A DNA stretch of 64,000 nucleotides. It comes from Rhizobiales bacterium Y(2018) (GTDB lineage: Bacteria; Pseudomonadota; Alphaproteobacteria; Rhizobiales; Aestuariivirgaceae). This document shows positions 1-64,000 of the stretch, piece after piece. The position numbers were made by a program, and so were the translations under genes. The notes below the pieces were generated by a model. It made no database searches. It saw only the letters and a list, made by a program, of their open reading frames with translations, and had not been told where the DNA came from. The DNA is taken from contig SCPD01000009.1 of assembly GCA_005502925.1 (NCBI GenBank), positions 186,001 through 250,000 on the forward strand. The letters run 5' to 3'. Positions within the stretch are counted from its first letter, which is position 1. Each line of letters opens with the position of its first letter.

Positions 1-1262
<1,262 letters not shown>

Positions 1263-1271
1263 GAATGACTC

Positions 1272-1997
1272 CTACTGGCTCAGTGTTCCGGAGGGGGATG
1301 TCTTGTAGCGGCTGTACAAAGCGTAGCGGCTGGCGGGATAGATCAGCGTCGCGACGGTGACGACGTGACCTTTGCTCCAGCTGCGGCGGTGCAAAGCGAG
1401 GCAGGGCTCATGCTCGCCGATATCGAGAAGCTCGCGCTGTTCGGCCGTCGGCATAATCGCCTCGACCGTATGCTCGAGCTCATCGACCGGCACCGCGGCG
1501 ACGAGATAGGCGGTCGGCGTGATATCGGCGAAATCCTGGTCGTTGAATTGCGGCGCGACGAAGGGATTCACATAACGGTCCTCGAGCTGCACCGGCACGC
1601 CGTTCTCCGTATGCACCATCATGAGATGGAAGAGTCTGGCGGGCTGCCGCAGCTCGAACTCCTCGGCCAAAGCCTGCGGCGCGTCGATCGTCTCCTGACG
1701 GTCGATATAGGCAGCGTGCTTGTGTCCGCGCGCTGCGATCTCCTCGGCGATGTTGCGCAATTCGAGCAGGCTCGAACGGGCCGGCGGTTCCTTCACGAAA
1801 GTGCCCACCCCCGGCACGCGGGAAAGGAAGCCGTCGGCGGTGAGCTCACGCAAGGCCCGGTTGGCGGTCATGCGCGAGATGCTGAAGCTCTCGACGAGCT
1901 CGTTCTCGGACGGCACGCGGGTGCCGGGCGTCCAGGCGCCGGAACGGATGTGCTCGAGGATATGCTCTTTCACCTGGGCGTAAAGCGGGGAGGTCAT
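1272..1997 (-). CDS. hutC: HutC, GntR-family histidine utilization repressor
   Basis: Repressor of the hut genes; in characterised systems urocanate is the inducer. The 241-aa protein begins [14 protein letters not shown]. It has a winged-helix GntR domain in the first ~75 residues (with ENELVESFSISRMTANRALR as recognition region) and a UTRA effector domain over roughly residues 95-235. The frame is open further upstream into hutI, but the ATG at 1997 fits the family N-terminus and overlaps the hutI stop by one base (TGATG), indicating translational coupling. The frame length matches HutC. Its likely operator is the TGTATATACA palindrome between hutI and hutF. Confidence 0.93.
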   Translation of the reverse strand: MTSPLYAQVKEHILEHIRSGAWTPGTRVPSENELVESFSISRMTANRALRELTADGFLSRVPGVGTFVKEPPARSSLLELRNIAEEIAARGHKHAAYIDRQETIDAPQALAEEFELRQPARLFHLMMVHTENGVPVQLEDRYVNPFVAPQFNDQDFADITPTAYLVAAVPVDELEHTVEAIMPTAEQRELLDIGEHEPCLALHRRSWSKGHVVTVATLIYPASRYALYSRYKTSPSGTLSQ

Positions 1998-3193
1998 CAG
2001 AGACTGCCTCGCACGGTCTCGCCCTTGCGGATCACCGCGGCGCACGGATTGAAGCCCAGCGGATAAGCAAGGTCGCCCGGCCGCTCGACATTCCACAGAA
2101 CAAAGTCGGCCCTGAGGCCGGCTGCGATCACGCCCCGGTCCGTGAACCCCAGAGCGCGGGCCGCATTCGCGGTCACGCCGCGCAAGGCTTCTTCGGGGGT
2201 AAGACCGAAGAGAACGCAGGCCATGTTCATGGTGGCGAGCAGCGAATGGACCGGCGAGGAGCCGGGATTGAGATCGGTCGCGATGGCGATCGGCACTTTA
2301 TGAGCGCGCAGAGCGGCGAGCGGCGGATGCTGCTTCTCCCTCAGATAGTAAAAGGCGCCGGGCAGCAGCACCGCGACGGTGCCGGACTTGGCAATCGCCG
2401 CGACGCCGGCTTCGTCCAGATATTCGATGTGATCGACCGAAAGCGCGCCGTAGCGCGCGGCGAGAATGGCGCCGCCCAGGTTGGACAGCTGCTCGGCATG
2501 GAGTTTGATGGGCAAGCCCAGCTTTTGGGCGACGGTGAAGACGCGGTCCATGTCGTCGACAGAGAAGGCGATGCCCTCGCAGAAGCCGTCAACCGCATCG
2601 GCGAGTTTTTCACGCGCTGCGGCGGGCAGGGACTGATTGCAGACCAGGTCGACATAAGCGGCGTGGTCGTCGCGATATTCGGGCGGGAAGGCATGGGCGC
2701 CGAGGAAGCTCGTCACTACATCGACCGGATATGTCGCACCGAGCTTGCGGGCGGTGCGCAGCATCTTCAGCTCGGTTTCGACATCGAGGCCGTAGCCGGA
2801 TTTGATCTCGATGGTGGTGACGCCTTCGGCCAGGAGAGACTGAAGGCGGGTCGCCGCTGATTTGAGAAGCTGCTCGTCGCTCGCTTCACGCGTGGCGCGC
2901 ACCGTCGAGACGATGCCGCCGCCGGCCTTGGCGATCTCGGCGTAGGACACGCCATTGAGGCGTTTCTCGAATTCATGGGCGCGGTTGCCGCCATAGACGA
3001 TGTGGGTGTGGCAGTCGATCAGGCCCGGGGTGAGGAGACGGCCGCCGCAATCGATCCTGTCGCCTTTAGGCGCATCCTTCGCGGAACCGGCCCAGGCGAT
3101 AAGGCCATTCTCCACCAGCACGGCCCCATCTTCGATCAGCCCATAAGGAGAGCCGTCCGTCATCGTCGCGAGCTTGAGATTGGAAAAAAGCAT
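1997..3193 (-). CDS. hutI: imidazolonepropionase HutI
   Basis: Third step of histidine breakdown: hydrolysis of 4-imidazolone-5-propionate to N-formimidoyl-L-glutamate by a metal-dependent amidohydrolase. The 398-residue length is normal. The metal-binding CHTHIVYGG lies at residues 61-69 with His62 and His64, HAEQLSN (third metal His) lies in the middle, and DLNPGSSP near residue 310 carries the catalytic Asp. It is the first gene of the leftward hutI-hutC-hutU operon. Its ATG lies 44 bp from the divergent hutF start, with the predicted HutC operator between them. Confidence 0.96.
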
Positions 3194-3202
3194 CGAAACC
3201 CA

Positions 3203-3230
3203 CTTGTATAAGGTTGTATATACAGTATAG
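3203..3230. promoter_or_regulatory. predicted HutC operator in the hutI/hutF divergent promoter
   Basis: The 44-bp gap between the hutI and hutF starts holds a perfect 10-bp palindrome, TGTATATACA (3215-3224), flanked by further TTGTATA and AGTATA half-sites. This matches the known HutC/GntR-type operator style (TTGTAT..ATACAA). Its position lets one repressor dimer block both divergent promoters. No other clear copy was seen in front of hutH or hutG. Binding itself is inferred. Confidence 0.75.
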
Positions 3231-3237
3231 TCGGATC

Positions 3238-4623
3238 ATGGCACAGCGCAAGTTGAAATTCGCATCCGCCCTCCTTCCCGCCGGCTGGCAGAAGGACGTC
3301 GTCCTGACGATCGACGCCCAGGGCCTGATCGAAACGGTCGAAACCGGCAGTTCCGACAAGAGCCTCGCCGCCGTGAAAGGCTTCGCCATCCCGGCGGTTC
3401 CCAATGTCCATTCGCATGCCCATCAAAGGCTGATGACCGGTCTCGCCGAAGTGGCGGGCCCGGGCGCCGATTCCTTCTGGACCTGGCGTGAGGTGATGTA
3501 TGGCTTCGCGCTCAAGCTCTCACCCGAAGACCTGCAGGCGGTCGCGGCCCAGCTTTATGTCGAGACGCTGAAAAGCGGCTCCACCATCATCGGTGAATTC
3601 CAGTATCTGCATCATCAACCGGATGGCTCGCCTTATGCCGAGCCGGCAGAGCTCACCTTGCGCTGCCTGGCCGCAGCCGAGGAGGCGGGCATCGCCATCA
3701 CGCTGCTGCCGACGCTTTATGCCTATGGCGGCTTCGGCGGCCAGGCGCCGACGCAGGGCCAGCGCCGCTTCATCAATGGTACCGAACGTTATCTCAGGAT
3801 CCTCGCCACCTTGCAGAAGGCCATTGCCGACAAGCCGCTGCACCGGCTCGGCATCTCGCCGCATTCGCTGCGCGCGGTGACCAAGGAATTGCTGGGCGAG
3901 GTCATTGCCGGCCTTGACGGCATGGGCAAGAAGGACGCGCCGATCCATATTCATGTCGCCGAGCAGACGAAAGAAGTCGAGGACTGCCTCGCCTGGTCGG
4001 GCAGCACACGTCCGGTCGAGTATCTGCTCGACAATTTCGCGCTCTCCAAACGCTGGTGCGCCATTCACGCCACCCATATGACGGCGGACGAGACGCTCCG
4101 CATGGCGAAGAGCGGCATGATCGCCGGGCTGTGTCCCACGACGGAAGCCAATCTCGGCGACGGCATTTTCCCGGCCGACAGCTTCCTCAAAGCCAAGGGC
4201 GCCATCGCCATCGGCTCCGACAGCCATATCAGCGTCAGCCCGGCGGAAGATTTGCGCCAGCTCGAATATTCGCAGCGCCTGCGTGACCGCACCCGCAATG
4301 CGCTGGCCGCCGGCCCCAACCAGTCCACCGGGCGCACACTCTTCGATGCGGTGCTCGCCGGCGGCGCGCAATCCATGACCCAACCGGTCGGCGCGCTCAA
4401 AGCGGGCCTCCGGGCCGACATTGCCGTGCTCGACGAAGAGCATCCGGCGCTCATCGGCCGTAAGGGCGATGCGGTGCTCGACAGCTGGATTTTCTCCGGC
4501 GGCAACCCTTGCGTCTCGGATGTCTTCGTCGCCGGGCGGCAGGTCGTCCAGGGCGGCCGGCACATCCACGAAGACGCGATCAAGAAAAACTTCCAGGCCG
4601 CGGTGAAGCGGCTGACCAACTAA
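3238..4623 (+). CDS. hutF: formimidoylglutamate deiminase HutF
   Basis: Converts N-formimidoyl-L-glutamate to N-formyl-L-glutamate plus ammonia, the first half of the two-step route completed by HutG. The 461-aa amidohydrolase contains NVHSHAHQR (His58, His60), HIHVAEQ in the middle and GSDSHISVSP near the C-terminal third, the usual zinc and substrate residues of the family. I start at the ATG at 3238 (MAQRKLKFASAL), because the in-frame extension to 3214 would run through the operator. It is followed 15 bp later by hutH, so hutF-hutH look co-transcribed. Confidence 0.95.
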   Translation: MAQRKLKFASALLPAGWQKDVVLTIDAQGLIETVETGSSDKSLAAVKGFAIPAVPNVHSHAHQRLMTGLAEVAGPGADSFWTWREVMYGFALKLSPEDLQAVAAQLYVETLKSGSTIIGEFQYLHHQPDGSPYAEPAELTLRCLAAAEEAGIAITLLPTLYAYGGFGGQAPTQGQRRFINGTERYLRILATLQKAIADKPLHRLGISPHSLRAVTKELLGEVIAGLDGMGKKDAPIHIHVAEQTKEVEDCLAWSGSTRPVEYLLDNFALSKRWCAIHATHMTADETLRMAKSGMIAGLCPTTEANLGDGIFPADSFLKAKGAIAIGSDSHISVSPAEDLRQLEYSQRLRDRTRNALAAGPNQSTGRTLFDAVLAGGAQSMTQPVGALKAGLRADIAVLDEEHPALIGRKGDAVLDSWIFSGGNPCVSDVFVAGRQVVQGGRHIHEDAIKKNFQAAVKRLTN

Positions 4624-4638
4624 GTACAAGGTGCATCG

Positions 4639-6174
4639 ATGACCATTCGTATCGGCGACAGCCCGCTCACTCTCGCTTTCATCCGCCAGGCGCTGGCAGG
4701 ACCGATCACCGTCGAGCTCACGCCCAAGGCCCGCGCGGCCATCACGCGCAGCGCCGAGACGGTGACCAAGCTGCTCGCCACCGGTGATGCCATCTATGGC
4801 GTCAATACCGGCTTCGGCAAGCTCGCCAAGCAACGCATTGCGGCGGCCGATCTCTCGGCCTTACAGCTCAATATCGTGCGCTCGCATGCGGCGGGTGTCG
4901 GCGCGCCGCTGGATTCGGGCGTGGTGCGCGCCATCATGCTGCTCAAGATCAACGCGCTGTCGCAGGGCGCCTCGGGCATCAGCCTCCAGGCCATGGAGAC
5001 GCTGGCCGGTCTTCTCAATCAGGACATCCTGCCGATGATTCCGGGCCAGGGCTCGGTCGGCGCCTCGGGCGATCTGGCACCGCTCGCCCATCTCTCGCTG
5101 GTGCTGATCGGCGAGGGTGAAGCCTTCGTCAACGGCAAACGTGTGCCGGGTGCGGAAGCGCTCAAGGCGGCAGGTCTGTCACCGGTGCCGCTTGGTCCCA
5201 AGGAGGGTCTCGCCCTTCTCAACGGCACGCAGGTGTCGACGGCGCTGGCGCTCTACGGTCTCATCGCCGCCGAGCGTAATGCCGCCGCGGCCATCCTCGC
5301 CGGCGCGCTCTCGGTCGATGCGGTAATGGGCTCCGACACGCCTTTCGATCCGCGCATCCATGCGCTCCGGCCGCATCCCGGCCAGCAGCTCGCGGCGAAA
5401 CATTATCGCCGCCTGATGGCGGGCAGCGCCATCCGCGCCTCGCATGTTTCGGGCGACGATCGCGTCCAGGATCCCTATTCCTTCCGCTGCCAGCCGCAAG
5501 TGATGGGCGCCTGCCTCGATATCCTCACCAATGCGGCACGCACGCTGGTCATCGAAGCCAATGGCGTCTCCGACAATCCGCTGGTCTTCGCCGAGGATGG
5601 CGCGGTTTTGTCGGGTGGCAATTTCCATGCCGAACCGGTCGCCTTCGCCGCCGACATCATCGCGCTTGCCGTCGCCGAGATCGGCTCGATCAGCGAGCGC
5701 CGCATCGCCGCTTTGATCGATCCGACCATCTCGCTGCTGCCGCCTTTCCTCATCCGCAATCCGGGGCTCAATTCGGGCTTCATGATCCCGCAATGCACCG
5801 CCGCCGCGCTGATGAGCGAGAACAAGCAGCTGTCGCATCCGGCAAGCGTCGACAGCGTGCCGACTTCGGCCAATCAGGAAGATCATGTCAGCATGGCGAC
5901 CCATGGCGGGCGCAGGCTGGCGCTGATGAATGCCAATCTGTCGCGCATCATCGCCATCGAGCTGATGTCTGCCGTCGAAGGCATCGACTTCCGCCGTCCG
6001 CTCACCTCCTCCGAGCCGCTCGAGGCCGCCTACAAGCTGGTGCGCGGCAAGGCCAAGGCGCGTGAGATCGACCGCGAATTCGCCACCGACATCGAGGCCA
6101 TTGCGGGTATGGTGGAAGAGGGCGCCTTCAGCCGCTTCGTGCCGGGTCTCCTGGTCGAGCTGGGTGTTGCCTAG
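4639..6174 (+). CDS. hutH: histidine ammonia-lyase HutH
   Basis: First step of histidine use: non-oxidative deamination of L-histidine to urocanate and ammonia. The protein is 511 aa, the usual length. [17 protein letters not shown] contains the Ala-Ser-Gly at residues 142-144 that cyclises autocatalytically into the MIO prosthetic group. [11 protein letters not shown] (about residue 53) and the C-terminal [17 protein letters not shown] stretch are also typical. The stop TAG lies in a CTAG that also supplies the stop of the convergent CGNR gene, so the two coding regions overlap by 4 bp. Confidence 0.97.
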
Positions 6175-6761
6175 CTGGCGTGGCGCTTGCGGAACAAGGC
6201 GACATTGTACCGGGTCGCGCAGCGCTTGCTGCAGAAGCGCTGGCGGCCGGGCTTGGAGTGATCGGCGAAGAACTCCTCGCAAGGCGGCGCCTCGCATTGA
6301 TGCAGCCGCTTGGGACCAAGTTCGGCAATGAGATCGGCGAGGCCGCGGGTCACCACCGCCTCGACATGCTGGGTCGCTTTCAATTGCGGCGACGGCACAA
6401 AGACGACACGGAAGGACTTCTCAGCCTGGACAGGCCTGGCGATCCATGGCCAATGGGCGAGCTTGTGATCGAGATAGGTCGTGAGATCGGCCATCGACAT
6501 CTCGCCCGAGACGAAGCGGCGCAACACGGCGCGCAGATCGTCGCGATAGAGCTGCAGGCTTCTGGCGAGCTTGCCCCAATCGAGATCCCAGTCGAGCTCG
6601 CACCATTCGCTCAGGAAGACGCGGGCATATTCGGGATTGGCGAAGAGGTCGGGGACGCCGCGCACCGGATCGTAGCTGTTTATGAAAGCCAAAGCGAACG
6701 CCGCAGGATCGCGATCCCCGCGCAACCGGGCCGGACCATGAAGCGCAATGCCGTGTTCCAT
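6171..6761 (-). CDS. CGNR zinc-finger (ABATE-domain) protein, putative regulator
   Basis: A 196-aa protein with an N-terminal ABATE-like helical region ([21 protein letters not shown]) and a C-terminal CGNR-type zinc finger. The finger has the pattern [25 protein letters not shown], i.e. C-x4-C and C-x3-C, over about residues 155-190. Such proteins are predicted DNA- or RNA-binding regulators, but ligands and targets are generally unknown. It sits antisense between hutH and hutG, sharing its stop region with hutH and facing away from hutG across a 98-bp gap. A role in hut regulation is possible from position only. Confidence 0.8.
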
Positions 6762-6859
6762 CTTCAGACGTGCTCGGCGGATTTGGCCTTCGCTGACAGT
6801 ATAGAAGCCGGCGGCTTTTCGTCTACCCGTTTATCCACATGCAGGTTAGGTTCTGAAAC

Positions 6860-7648
6860 ATGACAACGCTCTTCGATCTCCGCCCCGGCGATGGTCCGCT
6901 GATCTTCTCCGTGCCGCACGCCGGCACCGATGTTCCCGCCGATATCGCGGCGCGGCTGACGCCCCATGCGGCGACACTTCCCGACACCGACTGGCATGTC
7001 GAGCAGCTTTATGATTTCTCAGCCCAGCTCGGCGCCGGCATCATCCGCGCCAATGTCAGCCGCTATGTGATCGACCTCAACCGGCCACCCCAGGATGAAA
7101 GCCTCTATCCGGGCCAGGCGACGACCGGTCTCTGTCCGCCGATCGAATTCGACGGCACGCCGATCTATCGGGACGGCAAGGAAGTCTCCGCCGACGAGGT
7201 AGCGCGCCGGCGCGAGACCTATTGGCAGCCTTATCACGATGCGCTCGCCGCCGAGATCGCGCGGGTGAAAGCGCGCCATGGTTATGCGCTGCTCTTTGAT
7301 TGCCATTCGATCGCATCGCGCGTGCCGCGGCTTTTCCCGGGCACATTGCCCGATCTCAATCTCGGCACGGTCAAAGGCGAAAGCTGCGCGCCCGGCGTTC
7401 AAGCCGCGATCGAGAAGGTCATGCAGGAAAGTGGTCTCACGCAGGTCTCAAACGGCCGCTTCATCGGCGGTTACATCACGCGCCAATATGGCAAGCCGAA
7501 AGAGAATGTGCATGCGGTGCAGATGGAGAAGGGCCAGGACTGCCATCTGATGGATGACGGTTCGAACCGGCTCGATCCGGCCAAGGCGGCGAAGCTCAAG
7601 CCGGTGCTGCGCCGGATTGCCGAGGCGATGCTCGTCTGGCGGCCGTGA
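6860..7648 (+). CDS. hutG: N-formylglutamate deformylase HutG
   Basis: Last step of the HutF-type pathway: N-formyl-L-glutamate to L-glutamate plus formate. The 262-aa protein begins MTTLFDLRPGDGPLIFSVPH and shows the family's PHAGTDVP, DTDWHVEQLYDF, RYVIDLNRPP and LLFDCHSIAS motifs, with metal-binding His and Asp residues. It lies 685 bp downstream of hutH on the same strand, separated by the antisense CGNR gene, so it may have its own promoter. No TGTATATACA-type site was seen in its 98-bp leader. Confidence 0.94.
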   Translation: MTTLFDLRPGDGPLIFSVPHAGTDVPADIAARLTPHAATLPDTDWHVEQLYDFSAQLGAGIIRANVSRYVIDLNRPPQDESLYPGQATTGLCPPIEFDGTPIYRDGKEVSADEVARRRETYWQPYHDALAAEIARVKARHGYALLFDCHSIASRVPRLFPGTLPDLNLGTVKGESCAPGVQAAIEKVMQESGLTQVSNGRFIGGYITRQYGKPKENVHAVQMEKGQDCHLMDDGSNRLDPAKAAKLKPVLRRIAEAMLVWRP

Positions 7649-7684
7649 TCCCCGACGACAGATCGCTAAGCTCTCCCTATTTAT

Positions 7685-7785
7685 CGTCATCCCGGCGAAA
7701 GCCGGATCCATTAAACTGGCGCAATATTAGCGACGCTGCCTGCGTGGATAGGTTTTGTGGATCCCGGCATTCGCCGGGATGACGG
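7685..7785. repeat. inverted pair of REP-like palindromic repeats
   Basis: Copy A (7685-7710) reads CGTCATCCCGGCGAAAGCCG then GATCCA. Copy B (7758-7785) is its reverse complement, TGGATCCCGGCATTCGCCGG then GATGACGG. Each copy is itself an imperfect hairpin (CCCGGC..GCCGGG) and the two together can form a long stem around a ~47-bp loop. The pair lies between the convergent ends of hutG and the OCD gene, where it could act as a bidirectional terminator. The same element recurs at 10754-10857. Confidence 0.85.
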
Positions 7786-7804
7786 ATTGTAAATGAGATA
7801 GCGG

Positions 7805-8812
7805 TTATGTGTAATCGAGCGTCTGGCCGAGGCCGAGTTTCTTGGCCTTCTCCAGCATCGCGGCGCCCAGCGCGATGTCGGAAAGCGACAGGCCGCGATG
7901 CCAGAACAGGATCGTCTCGTCGTCACGCTCACGGCCAGGTTTCTTGCCCGCGATGATCTCGCAGAGCTCGCCATGGACGGTTTCCTCACTGACGAGGCCG
8001 GCATCGATGTGCGGACGGAGTGCCCCGAATTTGCCGGCGCGGAACTGGCTGAAATCGTCGATGACGATCTTGTCCATGATCGACATCATCGACAGTTCCA
8101 AGGCGCTCACCGTGCCATAGGGGATTACGCAGGCGCCCTTTTTTATCCAGGACGTCTTGAAGATTTCCTCGCGCGCTTCGAGACGCGAAGCCTCGACCAT
8201 GATGTCGGCGCCTGCGAGGCAGCTTTGCCAGTCTTCGGTGACGATGATCTTTTTGCCGAGGTCGCGCTCGAGCGTTTGCGCGAAGGCCTCGCGGCTTACC
8301 TTGCGGCGTGAATGGACGCGGATCTCGTCGAAATCGAAATAATGATCGAGCAGGCGGACATTCCAATAGGACGTGCCGCGGGCGCCGACATGGCCGAGGA
8401 TCTTTGAATCTTTTCGCGCCAGGTGGCGGGCGCCGAGCGCCGTCAAGGCGCCGGTGCGCATCTCGGTGATGGCGGTGGCATCGAGAATGGCGACCGGCAT
8501 GCCGGTCCGGGGATCGAAGAGATTGAGGAGGGCCATCTCGGAGGGCAGGCCCTTCTGCCAGTTGTCGACATAGTCGCCGACGATCTTGACGCCGGCGAGC
8601 GACAAAGGCGCCACATAACCGCGCAGCACATTGAAATGGCCGCGAAAGGCCGGATCGGGCGTCAAATGCATGCGCGGCTCGATCACCGTCTGGCCCTGGC
8701 CCTGCGCCAGAAGCCCGCCTTCGACGGCGGCCAGGATCTCGCCATCCGACATGGCGAGACGGGCGATATCGGGCCCGTTCAGCCAGGTGAAGCGGATGGC
8801 GGAAGCCGTCAT
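7805..8812 (-). CDS. ornithine cyclodeaminase / mu-crystallin family protein
   Basis: A 335-aa NAD(P)-dependent family member. Relatives include ornithine cyclodeaminase, alanine dehydrogenase and delta1-pyrroline-2-carboxylate reductase. EPRMHLTPD (residues ~45), [15 protein letters not shown] and [23 protein letters not shown] match the family core. The dinucleotide-binding loop is unusual, [12 protein letters not shown] rather than the common GTGxQA. Its ATG overlaps the cysNC stop by 4 bp (ATGA), so it is the distal gene of the cysD-cysNC unit. A role in sulfur amino-acid metabolism is suggested by that coupling. Pyrroline-2-carboxylate reduction is an alternative, given aconitase X elsewhere in the window. 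Confidence 0.85.
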
Positions 8813-10746
8813 TGGAAGCCCGGCGGGTCGATGACTGGAATGTCGGGGGTAAGCCGGCCGCTGCGGGTCAGATGCGTGATGATCGCCTGAGCCGCTTCCT
8901 CGGGCGACATCTTCGTCGTGTCGAGGCGGAGCTCCGGCTTCTCCGGCTCTTCATAGTCGGAATCGATGCCGGTGAAATTCTTGATCTCGCCGCGCCGCGC
9001 CTTGGCATAAAGGCCTTTCACGTCGCGGGTTTCGGCGACGGCGAGCGGCGTGTCGACGAAGATTTCGACGAACTCGCCCTGGCCCACCAGCTCGCGCGCC
9101 ATCAGGCGCTCCGAGCGGAAGGGCGAGATGAAGGAGACCAGCACGATGAGGCCGGCATCGACCATCAGCTTCGACACTTCGGCGACGCGGCGGATATTCT
9201 CCACGCGGTCGGCATCGGTGAAGCCCAGATCCTTGTTGAGGCCGTGGCGCACATTGTCGCCATCCAAGAGATAGGTCATGTGGCCGGCGGCATGGAGGCG
9301 CTTCTCGACCAGATTGGCGATGGTCGACTTGCCGGAGCCGGAGAGACCCGTGAACCACAGAATGGTCGGCTTCTGGCCGGCCTTGGCGGCGCGCGACGCC
9401 TTGTGCACGTCCATCGCCTGCCAATGGATGTTGGAGGCGCGGCGCAACGCGAAATTGATCAGCCCCATGCCGACCGTATTGTTGGAAAAGCGGTCGATGA
9501 CGACGAAGCTGCCGAGATGACGGTTCTCGCCATAAGGCGCGAAGGGAATGGCGCGGTCGAGATCGATATTGACGATACCGATCTCGTTGAGGCTCAGCGT
9601 CTTCGCCGCCACATGCTCGAGCGTGTTGACATTGACCTTGTATTTCGGCGCCTCGAAGGTGCCGGGAATGGTGAGCGGGCCTGCTTTGATGAGATAGGGA
9701 CGGCCGGGCAGCATCTCCTCGTCGTCCATCCACAAGATGCGCGTCTCGAACTTGTCGGCGACGGTCAGCGGCGAGGTCGAAGTGCAGATGACGTCGCCGC
9801 GGCTGATGTCGATCTCGTCTGCGAGCGTCAGCGTCACCGCCTGGCCGGCGATGGCTTGGCTGAGATCGCCGTCATGGGTCACGATGCGCTCGACCTTGGA
9901 GGTGCGCCCCGAGGGCACGGCGCGGATCTCATCGCCCGGCTTCACGATGCCGGAGACGACATTGCCGGAAAAGCCGCGGAAAGCCTGGTTCGGCCGGTTG
10001 ACCCATTGCACCGGAAGGCGGAAGGCGCCGTCGGTCGATTCACGGCCCACGGGCACGCTTTCGAGATGCGCCATCAAGGTCGGCCCGTGATACCAGGTCA
10101 TGGTCTCGGACGGGTCGATGACATTGTCGCCTTTGAGCGCCGAAAGCGGGATGCAGGTGAAGTCCTCGAGCCCGAGATTCTTGGCGAAGGCGCGATAATC
10201 CGCCTCGATCGCCTCGAAGACGTCGCGGCGATAATCCATCAGGTCCATCTTGTTGACGGCGACCACGATGTTCTTGATGCCGAGCAAAGTGGCGATGAAG
10301 GAGTGGCGGCGCGTCTGGGTGAGCACGCCTTTGCGCGCATCGATCAGGATGATGGCGAGATCGGCGGTCGAGGCGCCGGTCGCCATATTGCGGGTATATT
10401 GCTCATGGCCCGGCGTGTCGGCGACGATGAATTTGCGCTTGTCGGTGGTGAAGGCGCGATAGGCGACGTCGATGGTGATGCCCTGTTCGCGCTCGGCCGA
10501 CAGGCCGTCGACCAGAAGGGCGAAATCGAGGGCGCCGCCTTGCGTGCCGACCCGCTTCGAATCCGCTTCGAGCGCTGAAAGCTGGTCCTCGAACAGCATC
10601 TTGGCTTCATAGAGAAGCCGGCCGATCAAGGTGGATTTGCCGTCATCGACGCTGCCGCAGGTGATGAAGCGCAGCAGGTCCTTCTCCTCCTGCGAACGCA
10701 GATAGGCCTCGACGTCGCCGCCCTGGAATTCGATGAAACGTGACAT
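8809..10746 (-). CDS. cysNC: bifunctional sulfate adenylyltransferase subunit 1 / adenylylsulfate kinase
   Basis: Fusion of the GTPase subunit of ATP sulfurylase (CysN) with APS kinase (CysC), making APS and then PAPS in assimilatory sulfate reduction. Numbered from [10 protein letters not shown], the GTPase P-loop GSVDDGKST is at residues 31-39, switch DTPGHEQY at 110-117 and NKMD near 165. The kinase P-loop GLSGSGKST begins near residue 460. An in-frame ATG at 10752 is also possible. A longer frame beginning [11 protein letters not shown] is translation of the intergenic repeat and should not be used as start. It lies downstream of cysD and is coupled by ATGA to the OCD gene. Confidence 0.96.
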
Positions 10747-10753
10747 GGTCATA

Positions 10754-10857
10754 CCGTCATCCCGGCGAAAGCCGGGATCCATTGAATAAGTACAAGCGGG
10801 CGGCGGTCGTCGCGTGGAGAGAATTTAGGGGATCCCGGCTTTCGCCGGGATGACGGA
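10754..10857. repeat. second inverted pair of REP-like palindromic repeats
   Basis: Copy A at 10754-10782 and reverse-complement copy B at 10829-10857 carry the same CGTCATCCCGGCGAAAGCCG core as the pair at 7685-7785. They fill most of the gap between the cysD stop and the cysNC start. Translation of one copy gives the spurious peptide DPGFRRDDG in front of CysNC. Their placement inside a transcription unit suggests a processed or stabilising mRNA hairpin rather than a full terminator. Confidence 0.85.
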
Positions 10858-10870
10858 CAGGGGAGTGACA

Positions 10871-11779
10871 TCAGAAATACCCCTCCTGCTTCTTTTTCTC
10901 CATCGAGGCGGCCTGGTCCTTGTCGATGACGCGGCCCTGGCGCTCGGACGACGTGGTCACCAGCATTTCCTGGATGATGTCGAGCAATGTCTCGGCGCTC
11001 GATTCGATGGCGCCGGTCAAGGGATAACAACCGAGCGTGCGGAAGCGGATCAGCTTCATCTCCGGCGTCTCGCCCTGATGCAGCGGCATGCGGTCATCGT
11101 CGACCATGATCATCTGGCCGTCGCGCATGACGATCGGGCGCTCCTTGGCGAAATAAAGCGGCACGATCGGGATGTTCTCGAGGAAGATATATTGCCAGAT
11201 GTCGAGCTCGGTCCAGTTGGAGAGCGGAAAGACGCGGATCGACTCGCCCTTGTTCTTGCGGGCATTGTAGATGTTCCACAATTCCGGGCGCTGGTTCTTG
11301 GGATCCCAGCGATGGCGTGAATCGCGGAAGGAGAAGATGCGCTCCTTGGCGCGCGACTTTTCCTCGTCGCGGCGCGCTCCGCCGAAAGCGGCGTCGAAAC
11401 CATATTTGTCGAGCGCCTGCTTCAGCGCATCGGTCTTCATGATCTGGGTGTGCAGCGCCGAGCCGTGATCGAAGGGATTGACCTTCTTGGCGAGGCCGTC
11501 GGGATTGATGTGGACGATGAGGTCGAGGCCGAGCTTGGCCACCGTCTCATCACGGAAGCTGATCATGTCGCGGAACTTCCAGGTCGTGTCGACATGCATC
11601 AGCGGGAAGGGCGGCTTCGAGGGATAGAAGGCCTTCATGGCGAGATGCAGCATGACGGCCGAGTCCTTGCCGATCGAATAGAGCATCACGGGATTTTCGC
11701 ACTCGGCCGCGACCTCGCGGATGATGTGGATGCTCTCGGCTTCCAGCCGCTCAAGGTGGGTCAGCTTTCTGGAGGACAT
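10871..11779 (-). CDS. cysD: sulfate adenylyltransferase subunit 2 CysD
   Basis: Catalytic ATP-pyrophosphatase subunit of ATP sulfurylase, forming APS from ATP and sulfate together with CysN. It is 302 aa long. The PP-loop-like [16 protein letters not shown] is at residues 32-47. [22 protein letters not shown] and the [11 protein letters not shown] segment are diagnostic. It is the promoter-proximal gene of the leftward cysD-cysNC-OCD unit, with the repeat pair at 10754-10857 in the gap before cysNC. A divergent XRE-cupin gene begins 111 bp upstream. Confidence 0.96.
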
Positions 11780-11829
11780 GCTTTATCTCACGGAATGGGG
11801 GCCTGCTTATGGCTCTTGTGCACCGCAAA

Positions 11830-11846
11830 CTCAAGCTTCTGTTGAG
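11830..11846. promoter_or_regulatory. small inverted repeat in the cysD / XRE-cupin divergent region
   Basis: CTCAA (11830-11834) and TTGAG (11842-11846) form an inverted repeat with a 7-nt spacer, about 45 bp ahead of the XRE-cupin start. It could be an autoregulatory operator, but the arms are short and no second copy was found at mgsA. Low certainty. Confidence 0.3.
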
Positions 11847-11890
11847 CTTGGGTTCCTTGCGCCTTATGTAGGTTCACCAGGAGGTAAGCC

Positions 11891-12556
11891 TTGGACAGAA
11901 CAGGTGGCGCGCGGTCGAAAAAATCCAAGGGGGAGGCGCAATCCCTCCCTTATCAGGAGCCGCATCAGACGGCGCCGGGGCCGCATAAGCTGCTCGAGGA
12001 GTCGATCGGACGTGAGGTCAAGCGTTTCCGGGAGAAACTCGGCCTGACGATCAGCGAGGTCGCCAAGGCGGCCGATATGTCGGCGGGCATGCTGTCCAAG
12101 ATCGAGAACGGCGCGACGTCGCCATCGCTCGGCTCCCTCCAGGCTTTGTCGCGCGCCCTGCATGTGCCGGTCACCGCCCTGTTCCGCGGCTATGAAGAGC
12201 TCAGGGATGCGACTTTTGTCAAGGCGGGTCAAGGGCTTACCATCGAAAGGCGAGGGACGCGGGCGGGCCATCAGTATCAGTTGCTGGGCCATAGTCCGCA
12301 TGGGCCGGTGATGGTCGAGCCTTATATGATCACCCTCACCGCCCAGTCGGATGTCTTCCCGACCTTCCAGCATGCCGGCGTCGAATTCCTCTATATGCTG
12401 GAGGGCGAGGTGGTCTACCGGCATGGCGACAAGACCTATGACATGCTGCCGGGCGATGCCCTGTTCTTCGACGCCGACGCGCCGCATGGGCCGGAAGAGC
12501 TGCGCAAGCTTCCCATACGTTATCTTTCTGTGATCTGCTATCGCCGCGACGAATAG
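11891..12556 (+). CDS. XRE-family transcriptional regulator with C-terminal cupin domain
   Basis: A 221-aa regulator with a helix-turn-helix at about residues 35-90 (LGLTISEVAKAADMSAGML, IENGATSPSLGSLQALSRAL) and a cupin_2 ligand domain at about 140-215 (LYMLEGEVVYRHGDKTYDM, GDALFFDADAPHG). The start appears to be TTG at 11891, because a full AGGAGG Shine-Dalgarno sits at 11879-11884 with 6-nt spacing. It is followed 3 bp later by an unknown membrane protein and then mgsABC. XRE-cupin regulators commonly accompany amine and glutamine-synthetase-like gene clusters, so control of the methylamine genes is a reasonable inference. Confidence 0.9.
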   Translation: MDRTGGARSKKSKGEAQSLPYQEPHQTAPGPHKLLEESIGREVKRFREKLGLTISEVAKAADMSAGMLSKIENGATSPSLGSLQALSRALHVPVTALFRGYEELRDATFVKAGQGLTIERRGTRAGHQYQLLGHSPHGPVMVEPYMITLTAQSDVFPTFQHAGVEFLYMLEGEVVYRHGDKTYDMLPGDALFFDADAPHGPEELRKLPIRYLSVICYRRDE

Positions 12557-12559
12557 GGC

Positions 12560-13327
12560 ATGAAACTCATTCGTCTTCTGGCTCTGTGTCTGGGGATCGC
12601 CGGCAGTGTGATCTTCACCGGCGCTTTCGCCGCCTCCTGGACCAGCGAGCATTTCATCGGCGAGACGGCGCGCGAGGTCATCCGCTACCGGGTGGCCCAG
12701 GAAATGAACGAGAAGGTCGAGGCGCTTGGCGCCGATTTCCTGGTGGAGAAGGCCAAAATCCTCTTCAAGGAAAAGGCGGAGCAGATCGAACTTTTGAAGC
12801 TCGCGCTGAAGTCGAAGCTGCCCGAGCTCATCACCGGAATCGCCAACCAAATGGCCGATCCCCGATGCCCGTGCCGCAAATGGACACCGGAGCCGGTGCG
12901 CAATGTCCGTCTGGCGATGCTGGCCGATGCTACCCAGATCCAGGACCGGCTGGCCGGGCTGATCAAGACGAAATATCTGGAGGTCGAGGCCCAGCTGACG
13001 CGGGAATACCGCATCTTCACCGGCACCAATGCACTGGCCTTCATTCTTCTGACGGTCGCGGTGCTGGTCCGGCGCCGGGCCGGTCTGCATTTTCTCCCTG
13101 TGGGCCTCGTGCTGCTGCTGGCGACGGGGGTGACGAGCTATTTCTATCTGTTCAACCAGAACTGGCTGCACACGATCGTGTTCGGCGACTATGTCGGCTT
13201 TGCCTATACCGCCTATCTTGGCTTCGTCTTCGCCGCTCTCGGCGACATTCTGCTCAACCGCGCCCGGGTCACGACCGCAGTGCTCGACGTCGTTCTGGCA
13301 CCCTTCACCGCGATCAGTCCCTGTTGA
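12560..13327 (+). CDS. unknown membrane protein between the XRE-cupin regulator and mgsA
   Basis: A 255-aa protein that I do not recognise. It begins with a hydrophobic signal or anchor (MKLIRLLALCLGIAGSVIF). A charged helical region follows at ~30-145, rich in E and K, with a CPCRKW cysteine pair near residue 112. Three or so membrane segments lie in the C-terminal half (ALAFILLTVAVLV, GLHFLPVGLVLLLATGVT, VGFAYTAYLGFVFAALGDIL). The topology suggests a large periplasmic domain followed by a membrane bundle. It starts 3 bp after the regulator stop and lies 98 bp before mgsA. A sensor or transport accessory role for the amine pathway is speculation. Confidence 0.8.
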   Translation: MKLIRLLALCLGIAGSVIFTGAFAASWTSEHFIGETAREVIRYRVAQEMNEKVEALGADFLVEKAKILFKEKAEQIELLKLALKSKLPELITGIANQMADPRCPCRKWTPEPVRNVRLAMLADATQIQDRLAGLIKTKYLEVEAQLTREYRIFTGTNALAFILLTVAVLVRRRAGLHFLPVGLVLLLATGVTSYFYLFNQNWLHTIVFGDYVGFAYTAYLGFVFAALGDILLNRARVTTAVLDVVLAPFTAISPC

Positions 13328-13339
13328 CGTCATTCCTGT

Positions 13340-13358
13340 GGGGAAAAAATTATTCCCC
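13340..13358. promoter_or_regulatory. near-palindrome upstream of mgsA (possible operator/promoter region)
   Basis: A 19-bp odd palindrome with one mismatched pair, GGGGAAAAAATTATTCCCC, lies about 67 bp before the mgsA ATG. A TTGACG (13324-13329) precedes it by a spacing that would put the AT-rich centre near a -10 position. That layout suits a repressor operator over a promoter. It could instead be a weak 3' hairpin of the preceding membrane-protein gene, but no T-tract follows. Confidence 0.4.
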
Positions 13359-13425
13359 CCAGTTGCATGTTTCCCTGACCGCTGATACATGAGCGGGGAA
13401 CCTCACCTGAACGGGAGACTTTGCC

Positions 13426-14325
13426 ATGTGCGGTATTGTCGGCCTCTATCTGAAGAACCCCAAATTGCAGCCGAAGCTCGGCCAGCTGTTCAAGCCCATG
13501 CTCATCGAAATGACGAGCCGGGGCCCCGATTCAGCCGGCGTCGCCATCTACCGCAACCCGGCGAAGAAGGGCTTCACCAAATTCTCGCTCGCCCATGACG
13601 ATGCGAAATTCGGCTGGAAGAAGCTGGCCGCGGCGCTGAAGAGCGCGACCAAGAAGCAGGTCAGCGTCCAGCAGATCGGCAATCACGCCATCGTCACGAC
13701 GAACGCCAAGGAAGAGGCGGTGACGGCGTGGCTCAAAGCGCATCATCCTGAGGTGCGCGTGGTGGGCTCGGGTCAGGCGATCGAGATCTTCAAGGAAACC
13801 GGTCTGCCCGAGAAGGTCTATGAGAAATTCGATCTCGGCAAGGCCAAGGGCAGTCACATCATCGGCCATACCCGCATGGCGACGGAAAGTGCGGTGACCA
13901 CCGCGGGCTCGCATCCCTTCGCGACTGGTGCCGATCTCTGTCTCGTCCATAATGGCTCGCTGTCGAACCACAATCGCCTGCGCGAAAATCTCAAGCGCGA
14001 AGGCCTCGAATTCCAGACCGAAAACGATACCGAAGTGGCCGCCGCCTACATGACCTGGAAGCTGCGCCAGGGCTCCTCCCTCAAGGAGACGCTCGAAGCC
14101 GGCATCAAGGATCTCGACGGCTTCTATACATTCTGCGTCGGCACGCATGACGGCTTCGCCGTGGTGCGCGACCCGATCGCCTGCAAGCACGCCATTCTCG
14201 CCGAGACCGATGACTGGGTGGCCATGGCGACCGAATTCCGCGCCATTGCGCATCTGCCCGGCGCCGACAAGGCGAAGATCTGGGAACCGGCACCGCAAAC
14301 GATCTACAACTGGGGTGGTCACTGA
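13426..14325 (+). CDS. mgsA: N-methylglutamate synthase subunit A (GlxB-like class II glutamine amidotransferase)
   Basis: A 299-aa Ntn-type amidotransferase domain beginning MCGIVGLYL, with Cys2 as the nucleophile after Met removal. HTRMATESAVTTAGSHPF and LCLVHNGSLSNHNRLRENL are the typical substrate-binding stretches. It corresponds to the first domain of glutamate synthase GltB split off as a separate protein, annotated GlxB in rhizobia and MgsA in methylamine users. With MgsB and MgsC it should form N-methylglutamate synthase (glutamate plus methylamine to N-methylglutamate plus ammonia). The mgsB ATG follows its stop by one base. Confidence 0.88.
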   Translation: MCGIVGLYLKNPKLQPKLGQLFKPMLIEMTSRGPDSAGVAIYRNPAKKGFTKFSLAHDDAKFGWKKLAAALKSATKKQVSVQQIGNHAIVTTNAKEEAVTAWLKAHHPEVRVVGSGQAIEIFKETGLPEKVYEKFDLGKAKGSHIIGHTRMATESAVTTAGSHPFATGADLCLVHNGSLSNHNRLRENLKREGLEFQTENDTEVAAAYMTWKLRQGSSLKETLEAGIKDLDGFYTFCVGTHDGFAVVRDPIACKHAILAETDDWVAMATEFRAIAHLPGADKAKIWEPAPQTIYNWGGH

Positions 14326-14326
14326 T

Positions 14327-15055
14327 ATGGCTCCGCGTGACGCGCTGGCGAGAAAATCCAACGAGCAGCACATGATTGAAATCGATCTCGAAAAAGAAGG
14401 CGTGCGCGGCGTCAATTCCCGCCTCCATACGCTCGCCAAGGATACCAATCAGCGGCACTGGCTGATCAAGAATCCGATGGGCCAGCATGCCATCGCCTGC
14501 GGCCTCGATGCGCCGATCATAGTGGAGGTCGGCGGCCATGCCGGCTTCTATTGCGGCGGTATGAACAAAGAAGCCGAGATCCTGATCCACGGCCATGCCG
14601 GTCCGGGCGTCGCCGAAAACATGATGTCGGGCATCGTGCGTGTCGACGGCAATGCCAGCCAGTCGGCAGGCGCCACCGGCAATGGCGGCCTTCTCGTCAT
14701 CAAGGGTGATGCGGCGTCCCGCTGCGGCATCTCGATGAAGGGCATCGACATCGTGGTTGGCGGCTCGGTCGGCCATATGTCGGCCTTCATGGCGCAACGC
14801 GGCCATCTGGTCGTGTGCGGCGATGCCGGCGAGGCGCTGGGCGACTCGATCTATGAGGCGCGCCTCTATGTCCGTGGCAAGGTCGACAGCCTCGGCGCCG
14901 ACTGCATCGAGAAGAAGATGACCGACCATCATCTGGCCAAGCTCGCCCGCCTTCTCGACAAGGCCGAGATCAAGGCCAATCCGAAGGACTTCCGCCGCTT
15001 CGGTTCGGCGCGCAAGCTCTACAATTTCAACATCGATCACGCCGACGCATACTGA
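14327..15055 (+). CDS. mgsB: N-methylglutamate synthase subunit B (GlxC-like, GltB C-terminal domain)
   Basis: A 242-aa homologue of the right-handed beta-helix (GXGXG) domain at the C-terminus of glutamate synthase large subunits. Repeated Gly motifs include VEVGGHAGFYCGGMNKEAE, HGHAGPGVAENMMSG, GATGNGGLLVIKGDAASRCG and GGSVGHMSAFMAQRGHL. The start is the ATG at 14327, one base after the mgsA stop; an in-frame extension further upstream would lie inside mgsA. It is annotated GlxC in rhizobia. It has no catalytic centre of its own and is a structural subunit of the MgsABC complex. mgsC begins 7 bp downstream. Confidence 0.88.
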   Translation: MAPRDALARKSNEQHMIEIDLEKEGVRGVNSRLHTLAKDTNQRHWLIKNPMGQHAIACGLDAPIIVEVGGHAGFYCGGMNKEAEILIHGHAGPGVAENMMSGIVRVDGNASQSAGATGNGGLLVIKGDAASRCGISMKGIDIVVGGSVGHMSAFMAQRGHLVVCGDAGEALGDSIYEARLYVRGKVDSLGADCIEKKMTDHHLAKLARLLDKAEIKANPKDFRRFGSARKLYNFNIDHADAY

Positions 15056-15062
15056 GGCCATC

Positions 15063-16391
15063 ATGGATCCCAATACGCCGCGTACCACACCCCGCAAATC
15101 GGCAACCTTCGACGACTATACGCTGTCGGAAATCCGCCGCGCCGCCACCACCGGCATCTATGACATCCGCGGCGCCGGCGCCAAGCGCAAGCTGCCGCAT
15201 TTCGACGACCTGCTGTTCCTCGGCGCCTCGATCTCGCGCTATCCGCTCGAAGGCTATCGCGAGAAATGCGGCACCAATGTCGTGCTCGGCACCCGCTTCG
15301 CCAAGAAGCCGATCGAGCTCAAGATTCCGATCACCATTGCCGGCATGAGCTTCGGCTCGCTCTCGGCGCAGGCCAAGGAAGCGCTGGGCAATGGTGCTAC
15401 GATCGCCGGCACCTCGACGACGACGGGCGATGGCGGCATGACGCCGGAAGAACGCGGCCATTCGAAGACGCTGGTCTATCAATATCTGCCCTCGCGCTAC
15501 GGCATGAATCCGGACGATCTGCGCCGGGCGGATGCGATCGAAGTCGTGGTCGGCCAGGGCGCCAAGCCCGGCGGCGGCGGCATGCTGCTGGGCCAGAAGA
15601 TCTCCGACCGCGTGGCGCAGATGCGCTGCCTGCCCAAGGGCATCGACCAGCGCTCGGCCTGCCGACATCCCGACTGGACCGGCCCCGACGATCTCGAGAT
15701 CAAGCTGCATGAATTGCGCGAGATCACCAATTGGGAGAAGCCGATCTATATCAAGGTCGGCGGCGCCAGGCCCTATTACGACACCGCGCTCGCGGTGAAA
15801 TCGGGCGCCGATGTCGTCGTGGTCGACGGCATGCAGGGCGGCACCGCGGCGACGCAGGAAGTCTTCATCGAGCATGTCGGCCAGCCGACGCTCGCCTGTA
15901 TCCGCCCCGCCGTGCAGGCGCTGCAGGATCTCGGCATGCATCGCAAGGTGCAGCTCATCGTGTCGGGCGGCATCCGCAACGGCGCCGATGTGGCGAAGGC
16001 CCTGGCGCTCGGCGCCGATGCTGTGTCGATCGGCACCGCCGCATTGGTGGCGCTCGGCGACAACGACCCGCATCTGGAAGAGGAATATCAGAAGCTCGGC
16101 ACCACTGCCGGCGCCTATGACGACTGGCATGAGGGCCGCGATCCCGCCGGCATCACCACGCAGAACCCCGAGCTCGCCAAGAGGCTCGATCCCAAGATCG
16201 CCGGGCGTCGTCTCGCCAACTATCTGAAGGTGATGACGCTCGAAGCGCAGACCATCGCGCGCGCCTGCGGCAAGAACCATGTGCACAATCTGGAGCCGGA
16301 AGACCTGGTGGCGCTCACCGTCGAAGCGGCGGCGATGGCGCAAGTGCCGCTCGCCGGCACCAGCTGGATCCCGGGCAAGGGCGGCTATTGA
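15063..16391 (+). CDS. mgsC: N-methylglutamate synthase subunit C (GlxD-like, FMN-binding GltB domain)
   Basis: A 442-aa FMN-binding glutamate-synthase-family protein. FGSLSAQAKEALGNGATIAG, EVVVGQGAKPGGGGMLLGQK, YIKVGGARPYYDTALAVKSG, DGMQGGTAATQEVF and LIVSGGIRNGADVAKALALG are the TIM-barrel flavin and iminoglutarate-binding motifs of GltB. It is called GlxD in rhizobia. It is the catalytic subunit expected to make N-methylglutamate. It closes the mgsABC block with 7-bp spacing from mgsB and is followed by a possible 27-aa ORF, the OsmC-like gene and gmaS on the same strand. Confidence 0.9.
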   Translation: MDPNTPRTTPRKSATFDDYTLSEIRRAATTGIYDIRGAGAKRKLPHFDDLLFLGASISRYPLEGYREKCGTNVVLGTRFAKKPIELKIPITIAGMSFGSLSAQAKEALGNGATIAGTSTTTGDGGMTPEERGHSKTLVYQYLPSRYGMNPDDLRRADAIEVVVGQGAKPGGGGMLLGQKISDRVAQMRCLPKGIDQRSACRHPDWTGPDDLEIKLHELREITNWEKPIYIKVGGARPYYDTALAVKSGADVVVVDGMQGGTAATQEVFIEHVGQPTLACIRPAVQALQDLGMHRKVQLIVSGGIRNGADVAKALALGADAVSIGTAALVALGDNDPHLEEEYQKLGTTAGAYDDWHEGRDPAGITTQNPELAKRLDPKIAGRRLANYLKVMTLEAQTIARACGKNHVHNLEPEDLVALTVEAAAMAQVPLAGTSWIPGKGGY

Positions 16392-16400
16392 TGAGGGATG

Positions 16401-16419
16401 ACCTCCACATAAGCGGAGG
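16401..16419 (+). promoter_or_regulatory. small hairpin overlapping the Shine-Dalgarno of the 27-aa ORF
   Basis: CCTCC (16402-16406) can pair with GGAGG (16415-16419) across an 8-nt loop. The right arm is the Shine-Dalgarno of the ORF starting at 16427, so the structure could mask ribosome binding. It may also be chance, because an anti-SD match only needs five bases. Confidence 0.35.
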
Positions 16420-16426
16420 GTGAGAC

Positions 16427-16510
16427 ATGGCCATGGACCTTGCCGCCTTTCCGATCTTCACCGGCGCGTTTCCCGTGGACAGCGCCGCGGTTGTCATGGC
16501 AACGAGGTAA
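16427..16510 (+). CDS. possible 27-aa small protein or leader peptide
   Basis: An ATG at 16427 follows GGAGGG by 7 nt and opens a 27-codon frame (MAMDLAAFPIFTGAFPV.. to ..MATR) ending in TAA at 16510. That is 3 bp before the OsmC-like start, whose own SD (GAGG) lies within this frame. Spacing to the flanking genes is that of a true cistron in the mgsC-osmC-gmaS run. No family is recognised. It could be a translated small protein, a coupling leader for the OsmC gene, or noise. Confidence 0.45.
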   Translation: MAMDLAAFPIFTGAFPVDSAAVVMATR

Positions 16511-16513
16511 GAC

Positions 16514-16981
16514 ATGGCCCATCTCCATACCGCCCACATATTGTGGGAAAGCAACACCCCGGACTTCGTCAAGAACACCTATTCGCGCGCCCATCACTGG
16601 TCCTTCGATGGCGGCCAGACGGTGCTCGCCTCATCCTCGCCGAGCGTGGTCAGGGTGCCATTCTCCGATCCCGCCGGCATCGATCCGGAAGAGGCGCTGG
16701 TGGCGGCGATCTCGAGCTGCCATATGCTGACCTTCCTCTATTACGCGGCCAAAGGCGGTTTCTCGATCGCCCGTTATGAGGACAATGCGGAAGGCCTGAT
16801 GGGCAAGAATGACGAGGGACGGATCGCGATCACGCGCTGTACCCTCAAGCCGCTCGTCACCTTCACAGGCAAGGCGCCGACGCGCGCTGAACTCGATCAT
16901 CTGCATCATGTGGCGCATGAGGAATGCTTCATCGCCAATTCCGTCAAAACAGAAATCATCTGCGAACCGCAGGGTGTGTAA
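16514..16981 (+). CDS. OsmC/Ohr-family protein within the mgs-gmaS cluster
   Basis: A 155-aa OsmC-like protein. The two family cysteines are present in AAISSCHMLTFLYYAAKGG (about residue 75) and HHVAHEECFIANSVK (about residue 137), the positions used as the redox-active pair for organic peroxide reduction. The family Arg is less clear. It lies between mgsC and gmaS on the same strand with short gaps (3 bp from the small ORF, 25 bp before gmaS). It may detoxify peroxides or reactive products of flavin-dependent amine oxidation, but that function is inferred from neighbours. Confidence 0.88.
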   Translation: MAHLHTAHILWESNTPDFVKNTYSRAHHWSFDGGQTVLASSSPSVVRVPFSDPAGIDPEEALVAAISSCHMLTFLYYAAKGGFSIARYEDNAEGLMGKNDEGRIAITRCTLKPLVTFTGKAPTRAELDHLHHVAHEECFIANSVKTEIICEPQGV

Positions 16982-17006
16982 TTAGGGTTGGAAACAGGAG
17001 ACCTTC

Positions 17007-18314
17007 ATGGCCGGCGATCTGGCTAAATTTGCAAAAGATAAAAAAGTAAAATTCTTCCTCTTCAATTTCACCGACCTTTTCGGCACGCAGCGCGCCAAGC
17101 TCGTCCCGGCCGAAGCGGTCGCCAGCATGCAGAAATCGGGGGCGGGCTTCGCGGGCTTCGCCACCTGGCTCGACATGACGCCGGCGCATCCGGATATTTT
17201 CGTGATGCCGGACGCGTCTTCAGTGATCCAGCTGCCGTGGAAGCCGGAAGTGGCGTGGGTCGCGGGTGACCCGTGGATGGAAGGCAAGCCCGTCGCCCAG
17301 GCGCCGCGCAATGTGCTCAAGAACCTGCTCGCGAAATGCGGCAAGCGCAACATGAAGCTGATGGCGGGCGTCGAGCCCGAATTCCATCTCATCAATGCCG
17401 ACGGCTCCACCGTCTCCGATCCGCGCGATACGCAGGAAAAACCCTGCTACGACCAGTCGGCGGTGATGCGCCGCTTCGACGTCATCTCCGAGATCTGCAC
17501 GACGATGATCAATCTCGGCTGGGGCCCGTATCAGAACGACCATGAGGACGCCAACGGCCAGTTCGAGATCAACTGGAACTTCAACGACGCGCTGACGACG
17601 GCCGACCAGCTGTCCTTCTTTAAGTTCATGGTCAAGTCGATCGCCGAGAAGCATGGACTCCGGGCCACCTTCATGCCCAAGCCCTTCGTCAATCTCACCG
17701 GCAATGGCTGCCATGTGCATATCTCGGTGTGGGACAATGCGCGCAAGCGCAACCTCTTCCACGACAAGAAGGGCGATCTCGGCCTGTCGCCACTCTGCTA
17801 TAACTTCCTCGGCGGCCTGATGCATCACGCCGAAAGCTTCGCCGCCATCACCAATCCGACGGTGAACAGCTACAAGCGCATCAATGCGCCGCGCACCACC
17901 TCAGGCGCCACCTGGTCGCCCAATACGGTGACCTTCGGCGGCAACAACCGCACCCATATGGTGCGCGTGCCGGACGAGGGCCGCGTCGAGTTGCGGCTCC
18001 CCGACAATGCCGCCAATCCCTATCTGCTGATGGCGGTGATCCTGGCGGCGGGCCTGCACGGCATCGACGAGAAGATGGATCCGGGCAAGCGCCTCGACAT
18101 CGACATGTATGCCGAAGGCCACAAGGTGAAGGGCGCCAAGAAGCTGCCGCTCAACCTCCTCGATGCGATCCGCAATTTCGAGAAGGACACATATATCCAG
18201 GACGCGCTCGGCGCCGAATTGTCGTCGGCCTATATCAAGCTCAAGACGAATGAGTGGAACCAGTTCTGCCGCCATCTCACCCAGTGGGAGCGCGACACGA
18301 CACTGGACTGCTAA
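17007..18314 (+). CDS. gmaS: gamma-glutamylmethylamide synthetase (GlnT / type III glutamine-synthetase-like)
   Basis: A 435-aa glutamine-synthetase-fold enzyme. GVEPEFHLINADG, NDHEDANGQFEINW, TGNGCHVHISVWD and GGNNRTHMVRVPDEGRVELRLPDNAANPYL are the ATP/Mg/glutamate motifs. The adenylylation-loop Tyr motif of housekeeping GlnA is not evident. Rhizobial annotation calls this family GlnT. In methylamine users it is GmaS, ligating methylamine to glutamate to give gamma-glutamylmethylamide. Clustering with mgsABC and the heterotetrameric dehydrogenase favours GmaS over glutamine synthesis. Its stop overlaps the convergent quinone reductase stop by 4 bp. Confidence 0.87.
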   Translation: MAGDLAKFAKDKKVKFFLFNFTDLFGTQRAKLVPAEAVASMQKSGAGFAGFATWLDMTPAHPDIFVMPDASSVIQLPWKPEVAWVAGDPWMEGKPVAQAPRNVLKNLLAKCGKRNMKLMAGVEPEFHLINADGSTVSDPRDTQEKPCYDQSAVMRRFDVISEICTTMINLGWGPYQNDHEDANGQFEINWNFNDALTTADQLSFFKFMVKSIAEKHGLRATFMPKPFVNLTGNGCHVHISVWDNARKRNLFHDKKGDLGLSPLCYNFLGGLMHHAESFAAITNPTVNSYKRINAPRTTSGATWSPNTVTFGGNNRTHMVRVPDEGRVELRLPDNAANPYLLMAVILAAGLHGIDEKMDPGKRLDIDMYAEGHKVKGAKKLPLNLLDAIRNFEKDTYIQDALGAELSSAYIKLKTNEWNQFCRHLTQWERDTTLDC

Positions 18315-19102
18315 TCGCTTCTGCCATTGACGTGCAGCGCGAAGCCGTTTGCGCCCGGGTCTTCAAGGTCCGGGCGCAATTGCATTTTCGGGATGAGATA
18401 GTCACCGCCATTCTGCCGGCGATAGGCGATCGGCGCCGTGGCCGCGAGATTGCGCATGCGCTCGCGCAGCTGTTCGGCCACGGAATCGAAATCGGCCGCA
18501 CGGAAACGGTCGACGCGGTATATGACGTGGGGCGGCAGCACCTCATAGCCCGGATAATAGAGAATGCCGTGATTGATCGGGAACAGCAGGTCGTCGATCG
18601 GCCCGTTGACGCCGCGCGGCGAATAATGCTCCTCCCAGCCGCCGGCGGTCACGATCAGCATCGCGCGTTTCCCGGCAAGGGTTCCCTCGCCATACCGATC
18701 GCCCCAGCGCGCCTCGCTGTGCTCGCCGACGCCATAGGCAAAGCCATAGGCGAATACCCGGTCGACCCAGCCTTTCAGGATCGCCGGCATGGCAAACCAC
18801 CAAAGGGGAAACTGAAGGATCAGGACATCGGCCCAGAGGAGCTTGTCGATCTCGGCCTTCACATCCGGTGTCAGTGTGTTGCCGATGAAGGCTTTCTTGG
18901 AAGCCGCGACCGGCATCAGACGCTCATCACCGACAAGGGCGGGGAAGTCGGCGCGGTCGACCTCGGACTTCCAGCCTTCGGCATAAAGATCGCTCACCTT
19001 CACCTCATGACCTTGCGCCGCGAGCTCGGCCAGAGCGATGTCGCGGAGCGCGCCATTGAGGGAGCGGGATTCGGGATGGGCGAAGACGAGCAGAACTTTC
19101 AT
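18311..19102 (-). CDS. NAD(P)H:quinone oxidoreductase, flavodoxin-like fold
   Basis: A 263-aa protein of the NQO1/KefF-type family. It starts MKVLLVFAHPESRSLNGALRD, the flavin phosphate-binding loop, and contains DVLILQFPLWWFAMPAILKGW and MLIVTAGGWEEHYSPRG, typical of the substrate and FAD side. It likely carries out two-electron reduction of quinones or related electrophiles using NAD(P)H. It is divergent from a LysR gene 83 bp away, the usual arrangement for an inducible detoxification reductase. Confidence 0.88.
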   Translation of the reverse strand: MKVLLVFAHPESRSLNGALRDIALAELAAQGHEVKVSDLYAEGWKSEVDRADFPALVGDERLMPVAASKKAFIGNTLTPDVKAEIDKLLWADVLILQFPLWWFAMPAILKGWVDRVFAYGFAYGVGEHSEARWGDRYGEGTLAGKRAMLIVTAGGWEEHYSPRGVNGPIDDLLFPINHGILYYPGYEVLPPHVIYRVDRFRAADFDSVAEQLRERMRNLAATAPIAYRRQNGGDYLIPKMQLRPDLEDPGANGFALHVNGRSD

Positions 19103-19185
19103 GAGGGGTCCTTTCTAGACCCCTCAGCTAGGCGCCCTCCGAATAATCCGCTAGATAGGCATAATGCATAAGATTGTGCCGAATA

Positions 19186-20106
19186 ATGGATAGATCGGAT
19201 GTCACGCTCGACCGGATGCGCAGTTTCGTCCGGGTCGCCGAGCGCGGCAGCCTCTCGGCGGTGGCGCGCGAGCAAGGGGTCGGACAGTCGACCATCACCC
19301 GGCAGATCGCCGAGCTCGAAGACGCCGTCGGCGTGCCGTTGCTCAGCCGGACGACCCGGCGCGTCACGCTAACCGATGAGGGCCGGCGCTATTACGCCAA
19401 TTGCCTGCAGATCCTGCGGCTGGTCGACCAGGCAAGCGACGATGCGCGCAGCGCCCAGGGCGCCGTCGCCGGCACGATCCGCATTTCGGTGACCGCCGCC
19501 CTCGGAATCCGGCATGTGAGCCGGCTGATCTTTGCCTTCCAGGACATTCATCGCGATATCGGCATCGATCTCAATCTCACCGATGAGCGTATCGATCTCG
19601 TGCGTGAAGGCATCGACATCGCGCTGCGCCTTGGACCTCTGGACGACAGCTCGCTGAAGCTCAGGAGTCTCGGCCGATCGCAACGCCTGCTCGTGGCATC
19701 GCCGGACTATCTCGACAGGCGAGGGCGCCCGCTCGTGCCGAAAGACCTTACCACCCATGAAGGCATCCGCCTGTCGAACATCGTGGGCAGCGACAAGCTC
19801 ACTTTGACGGGACCTGACGGTGAGCAACATCAAGTGGCTTTCAAAGGACGCTTCGTCGCCGATCATGGGCTTGCCGCGCGTGAAGCAGTCGCGCAAGGGC
19901 GCGGCATCGCCTCCGCGCATCGCTGGCTGATCGATGATCTTCTGGCCACGGGAAAGCTCGAGCCGGTTCTCTCCGATTACCGGCCCACGGCCGTGCCGCT
20001 CAGCCTGCTGATCGTGCCGGAACGGGCGGGCATCGCGCGGGTGCGGCTTCTGGCTGACTTCCTTGCCGAGGAAATTGCCCGGCTGCCGGGCATCGAGAAA
20101 AACTAA
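19186..20106 (+). CDS. LysR-family transcriptional regulator
   Basis: A 306-aa LysR protein: an N-terminal winged HTH (LDRMRSFVRVAERGSLSAVA, QSTITRQIAELEDAVGVPLL) and an effector domain typical of the group that regulates redox and quinone genes. The start is the ATG at 19186; a TTG at 19174 is in frame but adds four unlikely residues. It is divergent from the quinone reductase. The 83-bp gap is AT-rich and contains two CCGAATAAT copies, near 19138 and 19179, as candidate regulator contacts. Confidence 0.9.
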   Translation: MDRSDVTLDRMRSFVRVAERGSLSAVAREQGVGQSTITRQIAELEDAVGVPLLSRTTRRVTLTDEGRRYYANCLQILRLVDQASDDARSAQGAVAGTIRISVTAALGIRHVSRLIFAFQDIHRDIGIDLNLTDERIDLVREGIDIALRLGPLDDSSLKLRSLGRSQRLLVASPDYLDRRGRPLVPKDLTTHEGIRLSNIVGSDKLTLTGPDGEQHQVAFKGRFVADHGLAAREAVAQGRGIASAHRWLIDDLLATGKLEPVLSDYRPTAVPLSLLIVPERAGIARVRLLADFLAEEIARLPGIEKN

Positions 20107-20108
20107 CG

Positions 20109-21122
20109 TTATGCGTCCTCGAGGGGAGCCCGGCAGGACTGCCGGATGACCAGCTCGGGCGCCAGGACAATGCGGCAGGGATCCTCCTGGAGGCCGCCAA
20201 CGCGCAGCTTCAGCCGCTCGATGGCGGCTTCCGCCAGTGCGTCGATCGGCTGGCGCACCGTCGTCAAAGTCGGCGTGAAGGCCGCAGCCCAGGGAAAGTC
20301 GTCGATCGCGATGACGGAGACGTCATGCGGCACGGAGAGCCCCATCTCGGCCACGGCCTGCATGGTTCCGATCAGCATCTGGTTGTTGGCCACGAAGATC
20401 GCGGTGGGCCGCGGCGCGCTCTGCAGCAGAGCGAGTCCCGCCTCGCGCGCCGACGCCACATGGAAGTCGCCGCGCTTCACGTGATCCGCGCCGACGGAAA
20501 GCCCCTTGCTCTCGAGGACCGTCATGAAACCGACGAACCTCTCGTGGCTCACGAAACGATGCGGCGGGCCCGCTATGGTGGCGATGATCTTGTGACCAAG
20601 CGACAGGAGATGCGAGGTCGCCAGCGTGGCGGCCATGCGATTATCGAGGACGATGGTGTCGAGCGCCATGCCGGGCGGCGCATTGTCGGCGGCCACGAGC
20701 GGCATTCCGGCCGCGAGGCGGCTGAGATTCATGCAATCCTGCTCGCCGCCGCACGGGATGACGATGGTACCGGCCACCCGATGCGAACGCATGAGCGCGA
20801 TCAATTCCGCCTCGCGCGCCACCTGGTCGTCGCTGACGCCGAGAAGCACGACAAAACCCGCCTCCGCCGCCCGGCGCTGGATGCAATGAACGAGCTCGGT
20901 GAAGAACGGATTGGTGATGTCAGGGACGATAAGACCGATGAGGCTGGAGGTGCCGCGCTTCAGGCCGCTGGCCATGGCGTTGGGCGCATAACCGAGCTCT
21001 CGGATCGCGGCTTCGACTCTCTGCTTGAGCTCGTCGCTGACGAAGCTGCGACCTGAAAGAGTGGAGGAGACTGTGGCAACGGAAACACCCGCCAGCTTCG
21101 CCACATCCTTCATGGTCGCCAT
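20109..21122 (-). CDS. LacI-family transcriptional regulator
   Basis: A 337-aa LacI/GalR repressor: the N-terminal HTH KDVAKLAGVSVATVSSTLSG is followed by the hinge and a periplasmic-binding-protein-like sensor (GLIVPDITNPFFTELVHCIQ). A second Met three codons in (21113) could be used instead. It lies 17 bp downstream of the PhyH gene on the same strand, so the repressor and enzyme share a promoter. The perfect palindrome at 22054-22073, just ahead of the PhyH gene, is its likely operator. The ligand is unknown, probably a sugar or sugar acid by family. Confidence 0.92.
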   Translation of the reverse strand: MATMKDVAKLAGVSVATVSSTLSGRSFVSDELKQRVEAAIRELGYAPNAMASGLKRGTSSLIGLIVPDITNPFFTELVHCIQRRAAEAGFVVLLGVSDDQVAREAELIALMRSHRVAGTIVIPCGGEQDCMNLSRLAAGMPLVAADNAPPGMALDTIVLDNRMAATLATSHLLSLGHKIIATIAGPPHRFVSHERFVGFMTVLESKGLSVGADHVKRGDFHVASAREAGLALLQSAPRPTAIFVANNQMLIGTMQAVAEMGLSVPHDVSVIAIDDFPWAAAFTPTLTTVRQPIDALAEAAIERLKLRVGGLQEDPCRIVLAPELVIRQSCRAPLEDA

Positions 21123-21139
21123 AGAGAGGTCTCAACGTG

Positions 21140-22015
21140 TCAATTCCACCAGCCCTTTTGCTCTTTCTTCGGTTGACGCGCAATGCCGTCGCCCGGCTTG
21201 GGGGGCTCGATCTCGAGCAAATAACGTTGCACCGGGCTCATGCGGTTGTAGAGCTCGGGCGTCAGATAATCGAGCTGCAGGAGCTGTTGCGGCAGATCGC
21301 GCCGCGTATAGGTCAGATGCAGCATGCGGCGCGGTTCATCGGTCTTCTTGAGCGTTCCGGCATGCCACATGGACGAGTTGCAGATGATGGCCGCGCCGGC
21401 CGGAGCTTCGACGAGCAACTCCCCGGGATAGGGCGCGGAGAGATCTTTCGGGATGCGCGCCTCTTCACCGGGCTCGAGCGGCGTGGGCTCCCAGTCGCCG
21501 ATATTGGCATAGGGCACGTTGATCGGCGCCCAATAATGCGATCCGGGCACGATGCGGGTCGGCCCGTTGTCGAGCGTCATGTCGTCGAACATGACCATGG
21601 AGTTCACGACCCACCAGTCATCGGTGAATCTCTTGGGGACATCGACATGCAGATCCTGGTGACCGTAGCCTTTCACAGGGTCACGAAGATTGGCGCCATG
21701 CACCTTGATCTCCCCCAGCGCATAGGCCGATACGGCGAGAACCTCGGGAATCCACAGGCACTTGTCGAAGGCCGCGGTCTTGTTGAAGATATTGGAGATG
21801 CGGCGAGCGCCAGGCTCGACATGTACTTCATGGCCGCCGGTTTCTCTTTCCTTGGCGTGCAGGCGCTCGAACGCGTCACGCATCTGCGCACAGTCTTCCC
21901 GTGACAGGGCATTTTCGACGACGATGTAGCCCTGTTCATCGAACTGCTGTTTCTGGGCGTCCGTGATGGTCGAGGCGGTGACGCCGAGCTCACGCAGGGC
22001 TTGCTTGGTATACAT
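21140..22015 (-). CDS. phytanoyl-CoA dioxygenase (PhyH) family protein
   Basis: A 291-aa Fe(II)/2-oxoglutarate-dependent dioxygenase-fold protein. The likely metal triad is the HxD in GYGHQDLHVDV and the distal His of MWHAGTLKKTDEPRRMLHLTY, whose downstream Arg could bind 2-oxoglutarate. Members act on many small molecules, so the substrate cannot be read from the sequence. It is co-transcribed with the LacI gene 17 bp downstream and preceded by a LacI-type palindrome. A gluconolactonase-like gene lies upstream on the same strand, suggesting a small catabolic module. Confidence 0.85.
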   Translation of the reverse strand: MYTKQALRELGVTASTITDAQKQQFDEQGYIVVENALSREDCAQMRDAFERLHAKERETGGHEVHVEPGARRISNIFNKTAAFDKCLWIPEVLAVSAYALGEIKVHGANLRDPVKGYGHQDLHVDVPKRFTDDWWVVNSMVMFDDMTLDNGPTRIVPGSHYWAPINVPYANIGDWEPTPLEPGEEARIPKDLSAPYPGELLVEAPAGAAIICNSSMWHAGTLKKTDEPRRMLHLTYTRRDLPQQLLQLDYLTPELYNRMSPVQRYLLEIEPPKPGDGIARQPKKEQKGWWN

Positions 22016-22053
22016 GCAATTCTCCCCTTTTTCAGCCGAAGCCGGGTTGAATT

Positions 22054-22073
22054 AAACGTTTAGCTAAACGTTT
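22054..22073. promoter_or_regulatory. perfect 20-bp palindrome, predicted LacI-family operator
   Basis: Two AAACGTTT octamers, each itself a palindrome, are joined by AGCT so that the whole 20 bp is a perfect inverted repeat. The site lies 39 bp upstream of the PhyH ATG and in front of the PhyH-lacI unit. The central CG with AT-rich flanks is typical of LacI/GalR operators. Autoregulation by the downstream LacI gene is inferred. Confidence 0.8.
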
Positions 22074-22114
22074 CGTCAAGGGGGTATTTGGGAAGATTTC
22101 AACCCATATTGGAA

Positions 22115-23041
22115 TTACCCGCAGGGATCGAAGTTCAGGCGATGGCCCGGACGCGGCCATGGCCGGCTGACCAGCCGGCCGGTGCTCGACAAAGTGATAA
22201 AGGCCGTCTTCAGGTCCGCGCCGCCGAAGCAGATATTGGTGCAATAGGGATCGGGCATGGCGATGAACTCGACGAAGGCGCCATCCGCTGCGATGACATT
22301 GATGCCGCCGAGAACCAGCGAGGCCACGCAGACGGTGCCGTCCGCTTCGACAGCGAGAGAATCGAACGATGTATAGCCGGATGGGCCGGCCAGATGGCGG
22401 CCGCCATTCTCATGCGGCGGTATTCTGCTGATGACGCCCGGCTCTGCGATATCGAAGGCCCAGAGATGGCCGGTGCGCGTCTCGGCGACATAGACGCTCA
22501 GCTCGTCGGGCGACAGGCCGACACCATTGGGCATGATCATCGGCTGGATGAGCTCACGGATCAGGCTGCCATCGATCTTCGCATAATAAAGTCCGCCCAG
22601 ATCGACATCGCGGGGACGCCGCTTGCCATGGTCAGTGAAATAAAAACCGCCATGCCGGTCGAAGACGAGGTCATTCGGGCCTTTGAGTGGACGACCGTCG
22701 CAGCTCGTATAAAGCACTTCCACCTTGCCGGTCTCGATGTCGATGCGCTCGATCCAGCCGCCGCGATAGTCATCAGGCTGGCCGGCAGGGACGAGCCGGC
22801 CGTCCACCGTCTTCCAGGCGAAGCCACCATTGTTGCAGACATAAAGATGGCCGTCCGGACCGAAGGCCAGGCCATTCGGTCCGCCTCCCGGCGTTGCGAT
22901 CACAGTCTTGCGGCCGTTGCGATCGATACGCGTCACACAGCCTCTGGCGATTTCCACCACGGCGATGGCGCCATCCGGCAGCATTACCGGGCCTTCGGGA
23001 AAAGCGAGGTCTGAAGCAATTTCGGTCAGAAGAGAGGTCAT
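22115..23041 (-). CDS. SMP-30/gluconolactonase/LRE-like family protein
   Basis: A 308-aa six-bladed beta-propeller protein of the SMP-30 family. DLAFPEGPVMLPDGAIAVVE (about residues 11-30), GPNGLAFGPDGHLYVCNNGG, GPNDLVFDRHGGFYFTD and MPNGVGLSPDELSVYVAETR supply the metal-binding Glu, Asn and Asp positions. The likely activity is lactone hydrolysis in sugar-acid catabolism. Its ATG overlaps the stop of the GlxA-type regulator by 4 bp (ATGA), so it is translationally coupled to it. It lies just upstream of the PhyH-lacI unit on the same strand. Confidence 0.88.
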   Translation of the reverse strand: MTSLLTEIASDLAFPEGPVMLPDGAIAVVEIARGCVTRIDRNGRKTVIATPGGGPNGLAFGPDGHLYVCNNGGFAWKTVDGRLVPAGQPDDYRGGWIERIDIETGKVEVLYTSCDGRPLKGPNDLVFDRHGGFYFTDHGKRRPRDVDLGGLYYAKIDGSLIRELIQPMIMPNGVGLSPDELSVYVAETRTGHLWAFDIAEPGVISRIPPHENGGRHLAGPSGYTSFDSLAVEADGTVCVASLVLGGINVIAADGAFVEFIAMPDPYCTNICFGGADLKTAFITLSSTGRLVSRPWPRPGHRLNFDPCG

Positions 23042-23994
23042 CCACGCTCCGCTCTCGGCGACATGCCGGTCTCGGCCTTGTAGCAGGTCGAGAAGTGGCT
23101 GGCATTGGCGAAGCCGCAGGCGATGGCGATCTCGGTGATGGTGAGGGCCGAGTGGCGCAAGAGCTCACCCGCCGCCTCGACCCTGAGGCTGCGATAATGA
23201 TCGATGAAGCTCTTGCCCAGATACCGGGCGAAGAGCCGGTCGAGCTGGCGGGTCGAGAGGCCGATGCTCTTCGCCACGGCGTCGCGGTCGAGCGGCTCGC
23301 TCAGATTGTTCTGCATCAGCTCGAGCGCGGCGATCAGATCGCGGCGGTGGATGCCATAGCGCTCGCCGACCGAGGTGCGCTGCGGTCCACCGCCCGGATG
23401 GATGTCGGTATGCAGGAACCAGTCGCTGGTCCGCATCGCCAGCGCGGTGCCGTGCCGCTCGGCGATGAGCGCATGCATCATGTCGAGCGGCGCCACGCCG
23501 CCGGCGCAGGTCACCCGGTTGCGGTCGATCACGTAACGCGCGCGGCTCAGCGACAGATCGGGAAATTCCTCGGCGAAGGCCTGGGCATGTTCCCAGTGAA
23601 TGGTCATGCGGTGGCCGGCCATGATGCCGGCGCGGGCAAGGATGAACGGCCCACCCGAGACGCCGCCCATGCGCACGCCCCGCTGCGCCAGGCGCCTGAG
23701 CCAGGCGAGGGTGGGGCGATGGGTGAACTGGGCCGGGTTGCCGCCGGCGCAGACGAGGAGCAGATCGAGATCGAGATCGTCGCCGACCCGCGCCGGGCAG
23801 GGCAGTGTCGCGCCGCAGGAGGACATGACGATCGGCTCCTTATGCGTGATGTGCACCCAGCGATAGAGTTCGCGCCCGACGAAATGATTGGCGGCGCGCA
23901 AGGGCTCGATCGCCGAGGCGTAGGACATCAGCGCCAGCCCTGGGATGACCAGGAAGCCGATGGTCTGGGGTGAATCTTCGCTCCGGGAGGCCAT
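23038..23994 (-). CDS. glxA: GlxA-family AraC-type transcriptional regulator
   Basis: A 318-aa regulator with an N-terminal DJ-1/PfpI-like domain (residues ~10-190, IGFLVIPGLALMSYASAIEP, GGVSGGPFILARAG) and a C-terminal AraC double HTH at about 215-315 (SIGLSTRQLDRLFARYLGKS, EIAIACGFANASHFSTCYK). It matches GlxA of rhizobial glx clusters. It is divergent from the mgdABCD operon 91 bp away, with an inverted repeat between them, so it is a plausible activator of that operon. It is followed with a 4-bp overlap by the SMP-30 gene. Confidence 0.9.
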   Translation of the reverse strand: MASRSEDSPQTIGFLVIPGLALMSYASAIEPLRAANHFVGRELYRWVHITHKEPIVMSSCGATLPCPARVGDDLDLDLLLVCAGGNPAQFTHRPTLAWLRRLAQRGVRMGGVSGGPFILARAGIMAGHRMTIHWEHAQAFAEEFPDLSLSRARYVIDRNRVTCAGGVAPLDMMHALIAERHGTALAMRTSDWFLHTDIHPGGGPQRTSVGERYGIHRRDLIAALELMQNNLSEPLDRDAVAKSIGLSTRQLDRLFARYLGKSFIDHYRSLRVEAAGELLRHSALTITEIAIACGFANASHFSTCYKAETGMSPRAERG

Positions 23995-24013
23995 GTCCCA
24001 ATCTTATAAGAAT

Positions 24014-24030
24014 TTGTCTCTAATAGACAA
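24014..24030. promoter_or_regulatory. inverted repeat in the glxA/mgdA divergent promoter
   Basis: TTGTCT (24014-24019) and AGACAA (24025-24030) form a perfect 6-bp inverted repeat around CTAAT. It lies 20 bp from the glxA start and 56 bp from the mgdA start. It is a candidate GlxA binding site or part of the divergent promoters. Confidence 0.5.
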
Positions 24031-24085
24031 GACAGCCCCGCATCCTCTGTCACACTGCCGGCACCCAACAGAGGTTTCGACGCTC

Positions 24086-25336
24086 GTGCGCTATTCGGTC
24101 TTCTCGCTCCTCAAGAATTCATTCTCCGGCCACAAGAACTGGGCGCCCGCCTGGCGCGAACCACAGCCGAAGAAGGAGTACGACGTCATCATCGTCGGCG
24201 GCGGCGGCCATGGCCTCGCCACCGCCTATTACCTCGCCAAGGAGCATGGCATCACCAATGTGGCGGTGCTGGAGAAGGGCTGGCTCGGCTCCGGCAATAT
24301 CGGGCGCAACACGACGATCATCCGCTCCAACTATCTGCTCGTCGGTAACAACCCGTTCTACGAATGGTCGCTGAAATTGTGGGAAGGCCTCGAGCAGGAC
24401 TTCAATTTCAACGCGATGGTGTCGCAGCGGGGCGTGCTCAATCTCTATCATTCCGATCCGCAGCGCGACGCCTATGCCAGGCGTGGCAATGCGATGCGGC
24501 TCGACGGGGTCGATTCCGAGCTCCTCGACCGCGAGGCGGTGCGCGAGATGGCGCCGTTCCTCAGCTTCGACAATGCGCGCTTCCCGATCATGGGCGGCCT
24601 GCTGCAGCGGCGCGGCGGCACGGTGCGCCATGATGGCGTGGCCTGGGGTTATGCCCGCGGCGCCGATCTGCGTGGCGTCGACATCATCCAGAATTGCGAA
24701 GTGACCGGCATCCGCATCGAAAACGGCAAGGTCCAGGGTGTGGAGACCAACAAGGGTTATATCGGCTGCAAGAAGCTGGGCCTGGCTGCCGCCGGCAATA
24801 CCGGTGAGGTCGCGGCGATGGCCGGCATGAAGCTGCCGATCGAAAGCCATGTGCTGCAGGCCTTCGTCTCGGAAGGCATCAAGCCCTATCTCGATACCGT
24901 CATCACCTATGGCGTCGGGCATTTCTATGTGTCGCAGTCGGACAAAGGCGGTCTCGTCTTCGGCGGCGATCTCGACGGCTACAACTCCTATGCCAGGCGC
25001 GGCAACATGCCGACAGTCGAGCATGTGATCGAGGCAGGCGTCGCCATGATCCCCGGCATCGCGCGCATCCGGGTGCTCAGATCCTGGGGCGGCATCATGG
25101 ACATGTCGATGGACGGCTCGCCGATCATCGACAAGACGCATGTCGACGGGCTCTATCTCAATTGCGGCTGGTGCTATGGCGGCTTCAAGGCGACGCCGGC
25201 ATCGGGCTGGTGCTTCGCGCATACGATCGCCAAGAACGAGGCGCATGCGCTCAACGCACCCTATCGCCTCGACCGGTTCCGGCGCGGCTACATGATCGAT
25301 GAAAAAGGCGTCGGCGCCACGCCCAATCTGCACTGA
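24086..25336 (+). CDS. mgdA: N-methylglutamate dehydrogenase beta subunit (SoxB-like)
   Basis: A 416-aa DAO-fold flavoprotein homologous to the beta subunit of heterotetrameric sarcosine oxidase. The FAD-binding VIIVGGGGHGLATAYYLAKE is near residue 30. GSGNIGRNTTIIRSNYL and WGGIMDMSMDGSPIIDKT are family signatures. The best start is GTG at 24086, giving the conserved (M)RYSVFSLLKNSFSGHKNW; an ATG further upstream would add non-conserved sequence. It heads the beta-delta-alpha-gamma operon. By sequence alone sarcosine oxidase remains possible; the mgsABC-gmaS neighbourhood favours N-methylglutamate oxidation. Confidence 0.88.
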   Translation: MRYSVFSLLKNSFSGHKNWAPAWREPQPKKEYDVIIVGGGGHGLATAYYLAKEHGITNVAVLEKGWLGSGNIGRNTTIIRSNYLLVGNNPFYEWSLKLWEGLEQDFNFNAMVSQRGVLNLYHSDPQRDAYARRGNAMRLDGVDSELLDREAVREMAPFLSFDNARFPIMGGLLQRRGGTVRHDGVAWGYARGADLRGVDIIQNCEVTGIRIENGKVQGVETNKGYIGCKKLGLAAAGNTGEVAAMAGMKLPIESHVLQAFVSEGIKPYLDTVITYGVGHFYVSQSDKGGLVFGGDLDGYNSYARRGNMPTVEHVIEAGVAMIPGIARIRVLRSWGGIMDMSMDGSPIIDKTHVDGLYLNCGWCYGGFKATPASGWCFAHTIAKNEAHALNAPYRLDRFRRGYMIDEKGVGATPNLH

Positions 25337-25365
25337 TGGCCATGGACGCATTCTCATGCATTTCT

Positions 25366-25536
25366 TCTCCCTCCACCGCGCGCAGCGCGGGGAGGGTGGC
25401 GCGCGCCAGCGCGACGGGTGGGGTATTTCCGCAAGCGCGGTCTTCCTCACTTCTGCAAGACCTTGCCAGCGGCATTACCCCACCCGACCACGGCTTCACC
25501 GTGGCCACCCTCCCCGCCTTCGGCGGCGGAGGGAGA
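25366..25536. repeat. 171-bp palindromic intergenic element between mgdA and mgdB
   Basis: The outer arms at 25366-25400 and about 25502-25536 are near-perfect inverted copies (TCTCCCTCC..GGGGAGGGTGGC against GCCACCCTCCCC..GGAGGGAGA). Inner arms GACGGGTGGGGT and ACCCCACCCGAC extend the stem, leaving a ~50-bp centre. This is the form of a non-autonomous palindromic repeat common in Rhizobiales intergenic DNA. It accounts for most of the unusual 226-bp gap inside an otherwise tight operon. Confidence 0.85.
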
Positions 25537-25562
25537 TTCAGCTCGATGAGGAACGCCTTTCC

Positions 25563-25853
25563 ATGCTGATCAAATGTCCCTATTGCGGCCCGCGTCCGTC
25601 GGAAGAATTCACCATCCTCGGTGATGCGTCGGTCAGGCGGCCCACCTCCAATGATCCCGCCACGATGGATCAATGGTTCGACTATGTGTATCTGCGCGAC
25701 AATCCCAAAGGCCGATACAAGGAATACTGGCATCATGGCGGCGGTTGCCGCTCCTGGCTGGTGGTCGATCGTGACACCCAGACCCATGAAATCTTCGGGA
25801 CGCAAGCGGCGCGCGACGCCACGCTTGCCGAGAACAAGAAGGGCAACTCCTGA
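25563..25853 (+). CDS. mgdB: N-methylglutamate dehydrogenase delta subunit (SoxD-like)
   Basis: A 96-aa small subunit starting MLIKCPYCGPRPSEEF. The CPYC pair, a His near residue 60 (YWHHGGGCRSWL) and Cys66 are the zinc-binding positions of sarcosine oxidase delta subunits. Upstream in-frame codons belong to the palindromic element, so the ATG at 25563 is chosen. Its stop overlaps the alpha-subunit ATG by one base (TGATG), typical of this operon. Confidence 0.88.
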   Translation: MLIKCPYCGPRPSEEFTILGDASVRRPTSNDPATMDQWFDYVYLRDNPKGRYKEYWHHGGGCRSWLVVDRDTQTHEIFGTQAARDATLAENKKGNS

Positions 25854-28792
25854 TGGCCGGCTTTCGTCTCGCCAAGGGCGGTCTCATCGACCGCTCCACC
25901 ACGCTCGACTTCACCTTCGACGGCAAGAGCTTCACCGGCCATCCGGGCGATACGCTGGCTTCCGCCCTCATCGCCAATGGCGTCCACCTCATGGGGCGCT
26001 CGTTCAAATATCACCGCCCGCGCGGTGTGATCGCGGCGGGTGCGGCCGAGCCCAATGCGCTGGTCGAATTGCGCGATGGCGGACGCAAGGAAGCCAATAC
26101 CCGCGCCACGGTGATCGAGCTCTATGACGGGCTCAAGGCCCGCAGCCAGAACCGCTGGCCGTCGCTCAATTTTGACATCGGCGCCATCAATTCCCTCGCC
26201 GCGTCCGTTTTCGTCGCGGGCTTCTACTACAAGACCTTCATGTGGCCGAAGAGCTTCTGGGAGAAGATCTACGAGCCGCTCATCCGCCGCGCCGCGGGCC
26301 TCGGCTCCGCCACGCATGAAGCCGATCCCGACAAATATGAGAAGTCCTACGGCCATTGCGACCTCCTGGTGATCGGCTCGGGGCCGGCCGGCCTCTCGGC
26401 GGCGCTCACCGCCGGGCGTTCCGGCGCGCGGGTGCTCCTCATCGATGAAGGCTCGCGCCTCGGCGGCTCGCTCCTCAGTGAGAATGAGGAGATCGGCGGC
26501 GTCACCGGCTACGACTGGGCGCAAGCGGCCATCGCCGAGCTCGCCAGCCTCGCCAATGTCACGCTGATGCCGCGCACCACCGTCTTCGGCGCCTATGACG
26601 GCAATGTCTTCGGCGCGCTCGAGCGGGTGAACGACCATGTGCTGGCGCCGTCGCCCTTCGAGCCGCGCCAGCGCTACTGGAAGATCATGGCCAAGCGCGC
26701 CGTCCTGGCGGCCGGCGCCGAAGAGCGGCCGATCGTGTTCGGCGGCAATGACGTGCCGGGCGTGATGCTCGCCTCCGCCATGCGGACCTTCGCCAACCGT
26801 TATGCGACCGCTTCCGGCAAATCGGTGGTGGTATTCACCAACAACGATTCCGGCTACCGCACCGCGCGCGACCTCAAGGCCAAGGGCGTGCATGTCGAGG
26901 TGATCGTCGATTCACGGAAGGACGCTGCCGCCGAAGCGGCCGGCATTCCGGTGCTGAAGGGACGCATCGTCAGCGATGCCACGGCCGGCAAGATCGTTTC
27001 CGGCGTCGAGCTTTCCGACCACACCCATATCGCCTGCGACACGGTGGCGATGTCGGGCGGCTGGAGCCCGGTCGTCAATCTGCTCTGCCATAAGGGCGCC
27101 AAGCCCGTCTGGAACGACAAGCTGCAGGCTTTCCTGCCGCCCAATGGCGATGCGCAACTGGTCGCCGCGGGTTCCGCCAATGGCGCCATGCTGCTTTCCG
27201 AAGCCTTGCGCGAAGGCGCCGAGAAGGCGGCCAAAGCGGTCGGCGATCTCGGCTTCACGGCCAAAGCCGATGTTCCCAAGTGCCGTGATGAAGCCTATGC
27301 GATCCAGCCGCTCTGGTGGGTGAAGGACAGCCATGGCAAGGCCTTCGTCGACTACCAGAACGATGTCACGCCGAAGGATCTGCCGCTCGCGGCGCGCGAA
27401 GGCTACAGCTCGATCGAGCTCGCCAAGCGCTACACGACCGCCGGCATGGCGACGGATCAAGGCAAGCTCGGCAATGTGAACGCCATCGCCATTCTGGCCG
27501 AAGCGGCGGGCAAAAGCATCGCCGAGATCGGTACCACCACCTTCCGCCCCTTCTACACGCCGGTGGCTTTCGCCGCTTTCGCGGGTCCGTTCACGGGCCA
27601 TCACTTCATGCCGACGCGCAAGACGCCGCTGCATGACTGGGCCGAGGAGCAGGGCGCCGTCTTCGTCGAAACCGGCCTGTGGCTGCGCTCGAGCTGGTTC
27701 CCGCTGCCCACTGAATCCGGCTGGCTCGATCCGGTCATTCGCGAAGTGAAGGCGGCGCGCGAGAAAGTCGGCATCTGCGATGTCTCGACGCTCGGCAAGA
27801 TCGACGTGCAGGGGGCCGATGCGGCCGAGTTCCTCAACCGGCTCTATTGCAACGGCTTCGCCCAGCTCGACATCGGCAAGGCGCGCTACGGCCTCATGCT
27901 GCGCGAGGACGGCATCGTCATGGATGACGGCACGACGTCGCGGCTGGCGGCGGATCATTTCTTCATGACCACGACCACGGCGAACGCCGCCAAGATCATG
28001 ACGCATATGGAATTCTGCCATCAGGCGCTGTGGCCCGAGCTCGACGTGCAATATGTGTCGGTCTCCGAGCAATGGGCGCAGATGGCGGTGGCCGGTCCGA
28101 AAGCGCGGCCGACATTGCAGAAGATCGTCGACGATGTGATCCTCGACGACATCACCTTCCCCTATCTCGCGGCGAAGGAGATCAGCATTCTGGGCGGCAT
28201 CACCGCGCGTCTCTTCCGCATCTCGTTCTCGGGTGAGCATGCCTATGAGCTGTCGGTGCCGGCGGATTATGGGAACCTTGTGGCTCGCGCGATCATGCAG
28301 GCGGGTGAGGAGTTCGGCATCACGCCCTATGGCGTCGAGGCGCTCTCGGTCATGCGCGTCGAAAAGGGCCATGTGGCGGGCGGCGAGCTCAACGGCACGA
28401 CGACGGCCGACGATCTCGGCCTCGGCCGCATGATGTCGACCAAGAAGGACTATATCGGCCGCATGATGGCGGGGCGCGAAGGCCTGACCGCGAAGGGCCG
28501 GCAAGTGGTGGTCGGCATCCGGCCGGTCGACAAGGCCGACCGCATCCGCGCCGGCTCACATCTCCTGAAGAAGGACGACAAGCCGTCGCTGGCCGGCAGC
28601 CAGGGCTACATCACGGCCGTCGCCTATTCGCCGACGCTCGGCTACTGGCTGGGCCTCGCTCTGTGCAGCAATGGCCGTCAGCGCCATGGCGAGATCGTCA
28701 AAGTCTTCGACGGGATACGCAACATCCACATGTATGCCGAGATCTGCGATCCCATGCATTACGACAAGGAGAACAAGAAGCTCCATGCCTGA
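25853..28792 (+). CDS. mgdC: N-methylglutamate dehydrogenase alpha subunit (SoxA-like)
   Basis: A 979-aa alpha subunit. The order of parts is as follows. An N-terminal ferredoxin-like domain (FTFDGKSFTGHPGDTLASAL) spans about residues 20-100. A pyridine-nucleotide oxidoreductase core follows, with the NAD loop VIGSGPAGLSAALTAGRSGA near residue 175. The C-terminal GcvT-like folate domain begins near residue 600 (HDWAEEQGAVFVETGLW) and includes GVEALSVMRVEKGHVAGGEL. The folate domain is expected to pass the one-carbon unit from oxidised N-methyl substrate to tetrahydrofolate. Full family length. Confidence 0.88.
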   Translation: MAGFRLAKGGLIDRSTTLDFTFDGKSFTGHPGDTLASALIANGVHLMGRSFKYHRPRGVIAAGAAEPNALVELRDGGRKEANTRATVIELYDGLKARSQNRWPSLNFDIGAINSLAASVFVAGFYYKTFMWPKSFWEKIYEPLIRRAAGLGSATHEADPDKYEKSYGHCDLLVIGSGPAGLSAALTAGRSGARVLLIDEGSRLGGSLLSENEEIGGVTGYDWAQAAIAELASLANVTLMPRTTVFGAYDGNVFGALERVNDHVLAPSPFEPRQRYWKIMAKRAVLAAGAEERPIVFGGNDVPGVMLASAMRTFANRYATASGKSVVVFTNNDSGYRTARDLKAKGVHVEVIVDSRKDAAAEAAGIPVLKGRIVSDATAGKIVSGVELSDHTHIACDTVAMSGGWSPVVNLLCHKGAKPVWNDKLQAFLPPNGDAQLVAAGSANGAMLLSEALREGAEKAAKAVGDLGFTAKADVPKCRDEAYAIQPLWWVKDSHGKAFVDYQNDVTPKDLPLAAREGYSSIELAKRYTTAGMATDQGKLGNVNAIAILAEAAGKSIAEIGTTTFRPFYTPVAFAAFAGPFTGHHFMPTRKTPLHDWAEEQGAVFVETGLWLRSSWFPLPTESGWLDPVIREVKAAREKVGICDVSTLGKIDVQGADAAEFLNRLYCNGFAQLDIGKARYGLMLREDGIVMDDGTTSRLAADHFFMTTTTANAAKIMTHMEFCHQALWPELDVQYVSVSEQWAQMAVAGPKARPTLQKIVDDVILDDITFPYLAAKEISILGGITARLFRISFSGEHAYELSVPADYGNLVARAIMQAGEEFGITPYGVEALSVMRVEKGHVAGGELNGTTTADDLGLGRMMSTKKDYIGRMMAGREGLTAKGRQVVVGIRPVDKADRIRAGSHLLKKDDKPSLAGSQGYITAVAYSPTLGYWLGLALCSNGRQRHGEIVKVFDGIRNIHMYAEICDPMHYDKENKKLHA

Positions 28793-29393
28793 CACCGCCA
28801 TTGCCATCAAACGCGTCTCGGCTTTGGCCGATGTCGCGGTCCAGGGCCGCTTCGGCGCCGACAAGGGCGCCCCCGGCGTCACCTTCTCGGTGCGCCATCC
28901 GGCGTCGATCGTCACCGTCATCGCCCGCAAGGACAAGTCGGAAGCGCTCAGCAAGGCGGTCGAGGCCGCCTACAGATTCCCGCTTCCCGGCGTCGGTGAA
29001 AGCGCGAGCAAGAGCGGACTCGCCTTCCATTGGTGCGGCGTCGACCAGTATTTCGCCATCGCCGAGGGTAAGGCCGAGGCCGAGCTCTATCGCGAGCTCA
29101 AAACCCGCTTCGAAGGCCTCGCCTCCTGCTCGGACCAGAGCCATGGCCGCGTCATCATCCGTGTCGTGGGGCCAAAGGCGCGCGCGCTTCTTTCCAAAGG
29201 CACGCCGATCGACCTGCACGCTTCCGCTTTCGGGCCCGGCAAGTCGGCCATGACCCAGATGGCGCATGTCGGCGTCCATCTAATCCAGACCGGCGAGGAT
29301 GCGTTCGAGCTGTCGGTGTTCCGCGGCTTCTCGGAGAATTTCTGGGAGTGGCTGACTGAGCAGGCGGAGGAATACGGCTATCAGGTCTTGTGA
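28785..29393 (+). CDS. mgdD: N-methylglutamate dehydrogenase gamma subunit (SoxG-like)
   Basis: A 202-aa gamma subunit, the last gene of the operon, starting MPDTAIAIKRVSALADVAVQ and overlapping the alpha-subunit stop by 8 bp. It contains GRVIIRVVGPKARALLSKG and the C-terminal TQMAHVGVHLIQTGEDAFEL, which resemble the GcvT-like gamma subunit of heterotetrameric sarcosine oxidase. Its role is assembly and folate-domain contact. No transcription terminator was evident before the convergent TetR gene 18 bp away. Confidence 0.88.
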   Translation: MPDTAIAIKRVSALADVAVQGRFGADKGAPGVTFSVRHPASIVTVIARKDKSEALSKAVEAAYRFPLPGVGESASKSGLAFHWCGVDQYFAIAEGKAEAELYRELKTRFEGLASCSDQSHGRVIIRVVGPKARALLSKGTPIDLHASAFGPGKSAMTQMAHVGVHLIQTGEDAFELSVFRGFSENFWEWLTEQAEEYGYQVL

Positions 29394-29411
29394 AGTTGAT
29401 ACGATTCCGCC

Positions 29412-30092
29412 TCATTTCGGAGAAAGGCCGTCGAGCAGGAAGCCGAGGCCTTTGCGGAAAGCGCCATTCCAATCGTCATCCAACAGCAAACGGGAGCGTT
29501 CGATCGTCGGGTAACGCTCGCTGAGACGGGTCAGGCGCTGCTGCGCGGCGGCCCTGTCGTCGTCCGAGACGTCGAAGCTCGCAAGGGTGATGGTGGCGCC
29601 CATCACATAGTTCCACAGCGACCATATCGCAGCGTTCAGATTGGTGTCCGCCACACCGGCCCTGGACAAGATCTGGCTCAGCCGTTCCAGGCGACTGAGG
29701 ATGTTGGGGCCGAGCACCCGGCGCGGCAATAAAGATGCCGACCAGGGGTGGCGCAGCATGCTGGCGCGCCAGTCCTCGAGCATATGAATAGCCTCCCCGC
29801 GCCAGTCCTGCGGCTCATTGCCCGGTGGTGACGCGCGATAGTCGAGCACCGCGTCGAGCGCCAGATCAAAGACATCCTCTTTCTTGTCGACATGCCAATA
29901 CAGGCTCATCACGCCCGCACCGAGACGATCGGCCAGCCGGCGCATCGTCAGTCCCTCGATTCCCTGAGCATCCAGCAATTCCACCGCGGTCGTAACGATA
30001 CGTTCGCGCGAGAGAGGCGGTTCCTGCGGCGGGGGCCGCTCGCTTGTCCGTCGCGTCCGTTTGCTCCGGGCGCCGCTATTTTTGGCTGCCAT
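29412..30092 (-). CDS. TetR-family transcriptional regulator
   Basis: A 226-aa TetR regulator with a basic N-terminal leader (MAAKNSGARSKRTRRTSERP) before the HTH (VTTAVELLDAQGIEGLTMRRLADRLGAGVMSLYWHV, about residues 45-85), plus a C-terminal TetR_C-type domain. The start is the ATG at 30092, preceded by GAGGA; the longer upstream frame is low complexity and runs across the operators. It is divergent from the RidA-like gene, with duplicated operator-like sites between them. Confidence 0.9.
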   Translation of the reverse strand: MAAKNSGARSKRTRRTSERPPPQEPPLSRERIVTTAVELLDAQGIEGLTMRRLADRLGAGVMSLYWHVDKKEDVFDLALDAVLDYRASPPGNEPQDWRGEAIHMLEDWRASMLRHPWSASLLPRRVLGPNILSRLERLSQILSRAGVADTNLNAAIWSLWNYVMGATITLASFDVSDDDRAAAQQRLTRLSERYPTIERSRLLLDDDWNGAFRKGLGFLLDGLSPK

Positions 30093-30163
30093 CCGTCTTC
30101 CTCGCTGTTCAGGACATCGATTTTGGCCGGCAATGCATCGAATGTCGATCTCGAAGGATTGAC

Positions 30164-30202
30164 TCGTACAAAGTACTATACAATAACTCGTACATTGTAC
30201 GA
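30164..30202. promoter_or_regulatory. duplicated TetR-type operator in the tetR/ridA divergent region
   Basis: Site 2 (30188-30202) is a perfect 15-bp odd palindrome, TCGTACA-T-TGTACGA. Site 1 (30164-30178) is TCGTACA-A-AGTACTA, matching 5 of 7 positions in the second arm. The centres are 24 bp apart, about two helical turns. Position and symmetry suggest two TetR dimers controlling both genes. Confidence 0.75.
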
Positions 30203-30214
30203 TAAATATCGGAT

Positions 30215-30709
30215 ATGACCATGTCTCACGCACTCAAACATCTGCTCATCGGAGGGCTCATCATCATGAATCTGGGAAATCCCACAGCGGCCCTGGCCAA
30301 TGAGAACGATCTCAAGCTGACCATCGTCAACCCGAAGACCCTCTACGATCCGTCGCCGAATGGCTACAGCACGGCGGTGATCACGCCCCGCGGCGCCCGG
30401 GTGGCCTATATCTCCGGGCAGGGCGGCCAGGACAGCACGGGAGCCCTGTCGCCCGATTTCGCCGTCCAGGTCGAGCAGGCCTATGCGAATTTGGGCGCCG
30501 CCCTCGACGGGCTCGGCGCCAAGCCGGACCGTGTCGCCAAGCTCACGGTCTTCGTGGTCGATCACGACATGTCCAAGCTCGAGGTGCTGACCAGGAACGT
30601 CAAGAAGATGTTCGGCGATGCGTTGCCGGCGCAGACCCTGGTCCCCGTGTCCAAGCTCGCGGTAGACGGCATGTTGTTCGAAGTGGAGGCTGTCGCGGTC
30701 GTCGATTAA
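30215..30709 (+). CDS. RidA-family (YjgF/YER057c/UK114) protein with a signal peptide
   Basis: A 164-aa protein whose C-terminal ~130 residues are a RidA/UK114 domain (YISGQGGQDSTGALSPDFA, QTLVPVSKLAVDGMLFEVEA). RidA is classically a cytosolic imine/enamine deaminase. Here it follows a hydrophobic N-terminus ending in an AXA-like site (LIIMNLGNPTAALAN), so export to the periplasm is predicted. The catalytic Arg of RidA is not obvious: the final segment has VSKLAVDG where active enzymes carry an Arg, so it may be a binding or non-catalytic paralogue. It is regulated from the divergent TetR gene. Confidence 0.85.
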   Translation: MTMSHALKHLLIGGLIIMNLGNPTAALANENDLKLTIVNPKTLYDPSPNGYSTAVITPRGARVAYISGQGGQDSTGALSPDFAVQVEQAYANLGAALDGLGAKPDRVAKLTVFVVDHDMSKLEVLTRNVKKMFGDALPAQTLVPVSKLAVDGMLFEVEAVAVVD

Positions 30710-30729
30710 ATCGACCCGCCAAACATGCG

Positions 30730-31932
30730 CTAGCGAAGTACGTGCATGGCGGGAAAGCGACGTAAGAGCGCCGTCAGCAGCAAAGCGAGGAGGGCGGCAA
30801 TCGCCACCGGCCAGGCGGCGGCGGGCCAGCCGGCGGCATCGACGGCAGCGCCGACGGTCACTGGACCGACGACCTGGCCGAGATTGCTGCCTTGAACGAT
30901 GAGGCCGAGCGACATCGGAGTGAGGCGCGGCTCAGCCACCAGAAGCGGGGCCGTCGTCATCGCGGTCGCCGGCAGGAGGCCGCCGACGCCGGAGAAAACC
31001 AGGCAGAGCAGGAAGATGACGAAAGGCGGCAGAGGCGCCAGGAAAATGGCGACGCCCGCACAGCCCATCACGACAAGGGCGATGGCGAAGAGCAGCCAGC
31101 GCGCCACGAGATTGCGCCCGAGGAGGGCTCCCGCCGCGAGATTGCCGAGGATATTCACCGCGATGACGAGCGCACTCAGAAGCCCGGCCAGTCCCGGCGA
31201 TACCAACATGCGCGCACCGAGCAGGATGGGCAGGAAACTCGCCAAAGCGAAGTAGAGCAGGCTGTAGAGTGTGAAGACCAAAGCGATGAGGACCGGCCCA
31301 GAACTTGTGAGGGTGGCCCAAGCGTCGCGCGTGAGCATCGCCAGCGGCTGGCTGGTTCTTCCGGTCTCGCGTGGAATGAGGAAGGCCAAGAGCAAAGTGA
31401 GAAGGATCAGTCCGACATTGCCGAGCCAGAAGCCGCGCCAGCCGGAGAGTGCGGCGCCGCAGATGAGCGCCAAAGCCATGCCGGCGGGCATATAGGTGCT
31501 CCACAGGCCGAAGACGAAATCGCGATCCACCGCCGCCACGATGCGTCGCAAGAGCGCCGGGGCAGCCACCGTCGTCAGCAGAAAGCCGATACCTTCGATG
31601 GTGCGGCCGACAAGGAGGAAGTCGAAACTTGTCGCCAGCGCGCTCATGAGGCTGCCGAGGCCCAGCACCGCGAGACCCAGAAGGCAGGTGAAGCGGTCGC
31701 CGAAGCGATTGACCGCCATGCCGGCGGGGATACCGAGGAAGACACCGAGAAAGGCGAAAACCGAAATCACCCAGCCCGCCGCTTCGAGGCCGAGCGTGAA
31801 GTCGACGCGCAAAGTCGGCAGTGCGATGATTCCCTTGCCGACCTGAAGGGCCGCGACCACGCCTGCCGCGACGACGATCGCAACGGCGCGCCAATCCGTA
31901 GCTGGCGATTGTCCTTCCGATATTCCGGCCAT
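30730..31932 (-). CDS. MFS transporter
   Basis: A 400-aa major facilitator with about twelve hydrophobic segments. After segment 2 it has NRFGDRFTC (motif A region), and RTIEGIGFLLTTVAAPALLR resembles the CynX/NimT group. Substrate is not readable; the group includes cyanate, sugar and multidrug carriers. The stop is 20 bp from the convergent RidA-like stop. Upstream lies a short region, then small ORFs on the other strand. Confidence 0.88.
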   Translation of the reverse strand: MAGISEGQSPATDWRAVAIVVAAGVVAALQVGKGIIALPTLRVDFTLGLEAAGWVISVFAFLGVFLGIPAGMAVNRFGDRFTCLLGLAVLGLGSLMSALATSFDFLLVGRTIEGIGFLLTTVAAPALLRRIVAAVDRDFVFGLWSTYMPAGMALALICGAALSGWRGFWLGNVGLILLTLLLAFLIPRETGRTSQPLAMLTRDAWATLTSSGPVLIALVFTLYSLLYFALASFLPILLGARMLVSPGLAGLLSALVIAVNILGNLAAGALLGRNLVARWLLFAIALVVMGCAGVAIFLAPLPPFVIFLLCLVFSGVGGLLPATAMTTAPLLVAEPRLTPMSLGLIVQGSNLGQVVGPVTVGAAVDAAGWPAAAWPVAIAALLALLLTALLRRFPAMHVLR

Positions 31933-32072
31933 CAGTGCCCCTGGTCCCTCGAGACGGGATAGTGCGGTTGCGACTCCCGTTCTCCAATGAACAGTTTTGC
32001 ATGCCGCCCATGCGAGATGGAGGAAAAGGCGTCAGGTTGGAACCATGGGTGACTTCCAGTCGTTGTCACCCT

Positions 32073-32213
32073 ATGGATCAAAAACCCCTCGAAAAATCCG
32101 CAACCGAGGCGCGCCAAGCGGTCAAGGTCGGACCGATGCGTTATGTGCTTGGTCTCGGCCTCGCTGGAGCTCTCCTCGGCCTTCTCCTCGCGTGGCTGTA
32201 TCTCTCAACCTGA
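32073..32213 (+). CDS. small single-pass membrane protein
   Basis: A 46-aa protein starting MDQKPLEKSATEARQAVKVG, with one hydrophobic helix (YVLGLGLAGALLGLLLAWLY) at the C-terminus. Similar short MDQKPLEKS.. membrane proteins occur widely in Rhizobiales; function unknown. The Shine-Dalgarno is weak. Frames upstream add unlikely sequence. It lies 23 bp before the DAO-family gene on the same strand. Confidence 0.6.
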   Translation: MDQKPLEKSATEARQAVKVGPMRYVLGLGLAGALLGLLLAWLYLST

Positions 32214-32236
32214 CTTCACACCGCTAGGGGAACGCC

Positions 32237-33451
32237 TTGACAACTCGAAAGAGGCAGCTGCGCAACGGCCGGAGCCTGTGGCTCGCTTATCCGGCGCCGC
32301 GAATAAAGACCGTTTCAGCCGCAGGCGGGAAGACAGCGGATGTGCTCATCATCGGGGCCGGCATAAGCGGCGCGTTGATCGGCGAGCTTCTTGCGGCGCA
32401 AGGCTACTCCGTCGTCTTCATCGACCGGCGCGGTCCTATCCTGGGCTCGACACCGGCATCCACCGCCCTCGTCCTCTACGAAATCGACATGCCGATTATC
32501 AAGCTGCGCACCAAGATCGGCGAGGAGAAAGCCATCCGCGCCTGGCGGCGCTCGAAGCTGGCGCTCGAGAATCTGCGTCACCGCACGGAGTATCTGGGCA
32601 TCAAATGCGACATGGTGCAGCGTGACTCGCTCTATCTGGCTGGCGACATGCTGGGTGAACGGAGTCTCGCCCGCGAAGGCGAAGCGCGCCGAAGCGCTGG
32701 ATTCGAGTCCGTCCTTCTCGATCGTGCTCATCTGCGGAAGGCCTATGGCATCTCGCGTCCAGCGGCCCTTCTCTCCTTCGGCAATCTCACCCTCAATCCG
32801 CGAACGCTCACGGCCGGCTATCTGCAAGCGGCGATCGCCAGAGGGGCAAAAGTGATTTCCCGCGATGAGGTGACGGCACTTTCCGAGAGCAGGTCGGGCG
32901 TGAAGGCGGTCACCAAAAGCGGCGACACGATCAAAGCGCGTATGGCGATTTATGCGTCGGGATATGAGTTGCCGAAGGTGGTGCGGGACAAGTCCCTGCA
33001 TATCGCCTCCACTTTCGTCATGGCGACCCGACCGCAGAAGCGAAAGCTCTGGCCTGGCGAGACATTGATCTGGGAGGCTTCTGATCCCTATCTCTATCTG
33101 CGCACGACGCCTGACGGGCGCATCATCTGTGGTGGTGAGGACGAGGACTTCGGCGATGAGGAGAGGCGCAACGCCATGCTTGTGGCGAAGGTCTCCCAGT
33201 TATCTGCGAAGTTGGGGCGGTTGTTTCCGGGCGTGGATACGACGCCTGATTTCGCCTGGTCGGCCAATTTCGGCGCCAGCGCGACGGGCCTTCCAAAGAT
33301 CGGGCGCTTGCCTGGGCATAAATATGTCTATGCCGCCCTCGGTTATGGCGGCAACGGCATCACCTACAGCCGGCTCGCGGCGGAACTAATCTCGACCGAG
33401 CTCAGCGGCAAATTGGATCCTGATGCCGGTCTCTTCAGCTTTCGCGCGTGA
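32237..33451 (+). CDS. FAD-dependent (DAO-family) oxidoreductase
   Basis: A 404-aa flavoprotein with a Rossmann FAD motif VLIIGAGISGALIGELLAAQ near residue 35 and C-terminal GYGGNGITYSRLAAELI. It resembles the D-amino-acid-oxidase/glycine-oxidase fold; the substrate is unknown. The only start in front of the FAD motif is TTG at 32237, supported by AGGGGA 5 nt upstream. The first ATG downstream would cut the FAD domain. It lies near small uncharacterised genes, so neighbours give no clue to function. Confidence 0.87.
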   Translation: MTTRKRQLRNGRSLWLAYPAPRIKTVSAAGGKTADVLIIGAGISGALIGELLAAQGYSVVFIDRRGPILGSTPASTALVLYEIDMPIIKLRTKIGEEKAIRAWRRSKLALENLRHRTEYLGIKCDMVQRDSLYLAGDMLGERSLAREGEARRSAGFESVLLDRAHLRKAYGISRPAALLSFGNLTLNPRTLTAGYLQAAIARGAKVISRDEVTALSESRSGVKAVTKSGDTIKARMAIYASGYELPKVVRDKSLHIASTFVMATRPQKRKLWPGETLIWEASDPYLYLRTTPDGRIICGGEDEDFGDEERRNAMLVAKVSQLSAKLGRLFPGVDTTPDFAWSANFGASATGLPKIGRLPGHKYVYAALGYGGNGITYSRLAAELISTELSGKLDPDAGLFSFRA

Positions 33452-33551
33452 GCGCCAGTTGCGCGGCCCCAGGTGTCAATTCGCCAACATGGAACCATTA
33501 ACACGCGGAGGTGTTATCTCAAGTGACTCACAATGTGACCAGGAGAATTTC

Positions 33552-33728
33552 ATGAACCGTGACCAAGACAACAAGCAGCCGCGCGATGGACAACAGCAGC
33601 AGGGCAATCCGACACCGCGCCCCGGGCAGGATCAGCAGGGTGGCGGCACCCGCAATCCGGGTCAGCAGCAGCAGCAGAATCCCAATGTGAATGACGAGAA
33701 CAAGGGCGGAGCGGCGCCGGCCAAATAA
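33552..33728 (+). CDS. small Gln/Gly-rich low-complexity protein
   Basis: A 58-aa protein (MNRDQDNKQPRDGQQQQG.. with poly-Gln and GTRNPGQ repeats), very hydrophilic and likely disordered. A strong AGGAG lies 6 nt before the ATG, supporting real translation. No family recognised. A hairpin follows downstream (33766-33800). Confidence 0.6.
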   Translation: MNRDQDNKQPRDGQQQQGNPTPRPGQDQQGGGTRNPGQQQQQNPNVNDENKGGAAPAK

Positions 33729-33765
33729 AGCGCAGATTCAAGTCCCTTCTCGAAGGGGACATTAT

Positions 33766-33800
33766 AATGGGCGGGTGCTCGACCGGGGCGCTCGCCCATT
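33766..33800. terminator. hairpin between convergent small genes
   Basis: AATGGGCG (33766-33773) pairs with CGCCCATT (33793-33800) with further partial pairing inside. It lies between the 3' ends of the Gln-rich gene (plus strand, stop 33728) and the small minus-strand gene ending at 33824. A bidirectional terminator is plausible; the following T-run on the plus strand is only TT. Confidence 0.5.
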
Positions 33801-33823
33801 TCCATTGGCGGAAACGCCGGCGG

Positions 33824-34039
33824 CTAAGCCGCCTGCGGATCGAATTCGATCGCCCGGATGCGGCCACTCCCGTTCATCACAGCCATCATGATGTCCTCGA
33901 GCGTGAATGGCTCGTCAGGATGAGATCGCCGGATTCGCTGGGCCGCCTGGTAGACATTCACAATGCCATGATGATTTTCGACGTCGTCCAAGAATCTTTG
34001 GATGGCGTCCCTGATGCCGGGTGAAAGCTTCACTGTCAT
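33824..34039 (-). CDS. small conserved-looking protein of unknown function
   Basis: A 71-aa protein starting MTVKLSPGIRDAIQRFLDDV and rich in charged residues, predicted helical (VYQAAQRIRRSHPDEPFTLED). AAAGG lies about 9 nt upstream of the ATG. It has no recognised family. It is divergent from a ribbon-helix-helix-like gene 151 bp away, with a perfect inverted repeat between them, so the pair could form a regulatory unit. Confidence 0.55.
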   Translation of the reverse strand: MTVKLSPGIRDAIQRFLDDVENHHGIVNVYQAAQRIRRSHPDEPFTLEDIMMAVMNGSGRIRAIEFDPQAA

Positions 34040-34110
34040 GGGACCAACCTTTCATGGCGGTGAAGCTACGCTCTTCGCACCGGAATGCAATTCCACAAAG
34101 GCAAACAGAC

Positions 34111-34134
34111 AGTGAGTTGGTCAGGGAACTCACT
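34111..34134. promoter_or_regulatory. perfect inverted repeat between two divergent small genes
   Basis: AGTGAGTT (34111-34118) and AACTCACT (34127-34134) are exact inverted copies with 8-nt spacing. The site lies between the 71-aa gene (start 34039) and the ribbon-helix-helix-like gene (start 34191), about midway, suggesting a shared operator. Confidence 0.6.
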
Positions 34135-34190
34135 TCGCATTCTGTGCGTTATTTGAGCACTAGGCAGCAAATGAGTAAGAGGTGCACGGG

Positions 34191-34409
34191 ATGAATGCGA
34201 GGTATAGATCGATACGCCTTCAGATCATGCTGGATAGTGCGGAAGTGGCGGCGCTCGATGATTGGCGCTTCAACAGGCGCATGCCGAGCCGGGCGGCGGC
34301 GGTGCGCGAGATCATCCGCAGAGGACTTGACGCCGAGGGTTTCGCGATCGCCGTCGCGAACCGCAAATCGGCCGATTACGGCATCATCGACAAATCTGGA
34401 GAGGATTGA
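34191..34409 (+). CDS. small ribbon-helix-helix-like protein
   Basis: A 72-aa protein, MNARYRSIRLQIMLDSAEVA.. with an RLQIMLDSAEVAALDDWRF strand-helix start and SRAAAVREIIRRGLDAEGF, the pattern of Arc/MetJ-type DNA-binding proteins. AGAGGT 7 nt before the ATG at 34191 fixes the start; a GTG at 34182 is inside that SD. It is a likely autoregulator of the nearby divergent gene, but targets are unknown. Confidence 0.65.
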   Translation: MNARYRSIRLQIMLDSAEVAALDDWRFNRRMPSRAAAVREIIRRGLDAEGFAIAVANRKSADYGIIDKSGED

Positions 34410-34547
34410 GCTTTACTCCATGAGAAACAGTCTGATACGAGATCAGCATCCGCACCGGGGCGGATCTTTGCTGCGCAACAAACGACTTCAAGAACAGGCT
34501 CAAGAGCGTTTCAGGGGTTTTCCGTGTGGATCGATAAAAGGTTGCCG

Positions 34548-35855
34548 ATGCTTCGGCGCCACCCCCGGTATGGTGTATTCTTCAGTGCCGGGCTTGTTGC
34601 CTCGGTTGTCGTCCTGAGAGCCATCTTTCCCGATCTTCCGGCCTTCCTGCCGCTTTACCCGGTGGTGCTGCTCAGCGCCTTCATCGGCGGCAGAAATGGC
34701 GGCCTCCTTGCCTGGGTGGCCTGCACGGTGCTCGGCGCCTATTATTTCTCGCAGACCGACGGATTTCCCGGCAACTGGGGCTATCTGACCATCCTTGGTT
34801 TCGCTGGCGTCTGCGCGCTCATTGTCTTCATCGTCGATCTGCTCGACCGGGCAATCCAGCGCCTTGAATTCGAGCGCAAGCGGCTGGAGCTTGCCCTCAA
34901 AGCCGCCAACCTGGCGGCCTGGGAAATCCCTCCGGATGGCCGCCTGCGTTGGGACGAGAATTTCTATCACATGATCGGGCTCGATCCCGGCAAGGGGCCG
35001 CCCTCGACGGAAAAATTCCTGGCCATGGTTCATCCCGAGGACCGGGTCCGCATGTTCGAAGCGCGCAGCCGCATGAACCAAGGCGAATTGCCGGCGCAGA
35101 AGGAAGAGTATCGTCTCACGCGGCCGGACGGCCGGATGATCTGGCTGGAGAATTATCGCGCCGCCGTCAAAGGATCAGGCCAGCATTTCATCGGCATCAC
35201 GCAGGATATTTCCTCGCGCAAGCATTATGAGCGGCGCATCAAGGGACTGATGCGCGAGCTCGCGCATCGGGTGAAGAACCAATATGCGGTGATCCTGGCC
35301 ATGGTGCGTGAGACGAACAAGCAGGCGCGCACGCCGCAGGAATTCGAGAGCCTCATCCAGGCGCGCATCACGGCATTGGCCCGATCGCACGATCTGCTCG
35401 TGCATGGCGAATGGGAATCGGCCGATCTCGAGAAGCTTCTCGTCGCGCATGTGGAGGCATTCGGGCTGGCGGACCGCCTGCAAGCACAAGGCCCAACCGT
35501 CGCCTTGTCCGCGATGGCGGCGCAATATTTCGGCATGGCGTTTCATGAGCTCTGCACCAATGCAGTCAAGCATGGCGCGTTCTCGGTACCCGATGGGCTT
35601 GTATCGGTGCGCTGGGAGATCGTTGTGGATGCGGCGCAGGAGAATTTCACGCTCACCTGGCGGGAAACGGGCGGGCCGACGCCGCAGCAGACCGACAATC
35701 CGGGCTTCGGATCGAAAGTGCTCCATCAGCTGATGCCGACGGCGATCTCCGGATCATCGGAGACCGAGCTGGCGCCGAACGGCCTCATCTGGCGGGTGAA
35801 AGGGCGGCTTGCGTCCCTGCAGTCGGACGATGATGAGATGAAGGTGGCGCCATGA
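34548..35855 (+). CDS. HWE-family sensor histidine kinase (DUF4118 + PAS)
   Basis: A 435-aa kinase. DUF4118-type membrane segments lie at about residues 8-95 (YGVFFSAGLVASVVVL, YLTILGFAGVCALIVFIVDL). A PAS sensor domain spans ~110-235 (LALKAANLAAWEIPPDG, EEYRLTRPDGRMIWLENYRA). Then come an HWE phosphoacceptor (LMRELAHRVKNQYAVILAMV) and the ATP domain AFHELCTNAVKHGAFS with the TWRETGGP signature. The ATG at 34548 is supported by AAAAGG at 34536-34541; a GTG at 34524 is an alternative. No response regulator is adjacent. The mgtC-like gene overlaps its stop by 4 bp (ATGA). Confidence 0.9.
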   Translation: MLRRHPRYGVFFSAGLVASVVVLRAIFPDLPAFLPLYPVVLLSAFIGGRNGGLLAWVACTVLGAYYFSQTDGFPGNWGYLTILGFAGVCALIVFIVDLLDRAIQRLEFERKRLELALKAANLAAWEIPPDGRLRWDENFYHMIGLDPGKGPPSTEKFLAMVHPEDRVRMFEARSRMNQGELPAQKEEYRLTRPDGRMIWLENYRAAVKGSGQHFIGITQDISSRKHYERRIKGLMRELAHRVKNQYAVILAMVRETNKQARTPQEFESLIQARITALARSHDLLVHGEWESADLEKLLVAHVEAFGLADRLQAQGPTVALSAMAAQYFGMAFHELCTNAVKHGAFSVPDGLVSVRWEIVVDAAQENFTLTWRETGGPTPQQTDNPGFGSKVLHQLMPTAISGSSETELAPNGLIWRVKGRLASLQSDDDEMKVAP

Positions 35856-36346
35856 TGCCGACCATCGATTTTGACCAGATCCTGGCCCATATAGCGGCTC
35901 TCGCGGCCGCTTATCTGCTGGCTTTCCCGATCGGCTGGGACCGGGAGAAAGAGGCCCGCAGCGCCGGCCTGCGCACCTTTCCGCTGGTGGCCCTGGCGAG
36001 CTGCGGCTTCGTCCAGGCTTCGGAATCGCTGATGACGGATGCGCCGCAGGCCACCGCCTATGTCGTCAACGGCCTGATCACCGGCATGGGTTTCATCGGC
36101 GGCGGCGCCATTCTTAAACACGGCGCCTCGGTCTATGGCACGGCGACCGCTGCCAGCCTGTGGGCCACCGGCGCCATTGGTGCTGCGGTCGGGCTTGGCA
36201 GCTACGAGGTCGCCATCACCATCGCGCTCATCACCTTCCTGACCCTCAAGCTGCTGCCGCTCTTGAAGGATGAGGACGACGACGCGGACAGCCCTGCGCC
36301 GGCCAAGTCAGCCGCCAAGAAAGCGCGCAAGCGTCCGCAAGCGTAG
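35852..36346 (+). CDS. MgtC/SapB-family membrane protein
   Basis: A 164-aa MgtC/SapB-family protein with four or so membrane segments and the family's GLRTFPLVALASCGF, VNGLITGMGFIGGGAILKHG and GTATAASLWATGAIGAAVG motifs. The C-terminus is a charged KSAAKKARKRP tail. The family is linked to magnesium-limited growth and acid stress in other bacteria. Translational coupling to the HWE kinase (ATGA) suggests the two act together. Confidence 0.9.
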   Translation: MMPTIDFDQILAHIAALAAAYLLAFPIGWDREKEARSAGLRTFPLVALASCGFVQASESLMTDAPQATAYVVNGLITGMGFIGGGAILKHGASVYGTATAASLWATGAIGAAVGLGSYEVAITIALITFLTLKLLPLLKDEDDDADSPAPAKSAAKKARKRPQA

Positions 36347-36352
36347 TGCTGA

Positions 36353-37528
36353 TCAGCCGATCTGTTCGGCGAGGCGCCGGATCCTTTTGCTCGCTTCGGC
36401 GATCTGTGTTTCATCGACGGTCAAAGCGACGCGCAGATGACCGGCACCGCCTTCACCGAAGCTTTCGCCCGGCATGGTGACGACGGCCTCCTCGGCCAGC
36501 AGCCGGCGGGCGAAGTCGTCGCCCGAGAGGCCGGTCTTGCGGACATCGACCATCACGAACATGCCGCCTTCCGGCATGCGCGCCGAAACGGTCCGGGCGC
36601 CAGCGAGGCCGGCGATGAGAGCGCGGGCGCGCTTCTCGTAATCGACCTTCATCTTCTCGACCTCGGGGAAATAATTGTCGAGCGCGAAGGCCGTGGCGTC
36701 CTCGAGGAAGGGTTGCGAGCCGAACAGCATGGTCTCGGAAAACGGCAGCACGCGCTCGCAGAACTCCTCGGACGCGGCGATCCAGCCACAGCGGAAGCCC
36801 GGCATGGCATGCGACTTCGACACCGAGGAGACGACCACGGTGCGTTCTTCGAGAGCCGCATCGTCGAACGGCGACACGAAGACGGTGTTGCCATAGGTGA
36901 GCGTCGCATAGACCTCGTCGGAGACGATCCACAGTTCGTGCTTGCGGCATAACGCGCCGATGCTGGCGATCTCGCCGGCGGTGAAGACGGTGCCGGTGGG
37001 ATTGCCGGGCGTGTTGAGCAGCAAAGCCCGGGTCCTGGGCGTGATCTTCTTCGCCAGATCCGCGGGGCTCAAATGGAAGCCGCGATCGGGATCGGCGCGC
37101 ACCGGCACCGGGATGCCGCCGGCGGCGGCGATGACGCCTTCATAGGTCGCGTAATAGGGGTCGGGCAGCAGCACCTCGTCGCCGATATCGATGAGACCCA
37201 TGAAGGCGACAAACAGAGCCGTCTGGGTGCCGGGCAGGAACAGGAACTGACTTGGTGCCACATGGCGGCCGGTGCGCTTCGAATACATCGCCGATAACGC
37301 GCGCAGGACCTGCGGCTCGCCGCGGCCGTTGGAATAGCGGGTGCGGCCCGCGCGCATCTGCCGCTCGGCGACATCCATGATCGCTTCGGGCACCGCTGCG
37401 TCAGGCTCGCCGATCGAGAGAAAGATGAGCTTCTCGCCCTTCGCCTCGCGCTCCTTGCCCTCGATATGAACAGCCCACTTCTCGGAGCCCAGGCCCTGAA
37501 GCCGCTCCGTGATCTTCGCATAACGCAT
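36353..37528 (-). CDS. aminotransferase class I/II (aspartate-aminotransferase-like)
   Basis: A 391-aa fold-type I PLP enzyme. PNSTGTTF-like LLNTPGNPTGTVF and the PLP-lysine region VSSVSKSHAMPGFRCGW are clear, as is a YSNGRGEPQVLRAL N-terminal stretch. Specificity is not readable: aspartate, alanine or methionine-type aminotransferase are options. The stop is 6 bp from the convergent mgtC stop. It is monocistronic in appearance. Confidence 0.9.
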   Translation of the reverse strand: MRYAKITERLQGLGSEKWAVHIEGKEREAKGEKLIFLSIGEPDAAVPEAIMDVAERQMRAGRTRYSNGRGEPQVLRALSAMYSKRTGRHVAPSQFLFLPGTQTALFVAFMGLIDIGDEVLLPDPYYATYEGVIAAAGGIPVPVRADPDRGFHLSPADLAKKITPRTRALLLNTPGNPTGTVFTAGEIASIGALCRKHELWIVSDEVYATLTYGNTVFVSPFDDAALEERTVVVSSVSKSHAMPGFRCGWIAASEEFCERVLPFSETMLFGSQPFLEDATAFALDNYFPEVEKMKVDYEKRARALIAGLAGARTVSARMPEGGMFVMVDVRKTGLSGDDFARRLLAEEAVVTMPGESFGEGGAGHLRVALTVDETQIAEASKRIRRLAEQIG

Positions 37529-37630
37529 GATGGTTCCTCGATACGGGCCGGCTTTGTAGAGGATATCCCGTCAAAGTTGAAGGCTTGACGATTGGTGCCG
37601 TCCGGCAGTGTCGAGGCAGGATGATCAACA

Positions 37631-37660
37631 GAGGGAATGCCGCTGGAGCGGCATTCCCTC
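37631..37660. terminator. strong hairpin downstream of the SPW-repeat gene
   Basis: GAGGGAATGCCGC (37631-37643) and GCGGCATTCCCTC (37648-37660) form a perfect 13-bp stem with a 4-base loop, 5 bp after the SPW-repeat stop. No T-tract follows on the minus strand, so it may act as a 3' stabiliser or a Rho-independent terminator of unusual form. Confidence 0.65.
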
Positions 37661-37665
37661 CTCAT

Positions 37666-38028
37666 TCACATGGCGCGGTGCGCCGTGGTGGGCTCCATCG
37701 CCGACCAGATCGCGAGCGCGCCGACGATGGCGCCGACGATGATCTGGTTCCAGGTCGCATAGAATTCCGTGCTGAAGCCCAGCAGGAAGGGCGACACGAT
37801 CAGCCAGCAGCCGAGCGCCGCCTCCGCCCATTCCTCCCATTGATTAAAGGCGATGAGGGCCGCACCGGCCGCCACGGCGATCACCACGCCGACCGTCCAG
37901 GCATTCCATGTCGGGGTCTCGACGAGCCTGAAATTCAGCGCCCATGGCGAAACGATTAGCCACAGGCCCAGAACCAAGTTCACGGCGTCCTTCCATTGGG
38001 CCGTCAGCCTTTTGCCGATATTGACCAT
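37666..38028 (-). CDS. SPW-repeat membrane protein
   Basis: A 120-aa protein with two copies of the SPW repeat (LGLWLIVSPWALNF at ~20, LGCWLIVSPFLLGF at ~70), each followed by a second helix, making about four membrane segments. Function is unknown; such proteins are common in Rhizobiales and Actinobacteria. It starts with ATG at 38028. A strong hairpin lies just after its stop. Confidence 0.85.
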   Translation of the reverse strand: MVNIGKRLTAQWKDAVNLVLGLWLIVSPWALNFRLVETPTWNAWTVGVVIAVAAGAALIAFNQWEEWAEAALGCWLIVSPFLLGFSTEFYATWNQIIVGAIVGALAIWSAMEPTTAHRAM

Positions 38029-38222
38029 GACAAACTCCTCGGCGTCGCGCGAGCCCTGTCAAACGAGAACCGCGAACACCCGTTGCTCGTCCTCCGGTCC
38101 GGCGAGCCGCCAAGGTCTGGAGCTCACGCCTGCGGCCTTGGCGCGCAGGAACAGATGGCTCTGCCAGATAAGGTGGGAAGGGCCGTCCAGGCGTCAAGAT
38201 CGTGAGATCGTATGTCGCAATT

Positions 38223-39353
38223 TCAAGGCTGGTCGGGGCCGTTCAGGGTGTCCGCCGAGGTGCTATTGCCGGACAGGAATTCGCCGAAATGGGCGAGGCC
38301 GGGGAAGTTGTCGCAGAACACCTTGATCACCACCAGGATCGGCACGGCGATAAGGGCGCCGACAATGCCCCAGATCCAGCCCCAGAAGGCCAGCGAAATG
38401 AAGATCACCACGACATTGAGCTCGAGCCTGCGGCCGAGGATGAGCGGCGTGATGAAGGCGCTTTCGAATGTGTGGAAGAGCAGATAGGCGGCGGGCGGCA
38501 GGAAGGCCGGGCCGATCGAGCCATAGGTGACCAGGGCGGCCACGAAAGTGGCGCCGACACCGATGGCGGCGCCGACATAGGGGATGAAATTGAGCGCGGT
38601 GGCGATGGCGGCCCAGAGCAGGGGATTGGGCATGCCGAGCACCGCCATGGCGACGGCGACGGCGGCGCCGAAGCACAGATTGATGGCGGTGATGGTGAGG
38701 AGATACCGCGACACCTCGAACTCGACATCGTGCACAAGACGCACTGAGCGCTTCTTGTCGCTCAACGTCGGAAGGATGCGCACCAGCTTTTGCAGGAACA
38801 GGTCGCCCGAGGACAGCAGGAAAAGCACCAGCACCAGCGTCGCGCCTAATGTCGTGCTGAGCCCACCCAGCGTATTGGCGGCCCAGGCGGCAAGCCCGGG
38901 CTGGGCGACGACGACCTTCTCGGTCGGAGGACCGCCGGCATTGGACAGTTCCTCAAGCTGGGCGGAAGCGTTCATCACCCGGCGCAAGGGCTCGCGCAAA
39001 GGCGCGAAGCGTTCTTCGATGCGCTGGGCGATGGCGGGCGAGTCGGCGATCAGCTGGCTTATCGGATCGGAGAGATAGAGCGCCGCCGAGCCCAGGAAAG
39101 CAAACAGGGCCAGCACCAGAAGGACCGCTGAGACCACTGAGGGAATGCCCTGGCGGCGCAGATAACGAACCATGGGCGAAAAAGTCAGCGTGACGAGGAG
39201 CGCCAGCATCACCGGCAGGAAGAAGGTGCGGGCGAAATAAAATGCGCCGACCAGGAGGATCGCGAATATTCCAATGATGGAGAAGGACACGGTCTTGGAT
39301 AGATGAAGCCGCGCAACTGCCGCCGTGTCGCGGTCGACCGGACCCAAATCCAT
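38223..39353 (-). CDS. AI-2E-family transporter (PerM/YtvI-like permease)
   Basis: A 376-aa membrane protein with about eight segments. SKTVSFSIIGIFAILLVGAF, FLPVMLALLVTLTFSPMVRYL, AINLCFGAAVAVAMAVLGMPNPLLW and ALNFIPYVGAAIGV match the family, whose members export AI-2 or act as Na+/H+ antiporters. Specificity cannot be read. Isolated leftward gene, with 152 bp to the divergent aldehyde dehydrogenase. Confidence 0.9.
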   Translation of the reverse strand: MDLGPVDRDTAAVARLHLSKTVSFSIIGIFAILLVGAFYFARTFFLPVMLALLVTLTFSPMVRYLRRQGIPSVVSAVLLVLALFAFLGSAALYLSDPISQLIADSPAIAQRIEERFAPLREPLRRVMNASAQLEELSNAGGPPTEKVVVAQPGLAAWAANTLGGLSTTLGATLVLVLFLLSSGDLFLQKLVRILPTLSDKKRSVRLVHDVEFEVSRYLLTITAINLCFGAAVAVAMAVLGMPNPLLWAAIATALNFIPYVGAAIGVGATFVAALVTYGSIGPAFLPPAAYLLFHTFESAFITPLILGRRLELNVVVIFISLAFWGWIWGIVGALIAVPILVVIKVFCDNFPGLAHFGEFLSGNSTSADTLNGPDQP

Positions 39354-39434
39354 GCCTTGTTTTTCCTCTTACCCAACGGCGCTGGATCACAAACGCGCAA
39401 GGAGGAAGCGGGTTCCATGTCGCCTTTCGACCAT

Positions 39435-39486
39435 AAGTCCAAGATGGACTTCACGCCAGCGTAAGGGCGCGCTAGCTTCGCCTTAC
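39435..39486. promoter_or_regulatory. two inverted repeats upstream of the aldehyde dehydrogenase gene
   Basis: AAGTCCA-AGA-TGGACTT (39435-39451) is a perfect 7-bp-arm palindrome. A second structure pairs GTAAGG (39461-39466) with CCTTAC (39481-39486), with extra G/C pairing inside. Both sit within 71 bp of the ATG at 39506 and may bind a regulator or fold in the leader RNA. Confidence 0.45.
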
Positions 39487-39505
39487 TCTTGCGAAAGTAT
39501 TCCCG

Positions 39506-41077
39506 ATGGCGAAAGCCCTGCCACGTGTGACCTATTCCAATATCGGGGCCGATTTCGCCCCCTTGCATGACTGGCTGGACGAAGCCTTGCCGGGGTTCCG
39601 CAAATCCATGCTGGGCCAAGCCTGGCCCAATGTGATGGCGGGACGCCATGATGTGAGCGGACGTGCTTATGAGGTCCGCTGCCCTTTCGAGCGCGATCTG
39701 GTGGTGGCGCGGCTCGTCTCGGCCGACCGTAAAGCAGTCGCTGCCGCCGTGCGCGCCGGGCGCGACGCCTTTCCGGTCTGGTCGGGCATGGGCTGGAAGA
39801 CGCGAGTCAAAATTCTGCGCAAATGGGCCAAGGAGATCGAGCGGCGCAAATACGAGCTCGGCATGGCCGCGCTCTACGAAGTCGGAAAGTCCAGGCTCGA
39901 AGCGGTGGGCGAGGCGGAGGAGGCGATCCATCTCATCAATTGGTATTGCGACGAGATGGAGCGTTCGAAAGGCTTCAGCCAGCCGATGCAGCGTGCCCAT
40001 GTGGACGAGGAGACCACCTGCCTGCTGAAACCGGTCGGCGTCTTCGCCGTCATTTCGCCGTTCAACTTCCCGGTGGCGCTTGCCTGTAACATGCTAGGTG
40101 CGGCGCTGGTCGCCGGCAATACGGCCGTGTTCAAACCCTCGCCGCAATCGGGCCTGACCTCGGCGCTGCTGATGGAAACGGTGGAGGCCGCCGGTATCCC
40201 TTCGGGCGTGATCAATCTCATCAACGGTTCAGAAGCCGGGCCCCTTCTGGTCGATGCCGAAGGCGTCGACGGGGTCGCCTTCACCGGCACGCATCAGACC
40301 GGCATGCGCATCTATCGCAAGCTCGCCTCGAGCGCCTATGCGCGGCCGGTCATTTGCGAGATGGGCGGCAAAAATCCGGCCTATGTCACGGCGACCGCCG
40401 ATCTCGACATGGCGGTGGAAGGCCTGATCCGGTCGGCTTTCGGGCTCCAGGGCGAAAAATGCTCGTCCTGCTCGGTGGTCTATGTCGATGAAACGGTAAA
40501 GGAGGACCTGCTCGGGCGCCTGAAGGCACAGGCCCAGGCGATCGTCGTCGGCAATCCGGAGGACCGCCGAACCTTCATGGGGCCATTGATCGACGAGGCG
40601 GCGGTGGAGCGCTACCAGAAAGTGGCGAAAGCGGCACGTATCAAGGGCCGCATCATCCATGGTGGCGAGCGACTTGCCGGGCCCTCGTTCAACAAGGGGC
40701 ATTTCGTGGCGCCGATGGTCGTTGCGGAACTTCCGCCCGATCATTGGATTAACAAAGAGGAATTGATTCTGCCGGTCTTGTCGGTGGTGGCCGCGGGCTC
40801 CCTGGCGGAGGGCGTCGCTCTGGGGAACCGCAATGTCTATGGGCTGTGCGCCGGTCTCTATTCGGGAAGCGCCAAGGAGATCGAGACGTTTCTCGGGCTC
40901 GCCGAGGCGGGGGTGCTCTATGTCAACCGGCGCACCGGCGCTACAACTGGCGCCTGGCCGGGCGAGCAGACTTTTTGCGGCTGGAAGGGGTCGGGCATCG
41001 ACGGCAAGGGCGGATTCGGGCCGTTTACCATTCCCCGCTATATGCGCGAACAAAGTCTCACCATTATGCGGGGTTAG
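39506..41077 (+). CDS. aldehyde dehydrogenase, P5C-dehydrogenase-like
   Basis: A 523-aa NAD(P)-linked aldehyde dehydrogenase. PFNFPVALACNMLGAALVAG, FTGTHQTGMRIYRKLA, CEMGGKNPAYV (general base Glu) and the catalytic-Cys region LQGEKCSSCSVVYV are present. The overall form resembles L-glutamate-gamma-semialdehyde (P5C) dehydrogenase RocA/PutA type, which would oxidise proline- or arginine-derived P5C to glutamate. No PutA proline dehydrogenase is adjacent, so the substrate remains open. Followed by opgG 133 bp later. Confidence 0.87.
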   Translation: MAKALPRVTYSNIGADFAPLHDWLDEALPGFRKSMLGQAWPNVMAGRHDVSGRAYEVRCPFERDLVVARLVSADRKAVAAAVRAGRDAFPVWSGMGWKTRVKILRKWAKEIERRKYELGMAALYEVGKSRLEAVGEAEEAIHLINWYCDEMERSKGFSQPMQRAHVDEETTCLLKPVGVFAVISPFNFPVALACNMLGAALVAGNTAVFKPSPQSGLTSALLMETVEAAGIPSGVINLINGSEAGPLLVDAEGVDGVAFTGTHQTGMRIYRKLASSAYARPVICEMGGKNPAYVTATADLDMAVEGLIRSAFGLQGEKCSSCSVVYVDETVKEDLLGRLKAQAQAIVVGNPEDRRTFMGPLIDEAAVERYQKVAKAARIKGRIIHGGERLAGPSFNKGHFVAPMVVAELPPDHWINKEELILPVLSVVAAGSLAEGVALGNRNVYGLCAGLYSGSAKEIETFLGLAEAGVLYVNRRTGATTGAWPGEQTFCGWKGSGIDGKGGFGPFTIPRYMREQSLTIMRG

Positions 41078-41210
41078 TTCCTGTGGCAGGGCTTTACAAA
41101 TCGTTCCTGGGGCTTCATGTTGCGGCGCACTTTGGGGTGCTCCCAGGTTCCAGCGAGTGGCAAAAACCATGATCCGGCATGACTTTAAGCCGGCCGAGGA
41201 GTTGTGTTGA

Positions 41211-42755
41211 ATGAGCGTTACGCGGCGTGGCATGCTGAACATGCTGCAAGGGCTTGCGGTGCTGGGGGCGGCCTCCAAGACCGGCCTGCTTGAAGCATCG
41301 GCGCAGACCATCGAGCTTTTGGGCAAATCCGAAGCTTTCACCGACGACTATGTGCTGGAGCTGGCGCGGGCGCGGGCCAAGAAGCCTTTCGTCGAAGAGA
41401 AGATCCAGCTGCCGCCTGGCCTCGACAACCTCACCTATGACCAGTATCGCGACATCCGCTTCAATCCCGAGAAGTCGATCTGGCGCGGCCAGCCGCATGG
41501 CTTCTCCGTCGATCTCTTCCATTCCGGCTTCTATTACACCTCGCCGGTCGACATCTTCATCGTCGACAATGGCGAGCAGGCGAAGCTCAATTACGTCCCC
41601 GATCTCTTCACCTTCGGGCCTCTGGTGCAACAGCCCAAGGGCGACATGGATCTGCATTATGCCGGTTTCCGGCTGCGCTATCCGATCAACAGCAAGGACT
41701 ACAATGACGAGTTCTGCGTGTTCCAGGGCGCGTCCTATTTCCGCGCCATAGGCAAGGGCCATCTCTACGGGCTTTCGGCGCGCGGACTCGCCATCGACAC
41801 CGGCCAGCCCAATGGCGAGGAATTCCCGTTCTTCCGCTCCTTCTGGATCCGCACGCCGACGCCCGATGCCGTGTCGGTGGTGGTGTGGGCGCTGCTCGAC
41901 AGCCCGTCCTGCACCGGCGCCTATCGCTTCACCATCAAGCCGGGTGCCGCGACGCAGATGGATGTCGAGATGACCATCTTCCCGCGCCGCGACCTTGAGC
42001 ATGTCGGCATAGCACCACTCACCAGCATGTTCCTCTATGACGCGATGAACCATGCCGCCTTCGACGACTACCGTCCGGCGGTGCATGATTCAGATGGTCT
42101 GATGATGCTGACCGGGGCCGGCGAATATCTCTGGCGCCCGCTCGCCAATCCGAAGACGCTGCAGGTTTCCGCCTTTGTCGACAACAGCCCCGGTGGCTTC
42201 GGCCTCATGCAGCGCAAGCGGAACTATGACGATTTTCTCGATCTCGAGGCCAAATACGAGAAGCGTCCGAGCCTCTGGGTGGAGCCGATCGGCGACTGGG
42301 GCCAGGGCGCGGTGGAACTCTACGAGATCCCGTCGCAGCGTGAGATCCACGACAATATCGCCGCTTTCTGGCAGCCCAAGCAGAAGCCGGCCAAGGACAG
42401 CTCCGTGTCCTTCGTCTATCGGCTCTACTGGTGCGATGAATGGCCGCTGGACCGTCAGGATTACAAGGCGATGGCGAGATTCTCCGGCGGGGGTCTCAAT
42501 TTCGACCAGAACAAGCGCCTCTATGTCATCGATTTCCAGGGCGGCTCTCTCACCGGCGACGTTGTCGCTGACGTGACTGCAAGCCAAGGTACGATCAGCA
42601 ATGTCGTCACCCAGCCCAATTCGCAAAGCGGCGGCGTCAGATTGTCCTTCGAAATCGATGTCGGAAGTGCTGAAATGTCCGAGTTCCGGGCGGTGCTCAA
42701 GCGCGGCCAGGAAAGAGTGAGCGAAACATGGCTCTATCGGTGGACAAAATCGTAG
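41211..42755 (+). CDS. opgG: periplasmic glucan biosynthesis protein OpgG/OpgD
   Basis: A 514-aa MdoG/OpgG-family protein acting in the periplasm on osmoregulated periplasmic glucans. The N-terminus SVTRRGMLNMLQG has a twin-arginine-like motif, pointing to Tat export. SADIF-type stretches such as FHSGFYYTSPVDIFIVDNG and FRLRYPINSKDYNDEFCVF are family-typical. AGGAG precedes the ATG at 41211. It overlaps the opgH start by 28 bp, the usual opgGH arrangement. Confidence 0.92.
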   Translation: MSVTRRGMLNMLQGLAVLGAASKTGLLEASAQTIELLGKSEAFTDDYVLELARARAKKPFVEEKIQLPPGLDNLTYDQYRDIRFNPEKSIWRGQPHGFSVDLFHSGFYYTSPVDIFIVDNGEQAKLNYVPDLFTFGPLVQQPKGDMDLHYAGFRLRYPINSKDYNDEFCVFQGASYFRAIGKGHLYGLSARGLAIDTGQPNGEEFPFFRSFWIRTPTPDAVSVVVWALLDSPSCTGAYRFTIKPGAATQMDVEMTIFPRRDLEHVGIAPLTSMFLYDAMNHAAFDDYRPAVHDSDGLMMLTGAGEYLWRPLANPKTLQVSAFVDNSPGGFGLMQRKRNYDDFLDLEAKYEKRPSLWVEPIGDWGQGAVELYEIPSQREIHDNIAAFWQPKQKPAKDSSVSFVYRLYWCDEWPLDRQDYKAMARFSGGGLNFDQNKRLYVIDFQGGSLTGDVVADVTASQGTISNVVTQPNSQSGGVRLSFEIDVGSAEMSEFRAVLKRGQERVSETWLYRWTKS

Positions 42756-44620
42756 ATATCGCGCCCAGCAAGGACGATATTCTGCCGCCGGAATCCCGGC
42801 TCGACATGCCCGTCCAGGACCTCAAGCATTGGGCTCCTGGCGGGGCCCTTTCCGCCGGACGCGAACGCTCCAGCGTTCATTTCTACCGCTGGTTCGTTTT
42901 TTCCGCGACACTGGCCCTGACCGGGCTCGGCACCTATGAAATCTACCAGGTGATCAGCCCGGCCGACATCACCTGGCTGCAGGTGATCTTCGCCGCCCTC
43001 TTTGCCGTGACCTTCGCCTGGATCTCTTTTGCCTGCGCCGGCGCCATGCTGGGTTTCCTGTGCATGACGCGGCGTCCACGTTACACACTGGCCGAGCTTG
43101 GCGAGACCAAGCGAACGGCCCTTCTCATGCCGGTCTATCACGAGGACCCGGAAACCGTCGCCGAAGCGATGGCGCGCATGGGCCGCGCGCTTGCTCGCGA
43201 AAAGGCCGGCGACAAGTTCGATATCTTCATCCTGAGCGACAGCCGCGAGGCCGCCCATATCCGTCACGAGGCGCAGGTCTTCGCCAAATTGCGCCAGGAT
43301 CTGCGCGACGACATCCAGGTCTATTACCGCCGCCGTCCCGACAATCATCACAAGAAGGCCGGCAATATCGCCGATTTCGTCACCCGCTGGGGTGGCGCCT
43401 ATGAGGCGATGATCGTGCTCGACGCCGACAGCATGATGTCCGGCCCTACGCTGGTCACGCTGGCGCGCGCCATGGCGGCCGACCCCAAGGCCGGCATCAT
43501 CCAGAGCCTGCCGCTGCTCCATAATCGCTGGACGCTCTATTCACGCATGCAGCAATTCGCTGGGCGCGTCTACGGGCCGATCGTCGCCAACGGGCTTGCT
43601 GCCTGGCATGGGCGCGACGGCAATTATTGGGGCCACAACGCGATCATCCGGGTGAAGGCCTTCGCAGAATCGGCGGGCCTGCCGGAGCTCGAAGGCCGCA
43701 AGCCTTTCGGCGGCCATATCATGAGCCATGATTTCGTTGAGGCGGCGCTGATGCGCCGTTCCGGCTGGGCGGTCTATATGCTGCCGGCGCTCGGCGGTTC
43801 CTATGAAGAGACACCGCCTAATCTGATCGAGCTCGCGGCGCGCGACCGGCGCTGGAGCCAGGGCAATCTGCAGCATATCAAGCTCCTTCATGTGAAGGGG
43901 CTGCATTGGGTGAGCCGCATCCACTTCCTGCAGGGCATCATGTCCTATCTGGCTTCGCCTTTGTGGCTGTTCCTGCTGATGACCGGTCTCGTCCTGTCGA
44001 CGGTCGCCAAATATGCCCAACCCAATTATTTCCCCGAGGGTTTCACGCTGTTTCCGGCCTGGCCGGTCTTCGATCCCGAGCGCGCGCTGCGCCTCTTCAC
44101 CTTGACCATGGCGGTGCTGTTCGTGCCGAAGATCCTCGGCATCATCGCCGCCATCTTCGATCCGGTGCTCAGGCGCGGTTGCGGCGGCGTCACAGGGCTG
44201 ATCAAGAGCCTGTTCGCGGAATCGATCCTCTCCGCACTGCTGTCACCGATCATGATGATCATCCAGTCGGGCTTCGTGCTCGACATTTTTCTCGGCCGTG
44301 ATTCCGGCTGGAAGGCGCAGAAGCGCACCGAGGAGGCGCCGCCCTTCAACGAGCTCCTGCACAAACATGCCTGGCATATCGTCGCCGGCCTGCTGGTCGG
44401 CGTGCTCGCTTTCCTGATCACGACGCAGACTTTCCTCTGGCTGTCGCCGATCGTGCTTGGCCTCGCTCTGTCGGCTGTCGTGTCCTGGTGGACCGGTCTC
44501 GTCTCGGTGGGCCGGCGCGCCTGGGATTGGAACATTTTCCGCATTCCCGAGGAATCGAACCCGGTCTCCGACAGTGTCGATGGAGCTAATCGGGAAAAGA
44601 ATCTCGCTGCAGCGGAGTGA
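42728..44620 (+). CDS. opgH: glucans biosynthesis glucosyltransferase OpgH
   Basis: A 630-aa inner-membrane GT2 glucosyltransferase making the glucan backbone from UDP-glucose. TALLMPVYHEDPETVAEAMA, DADSMMSGPTLVTLARAMA (catalytic Asp), and RRWSQGNLQHIKLL (QxxRW-like region, seen here as RDRRWSQGN) are present between two sets of membrane segments. It overlaps opgG by 28 bp. Its 3' end overlaps the convergent aconitase X small-subunit gene by 35 bp. Confidence 0.93.
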   Translation: MALSVDKIVDIAPSKDDILPPESRLDMPVQDLKHWAPGGALSAGRERSSVHFYRWFVFSATLALTGLGTYEIYQVISPADITWLQVIFAALFAVTFAWISFACAGAMLGFLCMTRRPRYTLAELGETKRTALLMPVYHEDPETVAEAMARMGRALAREKAGDKFDIFILSDSREAAHIRHEAQVFAKLRQDLRDDIQVYYRRRPDNHHKKAGNIADFVTRWGGAYEAMIVLDADSMMSGPTLVTLARAMAADPKAGIIQSLPLLHNRWTLYSRMQQFAGRVYGPIVANGLAAWHGRDGNYWGHNAIIRVKAFAESAGLPELEGRKPFGGHIMSHDFVEAALMRRSGWAVYMLPALGGSYEETPPNLIELAARDRRWSQGNLQHIKLLHVKGLHWVSRIHFLQGIMSYLASPLWLFLLMTGLVLSTVAKYAQPNYFPEGFTLFPAWPVFDPERALRLFTLTMAVLFVPKILGIIAAIFDPVLRRGCGGVTGLIKSLFAESILSALLSPIMMIIQSGFVLDIFLGRDSGWKAQKRTEEAPPFNELLHKHAWHIVAGLLVGVLAFLITTQTFLWLSPIVLGLALSAVVSWWTGLVSVGRRAWDWNIFRIPEESNPVSDSVDGANREKNLAAAE

Positions 44621-45014
44621 TCTTTCCATCGCCGGAGATGGCGAGCGCCGCGTGCCGGGCGAGTTCGGCATAATCCGCTGCCGTCACCGCCAGCACCGGG
44701 CAGGTCTTTCCGAATAACGTTTCCGCCACCTCCGCGCCGATCGCCAGATTGATGTCCGGCTTGACGAGGATTATGGCCGAAGGCGCCGTGCCGAGCCGGA
44801 TTGCTTCCGCCATGCCGCCCGGTGCGGTGCCGGAGCCGCGCGTTTCGCGCATCATCAGGATCGTGCCGGTGATGCATGACCCGCATTGCGGGTGATGGAT
44901 GTCGATGATCTCACCACTCCTCGGATCGAAAGCGCCCCAGAAGCTCAAAGGAGCATCGAGAGCAAGAACTCGCCCTCGCGCTTCGCCGCCGTGAAGGATG
45001 CGCGCCCGGATCAT
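44586..45014 (-). CDS. aconitase X small subunit (DUF126 swivel domain)
   Basis: A 142-aa swivel-domain protein of the aconitase X type II complex, beginning MIRARILHGGEARGRVLALD. HHPQCGSCITGTILMM carries the conserved Ser, and RGSGTAPGGMAEAIRLGTAP is family-typical. The ATG at 45014 overlaps the large-subunit stop as ATGA and is preferred over an ATG at 45029. Bacterial two-subunit AcnX proteins have been characterised as cis-3-hydroxy-L-proline dehydratases. The substrate here is inferred. Confidence 0.88.
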   Translation of the reverse strand: MIRARILHGGEARGRVLALDAPLSFWGAFDPRSGEIIDIHHPQCGSCITGTILMMRETRGSGTAPGGMAEAIRLGTAPSAIILVKPDINLAIGAEVAETLFGKTCPVLAVTAADYAELARHAALAISGDGKITPLQRDSFPD

Positions 45015-46288
45015 AGGCCGTTCGCCCACAATTGCGGATCGCGCCAGACCTCACCCCGGACGGCGCTTTCGACGCACTCGGAGAGACTGCCGAAGCAGAC
45101 TTCGACGCCCAGCATGCCAGGCGCGTAATAGGCCCATTTCGCCGCATTGGTCATGATGCGGCCGCGGCATTGGCGCACCGCCGGCGAATAATAGGTGCAG
45201 GTGTCGGCGATGACAGTGGCGCCGAAGGCCTCGAGCTCGGCGATCCAGCCGCGTTTGGCCGCCTCGTCGCGTATATGCCGGCTGGTCGAAACATAAAGGG
45301 CAAGACCGGGTTTCGCCTTGCGCCCGGTTACGAGCGGCACCAGTCTTTCGAATTCGGTCAGCGAGAAATGCGGCGTCCCGAGCGCCACCATATCGAGCGG
45401 ACCATCCTTGGCGCTGGTCAGATCGCGGCGCGCCTGCGCCAGAGAGTGAGGCGTGACCTCGAAGACGCGTTCGGGTGCATGACCCTGGAAGGCGTCATCC
45501 TTTGTTGCGGCTTCCGGCGTCACGCCGACGGCATGCCACATCTCGACGCCGCCCGCAGAAGCGGCCGCGGCGGCCAGCGCCTTCAGCGAATCCGCCGTTT
45601 CCTGCGGCGGCAGGCCGGTGATCACCGGTATGGCTTGTCCCGAGAGCTTGCCGACATGATGGCCGAGCAGATGATAGAAGATGTTCTCAGCTTTCCAGTC
45701 GTCCGGAACGGCCTCGGTGCGGATGAGGAGACGGCCGCGCCGGCCTTCGTCGCGATGGAGACCGGCATAGGGCGCCTTGCCGATGAGCGCGCAGGCGACA
45801 TCGAGATAGTCTCCATATTTGTTGGTCCGGGCGCCGATGACGGCATTGTAGAAAGACACCGCATTGGATTCCCCGGCGACGATCTGGTCACCGAATTGGG
45901 GGCCGCCCGGCAGCTGATAAGGCGCGCAGGTCCAGACCGGCCGGCAGCCGAGCTTCTCATAGAGCTGCATCAGCTTGCGGGCGCCCTTGACCATTTGCGG
46001 ATCGCTCGTCTCGGGACGGATATCCGGGTCGGTGAGGCTCACCACGCCGTTATTGGTCCAGGCTGGAATGCTGAGCTTCGCGCCGTGATCGAGGAGATAC
46101 TGGGCGAAATCGACATGCGCCTCGCCGCTATAGAAGCAGGCATCGATATGGGCGAAGGAGACCGGGATCAACTCTCGGGCACCCAATATCCCGGCGGCCT
46201 TCAACACGAGCCGCATCGCGAGCCGCATGGCCGGGCCGTGTTCGCCGTCGAGGCAGGCCCGGTCGCGGTCGTCGAGTGCCAAGCTCAC
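45011..46288 (-). CDS. aconitase X large (catalytic) subunit (DUF521)
   Basis: A 425-aa DUF521 protein. GQQIAGESNAV-type QIVAGESNAVSFYNAVIGAR, TCAPYQLPGG and IADTCTYYSPAVRQCRGRIM supply the Cys residues that bind the Fe-S cluster in characterised AcnX. Expected reaction: dehydration of cis-3-hydroxy-L-proline to delta1-pyrroline-2-carboxylate. It starts in an ATGA overlap with the Aas-like gene and ends in an ATGA overlap with the small subunit, so all three are translationally coupled. A second use, such as another hydroxy-acid dehydratase, cannot be excluded. Confidence 0.88.
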   Translation of the reverse strand: MSLALDDRDRACLDGEHGPAMRLAMRLVLKAAGILGARELIPVSFAHIDACFYSGEAHVDFAQYLLDHGAKLSIPAWTNNGVVSLTDPDIRPETSDPQMVKGARKLMQLYEKLGCRPVWTCAPYQLPGGPQFGDQIVAGESNAVSFYNAVIGARTNKYGDYLDVACALIGKAPYAGLHRDEGRRGRLLIRTEAVPDDWKAENIFYHLLGHHVGKLSGQAIPVITGLPPQETADSLKALAAAAASAGGVEMWHAVGVTPEAATKDDAFQGHAPERVFEVTPHSLAQARRDLTSAKDGPLDMVALGTPHFSLTEFERLVPLVTGRKAKPGLALYVSTSRHIRDEAAKRGWIAELEAFGATVIADTCTYYSPAVRQCRGRIMTNAAKWAYYAPGMLGVEVCFGSLSECVESAVRGEVWRDPQLWANGL

Positions 46289-49200
46289 GAGGAGAATTTC
46301 TCCCGCGCCAGCTTATTGAGCGTCACATAATCCGTCTTGCCGGTGCCGAGGATCGGAATGGCGTCCAGCGGCACGATGATGCGGGGCGTCATCAGCTCGG
46401 TCACGCCGAAATTCTTGAAGGCGTCGGACAGGCCGGTGCGGTCGAGCTTCTGATGGGTCGAGAAGAGCACCAGCTGCTCGCCCTTCTTTGGATCAGGAAT
46501 GGCGACCACGGCATGGACATGATCAGGGAAAGCTTCCTGCACATGGCTTTCGACGGCGGCGAGCGAGACCATCTCGCCGGCGATCTTGGAGAAGCGTTTG
46601 GCGCGGCCCTGAATGGTGATGTACCGGCGCGGATCGACGGTGACGATGTCGCCGGTGTCGTACCAGCCTTCAGGCGGCGGCTCCATCAAACCGGGTTTCT
46701 CGGCGCGCAGATAGCCCAGCATGATATTGGGCCCCTTCACATGGAGCCGGCCGCCATCGGCGATGCCCTCGATGGTCTCGAGCCGGTAGTCGATGCCGTC
46801 GAACAGGCGCCCGACCGAGCCGGCGCGATAATGGATGGGCGTGTTGACGGCGAGCACCGGCGCACACTCGGTGACGCCGTAACCTTCGAGGATGCGCAGG
46901 CCGAACATGTCCATGAAGGTCTGGCGCGTCTCGGGGCGCACCCGTTCGGCGCCCGCCACCACGAAGCGCACGCGGTAGAGATCATAAGGATGCGCGTTGC
47001 GGGCATAGCCGGTGAGGAAGGTATCGGTGCCGAAGAGCACCGTCGCGTTGATATCGTAAACCAGCTCCGGGATGATCTTGTAGTGGAGCGGCGAGGGATA
47101 GAGGAAGGTGCGCACGCCCGCGAGCACCGGCAGGAGGGTGCCGGCATTGAGCCCGAAAGTGTGGAACATCGGCATGGGATTGAAAACGATGTCCTGCGGC
47201 GTGAAGTCGATGCGCGCCGCCGCCTGGTGGCGGTTGGCCTGCAGATTGTTGTGCGAGAGCACGACGCCTTTGGGTGTGCCCTCCGAGCCCGAGGTGAAAA
47301 CGATCGCCGCCGGCGCATCGGCGTCGGGATTGTAGCCGAGCTTCTTCAGCGCGCCTTTCGGGAAATGGCTGGACCACAGGCCATAGAGCTTGTCGCCGAG
47401 GCCTATTTGTGCGCGCACATCCTCGATCCAGATGATCTTCGCCTGCTTTTCGAGGAGCGCCACCGCGTCGCCAAAGTCGCCGGCCTCGACGAAGCGGCGC
47501 GACGTGATGACGGTTTTCACTTCCGCGGTGCGGCAGGCGGCCGCCATATTGGTGGCGCCGGTCGAATAATTGAGAAGCGCCGGCACGCGGCCCGAAGCGT
47601 AGAGCGCAAAAAGCGTAATGAAGCAGCCGGCGGCGCTCGGCAGCAGTACGCCGACATTCTTCTCAGCCGGCGTCAGCTCGGCCAGGCGGCGGCCGAGAAT
47701 GAAGCTTCCCAGAACGATGCGGTCATAGGTGAGCGGCGTGCGCTGGATGTCCTCGAGGATCTGGTGCTTCCTGCCGTGGATGTGGCGGGCCTCGAGGAGC
47801 GACTGGAACAGTGTCTCGTCCTTGAAGCTGGTGCGGAACATCATGTCGGTCATGATGTCGTAGGTCCGGTCGGCGAGATATTCGCGCAACGCCCCGCTCT
47901 TGAGATCGGGCGGGGCCGAGAGCTTCACCGGCGGCAGGAAGGTCAAGGTGATCTTGGGAAACCAGCGAATGCGGAGCTTGCCCTTCATCAGCGAGAAGGG
48001 CGTATATTGCGCGCCGCCGATCCGGACGGGCAGGATTTTTGCACCGGCGAGATGGGCGATGACGCCCGGACCTTCGTAAATCTTCATCAGCGAGCCGGTA
48101 CGGGTGATCCGGCCTTCAGGGAAGATCACCACCTTGCGGCCGCGCTTCAGCCCGCTTGCCAGGGTCTTGATCGCCATCGGATTGCTGGGATCGATCGGCA
48201 GGAGATCGAAGAGCTGGAAGGCGGGCTTCACCCACCAGCGATCGGCGATGCGGGTGTTGATGGCGAACTGGCAGCGCTCGGGCAGGAAAGCCGAAATCAG
48301 CGGGCCGTCGAGGAAGGAAGTGTGGTTGGCGATGATCAGCGCCTTGCGCCCGGCCTTGGTGAAGTTCTCGAAGCCTTTGATCTCGACGCGATAGAACAGA
48401 TAGAACAGGCGGCGCGCGATATAGGCGGCGAGCTCCTGCGGCAGGAGGCGGCAGATCCACAGCGCGGCAATGGCATTGGCGAGGCCGACCACCAGGAACA
48501 ACCCGCGCACCGAAAGCCCGGCGTCGAGCAGCACAAAAGAGAGGATCGTCGCCGCGGTCATGAACACCGCGTTGACGATGTTGTTGGCGGCGATCACCCG
48601 GGCGCGCTTCTGGGGCGACGAGCGCGCCTGGACCAGCGCATAGAGCGGCACGGCGAAAAGGCCGGCACAGAGCGCGATGGCCGCGAGATCGAACAGCACG
48701 CGCCAGCCGGAGAAGCTCGATATGAGATCTATCGGTGTGCGCAGAGCGCTCGCGTCGCTCGAGCGCAAGGCGCCGGTGGCGAAATAGAGATCGATGATGA
48801 ACAGCGTGATCAGGATGGCGGCGATCGGCACATATTTGACCGACACCTCGCCCTTGAGCAGCCGGTTGGTGACGATGGAGCCGACACCGATCGCCACGGT
48901 GAAGGCGGCGATGATGAGGCTCGCCACCGTTTCGTTGGCGTGCAGCTCGGTCTGGGTGAAAAGCGGGATCTGGGTGAGGAAGATGACCCCTAAGAACCAG
49001 AACCAGGAAATGCCGAGAATGGCGAGGAAGACGTCGCCGCGCTCGCGCGCGATGCCGATCATGCGCCAGGTTTCCTGGGCGAGATTGGCGTTGAGCTTGA
49101 GCTCGGGCTGGGGTGCGGGTGCCGCCGGAATCTGCCGGGCGCTCAGATAGGCGATGACCGAAAGGCCGATCATCACCACGCTCACCCAATGGCGGCCCCA

Positions 49201-49734
49201 TTCGGAGCTGATGGCGAAGCTGCCGAACAGCGTGCCGAGCAGGATCGACAGGAAGGTGCCCATCTCGATCAGGCCGTTGCCGCCAAGAAGCTCCTGGCGC
49301 TCGAGATGCTGCGGCAGGATCGAATATTTGATCGGGCCGAAAAAGGCCGACTGGGTGCCGGTCAGGAAGACGACGAGGAGCTGCAGCCAGACCTGGTCGG
49401 TGAACAGGCTGAAGGAAGCCAGCGCCACGATGGCGATCTCGACGAATTTGATGCGCTGCGCCAGAATCGCCTTGTCGAACTTGTCGGCGATCTGGCCGGC
49501 CAAGGCCGAGAACAGGAAGAAAGGCAGGATGAGGAGGCCGGCGGAGAGGGTGTTGAGAAGGCCGGCATGACCTTCGGCGAAACCGAGCCTCGGACCCAGA
49601 TCGTAGATGAGCAGGATGGAGAGGGCATAACGGAAGGCATTGTCGTTGAAGGCGCCGATGGCCTGGGCAACGAAGAGCGGCAGGAAGCGCCTGGTGCGCA
49701 ACAGCGCGAATTGATTGGGATGCCCAGTGTCCAT
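46285..49734 (-). CDS. aas: Aas-like fusion: MFS lysophospholipid transporter, PlsC acyltransferase, AMP-ligase
   Basis: A 1149-aa three-part protein. Residues ~1-400 are a LplT-like MFS domain (FLPLFVAQAIGAFNDNAFRY). About 430-630 is a PlsC/LPLAT acyltransferase (ALIIANHTSFLDGP, FPEGRITRTGSLMK). The C-terminal ~510 residues are an acyl-CoA/ACP synthetase (VFTSGSEGTPKGVVLSHNN, GYGVTECAPVLAVN, YDTGDIVTVD). It would import lysophospholipid and re-acylate it. I start at the ATG at 49734 (MDTGHPNQF); a longer frame reaching 50040 lies inside the HAD gene and is rejected. Coupled by ATGA to aconitase X. Confidence 0.9.
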   Translation of the reverse strand: MDTGHPNQFALLRTRRFLPLFVAQAIGAFNDNAFRYALSILLIYDLGPRLGFAEGHAGLLNTLSAGLLILPFFLFSALAGQIADKFDKAILAQRIKFVEIAIVALASFSLFTDQVWLQLLVVFLTGTQSAFFGPIKYSILPQHLERQELLGGNGLIEMGTFLSILLGTLFGSFAISSEWGRHWVSVVMIGLSVIAYLSARQIPAAPAPQPELKLNANLAQETWRMIGIARERGDVFLAILGISWFWFLGVIFLTQIPLFTQTELHANETVASLIIAAFTVAIGVGSIVTNRLLKGEVSVKYVPIAAILITLFIIDLYFATGALRSSDASALRTPIDLISSFSGWRVLFDLAAIALCAGLFAVPLYALVQARSSPQKRARVIAANNIVNAVFMTAATILSFVLLDAGLSVRGLFLVVGLANAIAALWICRLLPQELAAYIARRLFYLFYRVEIKGFENFTKAGRKALIIANHTSFLDGPLISAFLPERCQFAINTRIADRWWVKPAFQLFDLLPIDPSNPMAIKTLASGLKRGRKVVIFPEGRITRTGSLMKIYEGPGVIAHLAGAKILPVRIGGAQYTPFSLMKGKLRIRWFPKITLTFLPPVKLSAPPDLKSGALREYLADRTYDIMTDMMFRTSFKDETLFQSLLEARHIHGRKHQILEDIQRTPLTYDRIVLGSFILGRRLAELTPAEKNVGVLLPSAAGCFITLFALYASGRVPALLNYSTGATNMAAACRTAEVKTVITSRRFVEAGDFGDAVALLEKQAKIIWIEDVRAQIGLGDKLYGLWSSHFPKGALKKLGYNPDADAPAAIVFTSGSEGTPKGVVLSHNNLQANRHQAAARIDFTPQDIVFNPMPMFHTFGLNAGTLLPVLAGVRTFLYPSPLHYKIIPELVYDINATVLFGTDTFLTGYARNAHPYDLYRVRFVVAGAERVRPETRQTFMDMFGLRILEGYGVTECAPVLAVNTPIHYRAGSVGRLFDGIDYRLETIEGIADGGRLHVKGPNIMLGYLRAEKPGLMEPPPEGWYDTGDIVTVDPRRYITIQGRAKRFSKIAGEMVSLAAVESHVQEAFPDHVHAVVAIPDPKKGEQLVLFSTHQKLDRTGLSDAFKNFGVTELMTPRIIVPLDAIPILGTGKTDYVTLNKLAREKFSS

Positions 49735-49757
49735 ATGGAGCCCGATTTCCTTCCGAC

Positions 49758-50456
49758 TCAGATGTTGAGCGCGTCTTCTATATGTTTCAGCGTATCCCGG
49801 TGATGAATGCAAATACGCTCCGCCCCGGCCGCGGCCAGCCGCCGGGTCTTGGCCGGATCGGCGGAAAAGCCGATGAAATGCACCTTGTTGGCGAGCCCTG
49901 CCTCGACATCGTTGAGATTGTCGCCGATGAAGACGATGCGTTCGCGCGGCAAGTCGAGGCTGGTTATGGCGCGGGCCAGAATCTGGCGCTTGGCGCCGCC
50001 GCCATTGGCGCCGAAGCCGAGGTCCTTGAGCCTGTCCCACATGCCGCAGGCGGCGAGCCTGAGCGAGGCCGCTTCGAGGAGATTGGCGGTGGCGATGCCG
50101 AGCCTGGCCTTTCCGGCGAGAGCGGCAAGCAGCTCGGCCGCCCCCGCAATGGCCTCGGGCTTCAGGCGTTTCAACGCGAGATTGCCGCGGAGATGGCCAA
50201 TATAGGCGTCGATGACTGCGCGATGCTCCTGTGGCGTTGGCGCGCGCCCGAAATGGCCTTCGAGGATCTCGTGGATGATGTCCTCGTCATTGCGGATGCG
50301 ATAGCCGTCCCAGTCGCGCGACAGTCCGGTAAGGCCGTGCAGCTCGGCAAAGGGCCAGAAGAAAGCGTCTTCCTCAGGCCTCGTCAGATCGAGCAGGACC
50401 CCGTCGACATCGAAGATGACGGCGGCGTCAGGGCGCATCGGCTTCCCGAGCATCAA
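49758..50456 (-). CDS. HAD-superfamily phosphatase
   Basis: A 232-aa haloacid-dehalogenase-like hydrolase. Motif I is VIFDVDGVLLDLT (nucleophile Asp near residue 16), motif III/IV is IVFIGDNLNDVEAG near the C-terminal third. The family covers phosphoglycolate phosphatase, beta-phosphoglucomutase and others, so the substrate is open. The ATG overlaps the TPP-enzyme stop as ATGA and the stop lies 23 bp from the Aas start. Confidence 0.87.
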   Translation of the reverse strand: MMLGKPMRPDAAVIFDVDGVLLDLTRPEEDAFFWPFAELHGLTGLSRDWDGYRIRNDEDIIHEILEGHFGRAPTPQEHRAVIDAYIGHLRGNLALKRLKPEAIAGAAELLAALAGKARLGIATANLLEAASLRLAACGMWDRLKDLGFGANGGGAKRQILARAITSLDLPRERIVFIGDNLNDVEAGLANKVHFIGFSADPAKTRRLAAAGAERICIHHRDTLKHIEDALNI

Positions 50457-52060
50457 CCATTCAGCATGCGCGGCGTCATTTCGATCAGTGTCGGGCCGTC
50501 GGCCTTGAGCGCACGGCCGATGGCCTCGGCGAGGCTTTTGAGCGAGTCGGGCTTCTCGGCGTTGCAGCGATAGGCCTTGGCGAGCGCCTGGAAGTCCGGA
50601 TTGATCAAGGTGACCGCATTGGGCTGGATGCCCTTGTTCACCATGTCGTCACGGATCTGGCCGAGCGCGTCATTGTTCCACATCAGGATGATGAGCGGCA
50701 ATTTGTGCTCGGCGGCGGTGCCGAGCTCGTTGATCGTATATTGGATGCCGTAATCGCCGATCATCACCGCAACCGGCTTGTAGGGCGTGCCGAATTTGGC
50801 GCCGATGCCCGCCGGCAGCGCGAAGCCGAGCGTGCCGAAGCCCACCGGATGCAGCCAGGTGCGCGGCTCATAGACCGGGAAGATCTCATTGGCCGCATAG
50901 GCAATCTGCGTCATGTCGGAAGCGATCACCGTCTCGCGCGGCAGGTTTGTGCGGATGACGGCCAGCACCTGGCGCAGCATCTTGCGCAAGGCATCGTCTT
51001 CAGCCGGTTCGGCGGCGAAGATGTCGGCGATCTTCTTCTCGCTCGCCTTGCGGCGCGCCGAATGATCGGCGGCGGGAAGAGCGGCCAGGATGCAATCGAG
51101 CGCCGATGCGGCATCCGCCAGGATGGCGATCTCGGCGGCATGCGGACGCGCCAGTACCATCGGGTCGAGATCGATGCGGATGAGGCCCTTGCTCAGATGG
51201 AAGCCCGATTCCCAGAAATCGGTCTCCGACAATTCCGAGCCGGCGCACAGAATGACATCGGCTTCCTTCAGGAGCTTGCGGCCCGAGGCCGAGGCGAGGC
51301 GATAGCCGAGGCAGAGCGGATGATCGCCCGGAACGGTGCCCTTGCCGGCGGTGGTGGTGAGGATGGGCGCACCCAGCCGCTCGGCGATGGCGAGCGCCGC
51401 CATGCCGGCGCCCTGCGCGCCGCCGCCCAGAAGCACGAGCGGCGATTTCGCCTGGGCGAGAAGCGCCGCGGCTTCGCGGATCTGGTCGGCATCGGCCTGC
51501 GGCAGTTTTGGCGTCTTATGCGCCGTCCAGCCGGGACCGGAGGGGTATTTCAGGAGATCGAGCGGCAATTCGAGATAAGCAGGGCGTGGGCGCCGCGACT
51601 TAAAGGCCGAGAAAGCACGCGCCACGCCGTCGCGCACGTCCTGCGGCGTATAGGCCCTGACGGTCAGATCGGTGATCGTCTGGGCGGCGCCGAGCTGGCT
51701 CTGCATCTCGTGCAGGCGGCCGCGGCCCTGCGCGCTGTCGGTGATGTCGAGGGCGGAAGAGATGCAGAAGACCGGGCTCGAATCCGACCAGGACTGGCCG
51801 AGCGGCGTCATGATGTTGGTGAGGCCGGGGCCGGTGATGGTGAAGCAGACGCCGGGCTTGCCGGTGGCGCGCGCATAGCCGTCGGCCATGAAGCCGGCGC
51901 CCTGCTCATGGCGCACCAGCACATGGTTTATCTTGGAGCGCGGCAAGGCGCGGTACATTTCGACATTGTGAACACCCGGAATGCCGAAGATGGTGTCGAC
52001 GCCATAGGATTCGAGCAGGCCGACAAGAGCTTCGCCGGTCGAGTGTTCAGCGCGGGGCAT
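50453..52060 (-). CDS. thiamine-pyrophosphate enzyme (acetolactate synthase / 2-oxoacid decarboxylase family)
   Basis: A 535-aa TPP enzyme. GIPGVHNVEMYRALPRS, ALHEQG-type LVRHEQGAGFMADGYARATG (catalytic Glu near residue 50) and the TPP/Mg motif MIGDYGIQYTINELGTAAEHKLPLIILMWNN are present. Resemblance is strongest to AruI-type 5-guanidino-2-oxopentanoate decarboxylase and acetolactate synthases; the real substrate is uncertain. It lies between the dppF end (21 bp) and the HAD gene (ATGA overlap), in a long leftward unit. Confidence 0.85.
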   Translation of the reverse strand: MPRAEHSTGEALVGLLESYGVDTIFGIPGVHNVEMYRALPRSKINHVLVRHEQGAGFMADGYARATGKPGVCFTITGPGLTNIMTPLGQSWSDSSPVFCISSALDITDSAQGRGRLHEMQSQLGAAQTITDLTVRAYTPQDVRDGVARAFSAFKSRRPRPAYLELPLDLLKYPSGPGWTAHKTPKLPQADADQIREAAALLAQAKSPLVLLGGGAQGAGMAALAIAERLGAPILTTTAGKGTVPGDHPLCLGYRLASASGRKLLKEADVILCAGSELSETDFWESGFHLSKGLIRIDLDPMVLARPHAAEIAILADAASALDCILAALPAADHSARRKASEKKIADIFAAEPAEDDALRKMLRQVLAVIRTNLPRETVIASDMTQIAYAANEIFPVYEPRTWLHPVGFGTLGFALPAGIGAKFGTPYKPVAVMIGDYGIQYTINELGTAAEHKLPLIILMWNNDALGQIRDDMVNKGIQPNAVTLINPDFQALAKAYRCNAEKPDSLKSLAEAIGRALKADGPTLIEMTPRMLNG

Positions 52061-52081
52061 TCCGTTCTCCGATATTTGACG

Positions 52082-53070
<989 letters not shown>

Positions 53071-53074
<4 letters not shown>

Positions 53075-54066
53075 GCGGCTTTCTCCTTGCCGGGATGACC
53101 GAGCGCCACGCCGGCTTTCAGCGGATAGTGGCAGAGCGCATTGCCGAGCTCCTTTTGCTGCGGCGGTACCTGCGTGCGGCAGAGTTGTGTGGCGTAGGCG
53201 CAGCGCGGCGAGAACAGGCAGCCCTGCGGCCGATCGAACTGGCCGGGCACCACGCCCGGGATAGAAGGCAGGCGCTTCATATGGGCGCGTTCCGGCAGAG
53301 CGGCGAGGAGGGCGGCGGTATAGGGATGATGCGGGTCCTTGAACAGGCCCTTCACCGGCTGCTCCTCGACCTTCTGGCCGGCATATTGCACCGAGACGCG
53401 CTCGGCGGTCTCGGCGACGACGCCCATCGAATGGGTGATGAGGACGAGGCCCATGCCGGTGTCGCGCTGAATCTTGAGCAGCAGATCGAGGATCTGCGCC
53501 TGGATCGTCACGTCGAGCGCGGTGGTCGGTTCGTCGGCGATCAGCAGTTTCGGATTGCAGGAGATCGCCATGGCGATCATCACGCGCTGATTCATGCCGC
53601 CCGACAATTGATGCGGGTAGGAGTTGAGCCGGGTCTCGGGTGCGGGAATGCCGACCAGGCGTAAAAGCTCGATGGCGCGCGCGTGGCGCTGCGCCTTGTC
53701 CATGTTCATATGCGTCTTCAGCGCCTCGGTGAGCTGATAGCCGACCTTGAAGCACGGATTGAGGCTCGACATCGGCTCCTGGAAGATCATGGCGATGTCC
53801 TTGCCGATGATCTTGCGGCGCTCGGCCTTGCTGAGCTGCAGAAGCTCGCGGCCCTCGAAGTGCATGCGGTCGGCGGTGACTTTCGCCGTCCAGGGCAAAA
53901 GGCCCATCACCGCCAGCATGGAGACCGACTTGCCGGAACCGGATTCGCCGACAATGGCGAGCACCTCGCGGGAATCCACCGCAAGGGAGACACCGTCGAC
54001 GGCGCGGAACCAGCCGCTACCCGTCTTGAATTCGACAGTGAGATTCTGGATTTCGAGAAGGGACAT
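53071..54066 (-). CDS. dppD: peptide ABC transporter ATP-binding protein DppD
   Basis: A 331-aa Opp/Dpp-family ATPase with Walker [15 protein letters not shown] near residue 40, [16 protein letters not shown] signature, Walker [15 protein letters not shown], and [15 protein letters not shown] near the C-terminus. It pairs with DppF as heterodimer and overlaps it by ATGA. dppC lies 11 bp upstream. Confidence 0.92.
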
Positions 54067-54077
54067 GATGAGGCCTC

Positions 54078-54986
54078 TCAGCTCTTCCTGAGCCGGGGGT
54101 CAAGCGCATCGCGCAGGCCGTCGCCCATGAGGTTGATGGCAAGCACGGTGATCAGGATGGCGATGCCGGGCAGCGCCATCACCCAGGGATGCGACGTGAT
54201 GAGATCGCGCGAATCGGCGAGCATGGAGCCCCATTCGGGCGTGGGCGGCTGGGCGCCGAGGCCGAGGAAGCCGAGGGCCGCCGCCTCGAGGATGGCGTCG
54301 GAGACGCCCAAGGCCGCCTGCACGATGAGGGGCGGCAGGCAGTTGGGCAACACGGTTACGAACATCAGCCGCCAGGGGCCGACGCCCGATACTTTCGCGG
54401 CGGTGACATAGTCCTTCGACAATTCGGTCAAGGCCGAGGCGCGCACCAGGCGCACATAACGCGGCAGATAAACGACGGTCACAGCGACGATCGTGTTGGT
54501 GAGATTGGGGCCGATGATCGCGACGATGAGGATGGCGAGCACCAGGCTCGGGATCGACATGATCAGGTCCATGATGCGCAGGATGATCACATCGACGACG
54601 CCACCGAACCAGCCGGCGGCGAGGCCCAGCACGACACCGACGACCATCGATACCGCCATCACCGAAAGGCCGATGAACAGCGAGATGCGGCTGCCATACA
54701 TCAACCGCGAAAGCATGTCGCGGCCGAGTGCGTCGGTGCCGAGCGGATAGGTCCAGCTGCCGCCGTCGACCCAGATGGGTGGCAATTTGGTGAAGCCGCG
54801 ATATTGCTCGAAGGGATCATGCGGCGCCAGGAAATTGGCGAAGATGGCGACCAGAATCACGATCGACACGACTGCGAGGCCCAGGACCGCGCCGCGATTC
54901 TCGCGGAAGGAGCGCCAGAAGGACAGCAGCGGGCTCGGCGGCGCCGTGGGACGCGTGATGGCGGGCAGGCTTACGTCAACGGGCAT
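54078..54986 (-). CDS. dppC: peptide ABC transporter permease DppC
   Basis: A 302-aa inner-membrane permease. The BPD_transp motif region EAAALGFLGLGAQPPTPEWG near the C-terminus and PLGTDALGRDMLSRLMYGSR in the periplasmic loop are typical of DppC. I start at the ATG at 54986 (MPVDVSLPAI), supported by GAGG 7 nt upstream; an ATG at 55013 is in frame. It overlaps dppB by 11 bp. Confidence 0.92.
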   Translation of the reverse strand: MPVDVSLPAITRPTAPPSPLLSFWRSFRENRGAVLGLAVVSIVILVAIFANFLAPHDPFEQYRGFTKLPPIWVDGGSWTYPLGTDALGRDMLSRLMYGSRISLFIGLSVMAVSMVVGVVLGLAAGWFGGVVDVIILRIMDLIMSIPSLVLAILIVAIIGPNLTNTIVAVTVVYLPRYVRLVRASALTELSKDYVTAAKVSGVGPWRLMFVTVLPNCLPPLIVQAALGVSDAILEAAALGFLGLGAQPPTPEWGSMLADSRDLITSHPWVMALPGIAILITVLAINLMGDGLRDALDPRLRKS

Positions 54987-55989
54987 GGCGGATCCTCGGA
55001 TTGATGAGGCCATAGGTCAGATCGACCAGCAGATTGACCACGATGACGATGCTCGAGATCAGCAGGATGCCGCCTTGCAACGCGGGGTAGTCGCGCCGGC
55101 CGATCGATTCGATCAGCCATTTGCCGACCCCCGGCCAGGAGAAGATGGTTTCCGTGAGGACGGCGCCGGCCAGCAGCGAGCCGACCGACAGGCCGATCAC
55201 GGTGACCACCGGGATCAGGGCGTTGCGCAAGGCGTGGATGCCGATGACGCGATAGGGTGCCAGGCCCTTGGCGCGGGCAGTGCGCACGTAATCCTCCTCC
55301 AGCACTTCCAGCATGGAGGAACGCGTCATGCGCGCGATGACGGCGAGCGGCACGGTGCCGAGCACGATGGTCGGCAGGATGAGATGGCGCACGGCGTCGG
55401 CGAAAGCGCCTTTCTCGCCCGAAAGCAGGCTGTCGATCAGCATGAAGCCGGTGACCGACGGGTAGTAATATTTGATGAGATCGACGCGGCCCGAAACGGG
55501 GGTCCAGCCCAGCGTATTGGAGACGAGGAGAATGAGGATGAGGCCCCACCAGAAGATCGGCATCGAATAGCCGGTGAGCGCCAGGCCCATGAGGGACTGA
55601 TCATAGACGCCGCCGCGGCGCGATGCGGCGATGACGCCGGCCGGAATGCCGATGATCACCGCAAAGAGCAGGGCGCAGACGGACAATTCGACGGTGGCGG
55701 GAAAGAGGGTGAGGAATTCCTGCAGCACCGGATTCTTGGTGATGATCGAGACGCCGAAATCGCCATGCGCCAGGCCCCAGACATAGTCGACGAACTGCTT
55801 CCAGATCGGCTGGTCGAGGCCCATTTCATGGCGCAGCTCCGCCAGCCGTTCGGGCGATATTCCGCGCTCGCCGCGGCGCACCTCGATCGGGTCGCCCGGC
55901 ACCATGCGGATCATCATGAAGGTGACGAACATCAGTGCCAGGAATGTCGGCACAGTGAGCGCCAGTCGGCGCAGCAGGAATCTGAACAT
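54976..55989 (-). CDS. dppB: peptide ABC transporter permease DppB
   Basis: A 337-aa permease of the DppB/OppB type with MFRFLLRRLALTVPTFLALM at the N-terminus, MVPGDPIEV loop motif and SLLAGAVLTETIFSWPGVGK near residue 270. The gene follows dppA after a 57-bp gap that contains a strong hairpin. It is the second gene of the dppABCDF unit. Confidence 0.92.
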   Translation of the reverse strand: MFRFLLRRLALTVPTFLALMFVTFMMIRMVPGDPIEVRRGERGISPERLAELRHEMGLDQPIWKQFVDYVWGLAHGDFGVSIITKNPVLQEFLTLFPATVELSVCALLFAVIIGIPAGVIAASRRGGVYDQSLMGLALTGYSMPIFWWGLILILLVSNTLGWTPVSGRVDLIKYYYPSVTGFMLIDSLLSGEKGAFADAVRHLILPTIVLGTVPLAVIARMTRSSMLEVLEEDYVRTARAKGLAPYRVIGIHALRNALIPVVTVIGLSVGSLLAGAVLTETIFSWPGVGKWLIESIGRRDYPALQGGILLISSIVIVVNLLVDLTYGLINPRIRHAR

Positions 55990-56007
55990 GGCTTTTGGCT
56001 ATATCAG

Positions 56008-56040
56008 TGAAGCGGGGCGGTTTTGGGCCGCCCCGCTTCA
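56008..56040 (-). terminator. intercistronic hairpin between dppA and dppB
   Basis: TGAAGCGGGGCGG (56008-56020) and CCGCCCCGCTTCA (56028-56040) form a perfect 13-bp stem with a 7-nt loop, just after the dppA stop. No T-tract follows, so it is more likely an mRNA-stability or attenuation element that raises binding-protein expression over the permeases. Confidence 0.7.
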
Positions 56041-56046
56041 GTTCCG

Positions 56047-57642
56047 TTATTCGGCGATGTCGACGCCGTAGAATTCGTGGCGTCCGAAGGGGCTGATCTT
56101 GTAATCGGACACCTTCTTGCTCACCGGTTCGTAGACGGTCGAATGTGCGATCGTCACATTCGGCGCTTCCTCGTGGGCGATGACCTGCATCTCTTCATAG
56201 AGCTTGGCGCGGTCGGCCTTCTCCGACAGCTTCTTGGCCTGCTGAAGCTTGTCCTCGAAGGATTGGTCGCACCATTTCGAGATGTTCTGGCCACCCTCGC
56301 GGGCGCCGGTGCAGCCGATCAGGAAGAAGAAATTGTCCGGATCGCCATTGTCGCCGGTCCAGCCGAGCAGGCCCATCTGGTGCTCGCCCGCCTGCAGACG
56401 CTTGCGGTACTCGCCCCATTCATAGGACTTGAGCTCGACCGTGATGCCGACCTTGGCGAGGTCCGCCTGCATCATCTCCGCCATGCGCTTGGCATTCGGA
56501 TTGTACGGGCGTTGCACCGGCATCCACCACAGATCGCTCGAAAGCGTCTCGACGCCGGCGGCCTTCAAGAGCTCCTTGGCCTTATCCGGATTGTATTCGT
56601 AGTCCTTCACTGCGTCATTATACGACCAGATCGTTGGCGGGATCAGGTTCTTGGCCTTCTGGCCGGCGCCCTGATAGACCTCCTTGAGGATCGAGTCGCG
56701 GTCGATCGCCATATTGATGGCCTGGCGAACTTCCTTCTTGTCGAAGGGCGGCTTTTTCACGTTGAGTGCGAGATAGCCGATATTGAGGCCGGCCTGATGC
56801 ATCAGGTTGAGGCCTTCATCCTTGCCCATCGCCTCGAGATCGGCCGGGTTCGGGTAGCCCATGACGTGACATTCGCCGGCTTTCATCTTGGCATAACGCG
56901 CGGTGGCGTCCGGCGTGATGGCATAGACGAGATTGTCGATCTTGGCCTTGCCGCCCCAATAGGCGTCGAAAGCCTTGAAGCGGATAACCGCGTCCTTCTG
57001 ATAGGCGACGAACTGGTAGGGGCCGGTGCCGACCGGGAGCTGGTCGAACTCTTCGGGCTTGCCCTTGTCGAGCAGGAACTTCGCATATTCGGCGGATTCG
57101 ATGGTGCCGAAGTCCATGGCGAGGTTGGCGAGGATCGGCGCGTTCGGCTCGTTGAGCGTCATCTTCACCGTGAGGTCGTCAACCTTCTCGATCGACTTCA
57201 GAAGGTTGGGCATGTCCATGTCGTTGAAGTAGTCAAACGCACCACCCGACACCTTGTTGTACGGATGATCCGCCTTCCACTGGCGTTCGAAGGACCACAG
57301 GACGTCGTCGGCATTGAAATCCCTTGTGGGGGTGAAGCCGTTGACGCCGGAGTGGAACTTCACACCCTTGCGGAGCTTGAAAGTGACGGTCAGGCCGTCC
57401 GGAGAAACCTCGTAGGCTTCCGCCAGCGACGGCACGACATTGGTCGAGCCACGCTCGAATTCGACGAGCTGGTTGAACACGGGACGCGCGGCATCGAGGC
57501 TGGTGCCGGTGGTGTTGAGCGCCGGGGTGAAGTTCTCCGGCGAGCCTTCCGAGCAATAGACCAACGTCTTGGCCCCGGCAGCGCCTGCCGCCAACATCGT
57601 GCTGACAAGCAAGGCCGATGCCAGCGTTATCGTTCGTTTCAT
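56047..57642 (-). CDS. dppA: dipeptide-type ABC transporter substrate-binding protein DppA
   Basis: A 531-aa SBP_bac_5 family periplasmic protein with a signal peptide (MKRTITLASALLVSTMLAAG, AGA cleavage region). LVYCSEGSPENFTPALNTTG and KLRKGVKFHSGVNGF are typical N-terminal motifs. It is probably for di- or oligopeptides, but amino-acid, opine or heme forms exist in the family. GGGAGGA precedes the ATG. It heads the leftward unit dppABCDF-TPP-HAD-aas-acnX. Confidence 0.92.
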   Translation of the reverse strand: MKRTITLASALLVSTMLAAGAAGAKTLVYCSEGSPENFTPALNTTGTSLDAARPVFNQLVEFERGSTNVVPSLAEAYEVSPDGLTVTFKLRKGVKFHSGVNGFTPTRDFNADDVLWSFERQWKADHPYNKVSGGAFDYFNDMDMPNLLKSIEKVDDLTVKMTLNEPNAPILANLAMDFGTIESAEYAKFLLDKGKPEEFDQLPVGTGPYQFVAYQKDAVIRFKAFDAYWGGKAKIDNLVYAITPDATARYAKMKAGECHVMGYPNPADLEAMGKDEGLNLMHQAGLNIGYLALNVKKPPFDKKEVRQAINMAIDRDSILKEVYQGAGQKAKNLIPPTIWSYNDAVKDYEYNPDKAKELLKAAGVETLSSDLWWMPVQRPYNPNAKRMAEMMQADLAKVGITVELKSYEWGEYRKRLQAGEHQMGLLGWTGDNGDPDNFFFLIGCTGAREGGQNISKWCDQSFEDKLQQAKKLSEKADRAKLYEEMQVIAHEEAPNVTIAHSTVYEPVSKKVSDYKISPFGRHEFYGVDIAE

Positions 57643-57887
57643 TGATAGTCCTCCCTGGTAAGTCTGGTAGCGCCTTATTCATTCAAGGCGTGGGGCATAT
57701 AAGCAGCTTTTGCGGCAGAAGTGAACTGACCGTCAAAATGCGGTGAATGCCGGTTTATAGGGAGTTTGAGGGGGCCCCCCGACTTATACTTTCGGAGGAG
57801 GAGGCTAACCCAAGTGGTCGGGCGAGATGTCCCCTGCCAGCCGGCCAGGTGCCGTTGGCTCGCCTGCCATGGCTCGAGAGCACCCGG

Positions 57888-57922
57888 GGACACGCCAAGA
57901 TATAGTTTGTCCTGGCGTGTCC
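57888..57922 (-). terminator. stem-loop downstream of the potD-like gene
   Basis: GGACACGCCA (57888-57897) pairs with TGGCGTGTCC (57913-57922), with a bulged CCCGG extension and a 15-nt loop, 17 bp after the PotD-like stop. It probably marks the 3' end of that leftward unit. The rest of the 296-bp gap up to dppA shows no gene and no convincing promoter. Confidence 0.6.
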
Positions 57923-57938
57923 GGGCTTCCGATCGCCG

Positions 57939-58973
57939 CTATTTCCGCAGTTCAGTCCAGATCCTGGTGTACAGTTCCTGTACCTCCGGCGGGCAGGCCA
58001 GGTTGATTTTGCCGGCAGACTTGAATTTTTCGGGAATGGCGACTTCCGGCGCCGTCTTTATCTCTTCCGGCATGAAGGCCTCCGCGCCCTTTATGCCGCT
58101 TGCCGAATGGGCGAAGGTCGAGATCATGGCCGCGTTCACCGGGTCCATGATGAAATTCAGGAACAGCTTGGCATTCTCGACATTCTTGGCATCCTTGAGG
58201 ATGGCGGCATTGTCCATCCATATCGGGTAGCCGTCCTTCGGATAGCCGTAGACGATGTCTTTGTTCTGCATGCGGGTGCGCAACGTCACGCCGCTCCAGT
58301 CGACACCGGCGGCAAAGTCGCCCTTGGCGAATTTCTCGATCGTGCTGTATTCCATCGCCAGCCATTTCGGCTTGGCGGCGGTCAGGATATCGCGGGTCTT
58401 TTTCAGGACGGCAAGGTCGGACGTGCAGGGCTCACCGCCGGCATAGGCGATGGCGATATACATGACGTCGGACATTTCCGGTATGACATTGATCTTGCCC
58501 ACCAGTTCGGGCGGCGGATCGAGAAAGATCGCGGCGGTGTTGGGATCGCCCGAATAGACCGTCTTGTTGACGACGACGCCGGCCGTGCCCCACTGCCACG
58601 GAATCGAATAATGGCGGCCGGGATCGAAGGAGACATTCACCCATTCGGGATCGACGTTCTTGAAATTCTCCAGCTGGTCGGGGCGGGATTCGAGCAGCAG
58701 GCCGTCCGTGATCCAGATCGACATGACGCTCGCCGACGGCACCACGATATCGAAGCCATGTCCGCCCTGGCGAACCTTGGCGAGAGCGGTGTCGTTCGAG
58801 TCATAGTCGGTGATCGTCACCTTGATCTTGTAGGTCTCTTCGAATTTCTTGACCAATTCGGGATTCGTATAATTGCCCCAGTTGAAGATGTTCAATTCAC
58901 CTTCAGCATGGGCGATCGCCGCCGAGGCGAGAAGTCCCGTGGCGAATGCGGCCAAGCCCAGTCTGCGTTTCAT
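57939..58973 (-). CDS. polyamine-type ABC transporter substrate-binding protein (PotD/PotF-like)
   Basis: A 344-aa periplasmic protein with a clear signal peptide (MKRRLGLAAFATGLLASAAIAHA/EG). LNIFNWGNYTNPELVKKFEE is the PotD/PotF N-terminal signature and DYDSNDTALAKVRQGGHGFD fits the ligand cleft. Spermidine, putrescine or related cationic amines are likely ligands by family. It is the last gene of the potABCD-like unit, 22 bp after the PotC-like gene. A stem-loop follows. Confidence 0.9.
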   Translation of the reverse strand: MKRRLGLAAFATGLLASAAIAHAEGELNIFNWGNYTNPELVKKFEETYKIKVTITDYDSNDTALAKVRQGGHGFDIVVPSASVMSIWITDGLLLESRPDQLENFKNVDPEWVNVSFDPGRHYSIPWQWGTAGVVVNKTVYSGDPNTAAIFLDPPPELVGKINVIPEMSDVMYIAIAYAGGEPCTSDLAVLKKTRDILTAAKPKWLAMEYSTIEKFAKGDFAAGVDWSGVTLRTRMQNKDIVYGYPKDGYPIWMDNAAILKDAKNVENAKLFLNFIMDPVNAAMISTFAHSASGIKGAEAFMPEEIKTAPEVAIPEKFKSAGKINLACPPEVQELYTRIWTELRK

Positions 58974-58995
58974 GGTTTCCTCCTGGTTGATCTAT

Positions 58996-59805
58996 TCATG
59001 ATTCTTTCTTGCGGTTCCTGCTGAGGCAGAAGAAGACCGTGACGAGGCTCAGCGACAGCAGCAGGAAGACCGTCGAGATCGCGTTCATCTCCGGTGTTAT
59101 GGCGCGGCGAAGCTGGCCGAGCATGTAGGTCGGCAGCGTGTCCTGGCCGCTGGACTTCACGAATTCCGTAATGACGACATCGTCCAGCGAGATGATAAAG
59201 GCCAGCATCAGGCCGGCGAAAACACCCGGCCAGAGCAGGGGCAGCGTGACATGGCGAAAGATCTGTAACGGCGTTGCATAGAGATCCGCCGCGGCGCGTC
59301 CGAGCGACGCATCCATGCTTTCGAGCCGTGCCCTTATGGGCAGATAGGCGAAGGGCACACAGAAAGCGGAATGCGCCAGGATCAGGTAGCCGAGGCCGGA
59401 ATAGCCGGTCCACAGCTTGACCCGGGAAAAGAAAACGAGGAGCGCCACGGCGGTCACGATTTCCGGCACCAGCAGCGGCATGTTGATGAACGCATATTTT
59501 GCGGTGAGGCCCCGATAAGGTGCCGTATGCGTGGTGGCGAGGGCTGCCAGCGTGGCGCAGGCGGTGGCGAGCACAGCGGCGATTGCCGCGATCCGCAAGG
59601 AGCGCCAGGACGCCTCGACCACCTGTTGATTGTTCCAGGCGCTGACGAACCAGCGCAAGGAGAAGCCTTCCCAGATGGCGATCGACGTTCCCGCATTGAA
59701 CGCATAGACGACCAAAGCGGCGATCGGCAGATAGAGCAGGAAGAAGCAGAGCATCGCGACGGTCGCGAAGCCGGATTGGCGCCTGACCGAAAATGTCCTA
59801 GCCAT
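58996..59805 (-). CDS. ABC transporter permease, PotC-like
   Basis: A 269-aa permease beginning MARTFSVRRQSGFATVAMLC. It has YAFNAGTSIAIWEGFSLRWF and the motif region AADLYATPLQIFRHVTLPLLWPGVFAGLML (EAA loop) of PotC/YdcV type. The start at 59805 overlaps the PotB stop by 8 bp. It is the inner-membrane half-channel partner of PotB. Confidence 0.9.
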   Translation of the reverse strand: MARTFSVRRQSGFATVAMLCFFLLYLPIAALVVYAFNAGTSIAIWEGFSLRWFVSAWNNQQVVEASWRSLRIAAIAAVLATACATLAALATTHTAPYRGLTAKYAFINMPLLVPEIVTAVALLVFFSRVKLWTGYSGLGYLILAHSAFCVPFAYLPIRARLESMDASLGRAAADLYATPLQIFRHVTLPLLWPGVFAGLMLAFIISLDDVVITEFVKSSGQDTLPTYMLGQLRRAITPEMNAISTVFLLLSLSLVTVFFCLSRNRKKES

Positions 59806-60721
59806 GTGCGCGCCCTCCCGGCTCGCCGGCATTGCGCATATAGAAGATGACGGCGATCATCACCACGAGGACAAGCGTCACCGAGAGCGCGGCGCCGAGC
59901 GGCCAGTTGCGGCCTTGGCCGAATTGCAGCTCGATCAGGTTGCCGATCATCAGATTCTTGCCGCCGCCGAGCACCAGGGGAATGACGTATGAGGAAAGTG
60001 CCGGAACGAAGACCAGGATGGAGCCTGCGATGATGCCGGGCCGCGTCAACGGCACGATGATGCGCAGCAGAACGCCGAACCGGCTGGCGTAGAGGTCATA
60101 ACCCGCTTCGACCAGACGGAAGTCGAGCTTCTCGAGGCTGGCATAGAGCGGCAGCACCATCAACGGCAGATGCACATAGGTCATGCCGACGAGAGTGGCG
60201 AAATCGGTGAACAGCATCTGCACCGGGGCGACGAGGAGGCCAAGCCGCATCAGCAGCGAATTGATGATGCCTTCATTGCGGATCACCTCGGCGATGGCGA
60301 AGGTGCGGATCAGCATGTTGGTCCAGAAGGGGATGGTGATCAGGAACAGCCAGATCGAGCGGCTGCCCGGCGGACGGCTCGCAATGAAGTAGGCAAGGGG
60401 GAAGCCAAGCAGCAGACACAGGACCGTGGTCGCCAAGGCGAGCCTGAGGGTGCGCCAGAAGATGGTGTAATGCGCGTCGGCGAGCGAGACGGTATTGTCG
60501 AAGATGTCACGGGACAGGAAGACGTTGAACCAGCCGTTCGGCGAGAACTCCCATTTCACGTCGCCATAGCTTCCCGGTGCCAGAAACGAGTAGATCAGCA
60601 CGATCAGCAGCGGGCCTGTGCCGGCGATGGCAATCAGGGTGAGGGCCGGGGCGCTCAGGAGCCAGCGGTCGCGAATGTCGTTCCGCCGCCGTGTTTCACC
60701 AGCCTTTGCCACGTCCGTCAT
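59798..60721 (-). CDS. ABC transporter permease, PotB-like
   Basis: A 307-aa permease with PALTLIAIAGTGPLLIVLIYSF at the N-terminus and LVEAGYDLYASRFGVLLRIIVPLTRPGI as the EAA loop. The ATG at 60721 overlaps the PotA stop (TGATG); a GTG at 60724 is also possible. It pairs with PotC in the transporter. Confidence 0.9.
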   Translation of the reverse strand: MTDVAKAGETRRRNDIRDRWLLSAPALTLIAIAGTGPLLIVLIYSFLAPGSYGDVKWEFSPNGWFNVFLSRDIFDNTVSLADAHYTIFWRTLRLALATTVLCLLLGFPLAYFIASRPPGSRSIWLFLITIPFWTNMLIRTFAIAEVIRNEGIINSLLMRLGLLVAPVQMLFTDFATLVGMTYVHLPLMVLPLYASLEKLDFRLVEAGYDLYASRFGVLLRIIVPLTRPGIIAGSILVFVPALSSYVIPLVLGGGKNLMIGNLIELQFGQGRNWPLGAALSVTLVLVVMIAVIFYMRNAGEPGGRAHG

Positions 60722-61818
60722 CACGGCTGGTTCATCACGATCTGGGCGACGTTGTCGCTGATCCGTATGCCGACGCTCTCGCCAGGCGAGAATTCGGATG
60801 GACCGTTTGTGGCGTTCTGCCGGCGGACGATGAACGGCGAGCCGTCATCGAGGCGCACATGGAAATGCGTATCGGTGCCGAGATAGATGATGTCGCCGAC
60901 AATCCCTCTGAGGGCGCCGTCGCCGGCCTGGGCAACCATCTGCGCGTGTTCGGGCCGTATCACCACCGTCACCTTGCCTGATGGTGTAACGCCGGCCGGG
61001 AAGGTTGCAGGGATTTCAACGCCGGACGGCAATCTCACCCGGGCAACGCCGCCGGCGATCGAGACGGCATCCGCCTCGATGAAATTGGTCTCGCCGATGA
61101 AGTCGGCGACGAAGCGGTCGGCCGGGCGATGATAGATATCCGCAGGGCTGCCGACCTGGCGGACCTTGCCGTGCGACATCACCGCGATACGGTCCGACAT
61201 GCTGAGCGCCTCCTCCTGGTCATGGGTGACGAAGACGAAGGTGATGCCGGTTTCCGCTTGCAGCCGCTTCAGCTCGATCTGCATCGATTTGCGCAGCTTG
61301 AGGTCGAGCGCCGAAAGCGGCTCGTCGAGAAGGAGAACCTTGGGCCGCGGCGCGAGCGCCCGGGCCAGCGCCACGCGCTGCTGCTGACCGCCGGACAATT
61401 GCGTCACGGCGCTGTCGCCGCGGCCTTCGAGCTGCACGAGCCTCAGCATCTCAGCCACCGCCGCGCGGATTTCACCCTTCGGCCGGCCGAGCATTTTCAG
61501 CCCGAAACCGATATTGCCGGCGACGCTCATATGGGGAAAAAGCGCGTAGTTCTGGAAAACCGTATTGACCGGGCGCTGATTGGGAAGAAGGTCCGATATC
61601 TCCTTGCCGTCCAGCAAAATCCTGCCGCCGCTCGGCATTTCAAAGCCGGCGATCATTCTGAGCAACGTGGTCTTGCCGCAGCCTGACGGTCCGAGAAGCG
61701 TGAAGAACTCGTTCAACTTGATGTCGAGCGTCACATTATCGACGGCCTGAAAGTCGCCGAACCGTTTCATGACGCCTTCTAAGCTGATGGCGCCGCTCTC
61801 ATATGCCGCCGCCATCAT
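60721..61818 (-). CDS. ABC transporter ATP-binding protein, PotA-like
   Basis: A 365-aa ATPase of the MalK/PotA type: Walker [20 protein letters not shown] near residue 43, [19 protein letters not shown] signature, Walker [16 protein letters not shown] and a C-terminal TOBE region ([19 protein letters not shown]). Starts in an ATGATGA overlap with the aminotransferase stop. Confidence 0.92.
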
Positions 61819-63197
61819 CCGACCAGCTCGCTCACGGCATCACGCAGCACGGCCAGATGCGCCCGGACGTCCTCGGCACTCGTCGCCGGCGACATGAGGG
61901 CCATGTTGTGGAAGGGCGTGAGGTAGATTCCCCGGTTCAGCAAATGCAGATGCAGATAATCCTCAAGCGGCATGTCGGTCGCCTGCTGGGACAGGGTGCC
62001 ATTGCGAGGGGCGGGGCACACGAAGCGATATTCGGAGCGTGCGCCGAGCTGGACGACGCTCCAGGGCAGCCGGAAGTCGGCGATGATGCTTTGAACCCCG
62101 GCGGTATAGTCCGAGGTCAGCGCGATCATGCGCGCATAGGCTTCTTCGGTGAGAACCGATTCCAGCGTGGCGCGGGCCGCCGCGAGCGAGAGTGCGTTGC
62201 CGGCAAGCGTACCGCCGACGCCGCCGGTGTCGACCAGATCGAGGTCGGCGTGATTGAGGATCCGGTCGGCCAGCGCCGCACTCAAACCATAGGCGCCGAT
62301 CGGGATACCGCCGCCGATCGCCTTGCCGAGCGTCACGATATCGGGATCGAGACCCCAGGCCGCGGTGCATCCGCCGGGGCCTGCTGAGATGGTGTGCGTC
62401 TCGTCATTGATGAGAAGGACACCCGCCTGGCGGGTCAGCTCGCGCACACCGGCGAGATAGCCGGCATCGGGCAGGACAATGCCCATATTGGTGAGCGCCG
62501 GCTCCATGAGAACCGCCGCCACGTCGCCATGAGCAAGCTCCTGCTCGAGGCCGGCCAGATCGTTGTATTCGACCACCCGGCTGGTCCGGGTCACATCGAC
62601 GGCAGGTCCAACATTGCCCGGGCGGGCGCGCGGCCCATCCTTGCCGGTGATGATGAGCGATTCATCGACGCTGCCGTGATAGCTGTAGCTGTTCACCAGG
62701 ATGCGCGGGCGGCTGGTGACGGCGCGCGCCAGCCGAAGCGCCCAGCGATTGGCATCGGTGGCGGTGAGCGAGAAGCTCCAGGTGGGAACGCCGAACCGGG
62801 TGCTGAGAAGTCCCGCGACGATCCCGGCGTCCTCGGTCGGCATCATCGTCGTCGCGCCGCCGAGCTCGGCATAGCGGCGCTGCACGGCGGCGACTGTCGG
62901 CGCGGGTGAGTGCCCGGCCATGGCGCCGGTGTCGCCGAGGCAGAAGTCGGCAAGCCGGTGGCCGTCGCGATCGACGACATGGGCGCCCTTGGCGCGGTCG
63001 AGATAGAGCGGAAACGGGTTGGCGCTCTTCGCCATCCAGGTCATCGGCACGCCATTGAGCAAATGGGTCGCGCCCGCATGCGCAGCGCGTGATCGGGGAT
63101 TGCGCGCGCAGAAGCTTTGCCTTTCACGCTCGAGCAGCAGCGCTAGGCGCGCGCGATCGATGCGTGTCGTGGTTGAAATGTCGACGGTGGCATTCAT
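61815..63197 (-). CDS. class-III aminotransferase (glutamate-1-semialdehyde aminomutase-like)
   Basis: A 460-aa PLP enzyme. [35 protein letters not shown] (PLP Asp/Glu region) and [17 protein letters not shown] (PLP Lys) are present. Class-III aminotransferases in transport clusters often act on amino groups of omega-amino acids or polyamines. The housekeeping HemL identity is less likely given the divergence and the operon. It overlaps hyuB (ATGA) and potA (ATGA). Confidence 0.87.
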
Positions 63198-64000
63198 AAC
63201 TGGTTCTTTCCGCTGGTGGTCGCTTGCGCGCGCAGAACATCGGTCGCGACGTGATCGACGGCGCCCGTCGCATCGATCGCCACGCGGTATATGTCGATCG
63301 CCCTCGCGATGCTGATCCAGCCCTCACGCACGTCATCGGCTACAGCTTCGCGGTCACGGGTCTCGGGCGCGCCATAACCGCCGCCGCCGCTGGTGCGTGC
63401 CACGATCCGCTCGCCATCCGCGATGCGGACCGGGCCGCAGATGTCGAGGCCGACCAGGGTGCCCGAACGCTCCCGCTTGAATTGCGCCGAGCGGGCGCCG
63501 GCGTGGCCGCCCCGGGCGCCCATCATCGGGTTCACCGAGCCGTCATTTGCGTAGATGGCCTCGAGCTCGCCTTCATGCGGGCCGTATTCGACGTCGATCC
63601 CCGGCGCGCCGCGATGGCGTCCAGCGCCTTCCGAATCGGGCGCGATCTGCCGTTTGTGAATGATGATCGGCTGTTTGAGCTCATCGATCTCGACGCTGTC
63701 GAGCAGCAATGTGCCGCCGCTGCCGAGATCGTCCATGGTCAGCCAGCCATCGGTCGCCGGTCCTCCGGCGCCGCCATTGGTGCCGGTGAATATCTGATTG
63801 ACGAAGGCCTGCTTGCCGGCGCGCCGATCGATGCCCGACACGACCGCTTCGGCAGGCGACATTCCGCTGCCGACCTCGGCCATGCCGATGCCTTCGCCAA
63901 TCTCCGCCATGGCGCGCTGCACGAGATTGCCGACCCGGTTGGCGAGATTGGTCGTGGCGACCGAGCAACTCGCCGGGTGACGCGGGATGCCGACGACGCA
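63194..64000 (-). CDS. hydantoinase B/oxoprolinase-family protein (5' part runs off the right edge)
   Basis: At least 269 C-terminal residues of a HyuB-family subunit, with RHPASCSVATTNLANRVGN, VNQIFTGTNGGAGGPATDGW and the terminal EGAGRHRGAPGIDVEYGPHEG and RTSGGGGYGAPETRD motifs. ATP-dependent hydantoin, oxoproline or N-methylhydantoin hydrolysis is the family reaction, with HyuA as partner, presumably upstream outside the window. It is coupled by ATGA to the aminotransferase. Confidence 0.9.
   Translation of the reverse strand, partial: CVVGIPRHPASCSVATTNLANRVGNLVQRAMAEIGEGIGMAEVGSGMSPAEAVVSGIDRRAGKQAFVNQIFTGTNGGAGGPATDGWLTMDDLGSGGTLLLDSVEIDELKQPIIIHKRQIAPDSEGAGRHRGAPGIDVEYGPHEGELEAIYANDGSVNPMMGARGGHAGARSAQFKRERSGTLVGLDICGPVRIADGERIVARTSGGGGYGAPETRDREAVADDVREGWISIARAIDIYRVAIDATGAVDHVATDVLRAQATTSGKNQL

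Follow-up and report, generated by a model that had tools for sequence, protein, structure and literature searches.

A REP-like palindromic repeat in the soxB-soxD gap, seemingly a repeated landing place for hairpin repeats in one bacterial family

Introduction

Why does a 171-nt palindrome lie between two genes of an otherwise tightly packed operon, and does it alter the expression of the encoded enzyme? The question arises from a window of 64,000 nt (the whole stretch of DNA analysed here) of a Rhizobiales genome, referred to below as G000. A preliminary description of this DNA regarded the palindrome as an inserted mobile repeat that may change the ratio of the beta subunit to the other subunits.

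The operon and its palindrome

The features concerned are as follows.

24089 to 25336, plus strand: soxB-like gene, beta subunit (TIGR01373, 720 bits against a cut-off of 529), with coordinates beginning at the first codon matched by the model and the true start slightly upstream
25366 to 25536, no strand: the 171-nt palindrome, in which a variable centre separates two inverted two-hairpin units
25366 to 25424, plus strand: left unit, CTCCCTCC - hairpin 1 - GGGGAGGGTGGC - hairpin 2 - GACGGGTGGGGT, ends approximate
25425 to 25474, no strand: variable centre, differing among copies and between G000 and genome G002
25475 to 25536, minus strand: right unit, an inverted counterpart of the left one whose hairpin-2 sequence differs, with approximate ends
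25563 to 25853, plus strand: soxD-like gene, delta subunit (TIGR01374, 113.3 bits, just below the cut-off of 116.5)
25853 to 28792, plus strand: soxA-like gene, alpha subunit (TIGR01372, 1385 bits against a cut-off of 1164), overlapping the end of soxD
28788 to 29393, plus strand: soxG-like gene, gamma subunit (TIGR01375, 112.5 bits, below the cut-off of 143.95), start approximate

By the NCBIfam models, which are family-level, the gene order is soxB-soxD-soxA-soxG, the four subunits of heterotetrameric sarcosine oxidase; the names mgdA and mgdB used in the preliminary description receive no support from these family-level matches. In mgdABCD (N-methylglutamate dehydrogenase) operons, gmaS/mgs genes lie nearby. 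A divergent gene for a GbdR-like regulator (choline metabolism) is located upstream of the operon at 23038-23994 (286 bits, under the cut-off of 480).

The other junctions of the operon do overlap or nearly touch, as had been described: the soxA ORF starts on the last base of the soxD ORF (25853), and the soxA and soxG ORFs overlap, the soxG start used being approximate. No expansion is seen between soxD and soxA, whose spacing measures -4 or -1 nt in all 21 family loci. Between the end of soxB (25336) and the soxD ATG at 25563, the element begins 29 nt after the soxB stop and ends 26 nt before the ATG. The sequence GATGAGGAAC, which lies between the element and this ATG and thus outside the element, looks by eye like a purine-rich RBS.

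Three pairs of inverted arms are nested in the palindrome: an outer pair (25366-25379/25523-25536; 14 nt, 93% complementary), a second pair (25387-25400/25504-25517; 14 nt, 100%) and an inner pair (25415-25444/25457-25486; 30 nt, 80%). The segment 25340-25560 folds at -136.6 kcal/mol; its 200 dinucleotide shuffles average -86.1 +/- 4.8 and never fold as well (z -10.6). The arms and the fold bear out the palindrome first described from the letters alone, with coordinates right to within about 1 nt. A simple scan found neither a sigma-70-like promoter nor a terminator-like site in the element, the sole terminator match being on the minus strand inside soxB. Two more palindromic repeats, inverted pairs of the CGTCATCCCGGCGAAAGCCGG type, were noticed in the window at 10754-10856 and 7685-7784, and by eye they fit the CGTC REPs described for alpha-proteobacteria.

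The repeat unit and its dispersal

Copies compared by eye share a unit of approximately 65 nt, in which a short hairpin stands between the first and second conserved segments listed above and a second hairpin between the second and third. Complete copies consist of two such units facing each other around a variable centre and measure 167-195 nt when unnested. As judged by eye, the units are head-to-head at loci L001-L006 and L008-L010 and tail-to-tail at L018 and L022, apparently also at L007; single units were matched at L011 and L019.

The 23 distinct units of the retrieved loci show 14 different hairpin-2 sequences, and in 21 of these units hairpin 2 forms at least four pairs. Covariation was assessed in 16 distinct 36-nt units, chosen by us from exact-pattern matches and leaving out other 36-nt forms and other lengths. 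In this set, 96.9% of hairpin-2 cells are paired compared with 63.2% after shuffling (0 of 500 shuffles as high), the covariation score is 0.761 compared with 0.211, and all slid registers of the alignment score worse. This strong compensatory change indicates that the stem is maintained while its sequence changes.

A BLAST search of G000 with the element gave at least 47 match rows at no fewer than 27 distinct places among the best 40 of 128 candidates. The exact unit pattern occurs 27 times in G000, 36 in G001, 57 in G002 and 17 in G004, all of the same genus, and outside the genus 49 times in G009 and seven in G012. It is present in these six of 36 genomes and has no occurrence in the congeneric G003 or in the 29 others; a reversed control pattern gave none in all 36. 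With the whole element as query, matches were obtained at 1e-6 in six of 60 genomes (up to 14 candidates scored per genome). One search of plasmid records gave no match to the element. A consensus unit pattern, applied with as many as 3 mismatches allowed, had no match in the window; it had been made from other copies and is unfit for this one, hence uninformative. A lack of further copies, which would have spoken against the mobile repeat of the preliminary description, is therefore excluded by the dispersed places and exact units in G000.

Some copies have themselves been disturbed. At L008 (1501-1788; G000, contig C22, 268783-269070) a different long palindrome is nested between the hairpin-2 stem halves of the right unit, and G001 matches the outer parts of this nested copy at C8:1748594-1748880. 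Two elements close to contig ends of G000, at L013 and L015 (C35 and C16), are broken at the same point within the GGGGAGGG motif; both run on into the same foreign sequence (as mutual reverse complements), a pattern that an insertion sequence entering the repeat would leave.

Comparison with known repeat systems

REPs of E. coli lie between cistrons, for example in malE-malF, and the element here is likewise positioned behind a coding region. Its many dispersed copies, opposite-orientation dimers and compensatory stem change are those of REP/BIME repeats. In the excerpt of PMC3733652, REP, BIME and REPIN sequences are, like the element here, dispersed palindromic units that often form head-to-head dimers and for the most part follow coding regions. 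The classical REP unit is given there as 20-40 bp; the unit described here is termed 'REP-like' rather than a classical REP because it is longer, as noted above, and has two stem-loops. Two super-families, GTAG and CGTC, are distinguished in the same excerpt, the latter typical of alpha-proteobacteria and carrying a CGTC (or TGTC/CCTC) foot with AT in the first stem positions. Here hairpin 2 has a GACG (=CGTC) foot in 16 of the 23 distinct units, and the AT stem start was not seen by eye.

Among other alpha-proteobacterial repeats, the Bru-RS of Brucella are also intergenic palindromes in many copies, of about 100 nt (excerpt of PMC2267715); compared by length only, they are shorter, at 103-105 bp, than complete unnested copies of the present element. 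Br-REP1 and Br-REP2 of Bradyrhizobium are hairpin repeats in 3' UTRs, Br-REP1 being the central of three stem-loops, and their printed consensus sequences differ by eye from the present element (excerpt of PMC5082802). The element is a REP/BIME-like mobile repeat whose family was not found named in the open-licence literature searched; at the level of titles and abstract openings this search gave nothing on the repeat itself or on palindromes in a soxB-soxD gap.

The soxB-soxD junction in relatives

This soxB was found in four of the five same-genus genomes, G000 included. The element lies at the same junction in three of the four measured (G000, G001 and G002), its identity to the G000 copy being 98% in G001 and 79% in G002; conservation in all relatives, the second outcome that would have told against a mobile insertion, is thus excluded. 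The fourth, G004, has a different palindrome at this junction, which is itself dispersed: with 40 candidates scored per genome, at least 93, 92, 76 and 62 match rows were obtained in G004, G000, G001 and G002, respectively, and beyond the genus at least 10 in G009 and 19 in G070.

The family set consists of 41 soxB-soxD loci, 40 of them measurable and one running off a contig end; two distant paralogues (60-61%) were left out. The gap has a median of 12 nt and is 4-14 nt in 26 of the 40. A junction was regarded as occupied when its gap was at least 50 nt and its fold z was below -3, and by this rule strong palindromes of several kinds fill ten of the 40. L148 (94 nt, z -0.3) and L147 (68 nt, z -1.5) are also long but lack a strong fold and were not counted as occupied. 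None of the orthologous junctions measured in the other family members has the present element. In a wider set of 80 named loci (79 measurable), four meet the rule, one of which (L024) is the same insert as in G030 and is already counted in the family. The idea that the hairpins must keep a distance of over 15 nt from the stop was dropped, because the three extra cases of the wider set come 0-6 nt after it by fold.

Most relatives measured therefore have the short, element-free junction that an insertion leads one to look for, and together with the dispersed copies this supports the mobile repeat insertion. The soxB-soxD gap seems to be a repeated landing place for hairpin repeats of several kinds.

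Two readings in which the element belongs to the operon or to its proteins can be judged on these data. A native structured RNA (a riboswitch, sRNA or attenuator) would be in keeping with the great stability of the fold and with arms conserved at the site in three genomes. However, Rfam gave no match at gathering threshold across the whole window (at the evalue threshold there were eight matches, all miRNA hairpin models far under their cut-offs), repeats of the same type occur at other loci, and orthologous junctions of other family members are without the element. Contradicted by dispersal and empty sites, this reading is highly improbable. In-frame palindromic elements occur in Rickettsia, and an N-terminal extension of SoxD might be imagined here, as G000 has an open frame from 25299 through the element into soxD and the inserts of G070 and G009 likewise leave the soxD frame open. 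Yet this frame is stopped within the insert in the close relatives G001 and G002, and in seven of the ten inserts in all, and soxD has its own start with the RBS-like stretch; the extension is rejected as scarcely credible.

Independence of the insertions

The ten occupied junctions comprise one common insert (G000, G001 and G002) and those of G004, G009, G030, G061, G066, G070 and G071. Pairwise BLAST links parts of the G004 and G071 inserts and of the G061 and G066 inserts, and weakly G004 with G070 and G030 with G071. The G061 and G066 inserts are of the CCCGGCGAAAGCCGGG type and by eye fit the CGTC repeats in the excerpt of PMC3733652. In the soxB tree these two genomes fall into different groups (support 0.99 each), both including empty junctions, and the group with G030 and G071 (support 0.945) includes two empty junctions. 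Because these groups also contain empty junctions, we infer about eight insertion events; merging the partly similar inserts gives about four, the minimum.

G004 branches within the genus in this tree (support 0.952), a position that would imply replacement of one element by the other. The soxB four-fold divergences within the genus are nearly equal (0.269, 0.287 and 0.273), so the order is uncertain. Eight of the ten genomes in one group of the tree, of weak support (0.538), are occupied.

Control junctions

As controls, 40 adjacent gene pairs (892 junctions, median gap at most 40 nt) around nuoF, murG, sucC, ureC and urtC in the same family were scored by nearly the same rule, with gaps of 50-400 nt and 40 shuffles compared with 60 for the sox set. 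The control genomes overlap with those of the sox set and are not identical to them. Junctions that failed coverage filters were dropped uncounted, one pair with a median gap of 228 nt (15 junctions) was left out, and 25 of the 892 gaps exceeded 400 nt and went unscored; many of these contain inserted ORFs, some of them bounded by inverted repeats. The soxB-soxD gap was chosen as the site in hand before the controls, and not by a genome-wide scan.

Four of 178 junctions in spaced control pairs (median 4-40 nt) were occupied. For overlapping or touching pairs the count was five of 714, all five in one ill-defined pair before sucC that has strong palindromes in 5 of 38 junctions and may be truly spaced; the upstream gene of this pair is presumably mdh. 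With the ambiguous pair included, nine of 216 were occupied. By Fisher's test, 10/40 for soxB-soxD differs from 4/178 at p 9e-6 and from 9/216 at p 1e-4. Counting eight events of 38 gives p 1e-4 and p 1e-3 against the same two controls, and the minimum of four events of 34 gives p 0.02 and 0.08. Among the controls, the urt operon (0/69) and overlapping junctions are weak because an insertion there could break translational coupling; constraint is probably stronger on nuo and cell-division genes than on a catabolic operon. Nor is soxB-soxD the only gap of its kind, given the occupancy before sucC and the repeat-like palindrome with which L235 begins (sucC-sucD of G001; gap above 400 nt, unscored).

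Such an excess raises the question of repeated selection for a stable intercistronic hairpin, in which different REP-like elements, each captured separately, would either lift soxB above soxDAG or fix the proportions of the four subunits. The number of inferred events at one junction and an occupancy above that of each of the 40 control pairs (highest control 2/13) argue for this. On the other hand, 30 of the 40 family junctions have no strong palindrome, the events cluster in the weakly supported part of the tree mentioned above, and the excess is weak at the minimum number of events; moreover, overlapping neighbour junctions would hardly tolerate insertion, and tolerance alone could explain the bias. 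We consider repeated selection unlikely, and that mobile palindromes were domesticated about eight times independently in one family, setting beta expression apart from delta-alpha-gamma, is similarly doubtful.

Strong palindromic inserts were also noticed at other loci, the genes being assigned from position. One at L246 (G070, small urease subunit genes) resembles the present element; others are at L184 and L233 (nuo operon of G002 and G078) and L204 (cell-division cluster of G002). At L187, L189 and L195 one nuo junction has an extra ~460-470 nt with long GCGAATAG-type inverted repeats at its ends in three genomes. L156, upstream of sucC in G022, is a 213-nt gap with a very strong palindrome (z -12.0).

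Evolution of the element in place

When the G000 and G002 elements are compared, 15 of 132 paired and 23 of 40 unpaired positions differ, as do 57 of 212 four-fold sites of soxB. The better conservation of the arms is compatible both with constraint on the hairpin and with exchange among copies, and to that extent it favours the selective reading. Against that reading, eight base pairs of the G000 structure are broken in G002, compared with two changed on both sides and kept and two changed on one side and kept (53 are the same and one is gapped). The G000 and G001 elements differ at 3 of 171 positions, which is ordinary for the operon: other operon windows, including nearby coding sequence, are equally low, and a claim of conservation beyond neutral was dropped.

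Means of spread

The target-site duplication expected of a MITE was not found in ten complete copies at eight sites; at most 2 nt could be obtained, and only under one choice of end. The flanks at the present site (29 + 26 nt) exceed the usual spacer of ~12 nt. Given these flanks and the lack of a duplication, this is not a clean insertion.

Genes matching PF01797 (Y1 transposase) number one each in G000, G002 and G004 and two in G003 (one under the cut-off), with none in G001. The element gave no match at 1e-4 in the loci around these genes (L109-L114), and a RAYT link is rejected for now; those flanks that were read carry another repeat. At L110 and L113 (G002 and G004), a Y1 (RAYT-like) transposase gene lies amid copies of another repeat with the core TTTCGGTGACAGTGCATT. 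In the excerpt of PMC3733652, CGTC repeats are apparently without a dedicated transposase, and the lack of a match to the present element around the Y1 genes agrees with this.

The junction could also be a preferred target of the transposition machinery, guided by sequence or structure, whatever the effect on the host. Several types of element at one place would suit such targeting, as would the observation that palindromic repeats are sometimes hit inside their hairpins by other elements (e.g., L008). However, no common flank motif was seen by eye, the distance from the soxB stop varies from ~20 to 90 nt, and no target-site duplication was seen; we regard a preferred target as quite unlikely.

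Possible effect and significance

The reading we favour, and hold to be very probable, is that a REP/BIME-type repeat, a head-to-head two-hairpin dimer, was inserted behind the soxB stop, and that the gap tolerates such inserts and has served as a landing site more than once. Judging from the dispersed copies and element-free junctions, the insertion would have occurred in an ancestor of part of the genus. The soxB-soxD gap is apparently the sole non-overlapping gap within the operon here, and soxD keeps its RBS-like sequence downstream of the insert; for these two reasons the insertion probably costs little.

If the operon is transcribed as one mRNA, the element would become a very stable hairpin 29 nt past the soxB stop. 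According to the excerpt of PMC5082802, E. coli REPs impede 3'-to-5' decay, stabilise upstream mRNA and function in transcription termination; they stall ribosomes if within 15 nt of the stop. Ribosome stalling is not expected here because the element begins farther from the stop. By analogy with the E. coli REPs, the hairpin might shield the soxB part of the message from 3'-to-5' decay and lead to a modest rise of soxB over soxDAG. Such modest protection would be the likeliest effect, with tolerance without any effect almost as likely; tolerance is the simplest reading of the element's presence, and a subunit ratio changed by the element, as first proposed, may or may not result.

The element adds a two-hairpin family to the palindromic repeats of alpha-proteobacteria. 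The soxB-soxD junction, filled in several ways and empty in close relatives, offers a natural experiment on whether intercistronic REP-type repeats are tolerated passengers or tools for uneven subunit expression.
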